This document shows positions 1 to 54,025 of a stretch of 54,025 nucleotides of DNA, piece after piece; the first letter of the stretch is position 1, and the number at the start of each line of letters is the position of its first letter. The position numbers and the translations under genes are program-made. Origin of the DNA: Candidatus Rokuibacteriota bacterium. GTDB lineage: Bacteria > Methylomirabilota > Methylomirabilia > Rokubacteriales > CSP1-6. Location: NCBI GenBank assembly GCA_003220495.1, contig QHSP01000045.1, forward strand, positions 1 through 54,025, read 5' to 3'. The notes beneath the pieces are model-generated. The model made no database searches, was not told the DNA's origin, and saw only the letters and a list, made by a program, of their open reading frames with translations.

Positions 1-2
1 TC

Positions 3-665
3 GCGGCCCTCGTGCAGCGCGGCCGCACCGGCAAGGGCCAGCTCGTCGAGGTGGCGATGCAGGAAGCGGTACTAAACCTGACCCGGGTCAAGTTCACGCC
101 GACCCTGCGGGACGGCAAGCCGCTCGGTCGCACCGGCAACCGCTCGGCGACCGGCGGCTATGCCGACCTGATCCGCTGCGCCGGCGACGGCTTGAACGAG
201 GCGGTCTACCTCATCATCCCGCCCGACAACCCGGAGATGTTCACCGCTGTGACGGAGGTCATCGGCCAGCCCGAACTGCAGAAGGACGAGCGCTTTGCCA
301 CACCGCAGGCGCGGGCCCGTAACGCCGCGGCGCTGACCGAGATTCTCGAGGGATGGGGGCGCTCGCGCAGCAAACATGAGGTGATGAAAGTCCTCGCCAG
401 CCGCGGGGTGGTCTGCGGTGCCGTCCTCGACACCGCTGAGGTGCTGGCCAACCCGCACCTGCGCGAGCGTGGCGCAGTCTATGACATCGATCACCCGACG
501 CGCGGACGGTTCTCGGTGATCGGCTGTCCGGTACGCCTGTCCGACTCGTCGTTCGCGCCGACTCGAGCGCCGCTCATGGGCGAGCATACCGAGACGGTAT
601 TGACCAGCCTCGCCGGCTTCAGCGCCAACGAGGTGCGGGCGCTCCGCGAGAAGCGAGTGATCTGA
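3..665 (+). CDS. CaiB/BaiF family CoA transferase (5' end outside window)
   Basis: Family III CoA transferases move CoA between organic acids in the cytoplasm, typically in carnitine, oxalate, bile-acid or aromatic-acid metabolism. The frame is open to the left edge, so this is the C-terminal part, about 220 of a usual 390-400 residues. The fragment GRTGKGQLVEVAMQEAV matches the conserved stretch that follows the catalytic region in this family, and GRTGNRSATGGYADLIRCAG is the usual middle segment. The catalytic Asp lies upstream of the window and cannot be checked. The substrate cannot be told from this part. No gene follows on the same strand for almost 600 bases. Confidence 0.88.
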   Translation, partial: AALVQRGRTGKGQLVEVAMQEAVLNLTRVKFTPTLRDGKPLGRTGNRSATGGYADLIRCAGDGLNEAVYLIIPPDNPEMFTAVTEVIGQPELQKDERFATPQARARNAAALTEILEGWGRSRSKHEVMKVLASRGVVCGAVLDTAEVLANPHLRERGAVYDIDHPTRGRFSVIGCPVRLSDSSFAPTRAPLMGEHTETVLTSLAGFSANEVRALREKRVI

Positions 666-1013
666 AGAGTTCCATGGGTCCAGAATCATCTCGGCCCGAC
701 GTTTCGAGGCGCGACAGGCGTGGTGTTGCCCCGTCGTATAAGCGACTGCCTGCCGCGTTCCAGGAATCAAAATAACCGAGGATAATCGTTGTCGTCCGAA
801 CGGGAGCCGGGGCTTGCGTTGATTTGCGCTGAACGCCCTCCCTAGCGGCGCGCTCTCGAATACGCGTCTGTCGCGAGAGTGCTTCTAAGTCGCGAGCGAC
901 CGGCAGCCAAACCGACGGATCGAGAAGTTGGTCGTTGTTGTAGGCCGTCTTGCCGGCACACCGCGCGCCGGAGTGCAGCTCCTGATCGGTTCAGGGGCAC
1001 GGCCCCCGGAATC

Positions 1014-1057
1014 GTCACGGCCGCCCTCTCACGACCTTCACCAGCTTCATCGTCCCG
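1014..1057. repeat. 44-bp direct repeat, copy A (copy B at 2123-2166)
   Basis: The 44 bases here match 2123-2166 at 41 positions. The two copies are in the same orientation, 1,109 bp apart, and bracket the outer-membrane protein gene at 1260-2120. The repeat encodes a protein tail ending in a stop on the minus strand, so it is most simply explained as two paralogous gene ends rather than a mobile-element target site. Confidence 0.7.
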
Positions 1058-1080
1058 ATCCCTCCCGCCACAACGCCTGG
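1015..1080 (-). pseudogene. Remnant of a gene tail (copy A)
   Basis: Read on the minus strand, the last codons before a TGA spell GTMKLVKVVRGRP. The same ending (GTMKLVKVVKGRP, then stop) occurs at 2124-2166 on the same strand. The three base differences in the shared 44 bp are all C/T; at least one changes Arg to Lys. The family is not recognised. Upstream on the minus strand the similarity fades after about six more residues and no start is evident, so only a tail survives here. Confidence 0.45.
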
Positions 1081-1138
1081 CCTCGACGGAGTGACGCGCA
1101 GGCGGCGGTGGCACGTCCGTAGGCGCAGACCCGCGTCC

Positions 1139-1195
1139 GCGTATGTCCGACGCGCGGATCGGCGTCTGTCCGACCCGCGCGTCGGCGTCCAGCCG
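1139..1195. repeat. 23-bp imperfect tandem repeat, about 2.4 copies
   Basis: Copies at 1139-1161 and 1162-1184 share the core GTCCGAC and the edges GCGT and TCG. A partial third copy follows from 1185. It lies 65 bp upstream of the outer-membrane protein start. It could be a local duplication or a binding array; nothing in the sequence decides between them. Confidence 0.5.
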
Positions 1196-1259
1196 ATTTA
1201 CTCGGCGGCCGAGGAGGTAGTACGTTCTTGCCGCGCAATCTCCCGGCGAAGGAGACACC

Positions 1260-2120
1260 ATGAAACGGCACAAGATTCTCCTCGCGACGCTCCTCCTTGG
1301 CGGAGTCCTCGCGCTTTCCCCGCGACCCGCGAGTGCCCAGCAACCCTATTACCTCTACGACCGGGGCGATGGCATACCCACATCGCTGTTGGGCACCTAC
1401 GTGCGCAAAGGCGAGCTTCTCGCCTACTCGTTTTACGAATACACGCGCGATTCGACTAACGAGTACAAACCCAGTGAAATGGGCTTCAAGGGACCCCGAG
1501 CCGGTGAGGATTTCTTCGGTAAGCTGGAGCAGCACGAGTTCCTCCTCTTCTTCGCCTACGGTTTCACCGACTGGCTCGCAGTGGAGTTCGAATCGGCCGT
1601 GTACACCACCGCGACACTGAAGAAGGCGAAGAGCGATACCTCCACCATGCCCAAGAAGCTCCGGGAGGACGGCTTGGGCGATACCGAAATGCAGATTCGC
1701 TTGCGTTGGCTGAAGGAGGGAGATTACTGGCCCGAGGGGGTCTTCTTCTTCGAGACCGTGTTCCCCTTGCAGAGCGACAAGAAACTGATCGGCACCCAAG
1801 ACTGGGAGCTCTCGCCGGGACTCGTCTTCACCAAGGGCTTTGGGCCGTTCGGGACGCTGGCTTTCCGATTCGCGTTCACCTATTCGGCCAAGGAAGGCGA
1901 TTTCGAGTTTGGTGAATACGCAATCGAATACATCAAGCGTCTCTCCCCGAACTGGCTCGTCGTGCTCGCGTTCGAGGGCGAGCAGGACGAGCAATCGATC
2001 ATCGGCGAGGTGCAGTACTCTCTGAGCAAGAACATTGCGCTCAAAGTCAATTGCGGATTCGGCGTCACGAAGAAGGCGCCCGACTTCGCGCCAGAAATCG
2101 GCCTGCTGTTCCGCTTCTGA
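1260..2120 (+). CDS. Outer-membrane beta-barrel protein, 286 aa
   Basis: The protein begins with a clear Sec signal peptide: KRHK, a hydrophobic Leu/Ala core, then PASAQQ as a likely cleavage site near residue 27. The mature part is rich in alternating aromatic and polar residues (for example FRFAFTYSAKEGDFEF) and ends LLFRF. A terminal Phe is the usual outer-membrane assembly signal. This suggests a transmembrane barrel with about a dozen strands, of the kind often annotated as a transporter-like or hypothetical outer-membrane protein. The ATG is preceded by AAGGAGAC at good distance. The gene stands alone between two gene-tail remnants. Its cargo or substrate is unknown. Confidence 0.75.
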   Translation: MKRHKILLATLLLGGVLALSPRPASAQQPYYLYDRGDGIPTSLLGTYVRKGELLAYSFYEYTRDSTNEYKPSEMGFKGPRAGEDFFGKLEQHEFLLFFAYGFTDWLAVEFESAVYTTATLKKAKSDTSTMPKKLREDGLGDTEMQIRLRWLKEGDYWPEGVFFFETVFPLQSDKKLIGTQDWELSPGLVFTKGFGPFGTLAFRFAFTYSAKEGDFEFGEYAIEYIKRLSPNWLVVLAFEGEQDEQSIIGEVQYSLSKNIALKVNCGFGVTKKAPDFAPEIGLLFRF

Positions 2121-2123
2121 GGG

Positions 2124-2300
2124 TCACGGCCGCCCTTTCACGACTTTCACCAGTTTCATCGTCCCGTCGCTCACCGTTCCGAGGCCAGGGGCGTAGCACT
2201 TGTACTCCGTCGTGAAGCGGGTCAGGGGACTGGTGATTCTGACTGACGGATGCGCGAGGGGGACCGGAGCGACGTGGACCCCTGCGTTGGTGGATTTCAC
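2124..2300 (-). pseudogene. Gene-tail remnant (copy B), 58 codons open
   Basis: This minus-strand frame runs from a GTG at 2300 to a TGA at 2124-2126 and ends with TEYKCYAPGLGTVSDGTMKL followed by VKVVKGRP. The YAPGLGTV...DG stretch resembles the final beta strands of small secreted proteins whose ends read like YAPGVGLV. That comparison is from memory and weak. There is no signal peptide or plausible ribosome site, and an in-frame stop lies just upstream, so it looks like the 3' end of a lost gene. Its last bases are the partner of the repeat at 1014-1057. Confidence 0.45.
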
Positions 2301-2311
2301 TGGCGGGTCTC

Positions 2312-2494
2312 ATGGCGTTGGGCATCGTAATGTTGGGGAGCCATGGTTCTCCAGCCATGGCGGCGGGTGCTTCGGGAGCGTGCACCTGCCAGAATTTGAA
2401 GGAACTTCAGTACCGGATCAAAGAGGCGAACGCCCTGATACTTGGCCCCAGGCGGATCAGACGACCAACACCCTCTGCTGTCGCGGAGGCGTAG
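2312..2494 (+). pseudogene. Truncated secreted protein with N-terminal CTCQNL motif
   Basis: The frame starts with a short hydrophobic leader (MALGIVMLGSHGSPAMAAGA) and continues CTCQNLKELQYRIKEANALI, which reads like a real mature protein start: a Cys pair and then an amphipathic helix. After residue 43 the sequence changes to Arg/Pro-rich text (LGPRRIRRPTPSAVAEA) and stops. I read this as the 5' part of a secreted helical protein cut by an indel or rearrangement. It could instead be a genuine 60-residue protein. It ends 11 bp before the next gene's start. Confidence 0.35.
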
Positions 2495-2505
2495 GAGGCG
2501 TAGAG

Positions 2506-2940
2506 GTGACGATCACGCGTTTCTCGCCGGCCCTCGCTCTCGTTTTGCTCGCGGCCGGCTCGGCTCATTGCGCTGATGTCGTCCGCTTCAAGGGCACCAC
2601 GGTCACCTTCCGGGTTGAGGCCTCGTCTGTCAAAGGGTTCACGCTCACTGCCAGCGCGCTCTGCCTGGCCGGGTCCAAGAGCACTAACGAGATTCGGGTG
2701 ATTCCGGTCGAAGAGCCGGCCAGGCTCGACGGCGACGGGCACTTCACGCTGGCCTTCGACAAGAGCGGGACGAGGCTCTCGGTGATCGGCCGCGTCGCCG
2801 GGTCGGCCGCCGAGGGCCGATTCGAGGTCCACTACACGAAGACGTTCACATCCTACGACGTCGTCACCCGCAATCCGAAATTCGAGATCGCGTCATGCTC
2901 GGCGAGGGCGCCGTGGACGGCACGACGCGAGGGTTCTTAG
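2506..2940 (+). CDS. Secreted hypothetical protein, 144 aa
   Basis: I chose the GTG at 2506 because GTAGGAGGCG lies just upstream and because translation then begins with a good Sec signal peptide (TITRFSPALALVLLAAGSAHC, cleavage near AHC-AD). A longer open frame exists upstream, but it would put this signal peptide in the middle of the protein. The mature 120 residues look like a beta-rich domain (VVRFKGTTVTFRVEASSVKG) with Cys residues at the ends of the fold. No family is recognised. Its stop overlaps the stop of the convergent gene at 2937 by 4 bp. Confidence 0.6.
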   Translation: MTITRFSPALALVLLAAGSAHCADVVRFKGTTVTFRVEASSVKGFTLTASALCLAGSKSTNEIRVIPVEEPARLDGDGHFTLAFDKSGTRLSVIGRVAGSAAEGRFEVHYTKTFTSYDVVTRNPKFEIASCSARAPWTARREGS

Positions 2941-3974
2941 CTCCTCCCGAGCATCGCGCGCAAAGCCTCGATGTCGAAGTTCTCCCTGAACTGCCGCATC
3001 ACCTCGACTTTGGGCGGGTTCTGCGGCTGCCAGCGCAGCAAAATGATGGCGAATTGAATCGCATGGCGCGGCAGGCTCTTGTCGAAAAAGGCGTCGTTGA
3101 GCACGTAGAGACGGTCGCCGCGCTCGCCTTTCGCGGCAAACGTCATGTGATCTCTATTACCGGCGTGCGTATTGCGTACGATCGCGGGCTCCTGTCGTTC
3201 CGCCGGGGTCATGCCCTCCCGCAGGGCGACGAGGTTCGCCAATCGCTGCTCATACGATTTAACGCTCTTGTCGATGCCTGCTCTCGAGCTCGCGGCGCGG
3301 CCTTCGGCTGACTTCAGCAGGGTCGCGATCTGATCGCGCTCGATCTGCTCCCGTGTCCTCAGAAATTCTTCCCGGCTCACGTCCCGGGTCAGCCGCATGT
3401 CCTTGGCCTTGACGAGAATCGCTTCCCATCGCACCCCGCGGCTGGACTCCCACGCGTGGCGCGCATGACCTTTGAAGTCGCCTGCGCGCCGCGGCAAAGA
3501 GAACATCACCCCGCCGTCGGCGACGCGGAACTCGTCACCTAAGGGGGAGATGAGCTGGCTGAGATCGTTGAACTTGATGTAGATCCAGGTCGCGGTCTCG
3601 CCGCCGAGCAGGATTTTGCCGCGCACATCCTGGTTGCCCGCCGTCTGCCCGACGCAGAAGTAGCCCAGGAAAAGCGCCGTCACGCCGTACTTGAGCGGAC
3701 CCTCGTCTGAATATTGCACGCCGCGCGAGCGCGATACGTTCGCCTGCACCCCCTTCGGATCCGGGATCGCGCGCTTCAGAAGCTCGACGACCTCGTCCGA
3801 TTTTCGCAATGCGGCTGCACGTGCTGACCGGGGCAGAGCGCGATCGTTGGCCAGAGTGTCTTCGCCGTGCGACCACGCCCCGGCCGTCTGCCACGCCAAC
3901 TCGTCGCTGCACTGTGCCGCGGCTTGGCCGGCTGCCAGCAGCAGCCCTGCGATCAAGATCAGTCCGTTCCGCAT
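2937..3974 (-). CDS. Secreted hypothetical protein, 345 aa
   Basis: The start is set at the ATG at 3974, preceded by GGGAGG, because translation then opens with a signal peptide (MRNGLILIAGLLLAAGQAAA, cut before QCSDELAW). An upstream extension to 4193 would bury the signal. The mature protein has a beta-rich middle region (LGGETATWIYIKFNDLSQLI) and then a charged helical stretch (about residues 195-260) rich in Glu, Arg and Lys, likely coiled. No catalytic motif is visible and I do not recognise the family. It is probably periplasmic and converges on the secreted gene at 2506-2940. Confidence 0.6.
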   Translation of the reverse strand: MRNGLILIAGLLLAAGQAAAQCSDELAWQTAGAWSHGEDTLANDRALPRSARAAALRKSDEVVELLKRAIPDPKGVQANVSRSRGVQYSDEGPLKYGVTALFLGYFCVGQTAGNQDVRGKILLGGETATWIYIKFNDLSQLISPLGDEFRVADGGVMFSLPRRAGDFKGHARHAWESSRGVRWEAILVKAKDMRLTRDVSREEFLRTREQIERDQIATLLKSAEGRAASSRAGIDKSVKSYEQRLANLVALREGMTPAERQEPAIVRNTHAGNRDHMTFAAKGERGDRLYVLNDAFFDKSLPRHAIQFAIILLRWQPQNPPKVEVMRQFRENFDIEALRAMLGRS

Positions 3975-4199
3975 CAGAGCCTCCCGAGCCGAAGCGATCA
4001 TGGCCGAGCGTCCGACTCGTGCGCCGATGATACGCAACCCGGCTGTCCTTCGCCAAAGCCATGTCCGGCAGTCAAGTGGCGGTGGTGGCACGCCCAAAAG
4101 GAGATGGCCCTGGCGCTTCAGCTCGTAGAGGCGCTCGCTGATGACTGGGACCCGAAGGAGTCGCCGCAGATATGGTTCGGTCAGGGAGTTCAACAGGAA

Positions 4200-4655
4200 C
4201 TAGACTAATGTGCGCGGGACTGCCTCCGGCCCCCTCTGCCTTCGTCGTGTAGCGCCTTTCAGGAGCACTATGGCTTTCGGCGTGAATCGCACAACAGTGT
4301 AACCGAGCGAAGAAACCTCGCCTTGCCGAATCCGCCGCATGCTCCTGTGGCGGCGCTCGTCGGCCACGGGGTACTGCGCCGCTCGGCGATCCCCCGTCCG
4401 GCGCTCCATGAGCACCTTCACACCACGCAGGCCGGCGAAAGCCCGCTGGAGATGGTCGCGGAGCGCCGTGTCGTTTGGGCGCACGACGATGAGCACTTCG
4501 ACATCCGGAAATGACTTTGATGGAAGGAGTTCGAGGAGCCGTTTTTGGTGATATGCGCAGATGCAGTGTGTCGTCGCGGGGTTGTAGAATGGCTCGCGCT
4601 CACCTAGATCGCTAGGCCGGCCCTCGCTCTCGCACCACGCGCAGATTGCTTTCAT
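4200..4655 (-). CDS. Putative zinc-binding protein with Arg-rich C-terminal module, 151 aa
   Basis: The N-terminus carries CAWC (residues 5-8) and, 22 residues later, HCICAYH, which together look like a small zinc finger. Residues 52-123 hold a second module: VLIVVRP, a helix ending RAFAG, a basic stretch (ERRTGDRRAAQYPVADERRH) and a closing GYTVVRF strand. The same order of elements appears in the protein at 32074-32544, which has a completely different N-terminus. The function is unknown; the basic stretch might bind nucleic acid. It is cytoplasmic, with no signal peptide. No strong ribosome site precedes the ATG. Confidence 0.6.
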   Translation of the reverse strand: MKAICAWCESEGRPSDLGEREPFYNPATTHCICAYHQKRLLELLPSKSFPDVEVLIVVRPNDTALRDHLQRAFAGLRGVKVLMERRTGDRRAAQYPVADERRHRSMRRIRQGEVSSLGYTVVRFTPKAIVLLKGATRRRQRGPEAVPRTLV

Positions 4656-4845
4656 CTTGACGATGCGATTGTGCCAATGCCGTGCCAGCGCAACTGCACT
4701 CCCGGAGGTGACCTGACCCTTGATCGAGCGTATGACCTTCGGCAGGCTTCGCCCGCCCCGGGCGAGAGCGCCGCCGGATGTAGGCCCATGAGCGGGCCAC
4801 CGATCGCCGACATCGGCGCCTCGCCCGGTATATGCTGTCGCGGTT

Positions 4846-5703
4846 GTGCGAGTGCGAGGAGACGACAGCCTGGCCCCCCATGCAACCGGATCGCGGGCTC
4901 CTTCCTATCGTGCGTACCTGGCGCTGGCGGCGGCGGGGTTCCAGCGATACGCGACCTATCGCCAGGCGACGGTGGCGGCTGTCGTCACCAACTCGGTGTT
5001 CGGATTCCTCCGCTTCGCCGTGATGCTAGCCGTCATCGACGCGGGCACCCGCACCGTGGCCGGCTATGACAACCGACAGCTGGCCACCTTCGTCTGGGCG
5101 GGGCAGGGGTTGATCGGCGTGGTTCTCCTGTGGGCGCTGCCCGAGTTCGCCGAGCGCATCCGCACCGGCGACGTGATCACCGATCTTCTGCGCCCGATCG
5201 ACCCGATGTCGCAGCTGCTCGCCGCCGATCTCGGCCGGGCCGGCTACGCCGTTCTCACGCGCTTCGTGGTGCCGGTGGTCGTGGGCGCGCTCGTATTCGA
5301 CCTGTATGCGCCGAGGCGCCAGGTCACCTACGCGCTGTTCGCGTGCTCGACGCTCCTGGCCACGCTCGTCTGCTTCTCCTGCCGCTACCTCGTGAACGCC
5401 GCGGCGTACTGGCTGCTCGACGTCCGCGGCCCCCAAACCGCCTGGACGCTGACGTCGGGGATATTCGGCGGGCTGTACTTCCCTGTCTGGTTCTTTCCGG
5501 ACGCGATGGCGATTGGGCTGATCGTCGCCACCCCGTTCCCGTCGGTCATCCAGATTCCTCTCGACATCCTCGTCGAGCGCGGCTCGCCCGCGGTGCAGCT
5601 CGGGTTGCTCGGCGTGCAGGCCGGCTGGGTCGTAACACTCCTCGCCCTGTGCCGCTGGGTGCAGAGGCGCGGCGAGCGCAAGCTGGTGATCCAGGGTGGC
5701 TAA
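4846..5703 (+). CDS. ABC-2 type exporter permease (ABC2_membrane_6-like), 285 aa
   Basis: This is an inner-membrane permease with about six transmembrane segments. FVWAGQGLIGVVLLWALPEF followed by AERIRTGDVITDLLRPIDP is the hallmark of the DUF990/ABC2_membrane_6 family, which works as a heterodimeric permease with one ATPase. It is the first gene of a three-gene unit: the second permease starts 8 bp before its stop, and the ATPase overlaps the second permease by 4 bp. The start is uncertain. GTG at 4846 is the most upstream reasonable choice, no clear Shine-Dalgarno is visible, and the first 20 residues are not membrane-like. Confidence 0.85.
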   Translation: MRVRGDDSLAPHATGSRAPSYRAYLALAAAGFQRYATYRQATVAAVVTNSVFGFLRFAVMLAVIDAGTRTVAGYDNRQLATFVWAGQGLIGVVLLWALPEFAERIRTGDVITDLLRPIDPMSQLLAADLGRAGYAVLTRFVVPVVVGALVFDLYAPRRQVTYALFACSTLLATLVCFSCRYLVNAAAYWLLDVRGPQTAWTLTSGIFGGLYFPVWFFPDAMAIGLIVATPFPSVIQIPLDILVERGSPAVQLGLLGVQAGWVVTLLALCRWVQRRGERKLVIQGG

Positions 5704-6502
5704 TTCCACGCTGATGGCGTACCGTCATCTGTTGGCGGCGCAGGTGCGGAGCCAGGCGCAGTACCGCGCGTCGCTCGCCGTCGATGTGACAGGCAGCGTG
5801 CTGTTCGGTGTCCTCGACATCGTGAGCGTTGTGGTGCTCTTCCGGGTGACCCCAACGTTGGGCGGCTTCGGCTTCGCCGAAGTCTTCCTGATGACGGCGC
5901 TGGCCAGCTGCGCCTTCGCGACGGCCGACCTGATGGTGGGCAACGTGGAGCGCCTGCGCCAGTACGTGCGCAGCGGTCTCTTCGACGCGCTGCTCGTCCG
6001 ACCGCTGAGCTCGCTTGCCCAGCTGGTCGCGATGGACGTGGCGACGCGGCGGGTCGGGCGGGTGGCGTTCGGCGTCGTCATGCTGGTTCTGGCCGCGGCC
6101 AACGCGCCGATGGAGCTCACGCTAGCGCGGCTGGCGCTGCTGACGGTGACGCCTATAGCCGGGGCTCTGATCTTCGGGGCGGTCTTCGTGGCCACAGCCA
6201 CGGTGGCCTTCTGGTGGATCGAGTCCGGCGAGATTGCCAACGGCCTGACCTACGGCGGCCTCAACTTCACGCAATATCCGATCACGATCTACGGCGCGCT
6301 GTTCCGCCGGCTGTTCGCCTACGCCGTTGGGTTCGCCTTCGTGGCGTATTATCCGACGCTGGCGCTGCTCGACCGCCCCGATCCGCTCGGCGCGCCGACG
6401 TTCCTCGGCTATGCTGCGCCGGCCGTAGCGGTCATGGCGGCCGTTGCCGCCGGACTCCTGTGGCAGACGGGCGTTCGGCACTATCGGAGCACCGGCTCGT
6501 GA
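5696..6502 (+). CDS. ABC-2 type exporter permease, second subunit, 268 aa
   Basis: This is the partner permease of the preceding gene. It has the same architecture: an N-terminal cytoplasmic helix (YRHLLAAQVRSQAQYRASLA), membrane segments, and the cytosolic loop VERLRQYVRSGLFDALLVRP that likely docks on the ATPase. The GTG start overlaps the end of the first permease and its stop overlaps the ATPase start, so the three are translated as a coupled set. The family exports drugs, lipids or polysaccharide precursors in different hosts; the cargo cannot be told here. Confidence 0.85.
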   Translation: MANSTLMAYRHLLAAQVRSQAQYRASLAVDVTGSVLFGVLDIVSVVVLFRVTPTLGGFGFAEVFLMTALASCAFATADLMVGNVERLRQYVRSGLFDALLVRPLSSLAQLVAMDVATRRVGRVAFGVVMLVLAAANAPMELTLARLALLTVTPIAGALIFGAVFVATATVAFWWIESGEIANGLTYGGLNFTQYPITIYGALFRRLFAYAVGFAFVAYYPTLALLDRPDPLGAPTFLGYAAPAVAVMAAVAAGLLWQTGVRHYRSTGS

Positions 6503-7467
6503 CCGTGATCGAGGCGAGCGGGCTCCGCAAGGAGTTCACCGTCCGCGTGAAATCGGGATGGCTGCGCCGCCGCACGCGGATCGTCGCCGCCGTCGACGGC
6601 ATCGCTCTCAGCGTAGAGCGCGGGGAGATGGTGGGCTACATCGGCCCGAACGGCGCCGGCAAGTCGACAACCCTGAAGATGCTGACGGGCGTCCTCTACC
6701 CGTCCGCGGGGCAGGTGAGGGTCTGCGGCCTCGAGCCGGTGCCTCAGCGCACGCGGCTGGCGCTGCGGATCGGCGTCGTCTTCGGGCAGCGGTCGCAGCT
6801 CTGGTGGGACCTGCCACTGCGGGACTCGTTCGCGCTGCTGCGTCACGTCTACGCGGTGCCGGCCACGGAGCACGCCGGCCGGCTGGCCCACTGCCGGCGG
6901 CTACTCGATCTCGACGCCTTCCTCGACGTCCCAGTCCGGCAGCTCTCGCTCGGCCAGCGGATGCGGGGCGAGCTCACGGCCGCACTCCTCCACGGGCCCG
7001 AGGTATTGTTCCTCGACGAGCCGACGATCGGGCTCGACTTGGTGAGCAAGCAAGCCGTGCGCGCGTTCCTCGCCGCGCTGGGCGCCGCCGGCGATACGAC
7101 GATCCTGCTGACGACGCACGATCTCGCCGACATCGAGCGGCTGTGCCGGCGCCTCGTCGTGATCGATCAGGGTCGTATCGTGCACGATGGCTCACTGGAT
7201 GAGCTCCACGCCCGGTACGGCTCCCGCCGCCGCCTGGTCGTCGATCTCGACGAGCCGCTGGCGGCTCCGCTGGCGCTGCCGGGGGTGACGGTGGAGTCGA
7301 CGCAGGCTAACGGGCGGCGGATCACATACGCGCTGGACGGCACCACGGCGGCGGGAGATCTCGTGAGTCGGCTCGTGGAAGCGGCGGCACTACGTGACAT
7401 CTCAGTGCTCGAGCCCGACATCGAAGACGTCGTGGCCCGACTCTACACGCGCCAGGCCGCGCCGTGA
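6499..7467 (+). CDS. ABC transporter ATP-binding protein, 322 aa
   Basis: This cytoplasmic ATPase powers the two permeases just upstream. It has Walker A GPNGAGKST (residues 49-57), signature LSLGQ (149-153), Walker B VLFLDEP (169-175) and the switch His in LLTTHD. The Q-loop region FGQRSQLWWDLP is typical of ATPases that pair with DUF990 permeases. A C-terminal domain of about 80 residues follows the nucleotide-binding domain, as in DrrA-like exporters. The GTG at 6499 is preferred because it gives a 4-bp overlap with the permease stop and the usual N-terminal VIEASGLRKEF; a longer open frame upstream reads through the permease gene. Confidence 0.93.
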   Translation: MTVIEASGLRKEFTVRVKSGWLRRRTRIVAAVDGIALSVERGEMVGYIGPNGAGKSTTLKMLTGVLYPSAGQVRVCGLEPVPQRTRLALRIGVVFGQRSQLWWDLPLRDSFALLRHVYAVPATEHAGRLAHCRRLLDLDAFLDVPVRQLSLGQRMRGELTAALLHGPEVLFLDEPTIGLDLVSKQAVRAFLAALGAAGDTTILLTTHDLADIERLCRRLVVIDQGRIVHDGSLDELHARYGSRRRLVVDLDEPLAAPLALPGVTVESTQANGRRITYALDGTTAAGDLVSRLVEAAALRDISVLEPDIEDVVARLYTRQAAP

Positions 7468-7734
7468 CCACCGGAAGCCCGCTCATGTCGCCGCCCGCCT
7501 AGCCTCGGTCGGCGCCCATGCGTATATCAGCGTGACGCCGCGGAGGGCGTAGTGAAGGCTCCCGTCGTCGCCTGCCAGGTGGCCAGTCACCACTACGTCA
7601 TTGACGACTGCTGGTCCCCGGGCTACTGTCACCCGTGCTTCTGACACCCGTCGGAGTCCAACCCGAAAGGAGGCCGAACCGACTGAGCTGACAAATCGAT
7701 CGGGATAATCGCCCGGAAGTCGAGGAGATCCGCC

Positions 7735-8157
7735 ATGCCCGAACAGCAGAATCTGCAGCTTGCTCGCGAAAGCATCGAAGCCTGGAGCGCTCACGATCCC
7801 AGCCGCCTCGCCAAGATTGTCGATGAGAAGTTCGTCGCCGAGAGCGACACGCTGCCGGCTCGGATCAACGGCTCCGAGGAATTGGCCCAGTTCATGAGCG
7901 TATACGTCACCGCCTTTCCCGACCTTCACTTCGAGATAGAGCAGCAGCTCGCAGACGGTGATTTCGTTGTCACTCGCTGGATCGCCACGGGCACGCATCG
8001 CGGAGCTCTGATGGGTATCCAGCCGACCAATCGTCGAGCGGTGACACATGGCTGTACGGTGTCCGAATTCAGAAATAGCAAGGGCGTCCACGACTGGATC
8101 TACTGGGATTCGGGCAATCTCCTTCGGCAGCTTGGCGTCTTGCCGGGCTCAAAATAG
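7735..8157 (+). CDS. SnoaL-like / ester cyclase family protein, 140 aa
   Basis: A small cytoplasmic alpha+beta barrel protein of the NTF2-like superfamily. The pattern of an N-terminal helix (ARESIEAWSAHDPSRLAKIV), VYVTAFPDLHFEIEQQLADG, then VVTRWIATGTHRGALMGIQP and a conserved Trp/Asp end is that of SnoaL-like polyketide cyclases and their many environmental relatives. The length of 140 residues is normal. AGGAGATCCGCC precedes the ATG. It stands alone, and the substrate is unknown; members range from cyclases to simple hydrolases. Confidence 0.8.
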   Translation: MPEQQNLQLARESIEAWSAHDPSRLAKIVDEKFVAESDTLPARINGSEELAQFMSVYVTAFPDLHFEIEQQLADGDFVVTRWIATGTHRGALMGIQPTNRRAVTHGCTVSEFRNSKGVHDWIYWDSGNLLRQLGVLPGSK

Positions 8158-8276
8158 CCTGGGCCATGAGACCACATCCATCGACCCCGTTAAGCCGCCA
8201 ACTCCATCGAAGGACTTCAATCTGCGCGTGGATCGGGTAGCATTGGCGGTACCAAGTACAACTAGAGGAGGCCTCC

Positions 8277-8726
8277 ATGATGAACGACGCGAGCACGCCG
8301 ATCGGACGGCCGGCAGCCGTGAACCCTCCGGGCAAGCTGGCGTACGCGACGCCGACCACAGCCCCCCTGGTGGCGGGCCGGCGCTCCTTCTTCAAGTACC
8401 GCGACCTCGGCGTCACGGCCGCGAGCAGCGGGAAGATCCGCGCTCAGGTAACGATCGGGGCCGAAGGGATGACGCAGCCGACGGGTTGGCACTACCACGT
8501 CTGCGAGGGCCAGTTCGTGTACATGCTCAGTGGATGGGTTGACCTGGAGTTCGAGGACGGCCAGAAACTGCGTATCCAGTCGGGCGAGTCGCTTTACATC
8601 CCGGGCGGCCTGCGGCACAACGAGACGGCGGCATCAAGAGACCTCGAGCTCCTGGAGATCTCCGTTCCCGCGGACATGGGCACCGTGGCCTGCGATCCGC
8701 CCGAGGGGTGGTCCAGGAGCGCGTGA
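8277..8726 (+). CDS. Cupin domain protein, 149 aa
   Basis: A single-domain cupin. Motif 1 is seen as GWHYHVCEGQFVYMLSGWVD and motif 2 as GESLYIPGGLRHNETAAS, with two His of the first motif and one His of the second in place to bind a metal. Such proteins act as small dioxygenases, isomerases or ligand sensors. AGAGGAGGCC lies eight bases before the ATG, which supports this start. No operon partner follows directly. Confidence 0.85.
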   Translation: MMNDASTPIGRPAAVNPPGKLAYATPTTAPLVAGRRSFFKYRDLGVTAASSGKIRAQVTIGAEGMTQPTGWHYHVCEGQFVYMLSGWVDLEFEDGQKLRIQSGESLYIPGGLRHNETAASRDLELLEISVPADMGTVACDPPEGWSRSA

Positions 8727-8851
8727 GGCCGCGCTACAACTGCCTGCTCTCGGGCAGACGCGAACCCTCCTGAGACCGAAAAGCCGTCACTCGTGATGCT
8801 TGCGATAGCGCAGCCTGCGGTCACCGAGTCTCCGGCGACGTGAGTGCTGCC

Positions 8852-9376
8852 ATGAGCCTGGCAGCCCTGCTCATCAGCATCCTTGCTCTAGCGCTATCTG
8901 GGTTTACCTTTTGGTGGCACAACTGGCGGCCGGGCAAGCTGCGTGTCGGGACGCCCCACACGTACGCGGGCCACACGGCTGCGGATAAGCTCTTGCTTGA
9001 GTTCCCGTTCGTCTTCTTCAACAAGGGCGCCAAGACTGTCATTGTCGATAACCTACGGGTGCGGCTGCCGGAGCAGGACGGAGAACCATTGACGTTCGTT
9101 GCCACGGTAGAGCGGCTGGGCACTGACACCGGGCGCGCGTCTGCTACGCCTTTCTTTGTCGGCCCTGGGCAGGCGGTCCGCATGATTTGTGAGTTCCAGC
9201 GCAATCCCGGAGGTAACCGGCTGACCGCGCGGCACTGCATCGTCCAGCTTGACGCGCGTCTCAACGGCCTCACGCAGTGGACGCCTATACACGAGTTTCC
9301 ACTGAACGTAACCGAGGATGCCCTCGCAATGCTATCTAGGTTCCTTGTTGTCCGGGAGAACAAACTAGAATCCTGA
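8852..9376 (+). CDS. Membrane-anchored hypothetical protein, 174 aa
   Basis: One N-terminal transmembrane helix (SLAALLISILALALSGFTFW, residues 2-21) is followed by WHNWRPGKLRVGTP and a soluble beta-rich domain of about 140 residues. No cleavage site follows the helix, so it is probably a signal anchor. The family is not recognised. A GTG at 8840 would add four residues; neither start has a strong ribosome site. The codon use is somewhat less GC-skewed than in the neighbouring genes. Confidence 0.55.
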   Translation: MSLAALLISILALALSGFTFWWHNWRPGKLRVGTPHTYAGHTAADKLLLEFPFVFFNKGAKTVIVDNLRVRLPEQDGEPLTFVATVERLGTDTGRASATPFFVGPGQAVRMICEFQRNPGGNRLTARHCIVQLDARLNGLTQWTPIHEFPLNVTEDALAMLSRFLVVRENKLES

Positions 9377-9934
9377 ACGGACTGGCTCTACTCCGTCTCT
9401 GCCTCCATTGCGCGTCCCCCTTGTTGAGTGCCGCCCCCGCCGCGCGCTGCACACCGCCCGCCACAGCGTCGACTGCCAGGCCGGGCCCTCAACGATCGCG
9501 GGCCTCCTTGACACACGTCTCGGATGCTTGCGCCTGAGCGTCGGGCAGGGCTATGAGCACGCCGCATAGCGAGACGGCGACCAGGGCCGGCATCATGATC
9601 GTCCCAGGAGTCGAGCCACCCGTGCAGGAGTGGAAGCTCGGGCTCGCGGGGGTCGCGGAGCGCGAAACCGAGGGCAGCGCCGACCTCGGTCTACGCCGTC
9701 AACATGAAAACGCTCGACCGTCAGATCCGGTCCAAGACGGCACTCGCTCATCAGTCGGGGTGTGCTGAACAGCCACACTCTCCCAATCGACTTGACGCCC
9801 TCGTCGCGATTTTCGAGACTTGGTGCTGATCCAGCCGGGCCTGGCATTGCCTCTGCAGTGGGCGTCCGCGTTGATGGGCAGCGCGTGAGTACGGCCCCCG
9901 GCTCGCGAGAAGCGAGAGTTGAGGAGTGGCTACC
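9377..9934. other. Spacer of about 560 bp, one possible secreted mini-ORF
   Basis: No normal-length gene is convincing here. A minus-strand reading frame at 9489-9596 with a signal-peptide-like sequence is listed separately. The rest shows only GC-driven open frames. The final bases (GAGTTGAGGAG) form the ribosome site of the gene at 9935. Confidence 0.5.
9489..9596 (-). other. Possible truncated secreted peptide, 35 codons
   Basis: The minus-strand frame opens with MMPALVAVSLCGVLIALPDA and then QAQASETCVKEARDR and stop. The first 23 residues have the form of a signal peptide with a plausible AQA cleavage site, leaving a mature stub of about a dozen residues with one Cys. It is either the 5' remnant of a secreted protein gene or chance. 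The upstream ribosome site is weak. Confidence 0.25.
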
Positions 9935-10210
9935 ATGATGAGTGTGACTGTGCACATGGGGTGGCAGATCGAGTCTCGATCCTACAAAGCAGACGGCAAT
10001 CGCTGGTGGCCCAGGGCGCTGGTGAGTGTCTTCGAAGAGGGCAGGTTGGGCACGCACGACGTGCGGGCATTGCTCAGTGTGACGTTCGACACCGTGCGGG
10101 AGGCCGATGACTTCGCCATCAAGATGGCGAAGACGTGGATCCAGGATAGGTACTACCCGCTGATCCCGGCGAGCTCCCTGGCCAGGGCGACGCACGAGCG
10201 CGTGTCGTAG
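9935..10210 (+). CDS. Small conserved hypothetical protein, 91 aa
   Basis: A short soluble protein with the pattern GWQIESRSYKADGNRWWPRA, a beta hairpin, then FDTVREADDFAIKMAKTWIQ. This strand-strand-helix layout with a conserved Trp pair and an Ala/Asp helix is seen in small DUF6566-like proteins; that assignment is tentative. The ATG at 9935 has GAGG ten bases upstream and is preferred over the in-frame GTG at 9926. Its last 58 bases overlap the end of the convergent HpaB-like gene. Confidence 0.6.
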   Translation: MMSVTVHMGWQIESRSYKADGNRWWPRALVSVFEEGRLGTHDVRALLSVTFDTVREADDFAIKMAKTWIQDRYYPLIPASSLARATHERVS

Positions 10211-11589
10211 GTGCTCGCGAGCCGCTGCTTGTTGGTGGCGAGACTGCCCACGTTGTACATCTCGAAGAGGAGCTGGCGCGATCCGAAGGAGTCACAGGCG
10301 TACTCCCAGGCCAGCTTGAGTAGACGAAAGCGCTCCGGCGCTCCCTCATCGTGGGCGACGAAATAGCGGTGCAGGTGCGGGCCGATGTCGGGATTGTGTA
10401 GATCAGCCTGACCCGGGGCCATCAGGAGCCCGGGACCGCAGAGCTCCCGGATGTGCTGCAACAGGGACGGATAGCGCTCGATGGCGAAGGTGCGGGCCGC
10501 CAGCGCCGTCGTTGGGTTGGGCAAGGCCAGGCCCGACGGCGAGCGGACCGGATTCGCCTCGGCCGCTTGAACGCAGGCCCGCAGAGTCTCAAGATAGACC
10601 ATCGCATCAGCCAGAGCCGTCTGGATGGAGGGCTGCGCCGCGCTACCCAGGGAATCGGCGATCGCGGCGCAGATTCCGAGCAACACCTCGGCCTTGACGG
10701 CCATGCGCACCAGCACGTACCAGGGACCAAGGCCGACGGCGCCCTGAAAGAGTCGCGTCGCGAAGGCGAGGTCGAGAGTGGGGGATCGCCGCAGGTAGAA
10801 GACCCGCTCCCACGGGATGAACACGTCGTCGAACACCACGATGGAGTCCATCTCATCCCACGCGGGGCTGACCGGATGGTCCGCTGGATTCGTCGACGCC
10901 AGCGGCTCGCGACAGATGACGTGAACGCCCTCGGCGTTCACCGGCGTCGCAAAGTACACATCCTCCTCGGGCGCGAGGTCGGGCCGTGGCGGCGTCATGC
11001 AGAAAAGCTCGTTGGCATACGGGGCCTGCGTCCCCACTCCCTTGGCGCCTCGCACGATGAGGCCGCCGGGGCGCCGAGCCATCACCCGCAAGGGCTCCTG
11101 CTTGGACACGGGGTGATTGCGATGATGCAAGGGATCGCTGAAGACGGTCGCGATGCTGCGGTCGTTCTCGCGGCAGTATTCGAAATAGCGAGCGACGTGG
11201 TCAGCAAAGGCAGGGTCTTCCTTGCCCAGGAGATCGCGAATGTCGTAGAGCCCGAGCACCACCGTCGCCAGATGCTGGGGTAGGCGCGCCGCGACGCCGC
11301 CCGCCCGGCGTACCAGGCACTCGTACATGCGCCGCTGGAGCGCCAGATCGTCTACGGACCGGGGCGGCAGATAGGCGCGGCTCACGGGCTGGCCCGTGCT
11401 GGGCGACGGGAACGTCAAGAGCTCCTGGTACGCCGCGTCGTGCTGCAGGTCGTAGACGGCGGCCACGCTGCGAGCGCAGCCGGCTAGCGCGGGGTGGGTG
11501 GTGACGTCATCCACCCGCTCGCCCATGAGCCACAGGCGTCGCCCGTCTCTGAGGCTCTCCAGGTACTCCTGTCCTCGACGTATCGGCAT
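10153..11589 (-). CDS. 4-hydroxyphenylacetate 3-monooxygenase-like oxygenase (HpaB/PvcC family), 478 aa
   Basis: FADH2-dependent aromatic hydroxylase of the HpaB family. The N-terminus (GQEYLESLRDGRRLWLMGER), the middle stretch DEMDSIVVFDDVFIPWERVF and the C-terminal helix bundle (LCGPGLLMAPGQADLHNPDI) are the usual landmarks, and the length is normal. It needs a flavin reductase, and none is adjacent. The ATG at 11589 has GAGGAGG upstream; the open frame continues 77 codons further but without family similarity. Substrates in this family vary (4-hydroxyphenylacetate, phenols, chlorophenols). The TauD-type dioxygenase gene lies directly upstream on the same strand, so the two may act in one catabolic route. 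Confidence 0.88.
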   Translation of the reverse strand: MPIRRGQEYLESLRDGRRLWLMGERVDDVTTHPALAGCARSVAAVYDLQHDAAYQELLTFPSPSTGQPVSRAYLPPRSVDDLALQRRMYECLVRRAGGVAARLPQHLATVVLGLYDIRDLLGKEDPAFADHVARYFEYCRENDRSIATVFSDPLHHRNHPVSKQEPLRVMARRPGGLIVRGAKGVGTQAPYANELFCMTPPRPDLAPEEDVYFATPVNAEGVHVICREPLASTNPADHPVSPAWDEMDSIVVFDDVFIPWERVFYLRRSPTLDLAFATRLFQGAVGLGPWYVLVRMAVKAEVLLGICAAIADSLGSAAQPSIQTALADAMVYLETLRACVQAAEANPVRSPSGLALPNPTTALAARTFAIERYPSLLQHIRELCGPGLLMAPGQADLHNPDIGPHLHRYFVAHDEGAPERFRLLKLAWEYACDSFGSRQLLFEMYNVGSLATNKQRLASTYDTRSCVALARELAGISG

Positions 11590-11701
11590 GGCGACACCTC
11601 CTCGACGCGCGAGACACGCCGATAGTACACAATTCGCCGCGCCCGTGAGACCGCGCCGGAGAGAGCCGCGGGCGGGCGAGTGGGTCGACCGAGGCGAGCG
11701 G

Positions 11702-12577
11702 CTACGCCCTGACGGGAGGCTGCCCGGCGAGCGTGGTCCGGCGCACGTCGCGAACCTCGCGATGGTCGAAGCGCCGCGCTCGGTGCATCGTCGCGCGGTT
11801 GTCCCACATGACCAGGTCACCCGGCTTCCACGCGTGCGAATACACGAACTCCCGCTGCGTCGCGTGCTCGGTGAGGTCGCGCAGGAACACGCGCGCCTCG
11901 GGGACGGTCCACCCGACGATGGCCCCCGCGTGCGCAGAAAGGAACAGCGACGGACGGCCGGTGACCGGGTGCCGGCGCACTAGAGGGTGGCGTACCGGCG
12001 CGAAAGCCGCGATTTCCTCGGTGGTGAGATCGACGAAGCCAATCGCTTCGCGCGAGTAGACCAGGGAATGCTCGCAGATCAAATCAGCGACCTCGGCCTT
12101 AGTGCGCTCGTCGAGAGCATCGTAGGCGGCGCGCATGTCGGCAAACTCGGTGTTGGCGCCCCACGACGGAATGACGCGGCCGGAGAGCAGCGAGTACTTG
12201 GCCGGCGCCGGGCGGAAGGAGCTGTCGGAATGCCACAGCCGATCGCCCAGCTTGAAGAACCACACGCGATCATCGGCCGACATGATGTTGCCCTGGCGGT
12301 CCAGATTCGAGAAATCCGCGATGCCCGGGCCGAGACGATGGTCCTCGCGCTTGCGGATGTGGCCGGGGCTCTTGTAGCTCTCGAGCTCCCCGAAGTTGAG
12401 CGTGAAGGCGATCTGCTGCTCGTCCGTGAGGTGCTGATCGCGAAAGACGAGCACGGCGTGCGCATTCATCCCGGCCTCGATCGCCGCCACGTCCGTGCGG
12501 TCGATCGGTCTGGTGATGTCTAGGCCCGAGACCTCTCCCGCGAACGAATCGGGCAGCGGGCGGATCGATATGGCCAT
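11702..12577 (-). CDS. TauD/TfdA family 2-oxoglutarate-dependent dioxygenase, 291 aa
   Basis: Non-haem Fe(II) dioxygenase that couples decarboxylation of 2-oxoglutarate to substrate hydroxylation. The metal site is visible as WHSDSSFR (His and Asp) and the distal His in ATMHRARRFD, with the 2-oxoglutarate Arg close to the C-terminus. The ATG at 12577 has GAGGAG eight bases upstream and is preferred over the GTG two codons earlier. The TfdA-like branch cleaves aryl ether or sulfonate substrates, but specificity cannot be assigned. It sits between the HpaB-like gene (112 bp downstream) and nudC (26 bp upstream) on the minus strand. Confidence 0.9.
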   Translation of the reverse strand: MAISIRPLPDSFAGEVSGLDITRPIDRTDVAAIEAGMNAHAVLVFRDQHLTDEQQIAFTLNFGELESYKSPGHIRKREDHRLGPGIADFSNLDRQGNIMSADDRVWFFKLGDRLWHSDSSFRPAPAKYSLLSGRVIPSWGANTEFADMRAAYDALDERTKAEVADLICEHSLVYSREAIGFVDLTTEEIAAFAPVRHPLVRRHPVTGRPSLFLSAHAGAIVGWTVPEARVFLRDLTEHATQREFVYSHAWKPGDLVMWDNRATMHRARRFDHREVRDVRRTTLAGQPPVRA

Positions 12578-12603
12578 GATCACTCCTCAGCCATGAGCCG
12601 CGG

Positions 12604-13530
12604 TCACAAGCTGTCGAGGCCGCTCGCCCATCGCCGGCAGATGTGATGGGCGATCGCGATGGGCGCTGGTAAGGAAGCCTGCGCCGGATCGTCGGCGCTG
12701 GTGGCGGCGCGCGCCACCATCTCCCGGATCTCGTCGCGGTGGAACCAGCGCGCCTCGGCGAGCTCCTCCGGGTCGACCGTGATCTCCTCGGTGAGCGCCT
12801 CGGCGAGAAAACCGATCATCAGGCTCGATGGAAACGGCCACGGCTGCGCCGCCAGGTAGCGCACGCGCCCGCAACGGACGCCCGACTCCTCCCGCACCTC
12901 GCGGCGCACGGCTTCCTCCAGGGTTTCGCCCGGCTCGACGAAACCGGCGAGGCATGAGAAGCGAGCGCCCGCGCGCCGCCGGTTGCGGCCGAGCAGGGCG
13001 CGGTCGCCGTGAATGGCGAGCATGATCACGACGGGATCGGTGCGCGGAAAGTGCGACGCGCGGCAATCCGGGCAGCGCCGCACCCAACCCGCCGACGCCA
13101 CCTTCGTCGGCGATCCGCACTGGGCGCAGAAGCGGTGTCGGGCGTGCCAGTCGAGCAGGGAGCGGGCCTCGGCGAGGATGGCCGCCTCGCCGGTGGCGAT
13201 GGCCGGAGCGAGGGCGCGCACGTCGATCAGCTCGGTGTCGATGTCGGGGGCGACGTTCGCGCCGGCCGCGTCGATCGCGAAGTGCGCGCGCCCGTCGCCG
13301 AGACCGAGAAAGATCAGCCACGCGCCCGCGTCGATCTGATCGCGCCACTGCGCCACGGGTTGCCAGTCGAGTGCCGGCGCCGCCTTGCCCCGCGTGAACG
13401 GCTTCAAGTCGCGCAGCGCCAGGATGCGAGTTTCTTTGGCGTCGAGCAGCCCGGCGATCCACTCGCGGTCTTCCCGGCGCTCGCTGGCCCGGTCCAGCGG
13501 GTTTCCGCCGAAGCAGTAGATGTCTTCCAC
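12604..13530 (-). CDS. nudC: NADH pyrophosphatase NudC, 308 aa
   Basis: Nudix hydrolase that splits NAD(H) to NMN(H) and AMP and can remove NAD caps from RNA. All landmarks are present: a four-Cys zinc ribbon (FCAQCGS and RRCPDCRASHFPR), the Nudix box from GFVEPGETLEEAVRREVREE onward, and the NudC-specific AAQPWPFPSSLM motif just after it. The N-terminal domain is complete and the length is normal. The gene overlaps nothing; its start is 2 bp from the stop of the oxidoreductase gene upstream (13533), so they are probably cotranscribed. Confidence 0.95.
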   Translation of the reverse strand: MEDIYCFGGNPLDRASERREDREWIAGLLDAKETRILALRDLKPFTRGKAAPALDWQPVAQWRDQIDAGAWLIFLGLGDGRAHFAIDAAGANVAPDIDTELIDVRALAPAIATGEAAILAEARSLLDWHARHRFCAQCGSPTKVASAGWVRRCPDCRASHFPRTDPVVIMLAIHGDRALLGRNRRRAGARFSCLAGFVEPGETLEEAVRREVREESGVRCGRVRYLAAQPWPFPSSLMIGFLAEALTEEITVDPEELAEARWFHRDEIREMVARAATSADDPAQASLPAPIAIAHHICRRWASGLDSL

Positions 13531-13532
13531 GG

Positions 13533-14636
13533 CTACTGATCCAACTTCACCGCCCGGCCCGTGGCGGAAGACCGCTCGATCGCCTCGATCAGCTTGTGGC
13601 GCTGGACGGCCAGATTGAAATCGACGTCGAAGGACCCACCGCCGCGCAGGGCGTCCGCCGCGCGCGCGTAGGCCTGGGCGACGTTGTAGGGCTGGCCGCC
13701 GGGAGTGCCCTCGGGAGCGAGCTTGTATTTCGCCGGCACCGGCATCGGAGCCATGGGCTCCTTGCCTTGGCCCGCGTGCATCTGATTCGGCCCGAGGCTG
13801 AGCGCGCCGTTTGCGCGGATGACCAGGGCGCCCTCCCGCCCGTAGATCTCGAGCCGGTTACCGCCGGGATTCGAGGGAACCGCGGCCACGTTGATCGACA
13901 CTTCGGTGCCGCTCACCGTGCGGCCGACGACGTTGATGCTGTCCGGCGAATCGACCGGGACCGGCTTGCCTTCGAGCGTGCGCCACTCCGGGATTCGGGT
14001 CGACACGCGAGCCGAGAGCTCGGCAAACTCGCCGAGCACGGCGCACAGGGCGTCGATCGCGTGGCCGCCGGCGATGGTCAGCGTGTTGGCGCCGTTGGCG
14101 CGCACGCCCTGCCAGATGCGGCCGGGGCCCCGCTGCAGCTGGGCCTGGGCCACCGTGTTCAGGTTCGCCGTGAGCACCTCGCCGACGTAGCCCGCCTTGA
14201 TGAGGTCACGCGCGTACAGAATCGTCGGGTCGCTGCGCGCCTGCAGGCCGACGATGGTCTTCAGAGAGCGCCGGAGGGCGAGACCGGCCATTTCTTCCGC
14301 CTCGGCCAGATTGGCGCCGAGCGGCCACTCGCAGAAGACTGGCTTTCCGGCCTGCAGGCCGGCCATGACCAGCTCCCGGTGACCGGGCACTCGCACGCAG
14401 ACGACGATGAGGTCGACCTCCGGATGCGCGGCCATGTCGCTGAACCGATGGAATCCACGCTCGGCGCCAAATGCTGCCGCAGAGGCCTTGGCGGTGTCCT
14501 CGTGCGAGGTGCAGACCGCCTTCAGCTGATAGTCGGGCAGAGCCTTGAGGGCGGGAACGTGGGCGTTGGCGCCCCAGCCGCTGCCGCCTTGTGTCACGGT
14601 TGCGCCCACGATTCCGACTCGAATCTTGTCCGTCAT
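13533..14636 (-). CDS. Gfo/Idh/MocA family oxidoreductase, 367 aa
   Basis: NAD(P)-dependent oxidoreductase with an N-terminal Rossmann fold (IRVGIVGATVTQGGSGWGAN) and the family's EWPLGANLAEAEEMAG segment, where the usual catalytic EKP is EWP. The VGLQARSDPTILYARDLI and YNVAQAYARAADAL stretches place it near the Gal80/galactose dehydrogenase-like branch. With Trp in place of Lys in the EKP motif, normal dehydrogenase activity is doubtful; Gal80 itself is a regulator. The ATG at 14636 has GGGAGG upstream, and the longer open frame upstream is antisense noise. It is followed at once by nudC. Confidence 0.85.
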   Translation of the reverse strand: MTDKIRVGIVGATVTQGGSGWGANAHVPALKALPDYQLKAVCTSHEDTAKASAAAFGAERGFHRFSDMAAHPEVDLIVVCVRVPGHRELVMAGLQAGKPVFCEWPLGANLAEAEEMAGLALRRSLKTIVGLQARSDPTILYARDLIKAGYVGEVLTANLNTVAQAQLQRGPGRIWQGVRANGANTLTIAGGHAIDALCAVLGEFAELSARVSTRIPEWRTLEGKPVPVDSPDSINVVGRTVSGTEVSINVAAVPSNPGGNRLEIYGREGALVIRANGALSLGPNQMHAGQGKEPMAPMPVPAKYKLAPEGTPGGQPYNVAQAYARAADALRGGGSFDVDFNLAVQRHKLIEAIERSSATGRAVKLDQ

Positions 14637-14790
14637 CTGAACCTCCCGGTTCGTCCGTTTGGCGAGAGCGCAGCGCCTCCCGCTCGGCGAGCTGCTCGCG
14701 CTCTTGGAAGGCGCATTGTAGCAGTCTAGCGGGAGCTCTGAGCCGTGTCGGGTTGCTCGCGGTCGCGCGCGGGGAACACGGAGTCGTCCG

Positions 14791-14982
14791 TTACGACGCC
14801 CGCGGGCTGGAACCCACGATGTAGGTGATCCCGCTGTCGAGGACGGCATTGAGGATCGTCTCCGCCTGCTGGTCGCTGACGTCACGGCCGCGCGGGGCGC
14901 CGCGGAGCTCCATGGCCCCGTAGCCCAGCATGGTGACCTGCAGGCCCGTCCGTCCGAGCTGGCGCTTGGGTAGCTCACTCAT
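14791..14982 (-). pseudogene. Aldo/keto reductase, N-terminal stub
   Basis: The first 55 residues (LPKRQLGRTGLQVTMLGYGA, then the ILNAVLDSGITYI strand) match the start of an aldo/keto reductase of about 300 residues. The reading then runs into VGSSPRAS and stop, exactly where the family should have the catalytic Asp in IDTSPDYG. Nothing downstream on the minus strand continues the fold. This is a 3'-deleted gene. The Gfo/Idh/MocA gene starts 154 bp further on, so the deletion may have occurred between them. Confidence 0.75.
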
Positions 14983-14998
14983 CTTATGTCTCCCCGGC

Positions 14999-15523
14999 TC
15001 AGGCGGCGGCGACCTTGACGGCCACTCGCAGTCCGAGCTTGGCGAGCTGGATGGCGGCGTCGAGGACGTCCGCCCACCGTTGTCGAGCCGCCGCGTCCAG
15101 CGTGGCGCTTCGCAGCAAGACCTTCAGCGCCGCGACCTCATCGGCCGTGAACGGGACGGTCTTCCTGATCGCATCGTTGTAGGTGTTCGCCAGGGCCACG
15201 TACAGCGTCGCGCGCGTGGCCAGGAGCGCGGCGGTGATCTCGGGGAAGCCGCGAAACTCCTGGATCTTCTTGCTCGTATCCTCGATGCTGTCCAGGATCT
15301 GGGTTTGGCGGGCGCGGATATCGGGCGTCGGCGCCACGTCGAATGGCACATTCCCGAGGCGATCGACCAGATTCTGTGCCTCCGTTCGTCCGGCCTCCAC
15401 GCGATCGGCCAACTTCTTGATCAAGGCGCCGGCATCCTTCGCCGTGTCCCCGATGTCCTTGACGAGGCCGTCGTTCCCTTGCAGGAAGTCGAGGATGCCC
15501 CTTGCGGTCGTCTGAATCGCCAT
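14999..15523 (-). CDS. Helical hypothetical protein of the lipoprotein operon, 174 aa
   Basis: A soluble, almost wholly helical protein with no signal peptide and no known motif. The region from residue 25 to 90 (KDAGALIKKLADRVEAGRTE and onward) looks like coiled-coil. It is the last gene of a three-gene minus-strand unit: the two lipoproteins upstream overlap by 4 bp, and this gene starts 35 bp after the second, with GGAGAC before the ATG. Its helical character and Asp/Ala-rich C-terminus resemble those of its neighbours, so the three may form one envelope-associated assembly. That is inference. Confidence 0.6.
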   Translation of the reverse strand: MAIQTTARGILDFLQGNDGLVKDIGDTAKDAGALIKKLADRVEAGRTEAQNLVDRLGNVPFDVAPTPDIRARQTQILDSIEDTSKKIQEFRGFPEITAALLATRATLYVALANTYNDAIRKTVPFTADEVAALKVLLRSATLDAAARQRWADVLDAAIQLAKLGLRVAVKVAAA

Positions 15524-15558
15524 CGCGCGTCTCCTTCACCGACCGGCATCGATCGAGC

Positions 15559-16293
15559 TTATCGCTTCACCCGCTCCAGCAAGTCGATCAGGTCCTGCGT
15601 CGCCGAACGGACCTGGGGACCGGTCTCGCCGCCGCCGCCGAGGACGCCGGCGGAGAGGGCCTTCTCGAGGATATCGTTGACCTTGCGCGCCTTCTTCAGG
15701 GACGCGTCGAGTCGATCGGTGCCGCCGGGCACTTGCTCTGCGATGGCCTGGACCAGTGCGGCGTCCACGGAGGCGAGCGCGGACTTCCGGGCGAAGGCCT
15801 CCACCTCGGCCTGAAGCTTCTGCATCGACTGCCACGACGTATCGAGCTGCGCCGCCAGGGCGCGCAGGGTCAGAAAGTCCTCGTCGAACTGGTCCCGCAC
15901 CTTGTGGTCGAGCCCGGTGTGATCGGCCAGATAGACCCGACCGATCATGTAGGCGACGTCGTGGGCTTCCCCGCCTGTCTTCGCCCGCCAGCTCTGGTTG
16001 GAGGAAAAGATGAGCGCGTGCTCGTGCTCCTTGGCCTGCTGGAGCTTCAGCGCCTGGTCGACGTCCGCGCGCGCGCTCGTCAAGCTCGTGATGCGCTCCT
16101 CGGTTGCGGCGCGGAAGGCTTTCATCTGGGCGGTGGCGTCATTGATCTTCTTGCCTTCCAGGGCGATCAGCTCCCGGACGGCGTCGCTGTGGATGGCGGA
16201 GCAGGCGGTCGTGAACAGCACGCTGACCAGCAGCCCCAGCAGCCGTGTGTCGTATCGTGACGGGCGGCGCGCGGTGTGTGGCAATCGGCTCAT
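15559..16293 (-). CDS. Lipoprotein, mostly helical, 244 aa
   Basis: The N-terminus carries a basic stretch, a hydrophobic core and a lipobox-like LFTTACSA, so Cys31 is the likely lipid anchor. The position before Cys is Ala, as usual; the -3 residue is Thr, which is unusual. The rest is long amphipathic helix (residues 50-110 and 150-215) with a Gly-rich hinge (GVLGGGGETG). No enzyme motif is seen. Its ATG overlaps the stop of the upstream lipoprotein (ATGA), and it has a similar design to that gene. Confidence 0.65.
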   Translation of the reverse strand: MSRLPHTARRPSRYDTRLLGLLVSVLFTTACSAIHSDAVRELIALEGKKINDATAQMKAFRAATEERITSLTSARADVDQALKLQQAKEHEHALIFSSNQSWRAKTGGEAHDVAYMIGRVYLADHTGLDHKVRDQFDEDFLTLRALAAQLDTSWQSMQKLQAEVEAFARKSALASVDAALVQAIAEQVPGGTDRLDASLKKARKVNDILEKALSAGVLGGGGETGPQVRSATQDLIDLLERVKR

Positions 16294-16946
16294 CGCTGGA
16301 TCTCTCGAATCGCGTCGGCGATTTCTCTCACGTCCTGGGGCGCCACGGTCACGTCAATGTCGAGGTATCGCTTGACGGTGGCGTTGATCTGGCGCAGGGC
16401 CCCCACGTTCTTTGCGTATGCGTCGAATGCGGCGCGCTCACGGGGAGCCGCGTGGGCCGCTCGATCGACCGAGGCAGCGACCGCGTTGACCAGGCGAGGC
16501 AGGCGCCGCACCAGCTGGTCCATGTCCGCACTGCCCTGGGTGAAGACGGCGCCGCCTGCGGGATCGTCGCCGCGGCGTCCTGGCAGACCGGCCAGGCGTA
16601 TCTCGTTGACCACCGCGAGCACCTCTTTGCCAAGCACAGCGGCGGAGGCCCCGGCATAGGCGGCATCGGCGGCGGCGGGGTCCACTCCCGCCTCGCGCTT
16701 ACCGGGCGGATTCGTGGTGGCCCATAGAAGGGCCAAGTCGAGCCCGGCGCGATACTGCACGTAGCGGTTCAATTGGTCGAACCGATCGCTGACCGTGCCG
16801 ACGAGCTCTCCGTACTGTCTCATGACCTTCGCGTTCTCGGCGTAGCTCCGGTCGAGTGACACCAGCGCTTGCTTCACCTCGGGCGGGGTGGCGCATCCGA
16901 CCGCGAACAGCAGAACGGAAACCAAGAACGCGCGCATGAATCTCAT
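16290..16946 (-). CDS. Lipoprotein, 218 aa
   Basis: First gene of the three-gene unit, with AAGGAGG eight bases before the ATG. The signal sequence RAFLVSVLLFAVGCAT contains a good lipobox (AVGC), giving Cys18 as the acylation site. The mature part is helical: VKQALVSLDRSYAENAKVMR, then a Gly/Ala-rich linker and a second helix pair near the C-terminus. There is no catalytic signature. I do not recognise the family. It is divergent from the SGNH hydrolase at 17092, with 145 bp between the starts. Confidence 0.68.
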   Translation of the reverse strand: MRFMRAFLVSVLLFAVGCATPPEVKQALVSLDRSYAENAKVMRQYGELVGTVSDRFDQLNRYVQYRAGLDLALLWATTNPPGKREAGVDPAAADAAYAGASAAVLGKEVLAVVNEIRLAGLPGRRGDDPAGGAVFTQGSADMDQLVRRLPRLVNAVAASVDRAAHAAPRERAAFDAYAKNVGALRQINATVKRYLDIDVTVAPQDVREIADAIREIQR

Positions 16947-17091
16947 CCAAGGCCTCCTTGTGGGCTATCTTCCACGCGGGGCCCGATCGCAAGCTCTGTC
17001 ACGACACGAGGCCGCCCCTACGCTGAATTCCGCGTAGCATAGCACCGGGGTCGGGGGATTCTTCCCGCGGCCCGGGCGAAGGAGAAAGGCC

Positions 17092-18237
17092 ATGAGGGAC
17101 ACCACGCATTGGGTCGGCACCTGGACGGCAACCCCCGCGCCCGGCGAGGGCGCCGCCTTCAGCAATCACACGCTGCGGATGATCCCGCGCGTCAGCATCG
17201 GAGGGAGCGTGCTGCGCGTGCGCATCTCGAACGCGTATGGCACTCGCCCGCTGGCGATCGGCGCGGCGCGCGTCGGCGTGCGCAGCACGGGGCCGGCCGT
17301 CGTGGCCGGCTCCAATCGCCGGCTGACCTTCAGCGGCGAGCCGAGCGCGACGATCGCCGCGGGCGCGCTGGTCGTCAGCGATCCGGTCCGGCTGGAGTTC
17401 GCGCCGCTGTCGGATCTGGCCGTCAGCGTGCACCTGCCGGGCGATCTGCCGGCGAGCTTCGGGATCACCGGGCGCTACGCGCGGCAGACCAACTACGTCT
17501 CGCCGCCGGGGGATTTCGCCGCCGAAGAGGTCATGCCGGTCGGTCGCCTTACCGACGATTGGTACTTCGTCTGCGGCGTCGACGTCGTCGCGCCCAGAGA
17601 GACGGGCGCGGTCGTCGCGGTCGGAGACTCGCTGACCGACGCCAACATATCGACCCACGACGGCCATCACAGCTGGCCCTCGCAGCTGGCGCGCCGGCTC
17701 ATGGCGCGTCAGAGCGGCCGCCCGATGGCGGTGATGAACCAGGGACTCGGAGGCAATCGCATCTTGCACGATATCCGTGGCGACAGCGGCCTGCGCCGTT
17801 TCGACCGCGACGTGCTCGCCCAGCCCGGCGTCACCCATGCCGTCATCATGCTCGGCACCAACGATCTGCGGAACCGACCCGGCAAGGCCGACGAAGAGGT
17901 CACCGCGCCGCAGATGATCGCGGGGCTCAAACAGCTCGCCGTGCGCGGCCAGGCGCGCGGGATCACGGTCATCGGAGGCACCCTCACGCCGTTCGAGAAC
18001 GAGACCTTCCTGCCCGGCGCCTGGAATCCGAGGCGCGAGGCGGTGCGCCAGGCGGTCAACGAGTGGCTGCGTAAGGACGAGGCCTTCGACGCGATCGTCG
18101 ATTTCGATCGGGCGTTGCGCGACCCCGACCATCCGACGCGGATGCAGCCGATCTACGATTGCGGCGACCACCTCCACCCGAGCGACCTGGGCTATCGTAC
18201 GATGGGTGACGCCATCGATCTGTCGCTGTTTGGGTGA
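17092..18237 (+). CDS. SGNH/GDSL hydrolase family esterase, 381 aa
   Basis: Serine hydrolase of the SGNH superfamily. Catalytic blocks are all present: GDSLTD (block I, Ser nucleophile), GLGGNR (block II Gly), GTND (block III Asn) and DHLHPSD (block V Asp/His). An N-terminal beta-sandwich of about 165 residues (WVGTWTATPAPGEG onward) precedes the hydrolase domain, as in extracellular rhamnogalacturonan or acyl-ester hydrolases. No clear signal peptide is present, so it may act inside the cell or use another export route. AAGGAGAAAGG lies just before the ATG. Confidence 0.9.
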   Translation: MRDTTHWVGTWTATPAPGEGAAFSNHTLRMIPRVSIGGSVLRVRISNAYGTRPLAIGAARVGVRSTGPAVVAGSNRRLTFSGEPSATIAAGALVVSDPVRLEFAPLSDLAVSVHLPGDLPASFGITGRYARQTNYVSPPGDFAAEEVMPVGRLTDDWYFVCGVDVVAPRETGAVVAVGDSLTDANISTHDGHHSWPSQLARRLMARQSGRPMAVMNQGLGGNRILHDIRGDSGLRRFDRDVLAQPGVTHAVIMLGTNDLRNRPGKADEEVTAPQMIAGLKQLAVRGQARGITVIGGTLTPFENETFLPGAWNPRREAVRQAVNEWLRKDEAFDAIVDFDRALRDPDHPTRMQPIYDCGDHLHPSDLGYRTMGDAIDLSLFG

Positions 18238-18286
18238 CCGAGGGGCGCACCGGCTACGCCGGGGCGGCCCCGAGCGCGGGGGGCTT

Positions 18287-18308
18287 GGGGGGCCCTTCGA
18301 GGTCCCCC
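18287..18308. terminator. Possible G-rich hairpin after the SGNH hydrolase gene
   Basis: GGGGG at 18287-18291 pairs with CCCCC at 18304-18308, with a small inner CCT/AGG pairing in the loop. It lies 50 bp after the hydrolase stop and 44 bp before the next start. There is no U-run, so it may be only a weak or factor-dependent terminator. Confidence 0.3.
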
Positions 18309-18351
18309 ATCTCATTCGGGCGGCGCCGATCGCGACAAGAAAGGGACCGGC

Positions 18352-19518
18352 ATGATCACCAAGTTCGACAGCCTGTACGCCGGGCACATAGACATGGACG
18401 ACATCGGCTACGGCGGCACCGCCGTCAACAGCCGCGTGTTTCCGAACGAGCGCCTCGTCACCGCGCTCGCGAAGGCGCGCAACCTGGCGCGTCTGCTCGA
18501 CCGGCGCGGGTACGACACCTTCTGGCTCGCCGAGCACCATTTCCAGCGCGAAGGCTACGAATGCATCCCGAACGTGCTCATGATGGCGCTCGACCTCGCG
18601 CACCAGACGGAGCGCCTGAGAATCGGATGCGGCTTCAACATCACGCCGATGTGGCATCCCCTCCGGCTCGCCGAGGACTTCGCCATGGCCGACGTGCTCA
18701 CCGGCGGCCGGGTACGCTTCGGCGTCGGGCGCGGCTATCACACACGCGAGGTCGACACCTTTGGGTCTCCGCTGCTCGAGCAGGCCGCCAACCGCGAGCT
18801 CTTCGAGGAACAGGTCGAGATCATCTTCAAGGCGTTCAAGGACGCCGCGTTTTCCCACGAGGGGAAGCACTACACCATTCCCGCGCGCGTCCCGTATCGC
18901 GGCTACGATCTGAAGGACCTGACCCTGGTGCCGCGGCCCGTTCATCCCGTGGAGTGCTGGCAGCCCATCCAGAGCGCGACGCCGCGCGGCCTCGACTTCA
19001 TGGCCAGGCACGGAATCAAGGGGCTCATCGGAGGCGGCGTGGCCGAGGGGGGCGCCATGCGCGCCGTCGTCGAGGCCTACCGCGATGCCTGGCGCCGCGC
19101 CGGGCGCGAGACCGAGCTGGGCGAGGGCCTCTGCATCGGATTCCACTTCCAGCTCGCCGCGACGAAGGAAGAAGCCATCAAGGCCGCCGCGGGGTACTTC
19201 GAAGAGAACCTCAAGATGTTCGGGCCCCTGCGCCTGGTCCGCTCGCTCTCGCCGGAGCAGATCGACGCGATGGCCGATCCGAGGCGAGCGCCGTACGCCG
19301 GTCTTCCCACGATCGAAGAAGCGGCCGCCAGTGGCGCCTACCTCTGCGGTCCGCCGGCGCAGATCATCGAGACGCTCATGCGGGTGGAGAAGGATTATCC
19401 CGGGCTCGAACGCGTGTCGGTCAGCCATCCGATCGGCGCGCCGGAGTCGATGATGCTCGAGCAGCTCGAGTGGTTCGCGGCCGAGGTCATGCCGGCCTTC
19501 ACCCGACGGGCGCGCTGA
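18352..19518 (+). CDS. LLM class flavin-dependent oxidoreductase, 388 aa
   Basis: Luciferase-like monooxygenase that uses FMNH2 from a separate reductase to oxidise its substrate. The AEHHFQREGYECIPNVLMMA segment, GCGFNITPMWHPLRLAEDFA and GRVRFGVGRGYHTREVDTFG are the conserved TIM-barrel parts of this class. The length is usual. It is the first gene of a run of six plus-strand genes with spacings of 13, 20, 13, 15 and 79 bp, suggesting one transcript. The substrate is unknown. Confidence 0.92.
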   Translation: MITKFDSLYAGHIDMDDIGYGGTAVNSRVFPNERLVTALAKARNLARLLDRRGYDTFWLAEHHFQREGYECIPNVLMMALDLAHQTERLRIGCGFNITPMWHPLRLAEDFAMADVLTGGRVRFGVGRGYHTREVDTFGSPLLEQAANRELFEEQVEIIFKAFKDAAFSHEGKHYTIPARVPYRGYDLKDLTLVPRPVHPVECWQPIQSATPRGLDFMARHGIKGLIGGGVAEGGAMRAVVEAYRDAWRRAGRETELGEGLCIGFHFQLAATKEEAIKAAAGYFEENLKMFGPLRLVRSLSPEQIDAMADPRRAPYAGLPTIEEAAASGAYLCGPPAQIIETLMRVEKDYPGLERVSVSHPIGAPESMMLEQLEWFAAEVMPAFTRRAR

Positions 19519-19531
19519 AGACGTCGGGCCA

Positions 19532-20374
19532 ATGTCCGACGTGCTTCGTCCCGCGGCGGCGAGCGCGCTCGAGGCCTGGCGCCATCGGGTGAGCGCCAAT
19601 CGCGAGCAGGCCGAGCGCCTGCGCGAGGGCACGCCGCCGCGCGACTTCTACGCCGCCGTCGCTTCCGACTTTCGCGCGGACCCGCACAGGACGGACGAGC
19701 CGTCGCTCGATCTCTTGCGCTCGCTGGTGCGGCCGGGTGAGACGTGGCTCGACATCGGCGCCGGCGGCGGGCGCTACGCCTTGCCCCTGGCGCTCCAGGC
19801 GAAGAGCGTCATCGCGGTCGAGCCGTCCGAAGGGATGCGCCACGTGCTGCAGGCGGGCATGAGCGAGCAGGGGATCTCGAACATCGAGATCCTCCCGGCC
19901 CGCTGGCCGATGCAACGAGCGCCGACCGCCGACGTGGCGCTCATCGCGCACCTCGGCTACGACATCGAGGAGATCGGCCCCTTTCTCGACGCCGCCGAGG
20001 CCTCCGCGCTCCGTCTCTGCGTGGCCGTGCTCGTGACGCCGTCGCCGCCTCACCCGGCCGAGCGCTTCTGGCCGCCCATCCATGGCGAGGCGCGCGTCTC
20101 GTTGCCGTCCCTCACCGAGTTCCTCACGCTGCTGCTGGCGCGCGGCCGCCTCTTCGAGCTCCGCCTCTTCGCGCGCGAGCCGCTGTTGCACGCCGACCGC
20201 GCTGGCCCGCTCCGGTGGCTCTACCAGCAGCTCTTCGTCACGCCCGATACCGAAAAGGGGCAGCGGCTCGCCGCGCTGGCCCGCGATTCGATCACGAGCC
20301 GAGACGGGCGCTGGGCGCTCTCGTGGAGCCCGGTGCCCGTCGTCGGGATCGTGACGTGGCGCCCTCGCGACTGA
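19532..20374 (+). CDS. Class I SAM-dependent methyltransferase, 280 aa
   Basis: Rossmann-fold methyltransferase with motif I as WLDIGAGGGRYALPLALQAK, then VIAVEPSEGM for the ribose-binding acidic residue. The N-terminal helix REQAERLREGTPPRDFYAAV is typical of small-molecule methyltransferases of this type. The start ATG is 13 bp after the LLM oxidoreductase stop. Substrate unknown. The rhodanese gene follows after 20 bp. Confidence 0.88.
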   Translation: MSDVLRPAAASALEAWRHRVSANREQAERLREGTPPRDFYAAVASDFRADPHRTDEPSLDLLRSLVRPGETWLDIGAGGGRYALPLALQAKSVIAVEPSEGMRHVLQAGMSEQGISNIEILPARWPMQRAPTADVALIAHLGYDIEEIGPFLDAAEASALRLCVAVLVTPSPPHPAERFWPPIHGEARVSLPSLTEFLTLLLARGRLFELRLFAREPLLHADRAGPLRWLYQQLFVTPDTEKGQRLAALARDSITSRDGRWALSWSPVPVVGIVTWRPRD

Positions 20375-20394
20375 GCGTTCACCAGGGAGAAACC

Positions 20395-21270
20395 ATGCGC
20401 GATCCCCAGGCCCTCATGAGCACCGAGCAGCTCGCGAAGCTCCTCGGTCAGCCGAGCGTGCGCGTCTACGATTGCACGACCTATCTCGAGACTCCGCCGC
20501 CGGGGAGCGACGACCCGTACGTCGCCGTGCCCGGACGCCGGACTTACGAGGAGGCGCACATTCCCGGCGCCGACTTCCTCGACTTGCAGGGCGAGTTCTC
20601 GGATGCGACCACGCGGCTGCGCTTCATGATGCCGGCGACGGCGCAGCTCGAGACGGCCTTCGGCCGTCACGGTCTCGGCGCGGACAGCCGAGTCGTGCTC
20701 TACAGCATCGGGACGATGATGTGGGCGACGCGCTTCTGGTGGATGCTCCGGTCGCTCGGCTTCGACCAGGCGGCCGTGCTGGACGGCGGGTTCGACAAGT
20801 GGATGGCCGAGGGCCAACCGACGGAGAGCGGCCCGGCGCGGGGCTATCCGCCCGCCACCTTCAAGGCCGCGCCGCGCCCTGGCTTCTTCGTCGACAAACG
20901 CGCGGTCCTCGCCGCAACCAAGGAGCGCGGCACCGTCATCGTCAACGCGCTCGGACCTCAGTTCCACAAGGGCCTGGACCCCAGCCGGTACGGCCGTCCG
21001 GGCCGGGTCCCGGGCAGCGTCAACGTTCCCGCTGCGACCCTTGTGAACGCCGCGGGGAAGGACTTCACGGCGCTGGTGGACGCCGAAGCCAAGTTCGCGG
21101 CGCAGGGCGTCACCAGGGACAAGCGGGTGATCTGCTATTGCGGTGGCGGGATCTCGGCCACCATCGACCTGTTCCTGCTCCACCAGCTCGGCCATGCCGC
21201 GCTCACGCTCTACGACGGCTCCATGGGAGAGTGGGCGAAGGATCCATCGTTGCCGATCGAGACGGACTGA
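20395..21270 (+). CDS. Rhodanese-type sulfurtransferase, two domains, 291 aa
   Basis: Tandem rhodanese of the thiosulfate/3-mercaptopyruvate sulfurtransferase type, normal length. The inactive N-terminal domain holds YEEAHIPGADFLDLQGEFSD, and the C-terminal domain has GRPGRVPGSVNVPAATLVNA and the active-site loop CYCGGGISA, whose second Cys takes the sulfane sulfur. The loop (CGGGIS) is close to the usual CRXGX[RT] but has Gly in place of Arg, which may change substrate choice. The ATG at 20395 has AGGGAGAAACC before it. Confidence 0.88.
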   Translation: MRDPQALMSTEQLAKLLGQPSVRVYDCTTYLETPPPGSDDPYVAVPGRRTYEEAHIPGADFLDLQGEFSDATTRLRFMMPATAQLETAFGRHGLGADSRVVLYSIGTMMWATRFWWMLRSLGFDQAAVLDGGFDKWMAEGQPTESGPARGYPPATFKAAPRPGFFVDKRAVLAATKERGTVIVNALGPQFHKGLDPSRYGRPGRVPGSVNVPAATLVNAAGKDFTALVDAEAKFAAQGVTRDKRVICYCGGGISATIDLFLLHQLGHAALTLYDGSMGEWAKDPSLPIETD

Positions 21271-21283
21271 CCCGGAGGAGAGC

Positions 21284-22690
21284 ATGACGGCCACCGACAT
21301 CAAGGGACTCGACGTATCCACGAAGTCGTCGGACGCGCTGGCCGCGTACGAGCGGGGCCTCGATCTGTTCCTTCGCTGGCGCGGTGGAGCCGTGGAAGCG
21401 CTGGATGCCGCCGTGCTGAGCGACCCGCGGTTCGCGCTGGCTCACTGCACGAAGTCCTACATCGCCTGGCGCATGGGTCGCGCTGACCTGGCCATCGCCG
21501 CAGCCCGTCAGGCCACGGCGGCGGCCGACGACGCGCACCACGACCGCGAGCGCCTGCATGTCCAGGCGGTGGATGCCCTGCAGCGTGGTGACCACGTCGC
21601 CACGTACGACCGTCTGCGCCAGATCGCGGCCCACTACCCGACCGATCGGATCGCCGTGCGCATCATCGGCCTGAACTGCATCACGCAGGGCGACTATCGC
21701 GGCGGCATCGACATCGCGCGCCGGAGTCTCGAGGCGAGCCCGGACGAGCCGCAGTACCAGACGATGCTCGGATTCTTTCTGGAGCAGTCGGGACACAACG
21801 ACGAGGGGCTCGCGATGAGCCTGCGCTCCCTCGCCCAGGATCCAACCAGCCTCTACACGTACCACGCGGTCGGCCACGCCTATCAGGCGCGGGGCGACTA
21901 CCCGAACGCGCTCGAGACGTTCGAGCGAGCGGCTTCGCTCGAGCGCTATCCGCACCTGCTCTGGCATCTGGCCGAGGCCCAGGCGCTGCTCGGCCACGAT
22001 CGCATGACGCGCGACTACTGGGCGTCCACCGCGCCGCCGCTTCCGGTGTACGAGCGCATCGCGCTCCTGTGGCGCCTCGAGGTGCTGCGCGGCGCGTCGG
22101 CGGATGCCGCGACGTGGCGCGACCTTGCAAAGCAGGGCGAGCGAGTCCTCGCCGACTACGCGGATTGGCAGACCACATGGATGCACCACTGGCTCGGCGT
22201 GGCGTTCGCGCGCGCCGGGGATTGGACGAGAGCGGGGCAGCAGCTCGAGCGGCTGCGTCGCATGCCCGCGGGGCGTCCAAGCGGCCACTGGTCGACTCTG
22301 GGGGTCGCGCTCCTCGAAGGCGAGATGGCGATCATCAAGGGCGATCTCGAAGCCGCGGTCCGGCTCATGGCGCCGGCGATCGATGATCTGCACGCGATGG
22401 GCGGCGGCAGCCGCGAACAGAAGGACATCTTCCGCGACACCTTCATGGAGCTCCATCGCCGGCTCGGTCACGTCGAGCGGGTGATCGAGCTGGCGCAGCA
22501 GCGCTTGCTCGCCAATCCCCATCACGCGCAATCGCTCGCCGCGCTCGCCTGGGCGTACGCGGAGAATGGCGACGCGGCCCTGCACCGCCAGGCCTGCCGG
22601 CAGCTTGTCCTCAGAGCCGAAGAGGCTGGACTTGCCCCGATGGCCCCTGAGCTGGTGGCCGCTCGGCGAGTGCTCGAGGTGGCCGCCTGA
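21284..22690 (+). CDS. Tetratricopeptide repeat protein, TTC38-like, 468 aa
   Basis: A helical-repeat protein. The N-terminus (SSDALAAYERGLDLFLRWRG) and the run of TPR helices (for example AHCTKSYIAWRMGRADLAIA, TYHAVGHAYQARGDYPNALE) resemble the tetratricopeptide repeat protein 38 family, in eukaryotes and bacteria of unknown role. TPRs usually hold protein partners. The start at 21284 has CGGAGGAG upstream. It is in the middle of the six-gene run between the rhodanese and the zinc dehydrogenase, so it may act as a scaffold for this unit. Confidence 0.82.
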   Translation: MTATDIKGLDVSTKSSDALAAYERGLDLFLRWRGGAVEALDAAVLSDPRFALAHCTKSYIAWRMGRADLAIAAARQATAAADDAHHDRERLHVQAVDALQRGDHVATYDRLRQIAAHYPTDRIAVRIIGLNCITQGDYRGGIDIARRSLEASPDEPQYQTMLGFFLEQSGHNDEGLAMSLRSLAQDPTSLYTYHAVGHAYQARGDYPNALETFERAASLERYPHLLWHLAEAQALLGHDRMTRDYWASTAPPLPVYERIALLWRLEVLRGASADAATWRDLAKQGERVLADYADWQTTWMHHWLGVAFARAGDWTRAGQQLERLRRMPAGRPSGHWSTLGVALLEGEMAIIKGDLEAAVRLMAPAIDDLHAMGGGSREQKDIFRDTFMELHRRLGHVERVIELAQQRLLANPHHAQSLAALAWAYAENGDAALHRQACRQLVLRAEEAGLAPMAPELVAARRVLEVAA

Positions 22691-22705
22691 CCTGAGGCCG
22701 ACCGC

Positions 22706-23752
22706 TTGAAAGCCATCGTCATCAGGGAATTCGGCGGTCCCGATGTCTTGAGGTGGGAGGACGTCGAGACGCCGACCCCTGCGGCCGGCGAGGTGCTCGT
22801 CAGAGTTCACGCCGTCTCCGTCAACCGGACGCTCGATCTCCAGGTGCGGCAGGACGGCGGCAACTACGGCGTGACCTTACCGCTCGTCCTGGGCAACGAT
22901 CCGTCGGGAGTGGTCGCCGCGGCGGGTCCCGAGGTCGACGCCGTGAAAATCGGTGACCGGGTGGCGGTCTTCGGCGGGGTCGGGTGTGGTCGCTGCCAGC
23001 ACTGCACCGCTGGCCACCAGCGCCGCTGCGCGAGTCGGAGGATGCTGGGCGTCCAATGCTGGGGTGGATACGCGGAGTACGTCAAGGTCCCGGCCGTCAA
23101 TTGCGTCCCGCTGTCCGAAGGGCTGGCGTTCGCCGAAGCGACGGTCATCGCGCGGCATTTTCCGCTGGCGTTCGGCGAGTGCCTTCAGGCCGATCTCAAG
23201 ACTGGCGACTGGGCGCTCGTCATGGGCGCCGCCGGTGGCCTCGGCAGCTGTCTGGTGCAGGCCGCGAAGAGCTTGGGGGCGCACACGATCGCTGCCGCCG
23301 GGACGGACCGACGCGTCGAGCTCGCGCTGGGTCTCGGTGCCGATTTCGGCGTGAACTACCGCCGAGAGGATCTCCAGCGAGAGGTCGTGCGGATCACCGG
23401 AGGTCGCGGAGCGGACGTGGTGTTCGAGAACATCGGCGATCCTGCCCTCTGGCCGGGCGCGTTCAACAGCCTCGCGCCGGGGGGGCGGCTCGTGACCGTC
23501 GGCGCGCATGGCGGCGGGCTCGTCACACTCGACGTGAAACGTCTCTACCAGCAACGTCTTCGGGTCGTCAGTGGACTGGGTGCCGAGCGCCGAGAAGATC
23601 TGGAGCGCTCGTTTCAGCTGGCCAGTACGGGAATCTTCAGGGTTCTCGTCGACCGTGTCATGCCGCTGCGAGAAGCGGCGGCCGCCCATCGCCTCGTCGA
23701 GACGAACGAGCCACTCGGCAAGGTCATCCTCGACCCCACCGTGGGCTCATGA
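22706..23752 (+). CDS. Zinc-binding medium-chain alcohol dehydrogenase family, 348 aa
   Basis: MDR-superfamily NAD(P)H oxidoreductase. The structural zinc Cys group is partly visible (GVGCGRCQHCTAGHQRRC, four Cys), the Rossmann motif is GAAGGLGSCLVQAAKSLGAH, and the substrate-domain start is IREFGGPDVLRWEDVETPTP. Normal length. The start is TTG at 22706, chosen because the ORF begins with the expected MKAIV and no ATG or GTG is nearby; it is 15 bp after the TPR stop. Catalytic zinc ligands are not clearly conserved, so it may be a quinone-oxidoreductase-like enzyme. Confidence 0.87.
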   Translation: MKAIVIREFGGPDVLRWEDVETPTPAAGEVLVRVHAVSVNRTLDLQVRQDGGNYGVTLPLVLGNDPSGVVAAAGPEVDAVKIGDRVAVFGGVGCGRCQHCTAGHQRRCASRRMLGVQCWGGYAEYVKVPAVNCVPLSEGLAFAEATVIARHFPLAFGECLQADLKTGDWALVMGAAGGLGSCLVQAAKSLGAHTIAAAGTDRRVELALGLGADFGVNYRREDLQREVVRITGGRGADVVFENIGDPALWPGAFNSLAPGGRLVTVGAHGGGLVTLDVKRLYQQRLRVVSGLGAERREDLERSFQLASTGIFRVLVDRVMPLREAAAAHRLVETNEPLGKVILDPTVGS

Positions 23753-23831
23753 GGACCGCGAGCATGGATGTTGCCTGCATCCGCGTGCCGCGCAAGGCGT
23801 GACCGAGGGCGGAGACAGAGGAGGCGATGTC

Positions 23832-26156
23832 GTGACACCAGCGGGCGACGCTCAGGACACGCCGTTTCGTCTGGACGAGGCGACGATCGACGAGCTGCAC
23901 GCGGCGATCAAGTCGGGGCGGACGACCTGCGTCGCGGTCGTTCAGGGGTACATCGAGCGCGTGCGGGCCTACAACGGTGTCGCCAGCCTGCTCGTGACCC
24001 AAGACGGGCTTCCCGTCCCCGAAGCGAAAGGCGCCGTGCGCGCGCTGGCGCCGCTATGCTTCCCGACGGAGACCGTCAAGGCTTCCACCGTGCTGCCCGA
24101 CCTCCACAAGTACAAGGGCCCGGCCCTCGAATACGGCCGCATGGAGGCGACCGCTTCCGATCCCGACGTGGTGCAGCAGTACGGGATGATCGTCGGCAAG
24201 CCGAATGCGGGCCAGGTGAACGCGCTCGCGACGCTCAACATTCGTGGTGAGCGATCCGTGACCTGCCGGGGAGATTTCGACCGGCATCCCTCGGCGGGGC
24301 CGCTGCCGCCCGGCGCGCCCCCGGTCTGCGAGATGTTCCGCCGGCTTCCCGACGCGCTCGAGCGGGCGGCCGAGCTCGACGCGACGTACGGACGCCACCC
24401 CGATCTCGAGAAAATGCCCATGTACGGGGTCGTGTTCTCGTTCAAGGATCCGTTCGACACGAAGGACATGCGCACCACCGCCGGGGGCGACGCGCGCTAC
24501 GACATCGACTTCCCGGCCCGCGATCACGTGCTGGTCGAGCAGCTCCGCAACAAGGGCGCGATCATCTTCGCCAAGGCCGTCAACACCGAATACAACGGGC
24601 GGGCTGGAAACCCGGGCGGGCGCCACGTGCCCGACAAGGTGCTGCCGTCGACGTTGGGCTATCAGCGCAGCACCTGGGGCGGCAATCCCGCGAATCCCTA
24701 CGACACGACGCGCGCGGCTTCGCTGGGCTCGAGCTCGGGCTCCGGCGTCTCGGTCAGCGCCAATCTGGTGATGGCGAGCCTCGGCGAGGAGACGCGGGCC
24801 TCATGTCGCGGCCCGGCCAACCACAACGCGGTCGCGCTGATCCTGCCGCACAAGTCGATGCTGGGGTTCAACGGCGGGGCGATCGGCGCGGACATCTACT
24901 GCGACCGCAGCGGCATCCTGTGCCGCACGATCGCCGAGTGCGCCAGAGTCCTCGACGCGCTGAAGGACGACGTCGAAGGCTACTACGATCCGCGGGATCC
25001 CTACACGACGGTGCCGCGCTCGTCGGTGTCGAGCACGCCCTACGCGAGTCACGCGACGATGTCGGGAACACCCGGCGCGCTCGAGGGCGTGCGCATCGGC
25101 ATCGTCCGGGAATCGATGGTGTACGCGCCCGGGTCGAAGACCGAGGAGCCGATCGTCACGGCCGCCGCCCGGGAGATCAAGACGATGCTCGGCGGCCGGT
25201 TGGGGGCGAGGCTCGTGGAGTCGTCCGATCCACTCTGGCCGCGCGATCCCGAGGTCGAGGCCATGACGACGGATTTCAGACGCGCGCTCACGCGGCTGGT
25301 GCCCATCATCATGCCGGACTTGCTGTTCAGGCTCGGGCGTGACGGGCGGCCTCTGTTCAAGGAGTTCGCGGCGTCGATCGTGCCGACCGAGTTCGTGCCT
25401 GGGAAAACCTTCGGCACGGGCACCTTGCAGCCGATCGACTACTGCGTCGCGCTCGCCGAAGGCCGCATCACGCCGCCGGCCAATTTCGACATCGCGACGA
25501 TCCAGGAGCAGGAGCTCGCGATGGCGTTCCGGTTCCACGTCCCCCAATACCTCGGCCGGCGGGCGGCGGACTGGAAGGCGCGGGGATTCACCGAAACGCT
25601 CGTCGACTTTGCCGCGCTCAATGCGCGGTCGAAGTTCTGGGGCGACGATGGACGCGCGGCCTTCAAGAACTGGGAAGAGGTGACCGACCCGCGCAATCCC
25701 CTCGGCCAGCGCCAGGGGGTCGACGAGCGCATCATGCTCCGCGAGCTGCTGCGCCGGGTGGACATGATGGTCCTCATCGAAAACCGTCTGGACGCGCTGG
25801 TCCGACTGCACACGCCGTTTCCCCCGGGAAAGATCGGCGGCGCTTACCAGCCCGGCCTACCCGGCAATCTGCGGCTCGAGACGTTCTACGGGCCGAACGC
25901 GGGGTTGACGGAGGTCTTGATCCCGGCGGGCTATGTGACGACCGTCTACGATCCAGTCTGGGCCCTCAGCCCGGAGGGCACGCGCTACGTCCCGGTCCCA
26001 TCGGACGTGCCGACGACCATTCCCGGGCCGGGGTTGCCCTTCGCGCTGGTGTTTCGCGCCGAGCCGGGCAGGGAGGACGTCCTTCTGAAGATCGCCTCGG
26101 CGTACGAGGCCGCGTCCCGGCGCCGGATTCCTCCGCCGGCGTTCGGTCCGCTCTAG
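23832..26156 (+). CDS. Amidase signature family protein, unusually long, 774 aa
   Basis: Amidase-family serine hydrolase (hydrolyses C-N bonds of amides). Key elements can be followed: catalytic Lys in GVVFSFKDPFD (K205), the Ser-rich loop GSSSGSG (299-305) with the cis-Ser, and GEETRASCRGPA where Ser324 aligns with the usual nucleophile of GTDTGGSIR. The Thr/Gly context of the nucleophile is altered. The protein is about 300 residues longer than a normal amidase: roughly 100 extra residues precede the Lys and a C-terminal tail of about 200 follows. GTG at 23832 has GAGGAGG upstream. It ends the six-gene run and overlaps the convergent gene's stop by 4 bp. Confidence 0.85.
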   Translation: MTPAGDAQDTPFRLDEATIDELHAAIKSGRTTCVAVVQGYIERVRAYNGVASLLVTQDGLPVPEAKGAVRALAPLCFPTETVKASTVLPDLHKYKGPALEYGRMEATASDPDVVQQYGMIVGKPNAGQVNALATLNIRGERSVTCRGDFDRHPSAGPLPPGAPPVCEMFRRLPDALERAAELDATYGRHPDLEKMPMYGVVFSFKDPFDTKDMRTTAGGDARYDIDFPARDHVLVEQLRNKGAIIFAKAVNTEYNGRAGNPGGRHVPDKVLPSTLGYQRSTWGGNPANPYDTTRAASLGSSSGSGVSVSANLVMASLGEETRASCRGPANHNAVALILPHKSMLGFNGGAIGADIYCDRSGILCRTIAECARVLDALKDDVEGYYDPRDPYTTVPRSSVSSTPYASHATMSGTPGALEGVRIGIVRESMVYAPGSKTEEPIVTAAAREIKTMLGGRLGARLVESSDPLWPRDPEVEAMTTDFRRALTRLVPIIMPDLLFRLGRDGRPLFKEFAASIVPTEFVPGKTFGTGTLQPIDYCVALAEGRITPPANFDIATIQEQELAMAFRFHVPQYLGRRAADWKARGFTETLVDFAALNARSKFWGDDGRAAFKNWEEVTDPRNPLGQRQGVDERIMLRELLRRVDMMVLIENRLDALVRLHTPFPPGKIGGAYQPGLPGNLRLETFYGPNAGLTEVLIPAGYVTTVYDPVWALSPEGTRYVPVPSDVPTTIPGPGLPFALVFRAEPGREDVLLKIASAYEAASRRRIPPPAFGPL

Positions 26157-27508
26157 GGCCCGTGGTCCTCACGTAGAGCTTCGACCAGATCGCCCAGGCG
26201 CGGCAGCTCGTCGAGCCCGTCGACGAGTCGCTCGACCTTCGCCACGCCGGCCGCGCTGAGCACCACCCCCGCCAGCTCTCGAAACTTGGACCGGACTTCG
26301 CTTTCACGATATGGATCCCGATAGTCGCCGCGCGCGCTCTCGCGGAGCCGCGTCACCTGGCGTCCGTCGGTGAGCGTGACGGTGACTCGCGCCGGCTTGA
26401 GTCGAGGCACGGAGGCGCTGAGATCGGGATCCTCGCGAACCGTGACGCGCCGGCGGAAGGCACCGATCGCGGGATCGCGAACGACCTCTTCGGTGAAGGC
26501 GTGGTACCCCGCGTTGCCTCGCAGGACCAGCGCGGCGGCCGCGTGGGGCAGGGAATACTTGGCCGCGAAGTAGTTGACCGGGTTGGGCTCGCGCATGTTC
26601 GCGGCGAAGCGGTAGGTCGCCACGTCGATGCGCTCGATGCTGGCGGGATGCGGCCGAAGCTCGGTGAGGATGTCCTCGAGCGCGTCCAGCGCCGCGTAGA
26701 TCGGATTGCAGCACGCGCGAAGCCGGAAATAGTTGCGCGCGATCTCCCACCGCTGACCCAGCTCTTCCGTCACGGCCTCGGGCCGAAACCCGTCGCCGAC
26801 CAGCTGGCCGAAGGACTCCTCGATCGCGTCGGCCTGTGCGGCGACACCCGCCAGCGCCAGCTCCGGCGCCAGGGTTCCGGCGAAGCCACTCATCCCTCCG
26901 GCGACGTTCAGCGCTGTCGCGCCCGCGACGGCATTGGTGTAGCCAGGTGTGAGCACCAGGACCGAGCCGATGCGAAGCGCGAGGCTCGTCTGATCACCGG
27001 CCAACCCGCGTAGCCGCGCCCCGGCGGCCACCGCGCCCAGCAAGGGCGCCTGGCCATTCTGATGGGCGATCCGCCGCGCCGTCAGCCCGGCGCCGAGCCG
27101 CGCGGCGACTTCGTAACCGAAGATGAGCGCGGCCAGCGTCTCCCGGCCCGAGCGGTCGAGCCATTCGCCACTCGCCAGCGCCGTCGGCAAGACCTGCACG
27201 GCACCCTGGCAGGAGACGTAGCGATGCCCCTCGCAGAGCTCGATCGAGCGTCCGGCCAGACCGTTGAGCAGCGCCGCCGTGCGCGGATCCGTCGCCGGCC
27301 AGCCCGGGGCGTAGACGGTCGCGCCTCGACCACCGGTTGCGGTCAAGCGCGCCCGCGCGCCGGCCACCTCGGGTTGCACCGAGCCGGCGAGGATCACGCC
27401 CAGCGTGTCCAGGAGCACGAGCTTGGCGTGAGTCTGAACCGCTCCGGGGATGGCCTCCCACGGGGTGCGAGCCACGAAGTGCGCCAGCTCCTCGATTGCT
27501 TTGCCCAT
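26153..27508 (-). CDS. MmgE/PrpD family protein, 451 aa
   Basis: Family of 2-methylcitrate dehydratase, cis-aconitate decarboxylase and many environmental relatives. The N-terminus (ELAHFVARTPWEAIPGAVQT), VLLDTLGVILAGS, LNGLAGRSIELCEGHRYVS and the C-terminal domain with NYFAAKYSLPHAAAALVLRG follow the family order, and the length is normal. Where PrpD has a DFDD-like motif near the start of the helical domain, this protein has SIELCEGH. Start ATG at 27508 with GGAG seven bases upstream. It converges on the amidase gene with a 4-bp overlap. Many such genes sit beside amidases and CoA enzymes and have no known substrate. Confidence 0.9.
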   Translation of the reverse strand: MGKAIEELAHFVARTPWEAIPGAVQTHAKLVLLDTLGVILAGSVQPEVAGARARLTATGGRGATVYAPGWPATDPRTAALLNGLAGRSIELCEGHRYVSCQGAVQVLPTALASGEWLDRSGRETLAALIFGYEVAARLGAGLTARRIAHQNGQAPLLGAVAAGARLRGLAGDQTSLALRIGSVLVLTPGYTNAVAGATALNVAGGMSGFAGTLAPELALAGVAAQADAIEESFGQLVGDGFRPEAVTEELGQRWEIARNYFRLRACCNPIYAALDALEDILTELRPHPASIERIDVATYRFAANMREPNPVNYFAAKYSLPHAAAALVLRGNAGYHAFTEEVVRDPAIGAFRRRVTVREDPDLSASVPRLKPARVTVTLTDGRQVTRLRESARGDYRDPYRESEVRSKFRELAGVVLSAAGVAKVERLVDGLDELPRLGDLVEALREDHGP

Positions 27509-27619
27509 CACGATCTCCGTCGTCGAACGCGAAAGTTTGTCGGCGGGTACGGCTGGCGGAAGTCTAGCAGACCTCTCCGGCGGAGGATTCGGCGGCGGCG
27601 CCGCGGCGATGCGGATCGG

Positions 27620-29383
27620 TCAGCGACCCGGGGACCAGTCCGGCGAAGGTACTCCCGCTCGGCGCACGGGGTCGGCGGCCGCGCTGCCAGGCGCCACGCC
27701 GAGGAGCAACGCGAGCTCGGCGAGCGCCGCTTCCACCTGCGCGGCGACGTGCTCGGTCTCCGCGGCGGAACGCTGATACGGATCGTTGATGGACGCCCGG
27801 GGCGGATGCAGGAGCGCGCCGAGCATCACGATCTTGTCGACGTATTCCGGGAAAGCCCTTCGCAGCTCGACGAAGTTTCGCGGCTCGAACAGCACGATGA
27901 CGTCGCTCTCGCGCAGCATCGCCTCGCTCAGCGTGCGCGAGCGGTGTTCAGCGAGGCTCGCGCCTCGCGCCCGCGCGGCGGCTTGCACGTTGTCCGGCGA
28001 GCGACGGCCCTCCCGCGGGATGAAGCCGGCCGACTCGACCTTCAAGGACGGATAGTGCTTCCGGCACAGCGCCGCCGCCAGCGCGCTTCGACAGATATTG
28101 CCGGTGCACACGAACAGGATCCGGCTCGTCGACCCATGGGCCCTCAACTGCGGCACTTTCCAGGCGTGCTGTCGCAACGCGGCCTGGGCGTCGGCGCGGG
28201 CTTGCCGCCGGCTCTGCAACACGCTTCTTTTCTGCCGGAGGTACTCGGCGCTGCTCTTCAGCAGCGGCCCGGGATCGGTCCAAGCAAAGTGGTCCCAGCT
28301 CTCACGGCCGATGAGCAACCTCAAGAACGAAAACAGCTCGAGCCCGCGCGACACGCCCGACCGACGGATCTGGCGCGCGATCCAATCGAGATCTGACGGG
28401 ATGAGCCGCGTGTAGTATGGCTGCTTGTAGATCGGCTGCGGGCCGGGGTCCGCGTCGGTCGCGATGCAAAACAGGCCGTACGGGAAATCCACCCCGGCAT
28501 CGATGGCGAGAGCCACGGAGCCCCACAGTCGAGGATTGATCTCCATCAGCCAGAATTTGCCGCTGGCGCGGTGGTACTTGAACTCGACCATCGCGACCCC
28601 GTGCCAGCCGAGGTCGTCGAGCAACGCCCTGGCCGCTTGGAGTAGCTCAGGAGGGGCCGGGATGGATTTTCGATAGAAGCTTCCGCTTCCGAGCCCGCCG
28701 CCCGTGCCCTCGTGAACACGCTCGTGCGCGAAATGCCAGACCATCTGCCCTCGCGCGTACAGGCACTCCACGCCGATCCCGATGCCGGGCACCAATTCTT
28801 GCTCGAGCACCGGGCACTGCTGAAGAAGCCGTTCCAGGGCCTCCTTTCTCTGCTCGGCATCCCGGACAAGGGTCGGAAACACCTCGGTCAGGTCGTGGCT
28901 TCCCTCGAGCACGCTGCAGGTCGGCTTGAGCACGCGCGGGAGCGGGCCGTTCTCGGCCGCGTCACGGCGCGTCCGCAGCGACGACGACGGCACGCTGATG
29001 CCGAGCCGTATCGCCCTGTCGAGCGTGCGGGCCTTGTCGAGCGCGGTGTGCAGCGCCTCGGGAGCCGGGAGCACGAGAGCCTCGCGCAGCGGATCGGACT
29101 CGTCCAGACGAGCCAGGTGATGGAGGCTGTAGCCGGTGGCCGGAATGACGAGCGCGTACTCGTCCGGCAGCGTGCGCAGCCAACGGATGAACCTCTGCGA
29201 ATCCGACGTCGACGGTTGGATGAGTGTGCGCGTCGCCCAGCGCGAGCGAAACGCCGGGCAATCGGACCGAGCGGCGACGTGCACTTCGAGGCCCCGCTTG
29301 CCCAGCGATTGGACGGCCTCGACCGCGGCCCGGCTGGTGCCGTCGAGGACGAGGATCCGATCCGGAGGCGCGGGCTCAGTCAC
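27620..29383 (-). CDS. Fusion of ATP-grasp ligase domain and low-molecular-weight protein tyrosine phosphatase, 587 aa
   Basis: Residues 1-400 are an ATP-grasp ligase of the carbamoyl-phosphate-synthase-like type: VLDGTSRAAVEAVQSLGKRG at the N-terminus, an ATP-binding loop near 217-240 (GGGLGSGSFYRKS) and the Mg site with VEFKYH (E267) and LMEINPRLWGS (E281, N283). Residues 420-560 are a complete low-molecular-weight tyrosine phosphatase: FVCTGNICRSALAAALCRK with Cys426 in the P-loop CTGNICRS (426-433), and the general acid in INDPYQ (D534). Its start overlaps the deacetylase gene's end by 8 bp, so the two are one unit. In polysaccharide clusters such phosphatases control chain-length kinases; the ligase may add an amino acid to the polymer. 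That link is inference. Confidence 0.85.
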   Translation of the reverse strand: MTEPAPPDRILVLDGTSRAAVEAVQSLGKRGLEVHVAARSDCPAFRSRWATRTLIQPSTSDSQRFIRWLRTLPDEYALVIPATGYSLHHLARLDESDPLREALVLPAPEALHTALDKARTLDRAIRLGISVPSSSLRTRRDAAENGPLPRVLKPTCSVLEGSHDLTEVFPTLVRDAEQRKEALERLLQQCPVLEQELVPGIGIGVECLYARGQMVWHFAHERVHEGTGGGLGSGSFYRKSIPAPPELLQAARALLDDLGWHGVAMVEFKYHRASGKFWLMEINPRLWGSVALAIDAGVDFPYGLFCIATDADPGPQPIYKQPYYTRLIPSDLDWIARQIRRSGVSRGLELFSFLRLLIGRESWDHFAWTDPGPLLKSSAEYLRQKRSVLQSRRQARADAQAALRQHAWKVPQLRAHGSTSRILFVCTGNICRSALAAALCRKHYPSLKVESAGFIPREGRRSPDNVQAAARARGASLAEHRSRTLSEAMLRESDVIVLFEPRNFVELRRAFPEYVDKIVMLGALLHPPRASINDPYQRSAAETEHVAAQVEAALAELALLLGVAPGSAAADPVRRAGVPSPDWSPGR

Positions 29384-30287
29384 GGGCGATTCTCGCCAGG
29401 GCCCACGCCAGCTCGTGCGCGCCCCACTGAATGTGGACGCGCGGCAGCCGATAGGGGTCCGACCCGGGTCCGACGGCGCGCGGCACCATCGTCACGCCGG
29501 AGTCGAAGTACCGGGCCACGGCGCTCGACGAGCGCTGATCGTGGTTCCCGTTGGGATACGCGAAGTGGCGCGCATCGCATCCGAGCTTGTCCCGCAGCAT
29601 GGCTCGGCTCGCGGCCAGCTCCCACTCCAGTCGCTCGTCGTCGACCTGGGGAAGATCCACGTGGGTGTGCGTGTGCGATCCGATCGTGATCAGCGAATGG
29701 TCCAGCTTCGCCAGCTCGGCCCAATCCATCAAGCTGTAGCGCCGCTCCTCGTCCGGAGTAAACGCGAACTCCGGGGTCGTGTTCACGATCTCCGTCCAGA
29801 TCGCTTCCCGGCGACCCAGCGGCATCTCCTTCAGGGTCTGCAGGAAAGGCTCGAAGGAATCGGCCGATCCACTGGCGAAGATCTCCTGCTGCCGGCGCGT
29901 CGACATGCGTGAAAGCCGCGGCTCGAGCTCCCACGTCCACGTCGAGAACGGCGTGCCGACCAGCGCCGGACACACGTAGAAGGTCGCCGGAACGCGCAGG
30001 CTCACGAGCACGTCGTGCGTCACCGTCAGCTGGTTGCGCAGACCGTCGTCGAAGGTCAGGGTCACGAGGTTGCGGCACCGGCCGGCTCGCAGCGCGTCGA
30101 GGTATTCGTCGAGGGAGACGAGCGAGAAGCTCCGCTGCAATAGGCGAATGACGTCGGCCAGCTGCTCAGCCTCCTCCTCGAGCACGATGTGCGCCGCCAG
30201 AATGAAGCTCGCGCCGTCACGGCGCGCCAGACTGCTCGAGACACCCGACGAGTGCAGCGCGCGCTTCAGAGCGGTCTTGAGGGACAT
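29376..30287 (-). CDS. Polysaccharide deacetylase (NodB homology) family protein, 303 aa
   Basis: Metal-dependent carbohydrate esterase of family CE4. The motifs are in order: TFDDG (residues 78-82, catalytic base and metal Asp), SHTHTHVDL (204-212, metal His pair) and FAYPNGNHD (242-250). Between motif 1 and 2 lies an insert of about 100 residues. No signal peptide is apparent, so it may act on a lipid-linked intermediate in the cytoplasm or be exported otherwise. The ATG at 30287 has GAGAGG upstream; a longer frame to 30443 lacks family similarity. It is the first gene of the pair with the ATP-grasp/phosphatase fusion. Confidence 0.88.
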   Translation of the reverse strand: MSLKTALKRALHSSGVSSSLARRDGASFILAAHIVLEEEAEQLADVIRLLQRSFSLVSLDEYLDALRAGRCRNLVTLTFDDGLRNQLTVTHDVLVSLRVPATFYVCPALVGTPFSTWTWELEPRLSRMSTRRQQEIFASGSADSFEPFLQTLKEMPLGRREAIWTEIVNTTPEFAFTPDEERRYSLMDWAELAKLDHSLITIGSHTHTHVDLPQVDDERLEWELAASRAMLRDKLGCDARHFAYPNGNHDQRSSSAVARYFDSGVTMVPRAVGPGSDPYRLPRVHIQWGAHELAWALARIARD

Positions 30288-30383
30288 CAAGTCCGGCCTC
30301 TCGCTCACCCCATTAACTAACCGCGCGAAGAGCGACGAGACAATCCGGCAGGGACCCGGTACGACCGGCCGGGAAAACCCGGA

Positions 30384-30404
30384 CGGGGCGGCGGGCGCGC
30401 CCCG
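30384..30404 (-). terminator. Hairpin after the NCS1 permease gene
   Basis: CGGGGCG (30384-30390) pairs with CGCCCCG (30398-30404) across a 7-base loop, 26 bp downstream of the permease stop on the minus strand. A second small hairpin (30369-30382, CCGGG/CCCGG around AAAA) follows. There is no clear U-tract except the loop, so strength is uncertain. Confidence 0.4.
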
Positions 30405-30429
30405 GGGCTTGTGAGCGCCTGGTAGGCGG

Positions 30430-31860
30430 CTAGCGCCTCGCACCGCCCATCGGCTGAGGCACCGGGGCGGGCGCGACGCGCCGGCCGACGGCCAGATAGA
30501 CGCCGCCGGCGACGACGATGCCGACGAGCCAGCTGAGATCGGCGCCGCTCAGCAGCTTGGTCGAGATGGGTCCCTGGAGCGCCGGAACGAGACCGTCTTC
30601 GACCGACCAGCCGGCCGCCAGTCCAACCAGGAACGCCACGATCGCGCCCCAGTTGATGTCGCCGTACGCGTTGCGCTCCGGATCACGATAGAGCTCGGCG
30701 ACGTCGATCCGACCGCGCCGCACGATGAAGAAGTCGGTCAGGACGATGCCGGCCCACGGGCTCATCCACAGGAGGAGGCCGATCATCCAGTTGTCGAAGG
30801 CCTTGGCGAACGAGGGCTGGACGACGAAATAGATCGTCACGAGATAGCCGACGACGCCGGCGATGAGCGCGATGACCGTTCGCGAGAGCCGAAGGCCCAT
30901 GCTGAGGGCGGCGAGCGCGGCCGAATACACGTTCAAGATGTTGGTCGCGATCGGGCCGTGGAGCACCATCAAGAGCACCAGGATGCTCGTGACGCCGCCG
31001 AAGACCGCGCTGACCATCTTGGCCGGATCGGTGTCCTTGGTCACGCTCGCGACGGTCGCGCCGAGGATGGCGAGCCACACCGTGGGCACGAACATGCCCA
31101 CGTAGCTGTACCAGAAGACGGCGGCCGAGGACACGGAGCGCGGCACGAAGCGTGAATAGTCCGAGGCCCAGGTGACCCAGGAGATCCCCCAGCCCACGCC
31201 GATCGCGGTCATGAGCAGCGAGAGCATCGCCACGTGGGCGGCGGGAGGCAGCGTGCTGGTGAGCCCCCAGTTGACGATTCCGGGTCGGCCCCAGGCGAGG
31301 AGGCTCATCAGCACCATGATCGCGGCCGTGACCGGGACCGTGTACTTCTCGAAGGTGCGGATGGCGTAGAACCCATAGATCCCGATGAGCACCTGGATCA
31401 CCATGACGACCGTGGCGACGACGAGGTTGCTGAGCCACGTGTCCCCGATGCCGAACTGGCCGAGGATCGCGATCGCGATCTTGACCGGGAAATAGGTGTT
31501 GACGCCGATCCAGCCCAGGGTCATCAGGAACATCAAAGCACTCGGCAGGTACGCCCCGCGGCGACCGAAGGCGGAGCGTCCCAGCACCATCTGGTTGACG
31601 CCGGTCTTGTGGCCCATCACGGTGAAGGCCGCGAAGATCGCGCAGCCCACGACGTTGCCGATCACGACGACGGCGATGGTCTCCCAGAGCCCGAGATTGA
31701 GCACGATGCCCAGCGCGCCGAGCGCCCAGTTGATCGGCGCGATGTTGGCCCCGGCCCAGATCCACATCTGCTGCGGTCCGGTCGAGTCTTTGTCGGCTTC
31801 CGGAATCGGCTCGATGCTGTGGACGTCGACCTTGAGTTCGGCGCGGGTCTCAGTCGCCAT
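30430..31860 (-). CDS. NCS1 family purine/pyrimidine/allantoin permease, 476 aa
   Basis: Inner-membrane Na+ or H+ symporter of the nucleobase-cation-symport-1 family, with about 12 transmembrane segments. MWIWAGANIAPINWALGALG is the N-terminal signature, and the segments GVNTYFPVKIAIAILGQFG and WASDYSRFVP are characteristic (the latter near the substrate site). CodB-like size. The substrate (cytosine, allantoin, hydantoin or similar) is not determined; no matching nucleobase enzyme is adjacent. GGGGGG lies 8 bases before the ATG. A candidate promoter and a 12-bp palindrome lie upstream. Confidence 0.93.
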   Translation of the reverse strand: MATETRAELKVDVHSIEPIPEADKDSTGPQQMWIWAGANIAPINWALGALGIVLNLGLWETIAVVVIGNVVGCAIFAAFTVMGHKTGVNQMVLGRSAFGRRGAYLPSALMFLMTLGWIGVNTYFPVKIAIAILGQFGIGDTWLSNLVVATVVMVIQVLIGIYGFYAIRTFEKYTVPVTAAIMVLMSLLAWGRPGIVNWGLTSTLPPAAHVAMLSLLMTAIGVGWGISWVTWASDYSRFVPRSVSSAAVFWYSYVGMFVPTVWLAILGATVASVTKDTDPAKMVSAVFGGVTSILVLLMVLHGPIATNILNVYSAALAALSMGLRLSRTVIALIAGVVGYLVTIYFVVQPSFAKAFDNWMIGLLLWMSPWAGIVLTDFFIVRRGRIDVAELYRDPERNAYGDINWGAIVAFLVGLAAGWSVEDGLVPALQGPISTKLLSGADLSWLVGIVVAGGVYLAVGRRVAPAPVPQPMGGARR

Positions 31861-31912
31861 GGTGGCCCCCCTGACCTACTGAAGGTGTCGGGTGTCCGCT
31901 GAAGGTGGCGCG

Positions 31913-31942
31913 ATACTGCGCCCCTGTCGAAGGCGCTGTCAA
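31913..31942 (-). promoter_or_regulatory. Candidate sigma-70-like promoter for the NCS1 permease
   Basis: On the minus strand TTGACA (31942-31937, perfect -35) is followed after 18 bp by CAGTAT (31918-31913, three of six matches to TATAAT). The predicted start would lie about 50 bp before the ATG at 31860. The -10 is poor, so this rests mainly on the -35. Confidence 0.4.
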
Positions 31943-31969
31943 GACACCCGGGGCTGGCTCCAAAATGAA

Positions 31970-31981
31970 CTGACCGGTCAG
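31970..31981. promoter_or_regulatory. 12-bp perfect palindrome CTGACCGGTCAG, possible operator
   Basis: A perfect dyad in the intergenic region between the NCS1 permease (minus) and the helix-turn-helix gene (plus). It lies 28 bp upstream of the candidate -35 of the permease promoter. TGACCGGTCA-type dyads are common binding sites for TetR- and GntR-like dimers, but the binding protein is unknown. Confidence 0.35.
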
Positions 31982-32073
31982 AGACGCGCCAGTCCGTTTG
32001 CGGACAGCGCCGCAGAACCCCTTGATCTAGTTGGAGCCTCCTCTCGGTATCAGATTTGCCTCAGAGGATTTCC

Positions 32074-32544
32074 ATGAATGATGGGTCCGGCACCCGCAAT
32101 ACCCGGCGCCCATCGATCGTGGCGCAATACGCGGCTCAGGTCGCGCAGTGGATACGGGAAGATCGCTCCACCTCGGCCGTCGAAATCCTCCGCCGCGCCC
32201 AGGCGCTCGGCTACAACGGGGGGAAGAGCGCGCTCTACGAGCTGGTCAGACGGGTCAGGACTCTCGACGAGCGGCCGGGCGGGTCACGACAACTGATCGT
32301 CGTGGCACCGGATCGGGAGCACCTCTACAACTTCTTCAAGCGAGCGTTCGAAGGCAACGCGACCGTTCAGATCGTCCAGGATCGGCGCGTCGAGCGGCCG
32401 CCGACTCCGGAGCCCCAGGACGGCGGTCGCCGCCAGCGCAATCGACGGGCACTCCAGAGGACGGACGGGCTCCTGCGCGCGATCGGCTGGACGATCGTGC
32501 GCCTGCGCGGCCCGAAGATTCGCCGGAGCTCCGCCGCCTCCTGA
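32074..32544 (+). CDS. Helix-turn-helix protein with Arg-rich C-terminal module, 156 aa
   Basis: Residues 13-62 (SIVAQYAAQVAQWIREDRST, then AVEILRRAQALGYNGGKSAL) read like the DNA-binding helix-turn-helix found at the start of IS21-type transposases. The rest does not continue into a transposase. Instead residues 73-145 repeat the layout of the C-terminal half of the gene at 4200-4655: LIVVAPD, a helix ending RAFEG, a basic stretch (QDRRVERPPTP, RRQRNRR) and a closing GWTIVRL strand. The ATG at 32074 has AGAGGA upstream. A regulatory or DNA-binding role is plausible; no partner is known. Confidence 0.6.
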   Translation: MNDGSGTRNTRRPSIVAQYAAQVAQWIREDRSTSAVEILRRAQALGYNGGKSALYELVRRVRTLDERPGGSRQLIVVAPDREHLYNFFKRAFEGNATVQIVQDRRVERPPTPEPQDGGRRQRNRRALQRTDGLLRAIGWTIVRLRGPKIRRSSAAS

Positions 32545-32565
32545 CGCGTCTCGGCGATCGTTGGT

Positions 32566-33753
32566 TCACGAGCGCGCGTGCGCCGGAACCCGATCGTCTC
32601 TCACGAGGATGTCCGCGAGCCAGCGGGCCGCGATTGCGCCGATCAGCGCGACGACGACGGTGAGCGCCAGGGCAGCGACGGTCGAGCCCAGCGCCGGCAT
32701 CATCGGCCGGAATGCGGGTGTCCGGCCGATCGTGAGCGCCCAGAACGCGAACAGGCCCATCGCGTAGACGAGCGTCGCGGGCAGCGGCCGTCGCCGCGGG
32801 TCGACCCCCACCAGGAGGAGCACCGGCGCGAACGACAAGATCCGCGCGAAGCTGCCACCGGGAACGCCGCCGGGCGTGCTGCCGTTCTTTCGCGCGATCG
32901 CGTGCGAGACCGCGATCGGCGAGGTCGGGTCCTTGGCGATCTCGTCCTCGATGACGGATATCGGTTGCACGATCTCGAAGCCGATGCGCGCGATGTTCAC
33001 GCCGATCGTCCCGACGGCGAGCCCGACGATCAGGAGCACGATCGGCGTCGAGCGTCGGCCGGTCAGGCGCACCGCGGCGATCAGGGCCAGCGGCAGGAAG
33101 AGCGCGCCGAGGATCGGGAAGGCGTAGAACCAGAGCCCGCCATAGAGATACGCGAGCCGACTGGCGGGTCGCAGCCCGATCGAGAGACTCCCGTAGAAAC
33201 TGGTCAGCGCGATGACGGTGCCGACGTATCGCGGCCAGCTCTTCGCCGGATACGCTTCGCGGGCGATGAGCGCGCACGCCAGCGTGTTGATCGTGACGCC
33301 CAGCAGTCCGAGAAGGTGCGGCGGGCTCCACAGGGTCACGTCGATGCCGAACAGGCGGTGCCAGAGGTCGTCGAGTGGAGCGGCGAGCACCGTGAGAGCG
33401 ATTCCGCACGCCGCCAGCAGGAAGCCCCGGGTGCCCGTGAGGCCGAACAACCGCTCGGTCCCCTCTGGAGCACGACCGGTCCGCAGATGCCGGAGCGTGT
33501 CACGCGCCAGGACGCCGAAGCTCGCCAGGACGACGAGAGCGACTCCCGAATACGTCATGACGTGCGGCGGGATCCAGAACGAGTCCCGACCGATCTGCAC
33601 GTGCCACTGGATGTCCCACTGCACACCCCAGGCGGCCAGGAGGTTGGCGCCGAGCAGCAGCCACAGCGCGATCCGGTAGAGGCCGGCGGAGCCCGCGCGC
33701 GCGGTGGACGTTTCGGTCGAGCGCCCGAGGAGCGCGGTCGGTACGGAGCTCAT
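32566..33753 (-). CDS. Polytopic membrane protein, TetR-linked, 395 aa
   Basis: About ten hydrophobic segments, for example IALWLLLGANLLAAWGVQWD, VALVVLASFGVLARDTL and YVGTVIALTSFYGSLSIGL. His- and Trp-rich loops near the N-terminus (WDIQWHVQIGRDSFWIPPHV) suggest metal or haem ligands, but I do not recognise the family. The ATG at 33753 shares its A with the TGA of the TetR gene (TGATG), so translation is coupled and the two form an operon. The regulator probably controls this protein's level. The open frame upstream of 33753 belongs to the antisense of the TetR gene. Confidence 0.65.
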   Translation of the reverse strand: MSSVPTALLGRSTETSTARAGSAGLYRIALWLLLGANLLAAWGVQWDIQWHVQIGRDSFWIPPHVMTYSGVALVVLASFGVLARDTLRHLRTGRAPEGTERLFGLTGTRGFLLAACGIALTVLAAPLDDLWHRLFGIDVTLWSPPHLLGLLGVTINTLACALIAREAYPAKSWPRYVGTVIALTSFYGSLSIGLRPASRLAYLYGGLWFYAFPILGALFLPLALIAAVRLTGRRSTPIVLLIVGLAVGTIGVNIARIGFEIVQPISVIEDEIAKDPTSPIAVSHAIARKNGSTPGGVPGGSFARILSFAPVLLLVGVDPRRRPLPATLVYAMGLFAFWALTIGRTPAFRPMMPALGSTVAALALTVVVALIGAIAARWLADILVRDDRVPAHARS

Positions 33754-34358
33754 CACGGCTTGTCCTGTTTCGGCCGCAGGTAGGTACCCAGCCGGCGAAG
33801 GAAGCGCGCCTGGCGTTGCTGGAACTCGGCGTCCGACAGTCGTGCGCGGGTGACCATGCGAACGAGCTGAGGAAACGCGTGGGGGAATATCGTGAGCGCC
33901 ATGAGCGCCAGGACGAGGTATTCGGCGTCGAGGTCCCGGTGCAGGAGGCCGGCGCGTTGCGCGTCGCGGATTCGCTCGGTGCCCTCGACCCACGCCTTGC
34001 GGCGCTCCTCTTCGGCGATGGGCTTCCGGTCGCCGGTGCTCAGGGCTTCCCACTGGAGCAGGCGGATGCCGTCGACGCGCTTCGAGGCGCGCTCGAGGAG
34101 AAAAGGCAGCAGATCGGCGGGGTCGGGCGGGGCGGCGGCGACCAGGTCGAGGTTCGTGGCGATCCCCTCGTGGAGGGTGGCGCGGTAGAGCCCCTCCTTG
34201 TCGCCAAAGTAGTGATAGAGCATCCGCTTGTTCACCGAGGCGGCCCGCGCGATCGCGTCGACGCGCGCGCCGGCGAAGCCCTTGGCGACGAACTCGCGCC
34301 GGGCCGCGCGCAGAATGCGCTCGCGGGTGCGGACCGGGTCGCGGCCTGAAGTAACCAT
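33753..34358 (-). CDS. TetR family transcriptional regulator, 201 aa
   Basis: N-terminal DNA-binding domain with the TetR pattern: RTRERILRAARREFVAKGFA, then the helix-turn-helix ARVDAIARAASVNKRMLYHY followed by FGDKEGLYRATL. The C-terminal ligand domain is the usual 120-140 residues and not predictive. It starts a two-gene operon with the membrane protein. Two 18-bp near-palindromic sites lie at its own promoter, one spanning the start codon, so autoregulation is likely. Confidence 0.92.
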   Translation of the reverse strand: MVTSGRDPVRTRERILRAARREFVAKGFAGARVDAIARAASVNKRMLYHYFGDKEGLYRATLHEGIATNLDLVAAAPPDPADLLPFLLERASKRVDGIRLLQWEALSTGDRKPIAEEERRKAWVEGTERIRDAQRAGLLHRDLDAEYLVLALMALTIFPHAFPQLVRMVTRARLSDAEFQQRQARFLRRLGTYLRPKQDKP

Positions 34359-34367
34359 CTGGATACT
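34350..34367. promoter_or_regulatory. Operator site 1, overlapping the TetR start codon
   Basis: AGTAACCATCTGGATACT is an imperfect dyad (AGTANCC...GGNTACT) centred at the TetR start codon (34358). It matches the reverse complement of site 2 at 34383-34400 at 15 of 18 positions. The centres are 33 bp apart, close to three helical turns, so two dimers could bind on the same face. Confidence 0.6.
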
Positions 34368-34382
34368 GGGACCGTGGCCAGG

Positions 34383-34411
34383 AGTATCCGTCTGGTTACT
34401 TGTCGTGTCAA
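34383..34411 (-). promoter_or_regulatory. TetR operon promoter with operator site 2 in its spacer
   Basis: On the minus strand TTGACA (34411-34406) and GATACT (34388-34383) are separated by exactly 17 bp. Operator site 2 (34383-34400, AGTATCCGTCTGGTTACT on the plus strand) fills the spacer and includes the -10. A bound repressor would block the polymerase directly. The transcript would begin about 18 bases before the TetR ATG, and no clear ribosome site lies in that leader. Confidence 0.65.
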
Positions 34412-34464
34412 GCCGGGCCGGTGATTCGCAGAGGGACGCTACCGGTCGATGCGCGGCGAGGGGG

Positions 34465-34488
34465 GCCGGGCGGCGCGGGCCGCCCGGC
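34465..34488 (-). terminator. Strong GC hairpin after the SWIB-like gene
   Basis: GCCGGGCGG (34465-34473) pairs perfectly with CCGCCCGGC (34480-34488) across a 6-base loop. It starts 12 bp after the stop of the small minus-strand gene and ends before the TetR promoter. No U-run follows on the minus strand. Confidence 0.5.
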
Positions 34489-34499
34489 TCGGCTCGAGC

Positions 34500-34673
34500 T
34501 CAGGGCTTGGTGGCGAGGCCCTTCCGCTTCACGTAGCTCCACAGCTTCTTGGTCATCTCGGCGGGTCCGATCGGCGTGGCGCCGAACAGCGACTCCAGGC
34601 TGTCCGTGCGACCCCGGAAGCTGATCGCGTAGCCTCCGAATGCGGGCTTCTTGCTGGCCGTTCGCTTCGTCAT
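34500..34673 (-). CDS. Small SWIB-like protein, 57 aa
   Basis: A short gene with a strong ribosome site (AAGAAGGAGGAG before the ATG at 34673). The protein starts with basic residues (MTKRTASKKPAFGGYAISFR) and then SLESLFGATPIGPAEMTKKL followed by WSYVKRKGLATKP. The second part resembles the first half of the SWIB/MDM2 fold (a helix, a GxxPI loop, then KKLW.Y); a full SWIB domain is about 75 residues. A lone short SWIB-like protein is known in Chlamydia and some plants and bacteria. Whether this one folds alone is unknown. It is isolated, followed by a GC hairpin. Confidence 0.6.
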   Translation of the reverse strand: MTKRTASKKPAFGGYAISFRGRTDSLESLFGATPIGPAEMTKKLWSYVKRKGLATKP

Positions 34674-34839
34674 CTGGCTCCTCCTTCTTTAACCGCAAAT
34701 TGAGCGTTTTCAACTCCATGACTACCACGTGTGGGGGGTAGGGCCAAAGAAAACGGCAATCCCTGGGACCGCTCGGGCGGTCTCGGGCTGGACGCCGGCC
34801 CGGCTCCTGCCGTATGGTCGGGCACCGAGGAGCCTCGTC

Positions 34840-35679
34840 GTGGGCGAATTCGAAGGAAAGAGCGTGCTGATCACCGGATGCGGACGGGTGCGCGGGGTTG
34901 GCCGCGCCCTGTCGGTCGCATTCGCGCGCGCCGGCGCCGATATCGTCGCGACCGACATCGCCACCGGCGGGACACGGAACGAGAACGAGGAAGGGCTCGA
35001 GGAGATACGCCAGAGCTGGAAGGGGCTCGAGAGCCTGGCCGCCGAGATCCAGGGGCTCGGGCGTCGCGTCCTCACGCTCGTCGGCGACGTGAGCCGCGCC
35101 CCCGATGCCGAGCGCTTCGTCGCCGAATCGCTCGCGCGCTTCGGCCGCATCGACGTGCTCGTCAACAACGCGGCCGCCCCGCACGGGGCCGATCGACGCC
35201 TCATCTGGGAAGTGCCGGAAGAGGCGTGGGATCTCGTGCTCGACGTCAATCTCAAGGGCACGTTCCTGATGAGCCGAGCCGTGATCCCCCACATGCTGGC
35301 GCGGAAGAGCGGGCGGATCATCAACATGGCGTCGGTCTCGGGCAAGCGCGGCACACCCCGGCGTGGCGCCTATACGGCGTCGAAGTTCGGGGTGATCGGG
35401 CTCACTCAGTCGATGGCGCAGGAGCTGGCCCCGCACGGGATCACCGTGAACGCGATCTGCCCCGGGAGCGTCGACACGAGCCGGCGCGAATCGACCTCGC
35501 GGCGCGAGCGCGCGCTCGCCGAGCGCGAGCCGGGAGCCCCGGTGCTCGGCCTTCCGCCGACGGGCCGGGTCGCGCGGCCCGATGACGTCGCCCGGCTCGC
35601 GCTGTTCTTCGCCTCCGAGCAGAGCGATCACGTCACCGGCCAGGCGTGGAACGTCGACGGCGGGGCCGTGATGAGCTGA
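34840..35679 (+). CDS. Short-chain dehydrogenase/reductase, 279 aa
   Basis: NAD(P)-dependent oxidoreductase of the classical SDR family. The cofactor loop reads ITGCGRVRGVGRAL (an extended TGxxxGxG), with VLVNNAA, the active-site pair in YTASK (Tyr and Lys), a Ser in NMASVSG and the C-terminal GQAWNVDGG. There is a long insertion after beta strand 2 (TGGTRNENEEGLEEIRQSWK), which is unusual for a 280-residue SDR. The GTG at 34840 has GAGGAG upstream and is preferred over earlier in-frame starts. It is not cotranscribed with either neighbour. Confidence 0.92.
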   Translation: MGEFEGKSVLITGCGRVRGVGRALSVAFARAGADIVATDIATGGTRNENEEGLEEIRQSWKGLESLAAEIQGLGRRVLTLVGDVSRAPDAERFVAESLARFGRIDVLVNNAAAPHGADRRLIWEVPEEAWDLVLDVNLKGTFLMSRAVIPHMLARKSGRIINMASVSGKRGTPRRGAYTASKFGVIGLTQSMAQELAPHGITVNAICPGSVDTSRRESTSRRERALAEREPGAPVLGLPPTGRVARPDDVARLALFFASEQSDHVTGQAWNVDGGAVMS

Positions 35680-35712
35680 GCGACGCCGGCGCCGCGCCCC
35701 GGCTCGGCGACC

Positions 35713-36981
35713 TCAGCGAGGTCGCCAGCCGATGCGCTCGCCGTCGACCGCAACGCCGAGGAAGACGATCGCCATCTCGTCGGTCGTTCCCTCGCCCCAG
35801 CTCACCGGCCGCGGCGGCCGGCTCGGCTGGCGGAGGTTGTCGGCGGAATTGTCGAAGATCGCGGCCATGTCGATCCGCGTCCCGCTCGGCAGCGGGATCG
35901 GCTGCGCGAACGTGTACGTGGTCTGCCAGTTGAAGTCCCAATCGTCGATGTGGATGAGCTGGCGGACCGTGCCGTCGGGATACGTCGCGGTCACCTTCAT
36001 CTCGCGTCCGAGCAGGTGCATGTGCGGCGTGATGGTACCGGCGTGGAGATCCCGGTTGAACGGATCCGTCCACGAGCCGCGTACCTCGTAGCGCCGCTCG
36101 CCGGGCGGGATCGTGAACGTCCGATTCAGGACCGCGATGCCACGCTGCCGCTTGTCGATCGGGCCCTTCGCGAAGTGCAGCGCGACGCGCGTCCGGTCCG
36201 TGCGCGCCACGGTCGCCCCGTTGTTGTAGTGCATCTGGAGCACCACGCTCGCGCCCTTCGGGAGCAGCATGCCGACGCCCTCGGCCGTCTCTCGCGGCTG
36301 GTTGCCGGGCGCCCAGCCGGAGAGCCCGCCGGCCGGGGTGAAGCCGGGCCCGCCGAAGCACGTGTAGCCCGGCCCGGGATCGGCGCGATCGAGCTGTTCC
36401 GCGGCGGCCGTCGTATCCACATACGCGAGAATATGATGGACGAGTTTCCGATCGCCCGGCGCGTACTCGACCTTCGTCACCCAGCGATCCTCGGCGAACT
36501 TCGTCGGGATCACGAAGCAGCGATAGACGTCGCTGGCGCGCGCCGGCACCGTGTACGTCTCGGGCATCTCGAGGACGTGATCGGGAGGCCCGAGCTTCCA
36601 GCCGTCGTGGAACACGAGCGGCGGCGGCAGCGTCGCGCGGTCTCCCTCGGGCGCGCCCGCCTCGATCCAGCGCACCAGGGTCGTGAGCTCGCGGTCCGAG
36701 AGCCGGCGCGACTCGAGGAAGTCGCCGAAACCGGGTACCGGCTTCCAGGGTGGCATCACGCGCCCCTTGACGGCGTCACGGATGTCGTCCTTCTTGTCGA
36801 ACGCGTCGCGGTAGGTGAGCAGCGCGAACGGCGCGTGCTCGCCCGGTCGATGGCACGTCTGGCAGCGGGCCTGGAGAATGCGGACGACCTCGTCGCTGAA
36901 GGTCGGCGGCTCCAGAGCCGGCGCCGTCGCGATGAGAGGCAGGACCGCCAGCGCGGCCATGAGCAGAAGACGAGTTCGCAT
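35713..36981 (-). CDS. Secreted cytochrome c / copper type II monooxygenase-like fusion, 422 aa
   Basis: The signal peptide (RTRLLLMAALAVLPLIATAP) is followed by a cytochrome c haem site CQTCH (C40, C43, H44). The second part is a peptidylglycine-hydroxylating-monooxygenase-like copper domain with all six ligands placed: LVHHILAYVD (H182, H183), QMHYNN (H251), ITPHMHLLG (H320, H322) and TTDEMAIVF (Met403, where the enzyme family has SDEMC). GGGGAGG lies before the ATG at 36981. The haem part could pass electrons to the copper sites, replacing ascorbate. The substrate is unknown. It is divergent from the next gene with about 49 bp between starts. Confidence 0.85.
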   Translation of the reverse strand: MRTRLLLMAALAVLPLIATAPALEPPTFSDEVVRILQARCQTCHRPGEHAPFALLTYRDAFDKKDDIRDAVKGRVMPPWKPVPGFGDFLESRRLSDRELTTLVRWIEAGAPEGDRATLPPPLVFHDGWKLGPPDHVLEMPETYTVPARASDVYRCFVIPTKFAEDRWVTKVEYAPGDRKLVHHILAYVDTTAAAEQLDRADPGPGYTCFGGPGFTPAGGLSGWAPGNQPRETAEGVGMLLPKGASVVLQMHYNNGATVARTDRTRVALHFAKGPIDKRQRGIAVLNRTFTIPPGERRYEVRGSWTDPFNRDLHAGTITPHMHLLGREMKVTATYPDGTVRQLIHIDDWDFNWQTTYTFAQPIPLPSGTRIDMAAIFDNSADNLRQPSRPPRPVSWGEGTTDEMAIVFLGVAVDGERIGWRPR

Positions 36982-37030
36982 CGCGCGCCTCCCCTGCCCG
37001 TCTGGTGAGGGCTTTGAACATACCACGCCG

Positions 37031-38251
37031 TTGACTCCACCCAGAATCTCTTCCACCATCGGGGCCGCCTTGGATGCCAGCGGAGCCGAGCGCCAGTCGG
37101 ACGCGTCGTGGCGGCAAACGATCGCGCAGATGCACGCGTCCGGTCGCCAGGCGGTGCTGGTGATCACCGGCGGCGGCAGCGGCGCGATCGCCGAGCTGCT
37201 CCGCGTGCCCGGCGGGTCGCGATTGCTGCTCGAGGCGCTGGTGCCGTACGATTCGCGGGCGCTCGCGGCGTTCCTGGGCGTCGAGCCGGGCCAGGCGTGC
37301 AGTACCGAGACAGCCGTGGCGCTGGCGCAGCGCGCCCGCGAGCGCGCGGCGAAGCTGGTGCCGACCGGCGCCCGGCTGGTCGGCCTCGGCGCGACGGCGG
37401 GGCTCGTCACCGACCGCCCGAGACAGGGCGAGCATCGCTTCCACATCGCGGTGACCACCGGCGCCGGCACCGACCACTGCTCGGTCGTGCTGGCGAAAGG
37501 GCGTCGGGACCGGCCGGCCGAAGAGGATCTCGTCGCGCGCGCCATCGTGCTGTGGCTCGCCCGCGCGTGTGGAGTCGCCGCGGCTTCGCCGCGTAGCCTG
37601 CTGGACGCCGACGAGCACTATGCGGAGGCGGTGGTGCAGACCGGCGATCTCGTGGACCAGCTCCTTGCGGGCGGCCTCACGCGCGTGACGGCGTGGCCCG
37701 ATGGCCAGCTCGTGCCCTCGGCGCCGCCGCCGACTGTCGTGCTGCCCGGCGCCTTCAACCCGCTCCACGATGGGCATCTCCTCCTCGCGCGCGTCGCCGA
37801 GGACATCAGGCAGCAGCCGGTCGCCTTCGAGATCTCGGTGCTCAACGTCGACAAGCCGCCGCTCACCGCCGGTGAGGTCCGCGACCGGCTCGCCCAGTTC
37901 GCGTGGCGGGCGAGGGTCGAGCTCACGCGCGCGGCGACGTTCCTCGAGAAGTCACGGCTCTTCCCCGGCGCGACGTTCGTCATCGGCGCCGACACGGCCG
38001 AGCGCCTGGTGGCGACGCGGTACTACGGTGGCGACGACGCGCGAATGACCGCGGCGCTGCAGGAGATCGCGGATCGGGGCGGCGGCTTCCTGGTGGCCGT
38101 GCGGATCGACGGCGCCGGGCGTGTGCGCTCGATGGCCGACGTCGCCGTTCCGCCGCGGTTCGGCCAGCTCTTCACGGCAATCCCCGAGAGCCGGTTCCGA
38201 CTCGACTTCTCGTCGTCTGACATCCGCTCGCGGCGGCGCGCCGCTCCCTGA
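37031..38251 (+). CDS. Fusion of CinA-like domain and nucleotidyltransferase domain, 406 aa
   Basis: The N-terminal 200 residues resemble the CinA C-terminal family (VITGGGSGAIAELLRVPGGS and CSTETAVALAQRARERAAKL). The C-terminal 180 residues are a Rossmann-like nucleotidyltransferase with VLPGAFNPLHDGHLLLARVA (HxGH as HDGH, residues 246-249) and the late SSSDIR motif (394-399) in place of ISSTxIR. NadD-like nicotinate-nucleotide adenylyltransferases have these two sites. The combination suggests nicotinamide-nucleotide salvage or repair (deamidation, then adenylylation), which is inference. The start is uncertain: TTG at 37031 is a working choice; an internal ATG at 37130 is the alternative. 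Confidence 0.72.
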   Translation: MTPPRISSTIGAALDASGAERQSDASWRQTIAQMHASGRQAVLVITGGGSGAIAELLRVPGGSRLLLEALVPYDSRALAAFLGVEPGQACSTETAVALAQRARERAAKLVPTGARLVGLGATAGLVTDRPRQGEHRFHIAVTTGAGTDHCSVVLAKGRRDRPAEEDLVARAIVLWLARACGVAAASPRSLLDADEHYAEAVVQTGDLVDQLLAGGLTRVTAWPDGQLVPSAPPPTVVLPGAFNPLHDGHLLLARVAEDIRQQPVAFEISVLNVDKPPLTAGEVRDRLAQFAWRARVELTRAATFLEKSRLFPGATFVIGADTAERLVATRYYGGDDARMTAALQEIADRGGGFLVAVRIDGAGRVRSMADVAVPPRFGQLFTAIPESRFRLDFSSSDIRSRRRAAP

Positions 38252-38254
38252 CGC

Positions 38255-39172
38255 CTAATCCCGCCAGTGCTCCGGAAGGATGCTCTGCACGTCCGCGATG
38301 TCGCACTGCGCCGCCATCCATCGCTCGGCATACAGGCCGTCCTTGTAGAGCGATTGCTGGGATTCGTACACCGTCACGGGGCCTCGCAGCGCCGCGACCA
38401 GCGGCTGCAAGGCGCCGCCATCGAGCAGGCTGCCCGGCGCGCCGGCCATGAGGAGCGTCGTCGCGGCGGTGACGCGTGGCGCGAAGCCCAGCAGGTCACA
38501 GTAGGCGAGCGTGCGCCGCACCGCCGCGGCGCGCTCCGGGTACGTGCGAACGTAGTCGTTGATCTCTTCGAGAGGATACGCCTGGGTCTTCGGAGCGAGC
38601 GCGGCCGTCTTGTAGAACAGTGTGGGGGTCGTCACGACGCGCGTCGCCCCCGGAGTCAACGCCGCGGTGATGAGCGCCAGGTCGTTACCCGCCACGACCA
38701 CGCGCGCGGAATCGACCTCCGGCCGCGTGACGAGATACTCCAGGCCCCGGACACTGTCGGCCACGATGCCCCGGAACACGTACGCCGCGGCGTGGTCGAT
38801 GCCCTCGGTGAGCAGGCCGGGGAACATCGCGGCGTAGGGCGAATCGGCATGACGTTGCCCTCGGCCGGCGAGCGCGAACGTGACGTACCGGCTGCGCTGG
38901 AGATTCGCGGTCCCCTGCGGAATGATCTCGAGGACGCTCTGATATTTCGGTGGATAGTAGATCGCCGGAAAGGGCCCGGCGCCGGTCGGGATACTCAGAT
39001 AGCCGAACAGGCGGTAGGGGCCGAGGCTGGTGAGCCGCACCCCGAGCAAGGTGGCGAACGCGGTGCTCCTGAGCGGCAGCAGCTCGATCTCCGGACGCGC
39101 CGGATATTGGGCCAGCGCGGCGAGAGTCTCCTGCCAGTACGCGCGAATGTCCGCCGGCGTCGGCTCGATCAT
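38255..39172 (-). CDS. Acetyl-xylan-esterase-like protein lacking a catalytic triad, 305 aa
   Basis: Paralogue of the downstream gene (39169-40110) with the same fold order: a YWQETLAALAQYPA N-terminus, LFGYLSIPTGAGPFPAIYYP, VRGLEYLVTRPEVDSARVVV, EEINDYVRTYPERAAAV. At the nucleophile elbow the paralogue has TGSSQGG, while this protein has AGNDLAL (161-167), so Ser is gone. The Asp in LQDNVCPP is replaced by APGSLLDGG, and the His region YDGHGHD by SQQSLYKDG (271-278). The three catalytic positions are thus all lost. It overlaps the active gene by 4 bp in the same operon. It may be a regulatory or binding subunit. Confidence 0.75.
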   Translation of the reverse strand: MIEPTPADIRAYWQETLAALAQYPARPEIELLPLRSTAFATLLGVRLTSLGPYRLFGYLSIPTGAGPFPAIYYPPKYQSVLEIIPQGTANLQRSRYVTFALAGRGQRHADSPYAAMFPGLLTEGIDHAAAYVFRGIVADSVRGLEYLVTRPEVDSARVVVAGNDLALITAALTPGATRVVTTPTLFYKTAALAPKTQAYPLEEINDYVRTYPERAAAVRRTLAYCDLLGFAPRVTAATTLLMAGAPGSLLDGGALQPLVAALRGPVTVYESQQSLYKDGLYAERWMAAQCDIADVQSILPEHWRD

Positions 39173-40110
39173 TGGCTCACCTCACGGCCCAGCAAGTGGC
39201 GCGCGAAGAATTGGTCGACGACGGCGCTATGTCGCGCGCGTCCGGCGTCGTGGCCGTGGCCGTCGTAGGGATACAGACGCTTGTCCGCGGCGCCGACCCG
39301 GCCGTACAGCGCGTAGCCGGTCTCCGGCGGACATACGTTGTCCTGCAAGCCGATGTTCACGATGATCGGACAGGCAATCCGGTCGGCGAAGCAGATCCCA
39401 TCGAAGTAGGCGAGCGTTTCTTCCACCGCCGCGCGGCGCTCCGGGTGCAGGCGCAGATAGTCGGTGATCTCTTCGTAGGGATAGGTGTGCGTCAGCTCGA
39501 TCGCATCCGTGAAACCGCAGAGGTACGGCGCTCCGGCCGCCGCGGCGCGAACCTCCGACCGCATCGCGGCCGTCGTGATGGTCAGGCCGCCGCCCTGACT
39601 GCTCCCCGTCACTCCGAGGCGAGCCGGGTCGACCTCCGGGCGCGACAGGAGAAAATCGATGCCGCGCCATGTGTCCACGTAGAATCCGCGATAAGCGTAC
39701 GTGTGGCGATCGACGATGTTGTGGGTCAGAAGATTGGGATAACCCGGATTGAACTGGCGATTGCTGCGAAGCTTGCCGCGCGGGGCGACGGACAGCGCCA
39801 CGTAACCCTTTCGCGCCCACTCCTTGGGAATCGGCGGATCCATCTGATAGCCGGGCAGGACCATGATGGCCGGCGTGCGCTCGGCCCGGCGGGCGGGACG
39901 GCAATACCAGGCGGCCACGCGCACCTGGTCGATGCTGGTGTAGAAGACCTGGAAGACCTCGACGTCCTCCGACGTTCGGAGCGGGTCGGGGATGACCTCG
40001 GGCTCCAGCGCAACGCCGGACGCTTGGCGCAGGACGGCGTCCCAGAACGCGTCGAAGTCATCCGGCTTGCGGACTGTGGACTGGTAGTTACCGGCGAGGG
40101 CGTTCGGCAT
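39169..40110 (-). CDS. Acetyl xylan esterase (AXE1) family alpha/beta hydrolase, 313 aa
   Basis: Serine esterase of the AXE1/cephalosporin-C-deacetylase family. The nucleophile elbow is TGSSQGG with S171, the Asp is D257 in LQDNVCPP, and the His is in YDGHGHD (285 or 287). The N-terminal stretch MPNALAGNYQSTVRKPDDFD, then FWDAVLRQ, is as expected for this family. The ATG at 40110 has GAGGAGAAG upstream. It is 14 bp downstream of the GMC oxidoreductase and overlaps the triad-less paralogue, so all three form one unit. Confidence 0.88.
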   Translation of the reverse strand: MPNALAGNYQSTVRKPDDFDAFWDAVLRQASGVALEPEVIPDPLRTSEDVEVFQVFYTSIDQVRVAAWYCRPARRAERTPAIMVLPGYQMDPPIPKEWARKGYVALSVAPRGKLRSNRQFNPGYPNLLTHNIVDRHTYAYRGFYVDTWRGIDFLLSRPEVDPARLGVTGSSQGGGLTITTAAMRSEVRAAAAGAPYLCGFTDAIELTHTYPYEEITDYLRLHPERRAAVEETLAYFDGICFADRIACPIIVNIGLQDNVCPPETGYALYGRVGAADKRLYPYDGHGHDAGRARHSAVVDQFFARHLLGREVSQ

Positions 40111-40124
40111 GGCTTCTCCTCGTG

Positions 40125-41744
40125 TCAGGGTGCGGCGGGCTGGCCGAGAATCAGGTCGGACGCCTTCTCCGCGATCATCAGAACACAGGCGTTGATGTTG
40201 CCCGAGACCAGATCGGGCATGGCCGAGGCATCGGCGACGCGGAGCCCCTCGACGCCCCGCACTCGCAGTGCCGGGTCCAGCACCGCGTCGGCTCCGCTTC
40301 CCATCGCGCACGTGGCGCACGGATGATGCGCGGTGATCGCGGTGCGGCGCACGAACGCGTCGATCGCGGTGTCGGTACGGCAATCGGCCCCCGGCGCGGT
40401 CTCGCGGCCCCTGAACGGATCGAGCCCCTTGCGGCTCGCGATGTCGCGTCCGAGCTTGACCCCCTCGCGGATCGTGCGGACGTCGTGGTCGGTCGCGAGA
40501 AAGTTCTGCACGATCCGCACGGGCGCGGCCGGATCCGCCGAGCGCAGCCGGACGACGCCACGGCTTTCGGGGTGAAGCATCACCGGTCGCAGGCCGAAGC
40601 TATCCTCGTAGGGCGGCGTGATGCCCGGAAACCACGGATGCGCCCGGGTCGGCGCGCCACGGAACAGAAACTGGATATCGGGGACGGGAAGCTCCCGTCG
40701 TGTCTTGAGGAAGGCGTGCAGACGGCTCGGCAGAACGGTCCCCGGTCCCGTGCCGAACACGTAGGCCCGCACCATATTGAGGGCGGTGCGATCCAGACGC
40801 ATCTGGGCGTGAAAGGGGCCGCGGCCGCGGCGGAGATGGTGCACGTCGACCGAGAGATGGTCCTGGAGATTCTGGCCCACGCCGGGCAAGCTCACCCGCG
40901 GCGCGATGCCCATCGCGCGCAGATGGTCGGGCTCGCCAATTCCCGACAGCATCAGGAGCTGCGGCGTGTTGAACACACCGCCCGCGAGCAGCACCTCGCG
41001 CGCGATCGCGACTCGATGGAGGCGGCCGTCCTTGGCGTATTCGACGCCGACCGCGCGCGACCCCTCGAGGACGACCCGGGTCGCGAGCGCGTTCGTCTCG
41101 ACCCTGAGGTTGGCCCTCCGCATGGCCGGCCGCAGAAAGGCGACCGAAGCGCTGCAGCGGCGGCCGTTCCGGATGGTCCATTGCGCGCGGCCGAAGCCCT
41201 CCTGGTGCTCGCCGTTGTAGTCCTCGGTCAAGGGCCAGTCCGCGTCCCGCGCCGCGTCGAGCCAGCCGTCGAACAGGGGGTCGCGATTTCGCGTATCGAT
41301 GACCGAGAGCGGGCCGTGGCCGCCGCGCCAGGCGTTCTCGCCCTTTTCCCAGCTCTCGCAGCGCTTGAAGTAGGGCAGGACGTCGGCATACGACCAGCCG
41401 TGGCAGCCGTTCTGCGCCCATCGGTCGTAGTCGCCGCGGTGGCCGCGCACGTAGGCCATCACGTTGATCGAGGAGCTTCCGCCGAGCACCTTGCCGCGCA
41501 TCGCTTCGATGCGGCGGTTGTCCAGCCGGAGCTCGGGCTCGGTGTCGTAGCCCCAGTCGAACATGCGATGCTCCCAGATCTTGCCGAGCCCGATCGGGAT
41601 GTGGATGAGGGGATGGGTATCGCGCCCGCCGGCTTCGAGCAGCAGCACCTGGATCGAAGGGTCGGCGGTGAGACGATAGGCGAGGACGCAGCCGGCCGAG
41701 CCCGCCCCAACGATGACGTAGTCGTAGCCCTCGCGCCCGGCCAT
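40125..41744 (-). CDS. GMC family FAD-dependent oxidoreductase, choline-dehydrogenase-like, 539 aa
   Basis: Flavoenzyme that oxidises alcohols to aldehydes. The FAD motif is YVIVGAGSAGCVLAYRL, the GMC signature 1 lies around MRGKVLGGSSSINVMAYVRG, and the active-site His region is ITAHHPCATCAMG with the C-terminal DASAMPDLVSGNINACVLM. Normal length. The ATG at 41744 is preferred; a GTG at 41756 adds four residues. First gene of the unit with the esterase and its paralogue. It is divergent from the alpha/beta hydrolase at 41777 with only 32 bp between the starts. Confidence 0.93.
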   Translation of the reverse strand: MAGREGYDYVIVGAGSAGCVLAYRLTADPSIQVLLLEAGGRDTHPLIHIPIGLGKIWEHRMFDWGYDTEPELRLDNRRIEAMRGKVLGGSSSINVMAYVRGHRGDYDRWAQNGCHGWSYADVLPYFKRCESWEKGENAWRGGHGPLSVIDTRNRDPLFDGWLDAARDADWPLTEDYNGEHQEGFGRAQWTIRNGRRCSASVAFLRPAMRRANLRVETNALATRVVLEGSRAVGVEYAKDGRLHRVAIAREVLLAGGVFNTPQLLMLSGIGEPDHLRAMGIAPRVSLPGVGQNLQDHLSVDVHHLRRGRGPFHAQMRLDRTALNMVRAYVFGTGPGTVLPSRLHAFLKTRRELPVPDIQFLFRGAPTRAHPWFPGITPPYEDSFGLRPVMLHPESRGVVRLRSADPAAPVRIVQNFLATDHDVRTIREGVKLGRDIASRKGLDPFRGRETAPGADCRTDTAIDAFVRRTAITAHHPCATCAMGSGADAVLDPALRVRGVEGLRVADASAMPDLVSGNINACVLMIAEKASDLILGQPAAP

Positions 41745-41776
41745 CGCTAGGGGCACCGGACGACAGGAGGATCGTG

Positions 41777-42589
41777 ATGCCGACGTTCGAGACTTCTCCC
41801 GGCGTGCACCTGCACTATCTGGTCGACGACTTCACCGAGCCCTGGCGGCAGCCTGCGACGATCGTGCTGTTGCACGGCAACGCCGAGAGCAGCCAGGCCT
41901 GGTACGCGTGGGTGCCGCTGCTGGCGCGGCGGTTCCGCGTCGTGCGGCCGGACATGCGCGGCTACGGCGCGTCGACGCCGATGCCGCGCGACTTCAAGTG
42001 GACGCTTGACGTCATCATCGACGACTACGCCCGGCTCATGGACGCGCTCGGTGTCCGACGCGTTCATCTGGTCGGCGCGAAGATCGGCGGCATCGTGGCG
42101 CGCGCCTTCGCCGCGCGCCGACCCGAGCGCGTCATGACGCTCACCGTGATCGGCTCGCCGCCGCCGCTGCGCCAGGGCGCCGAGCGCATCCCGGCGCTGA
42201 CCGAAGAGTTCGAGACGCGCGGCGTCGAGCACTGGGCCCGGCGCACGATGGCGGGCCGCCTCGGCGATCGGTTTCCGGCCGAGGGCGTCGAGTGGTGGAT
42301 CAAGTTCATGGGTCGCACCCCCGTGTCGACGATCGTCGGCTTCAATGCCGCGATCAACTATTCCGACATCCGGGCCGACTTGCCGAAGATCGCCTGCCCG
42401 ACGCTCGTGATCACCACCGACGAGAGCGGCCTCGCGTCGGTGGAGGAGACGCGGGCCTGGCAGCAGACGATCCGGAATTCCGAGCTCCGGGTGATGCCCG
42501 GCAACTCGTTTCACGTCGCGGCGAGCGACGCCGAGCGCTGCGCGCGCGCCACCCTCGACTTCGTCGACCGCCACGGCGGCGCTACCTGA
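41777..42589 (+). CDS. Alpha/beta-hydrolase fold protein with Lys at the nucleophile position, 270 aa
   Basis: The fold is clear: TIVLLHGNAESSQAWYAWVP (oxyanion HG), DMRGYGAST, then the elbow LVGAKIGGIVARAF and the late His in GNSFHVAASDAERCAR (about H246). The elbow reads G-A-K-I-G (K102) where active hydrolases have G-x-S-x-G. The Asp/Glu in VITTDESGL is plausible. With Lys at the nucleophile, classic ester hydrolysis is unlikely. Some fold members use non-serine residues or act as lyases or isomerases. AGGAGG lies six bases before the ATG. The end overlaps the convergent VOC gene by 8 bp. Confidence 0.85.
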   Translation: MPTFETSPGVHLHYLVDDFTEPWRQPATIVLLHGNAESSQAWYAWVPLLARRFRVVRPDMRGYGASTPMPRDFKWTLDVIIDDYARLMDALGVRRVHLVGAKIGGIVARAFAARRPERVMTLTVIGSPPPLRQGAERIPALTEEFETRGVEHWARRTMAGRLGDRFPAEGVEWWIKFMGRTPVSTIVGFNAAINYSDIRADLPKIACPTLVITTDESGLASVEETRAWQQTIRNSELRVMPGNSFHVAASDAERCARATLDFVDRHGGAT

Positions 42590-43508
42590 CCTCGACGAGC
42601 TCCAGCGCCTCGCGGCTCGGGCCCTCGATCATCACCGCGCGCGTGGCGCCGAGACGGTAGGGCTCCTCGAGGAAGCGAACGCCCCCGCCGCGCAGCTTCG
42701 CGATCCACCCGTCGAGATCGGCGACCTTGAGCGCGATGTGATCGTAGAGGTGGCCGCGAGAGCTCGCGAGCGGCTTGTCGTCCTGCCGCATGTAGCAGGG
42801 CAGCGCCACGTCGCCGAACACGACCGCCGCCGCCGGCGCCCGGAACATTCCTTGACGCTCGAGCGCCGGCCAGGAGCGCTCGGGCCCGCGCGGCACCTGG
42901 CAGGTGGTCTCCGTCATCCCCGCCGGGGTGGCCCGACCCGCGTATACGGGCGCGTTGAGGTGCTTCTGGTACCAGATCTGCGCGCAGAACGGATCGTCGT
43001 GGAACATGTGCACGTGATTGAAGCGCTCGGCTGGATGGTTGCCGGCGTATTCGACCAGGGCGTTGTCGGGACCCTCCATGTAGCCGAAGCCTCCGCTGCG
43101 GGCCGGCTGGATGCCCTGGGCCTTGGCCTCGGCGATCTGCGCCTTCGTTCGACCCGGCACGCCGCCCGTCCCGGGCCAGGTGTCGCTGCTGATGAAGACC
43201 GAGCCCCCTTCGTCCGTCGAGTAGAGCGGCAGGAGCTTGACGTGCTTCCGGGCCGCGTAGGTGTCGAGGCTCTTGCGCGTGTCGGGGACGTGCCAGCCGA
43301 AGTGCCAGAGCGCGGTCTGCGGCGACGTCGGCGGAGCGGCAGCGACCTTCGTGAACAGCACCAGCACGTCGTTCGCCGCGGCGAGCGCCGGCAGGCCGCC
43401 CCAGCTCGCCTTCGCGCTGGTCGGGAACTGCTCGGCGTAGAACGCGATCGCCGCGTCGGGATCGACGGAGTTCAGGTGCAGGTGGTGGAAGCCTGGTGTC
43501 GGGAGCAT
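42582..43508 (-). CDS. VOC family protein (two glyoxalase-like domains), 308 aa
   Basis: Two vicinal-oxygen-chelate modules are seen. One starts GFHHLHLNSVDPDAAIAFYA (N-terminal), the second begins ERFNHVHMFHDDPFCAQIWY. Metal ligands are likely His17-like positions in FHHLHL and HVHMF, with further His/Glu in the C-terminal modules (YDHIALKVAD). The enzymes in this family are dioxygenases, isomerases or resistance proteins. GAAAGGAGACC precedes the ATG. The length is about twice a single-domain VOC protein. The stop overlaps the alpha/beta hydrolase gene by 8 bp. Confidence 0.85.
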   Translation of the reverse strand: MLPTPGFHHLHLNSVDPDAAIAFYAEQFPTSAKASWGGLPALAAANDVLVLFTKVAAAPPTSPQTALWHFGWHVPDTRKSLDTYAARKHVKLLPLYSTDEGGSVFISSDTWPGTGGVPGRTKAQIAEAKAQGIQPARSGGFGYMEGPDNALVEYAGNHPAERFNHVHMFHDDPFCAQIWYQKHLNAPVYAGRATPAGMTETTCQVPRGPERSWPALERQGMFRAPAAAVVFGDVALPCYMRQDDKPLASSRGHLYDHIALKVADLDGWIAKLRGGGVRFLEEPYRLGATRAVMIEGPSREALELVEVR

Positions 43509-43665
43509 GGCGGTCTCCTTTCGCTCTTCGACCGCCCCGATTTAGCCAGCATTGGGCGCGGTGATCAAGTAGCCAGGACCCGGCGATCCCGCGGCGCGCG
43601 AGCCATTCCGCGACTCGTCACATCGGGGTATGATCGCGAGAGAACGCTCGCCCCGGAGGGTGGCC

Positions 43666-45117
43666 ATGTCGAGCAACGGACAGAACGAGGCGCGGAAGAT
43701 CCGCGCGAGCCTGAAGTACCCGATCATCGACGCGGACGGCCACTGGGCGGAGTACGCGCCGCTCATGCGCGAGGAGTTTCGCCGCATCGGGGGCGACGCC
43801 GCGGTCGAGGCGCTGGCGATGGCGAGCGCGCGCATCCCCAACTCGCTCAGCATGTCCGTGACCGAGCGGCGCCGCCGCCGCATCGGGCAGGAGGCGTTCT
43901 GGTTCCTGCCGACGAAGAACACGCTGGATCGCGCGACCGCGATGATGCCGCGCCTGCTCTACGAGCGCCTGGACGACCTCGGGCTCGACTTCTCCGTGAT
44001 CTATCCGACCGCCGGGCTCGGCTACTACCGTCTGCCGCCGGACAAGCTGCGGCGCGCCCTCTGTCGCGCCTATAACGTGTTCACGATGGACCAGTTTCGC
44101 CCGTATAGCGATCGTCTCATTCCCGCGGCGATCATCCCGATGTACTCGCCCGAAGAGGCGATCGAGGAGCTCGAGTTCGCGTCGCGCCAGCTCGGCTACC
44201 GGGTCGTGATGATGGGCAGCCTCATCCGCCGTCCCATTCCCGCCCTGGTCCAGGAGCATCCGGAAGCGGCGAAGTTCGTCGAGTGGTACGACCTGATCGC
44301 GATCGACAGCGAGCACGACTACGACCCGGTCTGGGCGAAGTGCCGCGAGCTCCGCATCTCGCCGAGCTTCCACAACGGCGCGCGCTCGATCCTGCTCCGC
44401 AACTCGCCGTCGAACTTCTGCTACAACCACATCGGTCACTTCGCCTCCGCCAGCGAGGCGATGGCCAAGGCTATCTTCTTCGGCGGCGTCACCCGCCGCT
44501 TCCCCGAGATCAACTTCGCCTTCCTCGAGGGCGGGGTGGGCTGGGCGTGTACGCTCTTTGCCGATCTGATCGGACACTGGGAGAAGCGCAAGCTGGACGC
44601 GCTCGAGAATACGAACCCGGCGCGGCTCGACCGGGTGGGACTCCTCGCGCTGGCCGAAAAGTACGGCAAGCCCTCGGTGGTGGAAGCGATTCGTCGCGGC
44701 GAGGGCCTGGACGACAACGGTGACGGCACCGGCGGCGTCGAGGATCTCGACGACTACTCGCGCTGCAAGATCACGAGCAAGAAAGATTTCAACGACCTCT
44801 ACATCAAGCGCTTCTACTTCGGCTGCGAGGCCGACGACCCGATCAACGCATGGGCCTTCAATCGCAAGGCGAACCCGATGCACGCGCGGCTCAACGCGTT
44901 CTTCAGCTCGGACATCGGCCACTTCGACGTCCCCGACATGACCGAGGTCGTCCCCGAGGCGTACGAGCTGCTCGAACACGGACTTCTCGACGAGAGCGAC
45001 TTCCGCGACTTCATGTTCGAGAATGCCGTGCGTCTCTGGGGGGAGCTGAACCCCGACTTCTTCAAGGGCACGGCGGTCGAGAAGCACGCGGCGGAGGTGC
45101 TGGCCCGGCCCAGATGA
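43666..45117 (+). CDS. Amidohydrolase-2 family (TIM-barrel metal hydrolase), 483 aa
   Basis: Metal-dependent hydrolase of the amidohydrolase 2 (PF04909) type. The N-terminal metal motif is IIDADGHWAE (DxDGH), and later landmarks are FHNGARSILL with a His, NHIGHFASASEAMAKAIFFG and FAFLEGGVGWACTLFADLIG. The C-terminal half keeps SSDIGHFDVPDM with the catalytic Asp region. ATG 43666 has CCGGAGGG upstream, and a longer in-frame start is ignored. Related enzymes act on gamma-resorcylate-like or aminocarboxymuconate-like substrates; the exact one is unknown. Its stop overlaps the asparaginase start by 4 bp. Confidence 0.88.
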   Translation: MSSNGQNEARKIRASLKYPIIDADGHWAEYAPLMREEFRRIGGDAAVEALAMASARIPNSLSMSVTERRRRRIGQEAFWFLPTKNTLDRATAMMPRLLYERLDDLGLDFSVIYPTAGLGYYRLPPDKLRRALCRAYNVFTMDQFRPYSDRLIPAAIIPMYSPEEAIEELEFASRQLGYRVVMMGSLIRRPIPALVQEHPEAAKFVEWYDLIAIDSEHDYDPVWAKCRELRISPSFHNGARSILLRNSPSNFCYNHIGHFASASEAMAKAIFFGGVTRRFPEINFAFLEGGVGWACTLFADLIGHWEKRKLDALENTNPARLDRVGLLALAEKYGKPSVVEAIRRGEGLDDNGDGTGGVEDLDDYSRCKITSKKDFNDLYIKRFYFGCEADDPINAWAFNRKANPMHARLNAFFSSDIGHFDVPDMTEVVPEAYELLEHGLLDESDFRDFMFENAVRLWGELNPDFFKGTAVEKHAAEVLARPR

Positions 45118-46112
45118 AGCGGCGCGTCGCGCTGATCGGCACCGGCGGGACGATCTCGTCGATCGGCCGCGGGAGCCTCGACCTCTGGGAGTACATGGAC
45201 ACGAGCCGCAAGGCGGAGCCCGACGAGCTCCTCACGCGGTTCCCGGAGGCGGCCGAGGCCGCCGAGATCGTTCCCGTTCGTTTCCGCGCCGTGGGAAGCA
45301 CGGCGATCGGGCCGGGTGACTGGCTCGCCCTCGGCACGGCGGTGCACGACGCCATCGGTCGCGAAGCGCCGCTCGACGGCGTCGTGATCACACACGGTAC
45401 CGCCACGCTCGAAGAGACGGCGTACTTCCTGAATCTCACTCTCAAGGTCGACGCAACCGTCGTGCTGGTGGGGTCGCAACGGCCGGCCACCGGCCTGAGC
45501 TCGGACGCGGGGCTCAACCTCCTGAACGCGGTGCGCGTGGCCGGCGCGCCGGAAGCCCGCGGCCTTGGTGTCCTCGTCCTCCTCAACGACGAGATCCAGA
45601 CCGCCCGCGACGTGACGAAGACGTCGACGCTGCGGCTCGAGACGTTCCGCAGTCCCGATCTCGGCATGCTCGGGTACGCCGATCCGGACGGTCGAGTCGC
45701 GATCTATCGCCGGCCCTCGCGTCGGCACGCTCCAGACACCGAATTCGACGTGCGCGGCCGCACCGAGCTGCCGCGCGTGGACATCGCCGCTTCTTATGCC
45801 GGGGCCGACGGCGCTGCGATCCGCGCCTTCGTCGCCGCCGGCGCGCGCGCGATCGTCTCGGCATCGCTCCCGCCCGGGGTCACCACTCCCGCCGAGACGG
45901 AGGCGCTCCTCGAAGCGCGCCGGCGCGGCGTGGCGATCGTGCTTTCGAGCCGGGCGGGCAGCGGCCGGGTCCTGCCCCGCACACTCCTGCGCCAGCAGGG
46001 CTTCGTCGTTGCCGACAACCTGACGCCGCAGAAGGCGCGCGTGCTCGCCATGCTGGCCCTCGCCAGGACGGACGACGCGTCCGAGATCCAGCGCATGTTC
46101 GACGAGTACTGA
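45114..46112 (+). CDS. Asparaginase family protein, 332 aa
   Basis: Type II-like asparaginase/glutaminase that frees ammonia from the side-chain amide. The first threonine motif is IGTGGTISS, the second is VVITHGTATLEETAYFLNLT, and the VLVGSQRP segment follows. Length and layout are those of bacterial L-asparaginases. No signal peptide is present, so this is a cytoplasmic enzyme. The start at 45114 overlaps the amidohydrolase stop (ATGA), so the two are an operon, and the amide product or the ammonia may link them. The open frame upstream of 45114 is out of context. Confidence 0.9.
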   Translation: MKRRVALIGTGGTISSIGRGSLDLWEYMDTSRKAEPDELLTRFPEAAEAAEIVPVRFRAVGSTAIGPGDWLALGTAVHDAIGREAPLDGVVITHGTATLEETAYFLNLTLKVDATVVLVGSQRPATGLSSDAGLNLLNAVRVAGAPEARGLGVLVLLNDEIQTARDVTKTSTLRLETFRSPDLGMLGYADPDGRVAIYRRPSRRHAPDTEFDVRGRTELPRVDIAASYAGADGAAIRAFVAAGARAIVSASLPPGVTTPAETEALLEARRRGVAIVLSSRAGSGRVLPRTLLRQQGFVVADNLTPQKARVLAMLALARTDDASEIQRMFDEY

Positions 46113-46115
46113 TCG

Positions 46116-46132
46116 GCGGGGCCGGACCCCGC
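46116..46132. terminator. Small GC hairpin after the asparaginase gene
   Basis: GCGGGG (46116-46121) pairs with CCCCGC (46127-46132) across a 5-base loop, starting 3 bp after the stop. There is no U-run, so this is at most a weak terminator. Confidence 0.35.
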
Positions 46133-46257
46133 GAGGGGTGTCCGGGAATGATCCGTCCGGCCAGAAACTCACCAGATGCCTTTCCGGTCTGAATCGCCTA
46201 ACAATCTGGAAATGAAGAGAATTCCACTCGGTATCGAATTTGCCCTATTACGCTGGC

Positions 46258-46959
46258 ATGAGCGGCTTGGGAACCCGGTCCCTGGGAGTGTTGGCAGTGG
46301 CGGCCACGATGGCCGCGGCGACGCCGGCGGCCGCGCAGGTATACAAGCGAACCGCCTCGGATGGGACCAGCTACTTCACGAACATCCAGCCGAATCCCAC
46401 ATATCAGCGCGTGGCGTACGCGGTTCCCACGGCGCGAGAATCGCAGCGCCCGGCGTCGACCGACTATGGCCTCTACTCGCGGGAGATCGCTGAAGCATCG
46501 ACCCGGTATGCCGTGCCCGAGCGCCTGATCTGGGCGGTCATCCGCGTGGAGTCGGGTTTCGATCCTCGAGCGGTGTCGCCGAAAGGGGCGCGCGGGCTCA
46601 TGCAGCTGATGCCGGAGACCGCCGCGATTCTCGGCGTCCGCGATGTTTTCAACCCGCGCGAGAACATCCACGCCGGCGCCCGCCATCTGCGCGGGATGAT
46701 GGACCGCTTCCACTACGATCTGCCCATGGCCATCGCGGCGTACAACGCGGGCGAGAGGCCGGTGGCGACGTTCCGCGGTATCCCGCCGTACCCCGAGACA
46801 CGGGAATACGTCGCGCGCGTGCTGCGCCTCTACGGAGCCCCGCTCACGTGGGAGCTGCAGGGCAGCGGCATCCAGCAGTTCGTCGGCCGCGACGGCAGTG
46901 TGACCTACACCAACGTCGCGCCAAGTCGGCTCACGACAGCCGCTCTCCAGGGAAGATAG
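46258..46959 (+). CDS. Lytic transglycosylase (SLT domain) with flanking DUF4124-like motifs, 233 aa
   Basis: Periplasmic muramidase of the Slt70/MltE type that cuts glycan strands with formation of 1,6-anhydro ends. After a signal peptide (ending PAAAQ) comes VYKRTASDGTSYFTNIQP, then the SLT core with the catalytic Glu in IRVESGFDPRAVSPKGARGL, then MQLMPETAAILG and AIAAYNAGERPVATF. At the C-terminus VGRDGSVTYTNVAPSR repeats the N-terminal motif, a DUF4124-like pattern. The ATG at 46258 has no strong ribosome site; an upstream TTG at 46240 is an alternative. Confidence 0.88.
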   Translation: MSGLGTRSLGVLAVAATMAAATPAAAQVYKRTASDGTSYFTNIQPNPTYQRVAYAVPTARESQRPASTDYGLYSREIAEASTRYAVPERLIWAVIRVESGFDPRAVSPKGARGLMQLMPETAAILGVRDVFNPRENIHAGARHLRGMMDRFHYDLPMAIAAYNAGERPVATFRGIPPYPETREYVARVLRLYGAPLTWELQGSGIQQFVGRDGSVTYTNVAPSRLTTAALQGR

Positions 46960-46993
46960 GGCGTTCCTTCTGCCACCTCGGGCGGGGTGAAGC

Positions 46994-47024
46994 AGAAGGA
47001 GGCGGCGGGGCACCGCCTCCTTCT
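46994..47024. terminator. Bidirectional hairpin between the transglycosylase and pal genes
   Basis: AGAAGGAGGCGG (46994-47005) pairs perfectly with CCGCCTCCTTCT (47013-47024) across a 7-base loop. It lies 34 bp after one stop and 15 bp before the other gene's stop, so it can serve both convergent genes. It is the cleanest intergenic hairpin in the window. Confidence 0.75.
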
Positions 47025-47038
47025 TGAACGGGGGGAGG

Positions 47039-47602
47039 TTACTTGGCCTTCACCGCGAAATGCGCCCGGCGATTCTGGCTCCAGCAGTCCTCGCTGGCCT
47101 CCTTGCACATCGGGCGTTCCTTGCCGTAGCTGAGCACCGAGATCCGGTTCGCCCGGACGCCACGAGAGACGAGATAGTTCATCGACGCGCGTGCCCGGCG
47201 CTCGCTCAGTGCCAGGTTGTAGTCGGGCGTCCCGCGCTGGTCGGCATGCCCCTCGATGAGCACGAGCCACCCGGGGTTGGACTTCATGAGATCGGCGTTC
47301 TGGTCGAGCACCTGCGCGTCTTCCGATCGGATCTGGTAGGAATCGAACTCGAAGCGGATGTCCCGAAGGTCCGTCTTCACGATAAATTCCTTCGGGTTGG
47401 GCCTCGCGGCACCTTGCATGGCCGTTCGATCGCCGGCCGCGGACCCGACCGCACGACCTCCATCCATCGTGGCACCCATCGATCCACCGGGTGCAGGCGC
47501 CGACGAAGAGTCGGACGTGGCGTTCGGCGTCATCGCGCATCCGGCGAGGATGGGCGCGGTCGCCAGCATAAGGACGAGAGCGATCTGTGAGAAGCGATTC
47601 AC
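47039..47602 (-). CDS. pal: Peptidoglycan-associated lipoprotein Pal (OmpA family), 187 aa
   Basis: Outer-membrane lipoprotein that ties the envelope to peptidoglycan in the Tol-Pal system. Signal peptide with lipobox ILAGC (Cys22 as acylated residue), a Ser/Gly-rich linker, and the OmpA domain: IRFEFDSYQIRSEDAQVLDQ, LIEGHADQRGTPDYNLALSE and RRARASMNYLVSRGVRANRI. The GTG at 47602 has GGGAGG upstream and is chosen because it starts the signal peptide. The tolB/tolA neighbours are absent here. It converges on the transglycosylase gene across the hairpin. Confidence 0.92.
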   Translation of the reverse strand: MNRFSQIALVLMLATAPILAGCAMTPNATSDSSSAPAPGGSMGATMDGGRAVGSAAGDRTAMQGAARPNPKEFIVKTDLRDIRFEFDSYQIRSEDAQVLDQNADLMKSNPGWLVLIEGHADQRGTPDYNLALSERRARASMNYLVSRGVRANRISVLSYGKERPMCKEASEDCWSQNRRAHFAVKAK

Positions 47603-47879
47603 TAGAGTTCCTCCCTTCCGCGAGCCCTGGATGGGGCCGCGATTCAGTCGCGGGCCGCGGCGTTTGAGGCAGGGCTGCACATCCAATGCCCGGAGCCGCA
47701 CAGGCGAGATATGGTGCAATATCCGGGAATTGGTGGCAGGTATGGTGCGCCCCTCGCGCCGGGGACGCCACGAGAGGTAGATCGGCTTGCCAGAACGTCA
47801 GACAGTCGCCGCCATGCAGGCACGACGGGAGCGTCCGGAGCCCGGGGGCGAGAGGCCGCGTCAGGAAAGAAGGTCTGTG

Positions 47880-48437
47880 ATGAGTCTCAATCGGTGGGTG
47901 GTGGCGGCCGTCGTCTGCGCCGTGTCCGTGTCGCCCGCTCAGGCTGAGTCCGTCTGGGATGCGTTGCGCGCACCGGGCAGCGTCGTGGTGCTCCGCCACA
48001 GCTACGCGCCCGGCGGCTTCGATCCGCCCGATGCGAGGCTTGAAGACTGCTCGACGCAGCGCAACCTGGACGAGAACGGCCGGGCGCAGGCGCGGCGGAT
48101 CGGCGAGGCCTTCCGCAAGAATGCCATCGCGGTCGGCAAGGTGCTCTCGAGCCCGCGCTGCCGCTGCCTGGATACCGCGCGTCTGGCCTTCGGCCAGGTC
48201 GAGCCCTGGGATGTCCTGCAGGGCGCGCTGAACGACGCCGAGCTCCGCCGAAGCCGTCTTGCCGAGACGAGGAAAGCCATCGATGCCCACCACATCGGCG
48301 CGCCGCTCGTTCTGATCACCCACGGGAGCGTGGTGACCGATCTGACCGGGCTCAGCATCAGGATGGGTGAGTTCGTCGTCTTGCGTCGCGCTCCCGATGG
48401 AACCCGCGCGGTCGCAGGGCAGTTGTACGTCGAGTAG
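47880..48437 (+). CDS. Secreted histidine phosphatase family protein, 185 aa
   Basis: Phosphoglycerate-mutase-like phosphatase. The signal peptide (LNRWVVAAVVCAVSVSPAQA) is followed by VVVLRHSYAPGG with the catalytic His in LRHS (usual RHG is RHS), then VLSSPRCRCLDTARLAFGQ with the Arg and the second catalytic His in LVLITHGSVVTDLTG. The missing Gly of RHG is a modest change. The ATG at 47880 has AAAGAAGG upstream; a GTG one codon earlier is also possible. Substrate is unknown, and it is periplasmic. Confidence 0.85.
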   Translation: MSLNRWVVAAVVCAVSVSPAQAESVWDALRAPGSVVVLRHSYAPGGFDPPDARLEDCSTQRNLDENGRAQARRIGEAFRKNAIAVGKVLSSPRCRCLDTARLAFGQVEPWDVLQGALNDAELRRSRLAETRKAIDAHHIGAPLVLITHGSVVTDLTGLSIRMGEFVVLRRAPDGTRAVAGQLYVE

Positions 48438-48445
48438 GCTCGTAT

Positions 48446-48862
48446 TCCCCTGAGCTCCCCGACCCCAGACCGATAGTGAAGTATCTCGTGCTCTCGCACC
48501 ATCACATGGATCACGCCGGCGGCGTGCGCGCGTTCGCCGCGCAGGGCGCGACGATCGTCACGGGCAAGGGCACCGCGGAGCACTTCCGCCGCGTGCTGGC
48601 GGCGCCGTTCACGCGCAATCCGGATCTGCCGTCGCGCGATCTGAAGGGCACCACGATCGTCGAGGTCACCGAGCGGCAGGTGTTCAGCGATGGCACCCGC
48701 GAGGTCGGCGCCTACGTGATCGACAACCCCCACTCGAACGGGCTGATGATCGGCTTCGTGTCGGATGCACGCATCGCTTATGCGACCGACATCTGGAGCC
48801 CGGGAGCCGCGCCGCTGCCCGAGAAGCTCACGCCGCCGCTCGCCGCGCTCGAGGGAAGGTAG
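48446..48862 (+). pseudogene. MBL-fold metallohydrolase fragment
   Basis: The coding similarity starts inside the fold: KYLVLSHHHMDHAGGVRAFA is the metal site HxHxDH, and DGTREVGAYVIDNPHSNGLM continues the domain. The N-terminal strands that should precede the HHHMDH motif are missing. The end is short (PPLAALEGR, then stop). The open frame continues upstream of the GTG at 48476 as ELPDPRPIVKYLV, which looks like the same gene, so the fragment begins near 48446. It is a 5'- and probably 3'-truncated gene. Its stop abuts the stop of the convergent MetE-like gene. Confidence 0.65.
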
Positions 48863-50035
48863 CTATTCGGGCCCGCTCGCGAACCAGAGGCGCGGGTCGG
48901 CGGCGCGCACGCGCGCTTCCGGGAGACCGAGCTCGCGGCGCACGATGTTGGTGCCCTCGACCAGCGCGACGCACTTGTAATACGCGATGCGCCGGCTCAA
49001 CCCCTCCCGCCCGAAGCCGCAATCGGTCGTGATCACCAGCCGTTCCGGCGGAATGTATTCCAGCGCCTTGCGGATCAACCGGGCGACGTGCTCGGGCGGC
49101 TCGACGACCGTGTTGCAGTGATTCACCACGCCGATGCCGATCTTCTTGTCGGTTCGGTACTTGCCGAAGAGCGCCAGGTCCCGGCCGTCCGAGCTGGCGC
49201 ACTCGAAGGTGATCACGTCGCCGTCGAGCTGGAGCAGATAGGGGAGCGCCCGCTCGTAGCTCGGCGGCTCCCAGTAGACGCGCTGCTGATTCGGGTTGCC
49301 CCAGCAGGTGTGCACCCAAATCTCGGTGTCGACGCCTGCCAGCTGGCGGTTGAAGGCCTGGGTCAGGAACTCGAGATCGGCGTCGGTGCAGTCCGGGCGC
49401 GTCGTGCGGCCGTGGTGCGGCGGCTCTTCGACCTGGATCAGCGGACAGCCCGCGGCGGCGAGCTCGCGAAACTCGGCGTTCATGATGTCGCAGAGATCGT
49501 TGATCAGCGCCTTGTCGTCGCGGTAGTGCTCGTCCCAGAGCATGCTCGAGAGCGCCGGGGCGCAGATCGCGCCGAACTTCATCGGCTTGTCGGTCAGCCG
49601 TTGCGCCGCCTTCCAGAGCGCGGTGTACTCGAGCGGGCCGCGAGTCAGCTTCTCGCGGACCACGCCCGGTTGATAGGCCTCCTGGACTTCCCAGAGGATG
49701 CGGCCAGGTCTCAAGCCGTGTCGAGACATCCAGCCGCGCGAAGTGTCGCGGTGTCCTTGGATGCCGCCGAGCCGCTCGATCGGGTAGAAGAACCAGGACT
49801 TGCCGCCGACGGCCAGGTCGAACCGCGTGTCGCCGTCGGTCACGATGTCGAGCCCGGCCGCCTCTTGCGCGTTGACGACGCATGCGACCGCGTCCAGGTA
49901 CTGCTCGCGAAAGATCGAGTCGCCGAGCGCCGACTTGAACGACCGCCCGTGCAGGCTCTCGGTGAACCAGAGCGGCCGCGGATACGACCCGGTGATCGCG
50001 GTGGGCAACATCAGATTCTGGGTGACTTTCAGCAA
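48863..50035 (-). CDS. MetE-like (cobalamin-independent methionine synthase C-terminal) family protein, 390 aa
   Basis: Zinc-dependent methyltransferase-like protein of the MetE C-terminal family, often stand-alone in soil bacteria. Landmarks: MLPTAITGSYPRPLWFTESL, QEAAGLDIVTDGDTRFD, and the zinc site with VHTCWGN (His, Cys), ITFECASSD (Glu) and VITTDCGFGR (Cys). The TTG at 50035 is chosen: AGGAGG lies six bases upstream, and the family starts at that point. The open frame continues upstream into a piece of a different gene (next entry). The substrate, whether homocysteine, a corrinoid or a xenobiotic methyl group, is unknown. Confidence 0.82.
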   Translation of the reverse strand: MLKVTQNLMLPTAITGSYPRPLWFTESLHGRSFKSALGDSIFREQYLDAVACVVNAQEAAGLDIVTDGDTRFDLAVGGKSWFFYPIERLGGIQGHRDTSRGWMSRHGLRPGRILWEVQEAYQPGVVREKLTRGPLEYTALWKAAQRLTDKPMKFGAICAPALSSMLWDEHYRDDKALINDLCDIMNAEFRELAAAGCPLIQVEEPPHHGRTTRPDCTDADLEFLTQAFNRQLAGVDTEIWVHTCWGNPNQQRVYWEPPSYERALPYLLQLDGDVITFECASSDGRDLALFGKYRTDKKIGIGVVNHCNTVVEPPEHVARLIRKALEYIPPERLVITTDCGFGREGLSRRIAYYKCVALVEGTNIVRRELGLPEARVRAADPRLWFASGPE

Positions 50036-50449
50036 CGAATCCTCCTCTCCGACGGTCAGGGGGTTGCCCGATGCTCGGGCGAGTCTCAGCGGTCGGGCCA
50101 CACGAGCTGACGATTGATCCGGTCGAGGCTCGAGCGAGCTGACGTCGACGAGCACGCGCGGCCTGAGCCGGATCGCGTCGAACGCTTCACGGTTCCGGCG
50201 CAGCGTGATCTCGTCGGACCCTCCCTGGGCGAGGTAGTCCCAGGCCGCGCGCGGCAGGCGCTGTTGCGCGAGTGGCTCGAACTCCAGAACGTTGACGGGC
50301 CGTGTGTTCGGGGGCGCCGGCGCACCTTGCGCACGGGCCGTCGCGGGCCGCGCGTACCACGGAAGAGGGCCAAGCGCCCCGGCGAGGAGGGAGAGCAAAT
50401 CCCGGCGCCGCACGGCCGAGATTCTAGGTGCGGGCGGAGAGAGGGTCAA
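50036..50449 (-). pseudogene. FMN-dependent alpha-hydroxy-acid dehydrogenase, N-terminal fragment with Tat signal
   Basis: The first 107 residues match the start of an FMN-dependent lactate/glycolate-oxidase type enzyme: a twin-Arg signal (VRRRDLLSLLAGALGPLPWY), then VNVLEFEPLAQQRLPRAAWD and the DAIRLRPRVLVDVSSLE strand. The fold should continue with the FMN barrel but instead runs through RPDQSSARVARPLRLARASG into the MetE-like gene in the same frame. The catalytic and FMN residues are absent. It is a 3'-deleted remnant joined to the next gene. Most likely start is the GTG at 50413, before the RRRD motif. Confidence 0.7.
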
Positions 50450-51478
50450 CTACGCGGGCGGCTTCATCCCGAGGAAGCGGAAGCAGTTGTTCCAGGTGAT
50501 GTCCGCGTGCACGTCCGGCGGAAGGCCCAGGGTGCGGAGCGTTTTGTCCACCGGCAGCTCGGGCGGCATGTAGGGATAGTCCGTGCCGACCAGGATCTGC
50601 TCGGCCCCGACCATGTCGATCAGATAGCGAAGGGCGCGCCGGTCGAAGAGCAGCGTGTCGTAGTAGAAGCGCCGCGCGTATTCAGCCGGCGAGCGCGGGA
50701 GCGCGCCCGCCGCGGCCGCGCCGCGCCCTGGGCCGGGCGCCTCCTCGTTCCACGTCCCGCTCCAGTGGTGGTTGTAGCGCGGGAGAAGAAACGGGAACGT
50801 GCCACCGCCGTGGCTGAACGCGATCCTCAAGCTCGGGCACTTCTCCGCGGTGCCGCCGTCGATCATCGACGCGATCGTGAGGCTCGTGTCGGTTGGGTAG
50901 CCGACCGGGTTGAAGAGCGCTTTCGTGGGAAAGCGCTCCATCATCGTCGGTCTGAGCGCGTGCACGAAGATCGCGACGCCGAGCCGTTCGGCTTCCTGGA
51001 AGAAGCCCTGGAACTCGGACATACCCAGCGACTTGCCGTTCACGTTCGACCCGAGCTCGACGCCGGGGAAGCCCAGGCTCTTGATGTGGGCGAGCTCCTT
51101 GGCCGCCGCGTCCGGATCCTGGAGCGGCACGATCCCGAGGCCGATGAAGCGGCCCGGCGCCGCGGCGCACATCCGGACGATCACGTCGTTGGTGTAGCGG
51201 CAGAAGTCGAGCGCGTCGGCCGCGGTGAACCAGTAGGCGCAGAGCTCGGGCATCGGGGAGATCACCTCCACGTCGACGCTCTGGCTCTTCATGTCCCGCA
51301 GCCGGCGCTCGACGTTCCAGTTGCCGTCGTGCACGGTGCGGTAGTTTTCGCCGCCGATCATGACGCGCGCGCGTCCAGGCTCGAAATGATCCATCGACGG
51401 CCACGACCAGGCGCTCGGCCGCGGGCCCGCCGGCGGAAAATTCTCAGGGATGATGTGCGCGTGCATGTCGACGATCAT
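50450..51478 (-). CDS. Amidohydrolase family protein, ACMSD-like, 342 aa
   Basis: TIM-barrel metal hydrolase/decarboxylase. The N-terminal metal motif is MIVDMHAHIIPENF (HxH), later HALRPTMMERFP, IAFSHGGGTFPFLLPRYNHH and the C-terminal GTDYPYMPPELP with the metal Asp. The pattern matches the aminocarboxymuconate-semialdehyde decarboxylase/gamma-resorcylate decarboxylase group. Length is normal. Its stop lies directly next to the start region of the FMN-dehydrogenase remnant (no gap). It shares the DxH type of chemistry with the amidohydrolase at 43666 but is not close to it. Confidence 0.9.
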   Translation of the reverse strand: MIVDMHAHIIPENFPPAGPRPSAWSWPSMDHFEPGRARVMIGGENYRTVHDGNWNVERRLRDMKSQSVDVEVISPMPELCAYWFTAADALDFCRYTNDVIVRMCAAAPGRFIGLGIVPLQDPDAAAKELAHIKSLGFPGVELGSNVNGKSLGMSEFQGFFQEAERLGVAIFVHALRPTMMERFPTKALFNPVGYPTDTSLTIASMIDGGTAEKCPSLRIAFSHGGGTFPFLLPRYNHHWSGTWNEEAPGPGRGAAAAGALPRSPAEYARRFYYDTLLFDRRALRYLIDMVGAEQILVGTDYPYMPPELPVDKTLRTLGLPPDVHADITWNNCFRFLGMKPPA

Positions 51479-51517
51479 CGACCCACTCCTGTCCGTCAGC
51501 CTTTTATGCCGCTTCGA

Positions 51518-51536
51518 GCGCCGGCTTTGCCGGCGC
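51518..51536. terminator. Perfect 8-bp hairpin near the amidohydrolase start
   Basis: GCGCCGGC (51518-51525) pairs with GCCGGCGC (51529-51536) with a TTT loop. It lies between the alcohol dehydrogenase stop and the amidohydrolase start on the minus strand, where it could end dehydrogenase transcription. There is no U-run. Confidence 0.4.
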
Positions 51537-51582
51537 CAGGGTCTTCATGGTTGCTCGCACCGGGTAGCCGGTGGGGGGCTTT

Positions 51583-51608
51583 CGGGGGAAGCGGCGCCGC
51601 TCCCCCCG
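51583..51608. terminator. 26-bp near-perfect palindrome after the alcohol dehydrogenase gene
   Basis: CGGGGGAAGCGGC faces GCCGCTCCCCCCG with one A/C mismatch (25 bp strong dyad). It lies 9 bp after the dehydrogenase stop (51617). The dyad is very GC-rich with no loop, so besides termination it could serve as a binding site. Confidence 0.45.
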
Positions 51609-51616
51609 ATCTCCAA

Positions 51617-52714
51617 TTAATTCAACAGCAAAACAGTCCGCGCGACCTCGCCGGCCTTCATCGCGCGAAACGCTTCGTTGATGTCGTCGAGCCGCCCGCG
51701 GCGCGTGACCATTTCGTCGAGCAAGAGCCGGCCCTGGCGATAGAACTCCAGGTAGCGCGGAATGTCGGTGCGAAACCGGTTGCTGCCCATGCGCGAGGTC
51801 TGCACCTTGCACTCCGGGCGGATCGCCATCCACGGGAACTCGATCTTTGCGTCCGGCGGCATGACGCCGACGATGGTGGCGGTGCCGCGGATCGCCAGGC
51901 TCTCGATCGCCTGTCGCACGAGCGTGGTGTTCCCGACCGCCTCGAAGGCGTGATCGACCCCGGCGCCGCGCGTGAGGGCGCGGACCGCCTTGACCGGATC
52001 GTCCTTCGCGCTGTTGACGACGTGGGTGGCGCCCACGCGCCTGGCCATCTCGAGCTTTCCGTCGAAGACGTCGACGCCGATGATCTGGCTGGCGCCCCCG
52101 ATCCTGGCGCCCTGGACGATCGAGAGTCCCACGCCGCCGCAGCCGAAGACGGCGACGGTCTGACCGGCCTCGAGCCCCGCGGATCTGAGCGCGGCGCCCA
52201 CACCGGTGAGCACGCCGCACCCGACGAGCGCCGCCCGGTCGAGCGGCAGGTCGGGGTCGATCTTCACGATCGAGTTCTCGTGGAGCAGCATGCGCTCGGC
52301 GTAGCTCGAGATGCCGATGAACTGGCGGAGCGGAGCGCCCTGCTGCGAGAGGCGCGGCGCGCCGGATTCCGGTCGAGTGACGAAGCCGGCGACGCAGAGA
52401 TTGGGATGTCCGCCCAGACATTGCTCGCAGCTGCCGCAGAAGCCGGAGAGGCAGGCCACCACGTGGTCGCCCGGGCGTACGGTCGTCACGTCGGCCCCGA
52501 CGGCCTCGACGACGCCGGAGCCTTCGTGCCCCAGGACGATCGGCCGGTCGAGCGGAAACCGGCCGACGCCGTCCACGACGTGTAGATCGCTGTGGCACAC
52601 GCCGGTCGCGGCCGTGCGAACCAGGACCTCGCGGCCCCAGGGCTTGTCGATCTCGATCGACTCGATCGTCAGCGGCGTCTGCACTTTGCGAAAAACGGCG
52701 GCCTTCATCTCCAT
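51617..52714 (-). CDS. Zinc-dependent alcohol dehydrogenase, MDR family, 365 aa
   Basis: Catalytic zinc residues are present (GVCHSDLHVVDG and the LGHEGSGVV His/Glu), the structural zinc Cys cluster FCGSCEQCLGGHPNLC is intact, and the Rossmann motif is VFGCGGVGLSIVQGARIGGA. This is a normal class-III-like NAD-dependent dehydrogenase, larger than the plus-strand one at 22706 and with the catalytic zinc intact. The ATG at 52714 has GGAGGA upstream; the upstream open frame lacks similarity. The gene is divergent from the TauD dioxygenase with 95 bp between the starts, so they may share control. Confidence 0.93.
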   Translation of the reverse strand: MEMKAAVFRKVQTPLTIESIEIDKPWGREVLVRTAATGVCHSDLHVVDGVGRFPLDRPIVLGHEGSGVVEAVGADVTTVRPGDHVVACLSGFCGSCEQCLGGHPNLCVAGFVTRPESGAPRLSQQGAPLRQFIGISSYAERMLLHENSIVKIDPDLPLDRAALVGCGVLTGVGAALRSAGLEAGQTVAVFGCGGVGLSIVQGARIGGASQIIGVDVFDGKLEMARRVGATHVVNSAKDDPVKAVRALTRGAGVDHAFEAVGNTTLVRQAIESLAIRGTATIVGVMPPDAKIEFPWMAIRPECKVQTSRMGSNRFRTDIPRYLEFYRQGRLLLDEMVTRRGRLDDINEAFRAMKAGEVARTVLLLN

Positions 52715-52809
52715 GTGGGCGTCCTCCCGGTTCCGATGGCCTGTCGCGCGTACATCAATACAAGCGAACCCGGCGCAGTATAATCCCGCCAAGCGGTGAG
52801 GAGGGCGGC

Positions 52810-53736
52810 ATGACGGCCATCGAGCCGAGCGGGCAGATCCTGGGAGCGACGGTCGGGGGGGTGGATCTTGCCAAACCCTTGAGCGACGCGGACTTCGGGA
52901 CGATTCTGGAAGCCCTCGGCCGTCACGGTGTGCTGCGCTTTCCCCGCCAGAAGCTCGAGGCCATCCAGCTCCGTGACTTCTCCCGGCGCTTCGGACAGAT
53001 CCAGGCAACGCTCACGGGCCGGCACCACGAGCCCGGCATGCCGGAAGTCGGCTACCTCTCGAACATCATCGAGAACGGCGAGCCGATCGGGATCACCGAC
53101 GCGGGTCAGGACTGGCACACCGACATGTCCTACAACGAGACGATCGGCTTCTTGAACGTGCTCTACGCGGTCAAGGTGCCGCGTCGGGACGGTCAGGTGC
53201 TCGGCGCCACGATGTTCGTGAACACCCAGGCCGCGTACGAGGACCTGGCGCCGGAGCTGAAGGCGCGGCTCGCGAGCGCGACGGCTACCCACGACTTCAA
53301 CAAGTTCTGGGAGAACATGCGGCGCCGCCCCGGCAGCCTGCGGGGGCCGCTCACGCCGGAGCAGCGCCGCCGGCGTCCGCCGTCCGTGCATCCGATCTTT
53401 CTCACGCATCCGATCACGGGCCGGAGGGTGCTCTATTGCAACCCCGGCTACGCGATCCGGATCAGCGAGCTCGACGAGGCCGAGAGCGACCGGGTGCTCG
53501 AGACCTTGTTCGCGCACCAGCTCCAGCCCAAGTACCAGTACACGCATCGCTGGACCGAGGGCGACGTGCTGATGTGGGACCACATCGGCACCTTGCACAA
53601 CGCGGTCGCCGACTATCGGCCCGACGAGCACCGGCTGATGAAGCGCTGTCAGGTGATGGCTGACCGGATCTTTGAACGCGCCTTCGTGCGAGAGGCCCTT
53701 TCGGCGGCCTCGCCCGCCGGCGCAACGTCCGGGTAA
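52810..53736 (+). CDS. TauD/TfdA family 2-oxoglutarate-dependent dioxygenase, 308 aa
   Basis: The second member of this family in the window. The iron site is seen in WHTDMSYNET (His, Asp), the distal His in IGTLHNAVADYRPDEHRLMK, and the 2-oxoglutarate Arg follows in the RLMKRC stretch. It starts with the usual IEPSGQILGATVGGVDLAKP. GAGGAGGGC lies before the ATG. It is not closely similar to the dioxygenase at 11702, so the two likely have different substrates. The neighbouring deleted gene follows 16 bp later. Confidence 0.92.
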   Translation: MTAIEPSGQILGATVGGVDLAKPLSDADFGTILEALGRHGVLRFPRQKLEAIQLRDFSRRFGQIQATLTGRHHEPGMPEVGYLSNIIENGEPIGITDAGQDWHTDMSYNETIGFLNVLYAVKVPRRDGQVLGATMFVNTQAAYEDLAPELKARLASATATHDFNKFWENMRRRPGSLRGPLTPEQRRRRPPSVHPIFLTHPITGRRVLYCNPGYAIRISELDEAESDRVLETLFAHQLQPKYQYTHRWTEGDVLMWDHIGTLHNAVADYRPDEHRLMKRCQVMADRIFERAFVREALSAASPAGATSG

Positions 53737-53752
53737 CCGGGAGGATCGTGTT

Positions 53753-53916
53753 ATGGCCCAACGCGTTCGCTATCCAGATCACATCGAGCCGCTGGTGCAG
53801 TTCGTCGTCCGTCGCTGCGCTGGCGCCATCTGGTGGCCGCCGTGCAGGCGAGCGCGATCTCGCACGGCCGCATCCAGGACGTGTTCGACCACGCGGCCGA
53901 GGTGATGCATTTCTAA
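53753..53916 (+). pseudogene. Internally deleted hypothetical gene
   Basis: The start is convincing: GGGAGG before ATG, then MAQRVRYPDHIEPLVQFVV. Then the reading frame changes: the plus-two frame from about 53812 continues LRWRHLVAAVQASAISHGRI and QDVFDHAAEVMHF, then TAA, which looks like a natural C-terminus. The two halves are joined out of frame with a large internal segment missing. The parent family is not named. Confidence 0.55.
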
Positions 53917-53925
53917 GGCATCGCC

Positions 53926-54025
53926 ATGCACATCCTCGTCCTGTCCTCGCGTCTCACCGAGAATCGTCGTGCCGCGCTCCGGGCTCTGACCCGGGAGCTC
54001 GGCGAGCCGCGATTCGTGGCGTCCG
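53926..54025 (+). CDS. Start of a further gene (3' end outside window)
   Basis: An ATG at 53926 begins MHILVLSSRLTENRRAALRA, with open frame to the window edge (33 codons). The beta strand followed by an Arg-rich helix could be a Rossmann-like N-terminus, but the fragment is too short to name. No clear ribosome site precedes the ATG; the preceding remnant ends 9 bp upstream. Confidence 0.4.
   Translation, partial: MHILVLSSRLTENRRAALRALTRELGEPRFVAS

Follow-up and report, generated by a model that had tools for sequence, protein, structure and literature searches.

We identified two overlapping genes, here called A and B, that probably encode obligate subunits of one esterase, with a CE7-like co-assembly in which B is the non-catalytic partner. 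They lie in a 54,025-nucleotide stretch of DNA from Candidatus Rokuibacteriota bacterium (contig QHSP01000045.1), the whole of which is referred to below as the window. A would be the catalytic chain. B would derive from an ancient duplication of A, would have lost its nucleophile before the known B copies diverged and would have been retained as a binding partner of A with no catalysis of its own. Since the CE7 enzymes known so far are hexamers and B retains the CE7 contact parts, the assembly would most likely be a CE7-like heterohexamer, such as A3B3, in which B would replace half of the subunits and complete the chamber. In such an assembly, B might stabilise A or shape its substrate entrance. 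That A and B bind each other, in what ratio and with what consequence for A, we infer from gene and protein sequences.

An intact and a triad-less AXE1 gene side by side

To both gene products, the Pfam AXE1 family (PF05448, curated cut-off of 21 bits) gave scores above the cut-off, with 218.4 bits for A and 73.4 bits for B. Their alignment covers 235 aa at 34% identity (E 2e-32), and by sequence the nearest solved structures for each are CE7 esterases. The positions of both genes and of their key residues are listed in Table 1.

Table 1. Features of the A-B gene pair in the window
Feature	Position	Strand	Remarks
Gene A, AXE1/CE7-like serine esterase, putative catalytic subunit	39169..40110	-	313 aa, ATG at 40110
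Gene B, triad-less AXE1 paralogue, putative non-catalytic partner subunit	38255..39172	-	305 aa, ATG at 39172
ATGA, stop of A overlapping start of B by 4 nt	39169..39172	-	probable translational coupling
A Ser171 codon, nucleophile, GSSQG	39598..39600	-	Ser171 and Gln172 in 89/89 A sequences
A Asp257 codon, acid	39340..39342	-	Asp257 in 90/90 A sequences
A His287 codon, base	39250..39252	-	invariant, 90/90 A sequences
A Arg111-Gly-Lys113, RGK where CE7 has RGQ	39772..39780	-	family alignment
B Asp164 in degenerate nucleophile elbow GND	38681..38683	-	alignment
B Arg104-Gly-Gln-Arg107, CE7-like RGQ retained	38852..38863	-	alignment

Gene A carries GxSQG together with a Ser-Asp-His triad, from which we infer that it is likely a catalytically active esterase. 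The base is assigned to His287, the family-wide invariant His (90/90), as against His285, which is present in 44 of 90 sequences. Within 39250-39258, His287 lies two residues past His285, the position aligned with the CE7 catalytic His. RGQ and HE are recognised as CE7 motifs (PMC6282417), and A has neither. At the RGQ position, 88 of 88 A sequences have R-[GN]-K, and the residue after His287 varies between copies (D, E, S or G, with HD in the window). Since RGQ is absent and R-[GN]-K is universal, we filed A as an AXE1/CE7-like protein rather than a canonical CE7 member; by its sequence, it lacks two of the three CE7 motifs.

Gene B has neither the catalytic triad nor GxSQG. Its elbow reads VAGNDLALI, its acid loop MAGAPGSLL and its His loop ESQQSLYKDG, with none of the three triad residues in place. 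B is about five residues shorter than A around the elbow, so the alignment of Asp164 to the place of Ser171 is approximate. The loss is no chance event: the triad was absent from all 16 B orthologues and from all B copies of more than 100 further pairs. GxSQG was found in every full-length A, versus none of 126 B open reading frames; the two A matches that did not contain it were one fragment and one unrelated 44-bit match. GxSxG matches in five B sequences all fell outside the elbow, and no aligned acid Asp or His was found in the main B clades. RGQR occurs in 81 of 92 B copies, with RGMR and other forms in the remainder. The motifs are in this way divided between the partners, with A always having R-[GN]-K and B mostly RGQR.

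A sequence-only reading of this locus had described the gene at 39169 as keeping a complete Ser171-Asp257-His triad and the overlapping gene at 38255 as a paralogue of like fold order and N-terminus that had lost all three residues (AGNDLAL in place of TGSSQGG, a changed Asp loop and SQQSLYKDG as the His loop). Both descriptions held, with His287 as the invariant base.

On the same strand, 15 nt upstream of A, is a gene for a GMC oxidoreductase (choline-dehydrogenase-like; 40125-41756). A GMC gene adjoins A in two close relatives (L045 and L037), and L036 and L040 have one at another place in the locus; none was found near A in the remaining loci. On the other side, a 478-aa frame at 36815-38251, which joins CinA-like and cytidylyltransferase-like parts, adjoins B in four relatives. 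We considered gene context as a guide to the substrate and dropped it, as neighbours varied between loci and gave no steady clue.

Pairing, fusion and origin of the two genes

Within the class, B was present in 14 of 95 genomes, the window's own included: all nine genomes of the same genus and five others in the family. These orthologues were 75-88% identical, and each of the 14 genomes has A directly upstream on the same strand. Among the 95 class genomes, neither gene was found without the other, and neighbours without the pair lacked both. B was also detected downstream of A in a metagenome-assembled genome (MAG) titled Proteobacteria (F1-120, 74%) and in a MAG titled Chloroflexi (B17T3L14, 62%); no further B was found among 193 relatives of the F1-120 MAG. 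The ATGA-type overlap of A and B recurs in several orthologues. In one relative (G008, L040:7384-8321), a frameshift near 7914 breaks A in two and B is intact; as this is a draft MAG, the frameshift may be an assembly error.

With a B profile, we searched 247 genomes related to the Chloroflexi MAG (G100), extracted the loci and re-scored all frames with the A and B profiles. B-profile matches were present in 118 of these genomes, mostly two per genome and near each other, and A was present in 106. We obtained 66 two-gene pairs with A before B on the same strand and a median of 44 nt between aligned ends. Looser pairs were separated by 224 and 443 nt, by 0.9 kb in G288 and by 2.6 kb in G194, and in G152 the two genes were 13 kb apart on opposite strands; G288, G194 and G152 are the three genomes in which A and B are no longer directly adjacent and both are retained. 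B had no adjoining A only at contig edges (G231, G145 and G293) or where the partner lay elsewhere in the genome. Three genomes (G237, G245 and G268) have two A-B pairs each, from different deep clades (L093/L132, L094/L133 and L138/L134, respectively). In a second sample of 400 genomes drawn evenly from the phylum of G100, 15 had a strong B (14 besides G100), and A was just upstream of B in all 15 loci fetched (two of them from one genome). Altogether, relatives of the Chloroflexi MAG yielded more than 100 A-B pairs beyond those of the window's relatives. An apparently live and a dead paralogue are encoded and kept together in these genomes, as in an enzyme-pseudoenzyme pair.

Operon neighbours may be co-inherited without physical contact. 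Gene fusions are classic evidence that proteins that are separate elsewhere work together, and in six genomes (L095-L100) A and B are joined in a single open frame 612 codons long, which in L097 runs on the minus strand at 2565-4400. These frames comprise a full A half (GSSQGG, Asp and His) and a full B half (GSES or GSEA elbow) with a joint of about 20 residues. The fusion proteins scored 256 and 269 bits against AXE1, with two stretches each. A seventh fusion (L195) was cut by a contig end.

We built a tree of 191 sequences (FastTree), in which A (86 sequences; support 0.93) and B (90 sequences; support 1.0) were each monophyletic. A reduced set analysed with IQ-TREE gave UFBoot values of 98 (A) and 100 (B) and placed them as sister groups. 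On these trees, a single ancient duplication followed by a single nucleophile loss explains all pairs. The deepest B clade has an elbow of canonical shape, with Gly replacing Ser (GAGLGG), and still has the acid-loop Asp; in the other B clades, the elbow is mostly G-x-[D/E] and both acid and base are gone. Because the deepest clade keeps the elbow shape and the acid-loop Asp but has Gly for Ser, the nucleophile was probably lost first. The distance matrices of A and B correlated at r = 0.86, in line with co-evolution, a value that none of 2000 permutations reached and that in part reflects shared species history.

A group of single-copy AXE1 proteins (L157-L165 and L169; about ten genomes), whose elbows read SRSQGGG or GRSQGGG and whose motifs are RGQG or RAQG, served as the outgroup. 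These CE7-like proteins proved to be separate from A and B. No B relative was found in the genomes of this group except in G099 (L169), which has an A-B pair.

Retained regions and the role of B

CE7 enzymes are doughnut-shaped hexamers, built as trimers of dimers with the active sites towards a central chamber (PMC6282417), and their contacts are formed by an N-terminal extension, a three-helix insertion and a beta-interface loop (PMC6209228; PMC6282417). In the window, the identity between A and B differs by region: the three-helix insertion has 0.56, the helix and strand preceding the elbow 0.50, the beta-interface loop 0.30, and the acid and His loops 0.05-0.14. The beta-interface loop carries the RGQ position at its base. 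In B, six residues were invariant throughout the family (Arg104, Gly105, Arg107, Pro118, Asp139 and Glu203) and Tyr199, Pro200 and Asp206 nearly so; Trp13 apart, the N-terminal extension was among the less conserved parts.

AlphaFold single-chain models were of low confidence for both B (pLDDT 61.8, pTM 0.72) and A (pLDDT 60.4), owing to shallow alignments. A comparison of the B model with known structures returned CE7 chains first, with Foldseek E values down to 9e-13. The VIA Z score for CE7 was 18.5 over 257-259 residues (rmsd 3.6-3.7), and the next family reached 12.1. On this low-confidence model, B has the alpha/beta hydrolase fold, the N-terminal extension and the three-helix insertion of CE7. 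The modelled B has the CE7 fold, and the model speaks to the fold and not to the complex.

B could instead bind A only for a time, as its regulator, chaperone or inhibitor, and not be a permanent subunit, a reading we consider unlikely. Dead paralogues can be activators or chaperones, and the dead partner of MetCaCb makes the live one more soluble (PMC11271267); pairing, coupling and selection would fit such a role too. However, the fixed 1:1 fusions in one clade and the conserved CE7 contact parts fit a stable subunit better.

The degenerate elbow raises the question of whether B has chemistry of its own. Asp-nucleophile alpha/beta hydrolases exist, namely haloalkane dehalogenases and epoxide hydrolases, and they offer a precedent for Asp164, or Glu at this place, serving as the nucleophile or the acid towards a related substrate. 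The elbow is G-x-[D/E] in most B copies, and its acidic residue is invariant in the 16 orthologues. By contrast, B has no conserved His, its deepest clade carries Gly at this place (GAGLG), the main clades have a shortened elbow and the strict pairing with A would be left unexplained. We regard such an activity as improbable.

Conservation elsewhere in B could point to binding rather than catalysis. The oxyanion-loop region and the RGQR stretch are strongly conserved, as would be expected if B bound an ester substrate or polymer in trans and formed no fixed complex with A. The fusions and the conserved contact regions, however, indicate A itself as the ligand, which makes binding in trans a still fainter prospect.

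We calculated dN/dS among orthologues (Nei-Gojobori). Values for B ranged from 0.12 to 0.27 (median 0.20, 119 comparisons) and those for A from 0.09 to 0.22 (median 0.14), with amino-acid changes about 1.5 times faster in B than in A. These values place B under purifying selection, slightly weaker than that on A. No internal stops were found in B in the 16 orthologues. A neutral or decaying duplicate that is still open by chance would account for the complete triad loss and the faster change of B, but it is scarcely credible given dN/dS of 0.12-0.27 in all pairs, the lack of stops in 16 orthologues and the retention of B in more than 100 genomes and in fusions, and we ruled out a pseudogene on the basis of dN/dS, stops and distribution.

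The sequence-only reading had proposed that B keeps a non-catalytic role as a regulator, binding subunit or heteromer partner and is no drifting pseudogene, and had named a triad or frameshifts in orthologues of B as signs of decay. Neither sign was seen in the 16 orthologues. The triad-less copy is conserved in orthologous pairs, under selection and fused with A in some genomes, in line with a kept role; among the three roles, the evidence favours the heteromer partner.

Returning to obligate subunits of one esterase as the preferred reading, a broader version would make the pairs a widespread two-subunit CE7-like class, an alternating heterohexamer with the motifs split between A (triad and RGK) and B (RGQ), neither chain working alone, and with the two fused in one clade. 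We put this version forward tentatively, as a possibility on which doubt somewhat outweighs confidence.

Relation to known systems and meaning

Among the closest known systems is CE7 itself (cephalosporin C deacetylase/acetyl xylan esterase; B. subtilis 1ods, T. maritima TM0077 1vlq and B. pumilus 2xlb), which belongs to the same Pfam family, AXE1. The likeness extends to the fold, including the N-terminal extension and the three-helix insertion, and to the Ser-Asp-His triad kept by A. CE7 enzymes, however, are homohexamers of one active chain, whereas here there are two chains, one of them dead; CE7 has RGQ and HE, whereas A has RGK and no strict HE, and B has RGQR but no triad.

In its proposed arrangement of subunits, the pair resembles MetCaCb, a metformin hydrolase of the ureohydrolase/arginase superfamily whose dead subunit is needed for activity (PMC11271267). 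The two systems share adjacent genes, 34% identity, a catalytic and a dead subunit, a normally homomultimeric family and an origin by duplication (PMC11271267). MetCaCb differs in fold and chemistry, with a binuclear metal centre versus a serine hydrolase here. Unlike MetCaCb, the A-B pair is spread over genomes that are only distantly related, some of which carry it in fused form, and its complex and activity are predicted. In trypanosomatids, dead paralogues activate a live partner in a heteromer, as in AdoMetDC-prozyme and deoxyhypusine synthase (PMC5201418, PMC6221367, PMC3663545). Those pairs differ from A-B in being eukaryotic polyamine enzymes of unrelated fold with no operon. We found no description of a two-subunit CE7-type esterase in the literature searched, where coverage of subscription journals was limited, and one may be described elsewhere.

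Carriers of the pair found here are known largely as MAGs, so that any knowledge of what substrates they use comes from sequence. Annotation by Pfam would name both genes acetyl xylan esterase and so miss both the dead partner and the pair as a functional unit. If the two chains do depend on each other, A expressed alone may be inactive or insoluble. The series of B sequences also shows an order of loss, with the nucleophile gone in all B and the acid-loop Asp persisting in the deepest B clade. If the complex is real, the CE7 alpha/beta hydrolases would join the few known bacterial enzyme-pseudoenzyme heteromers.
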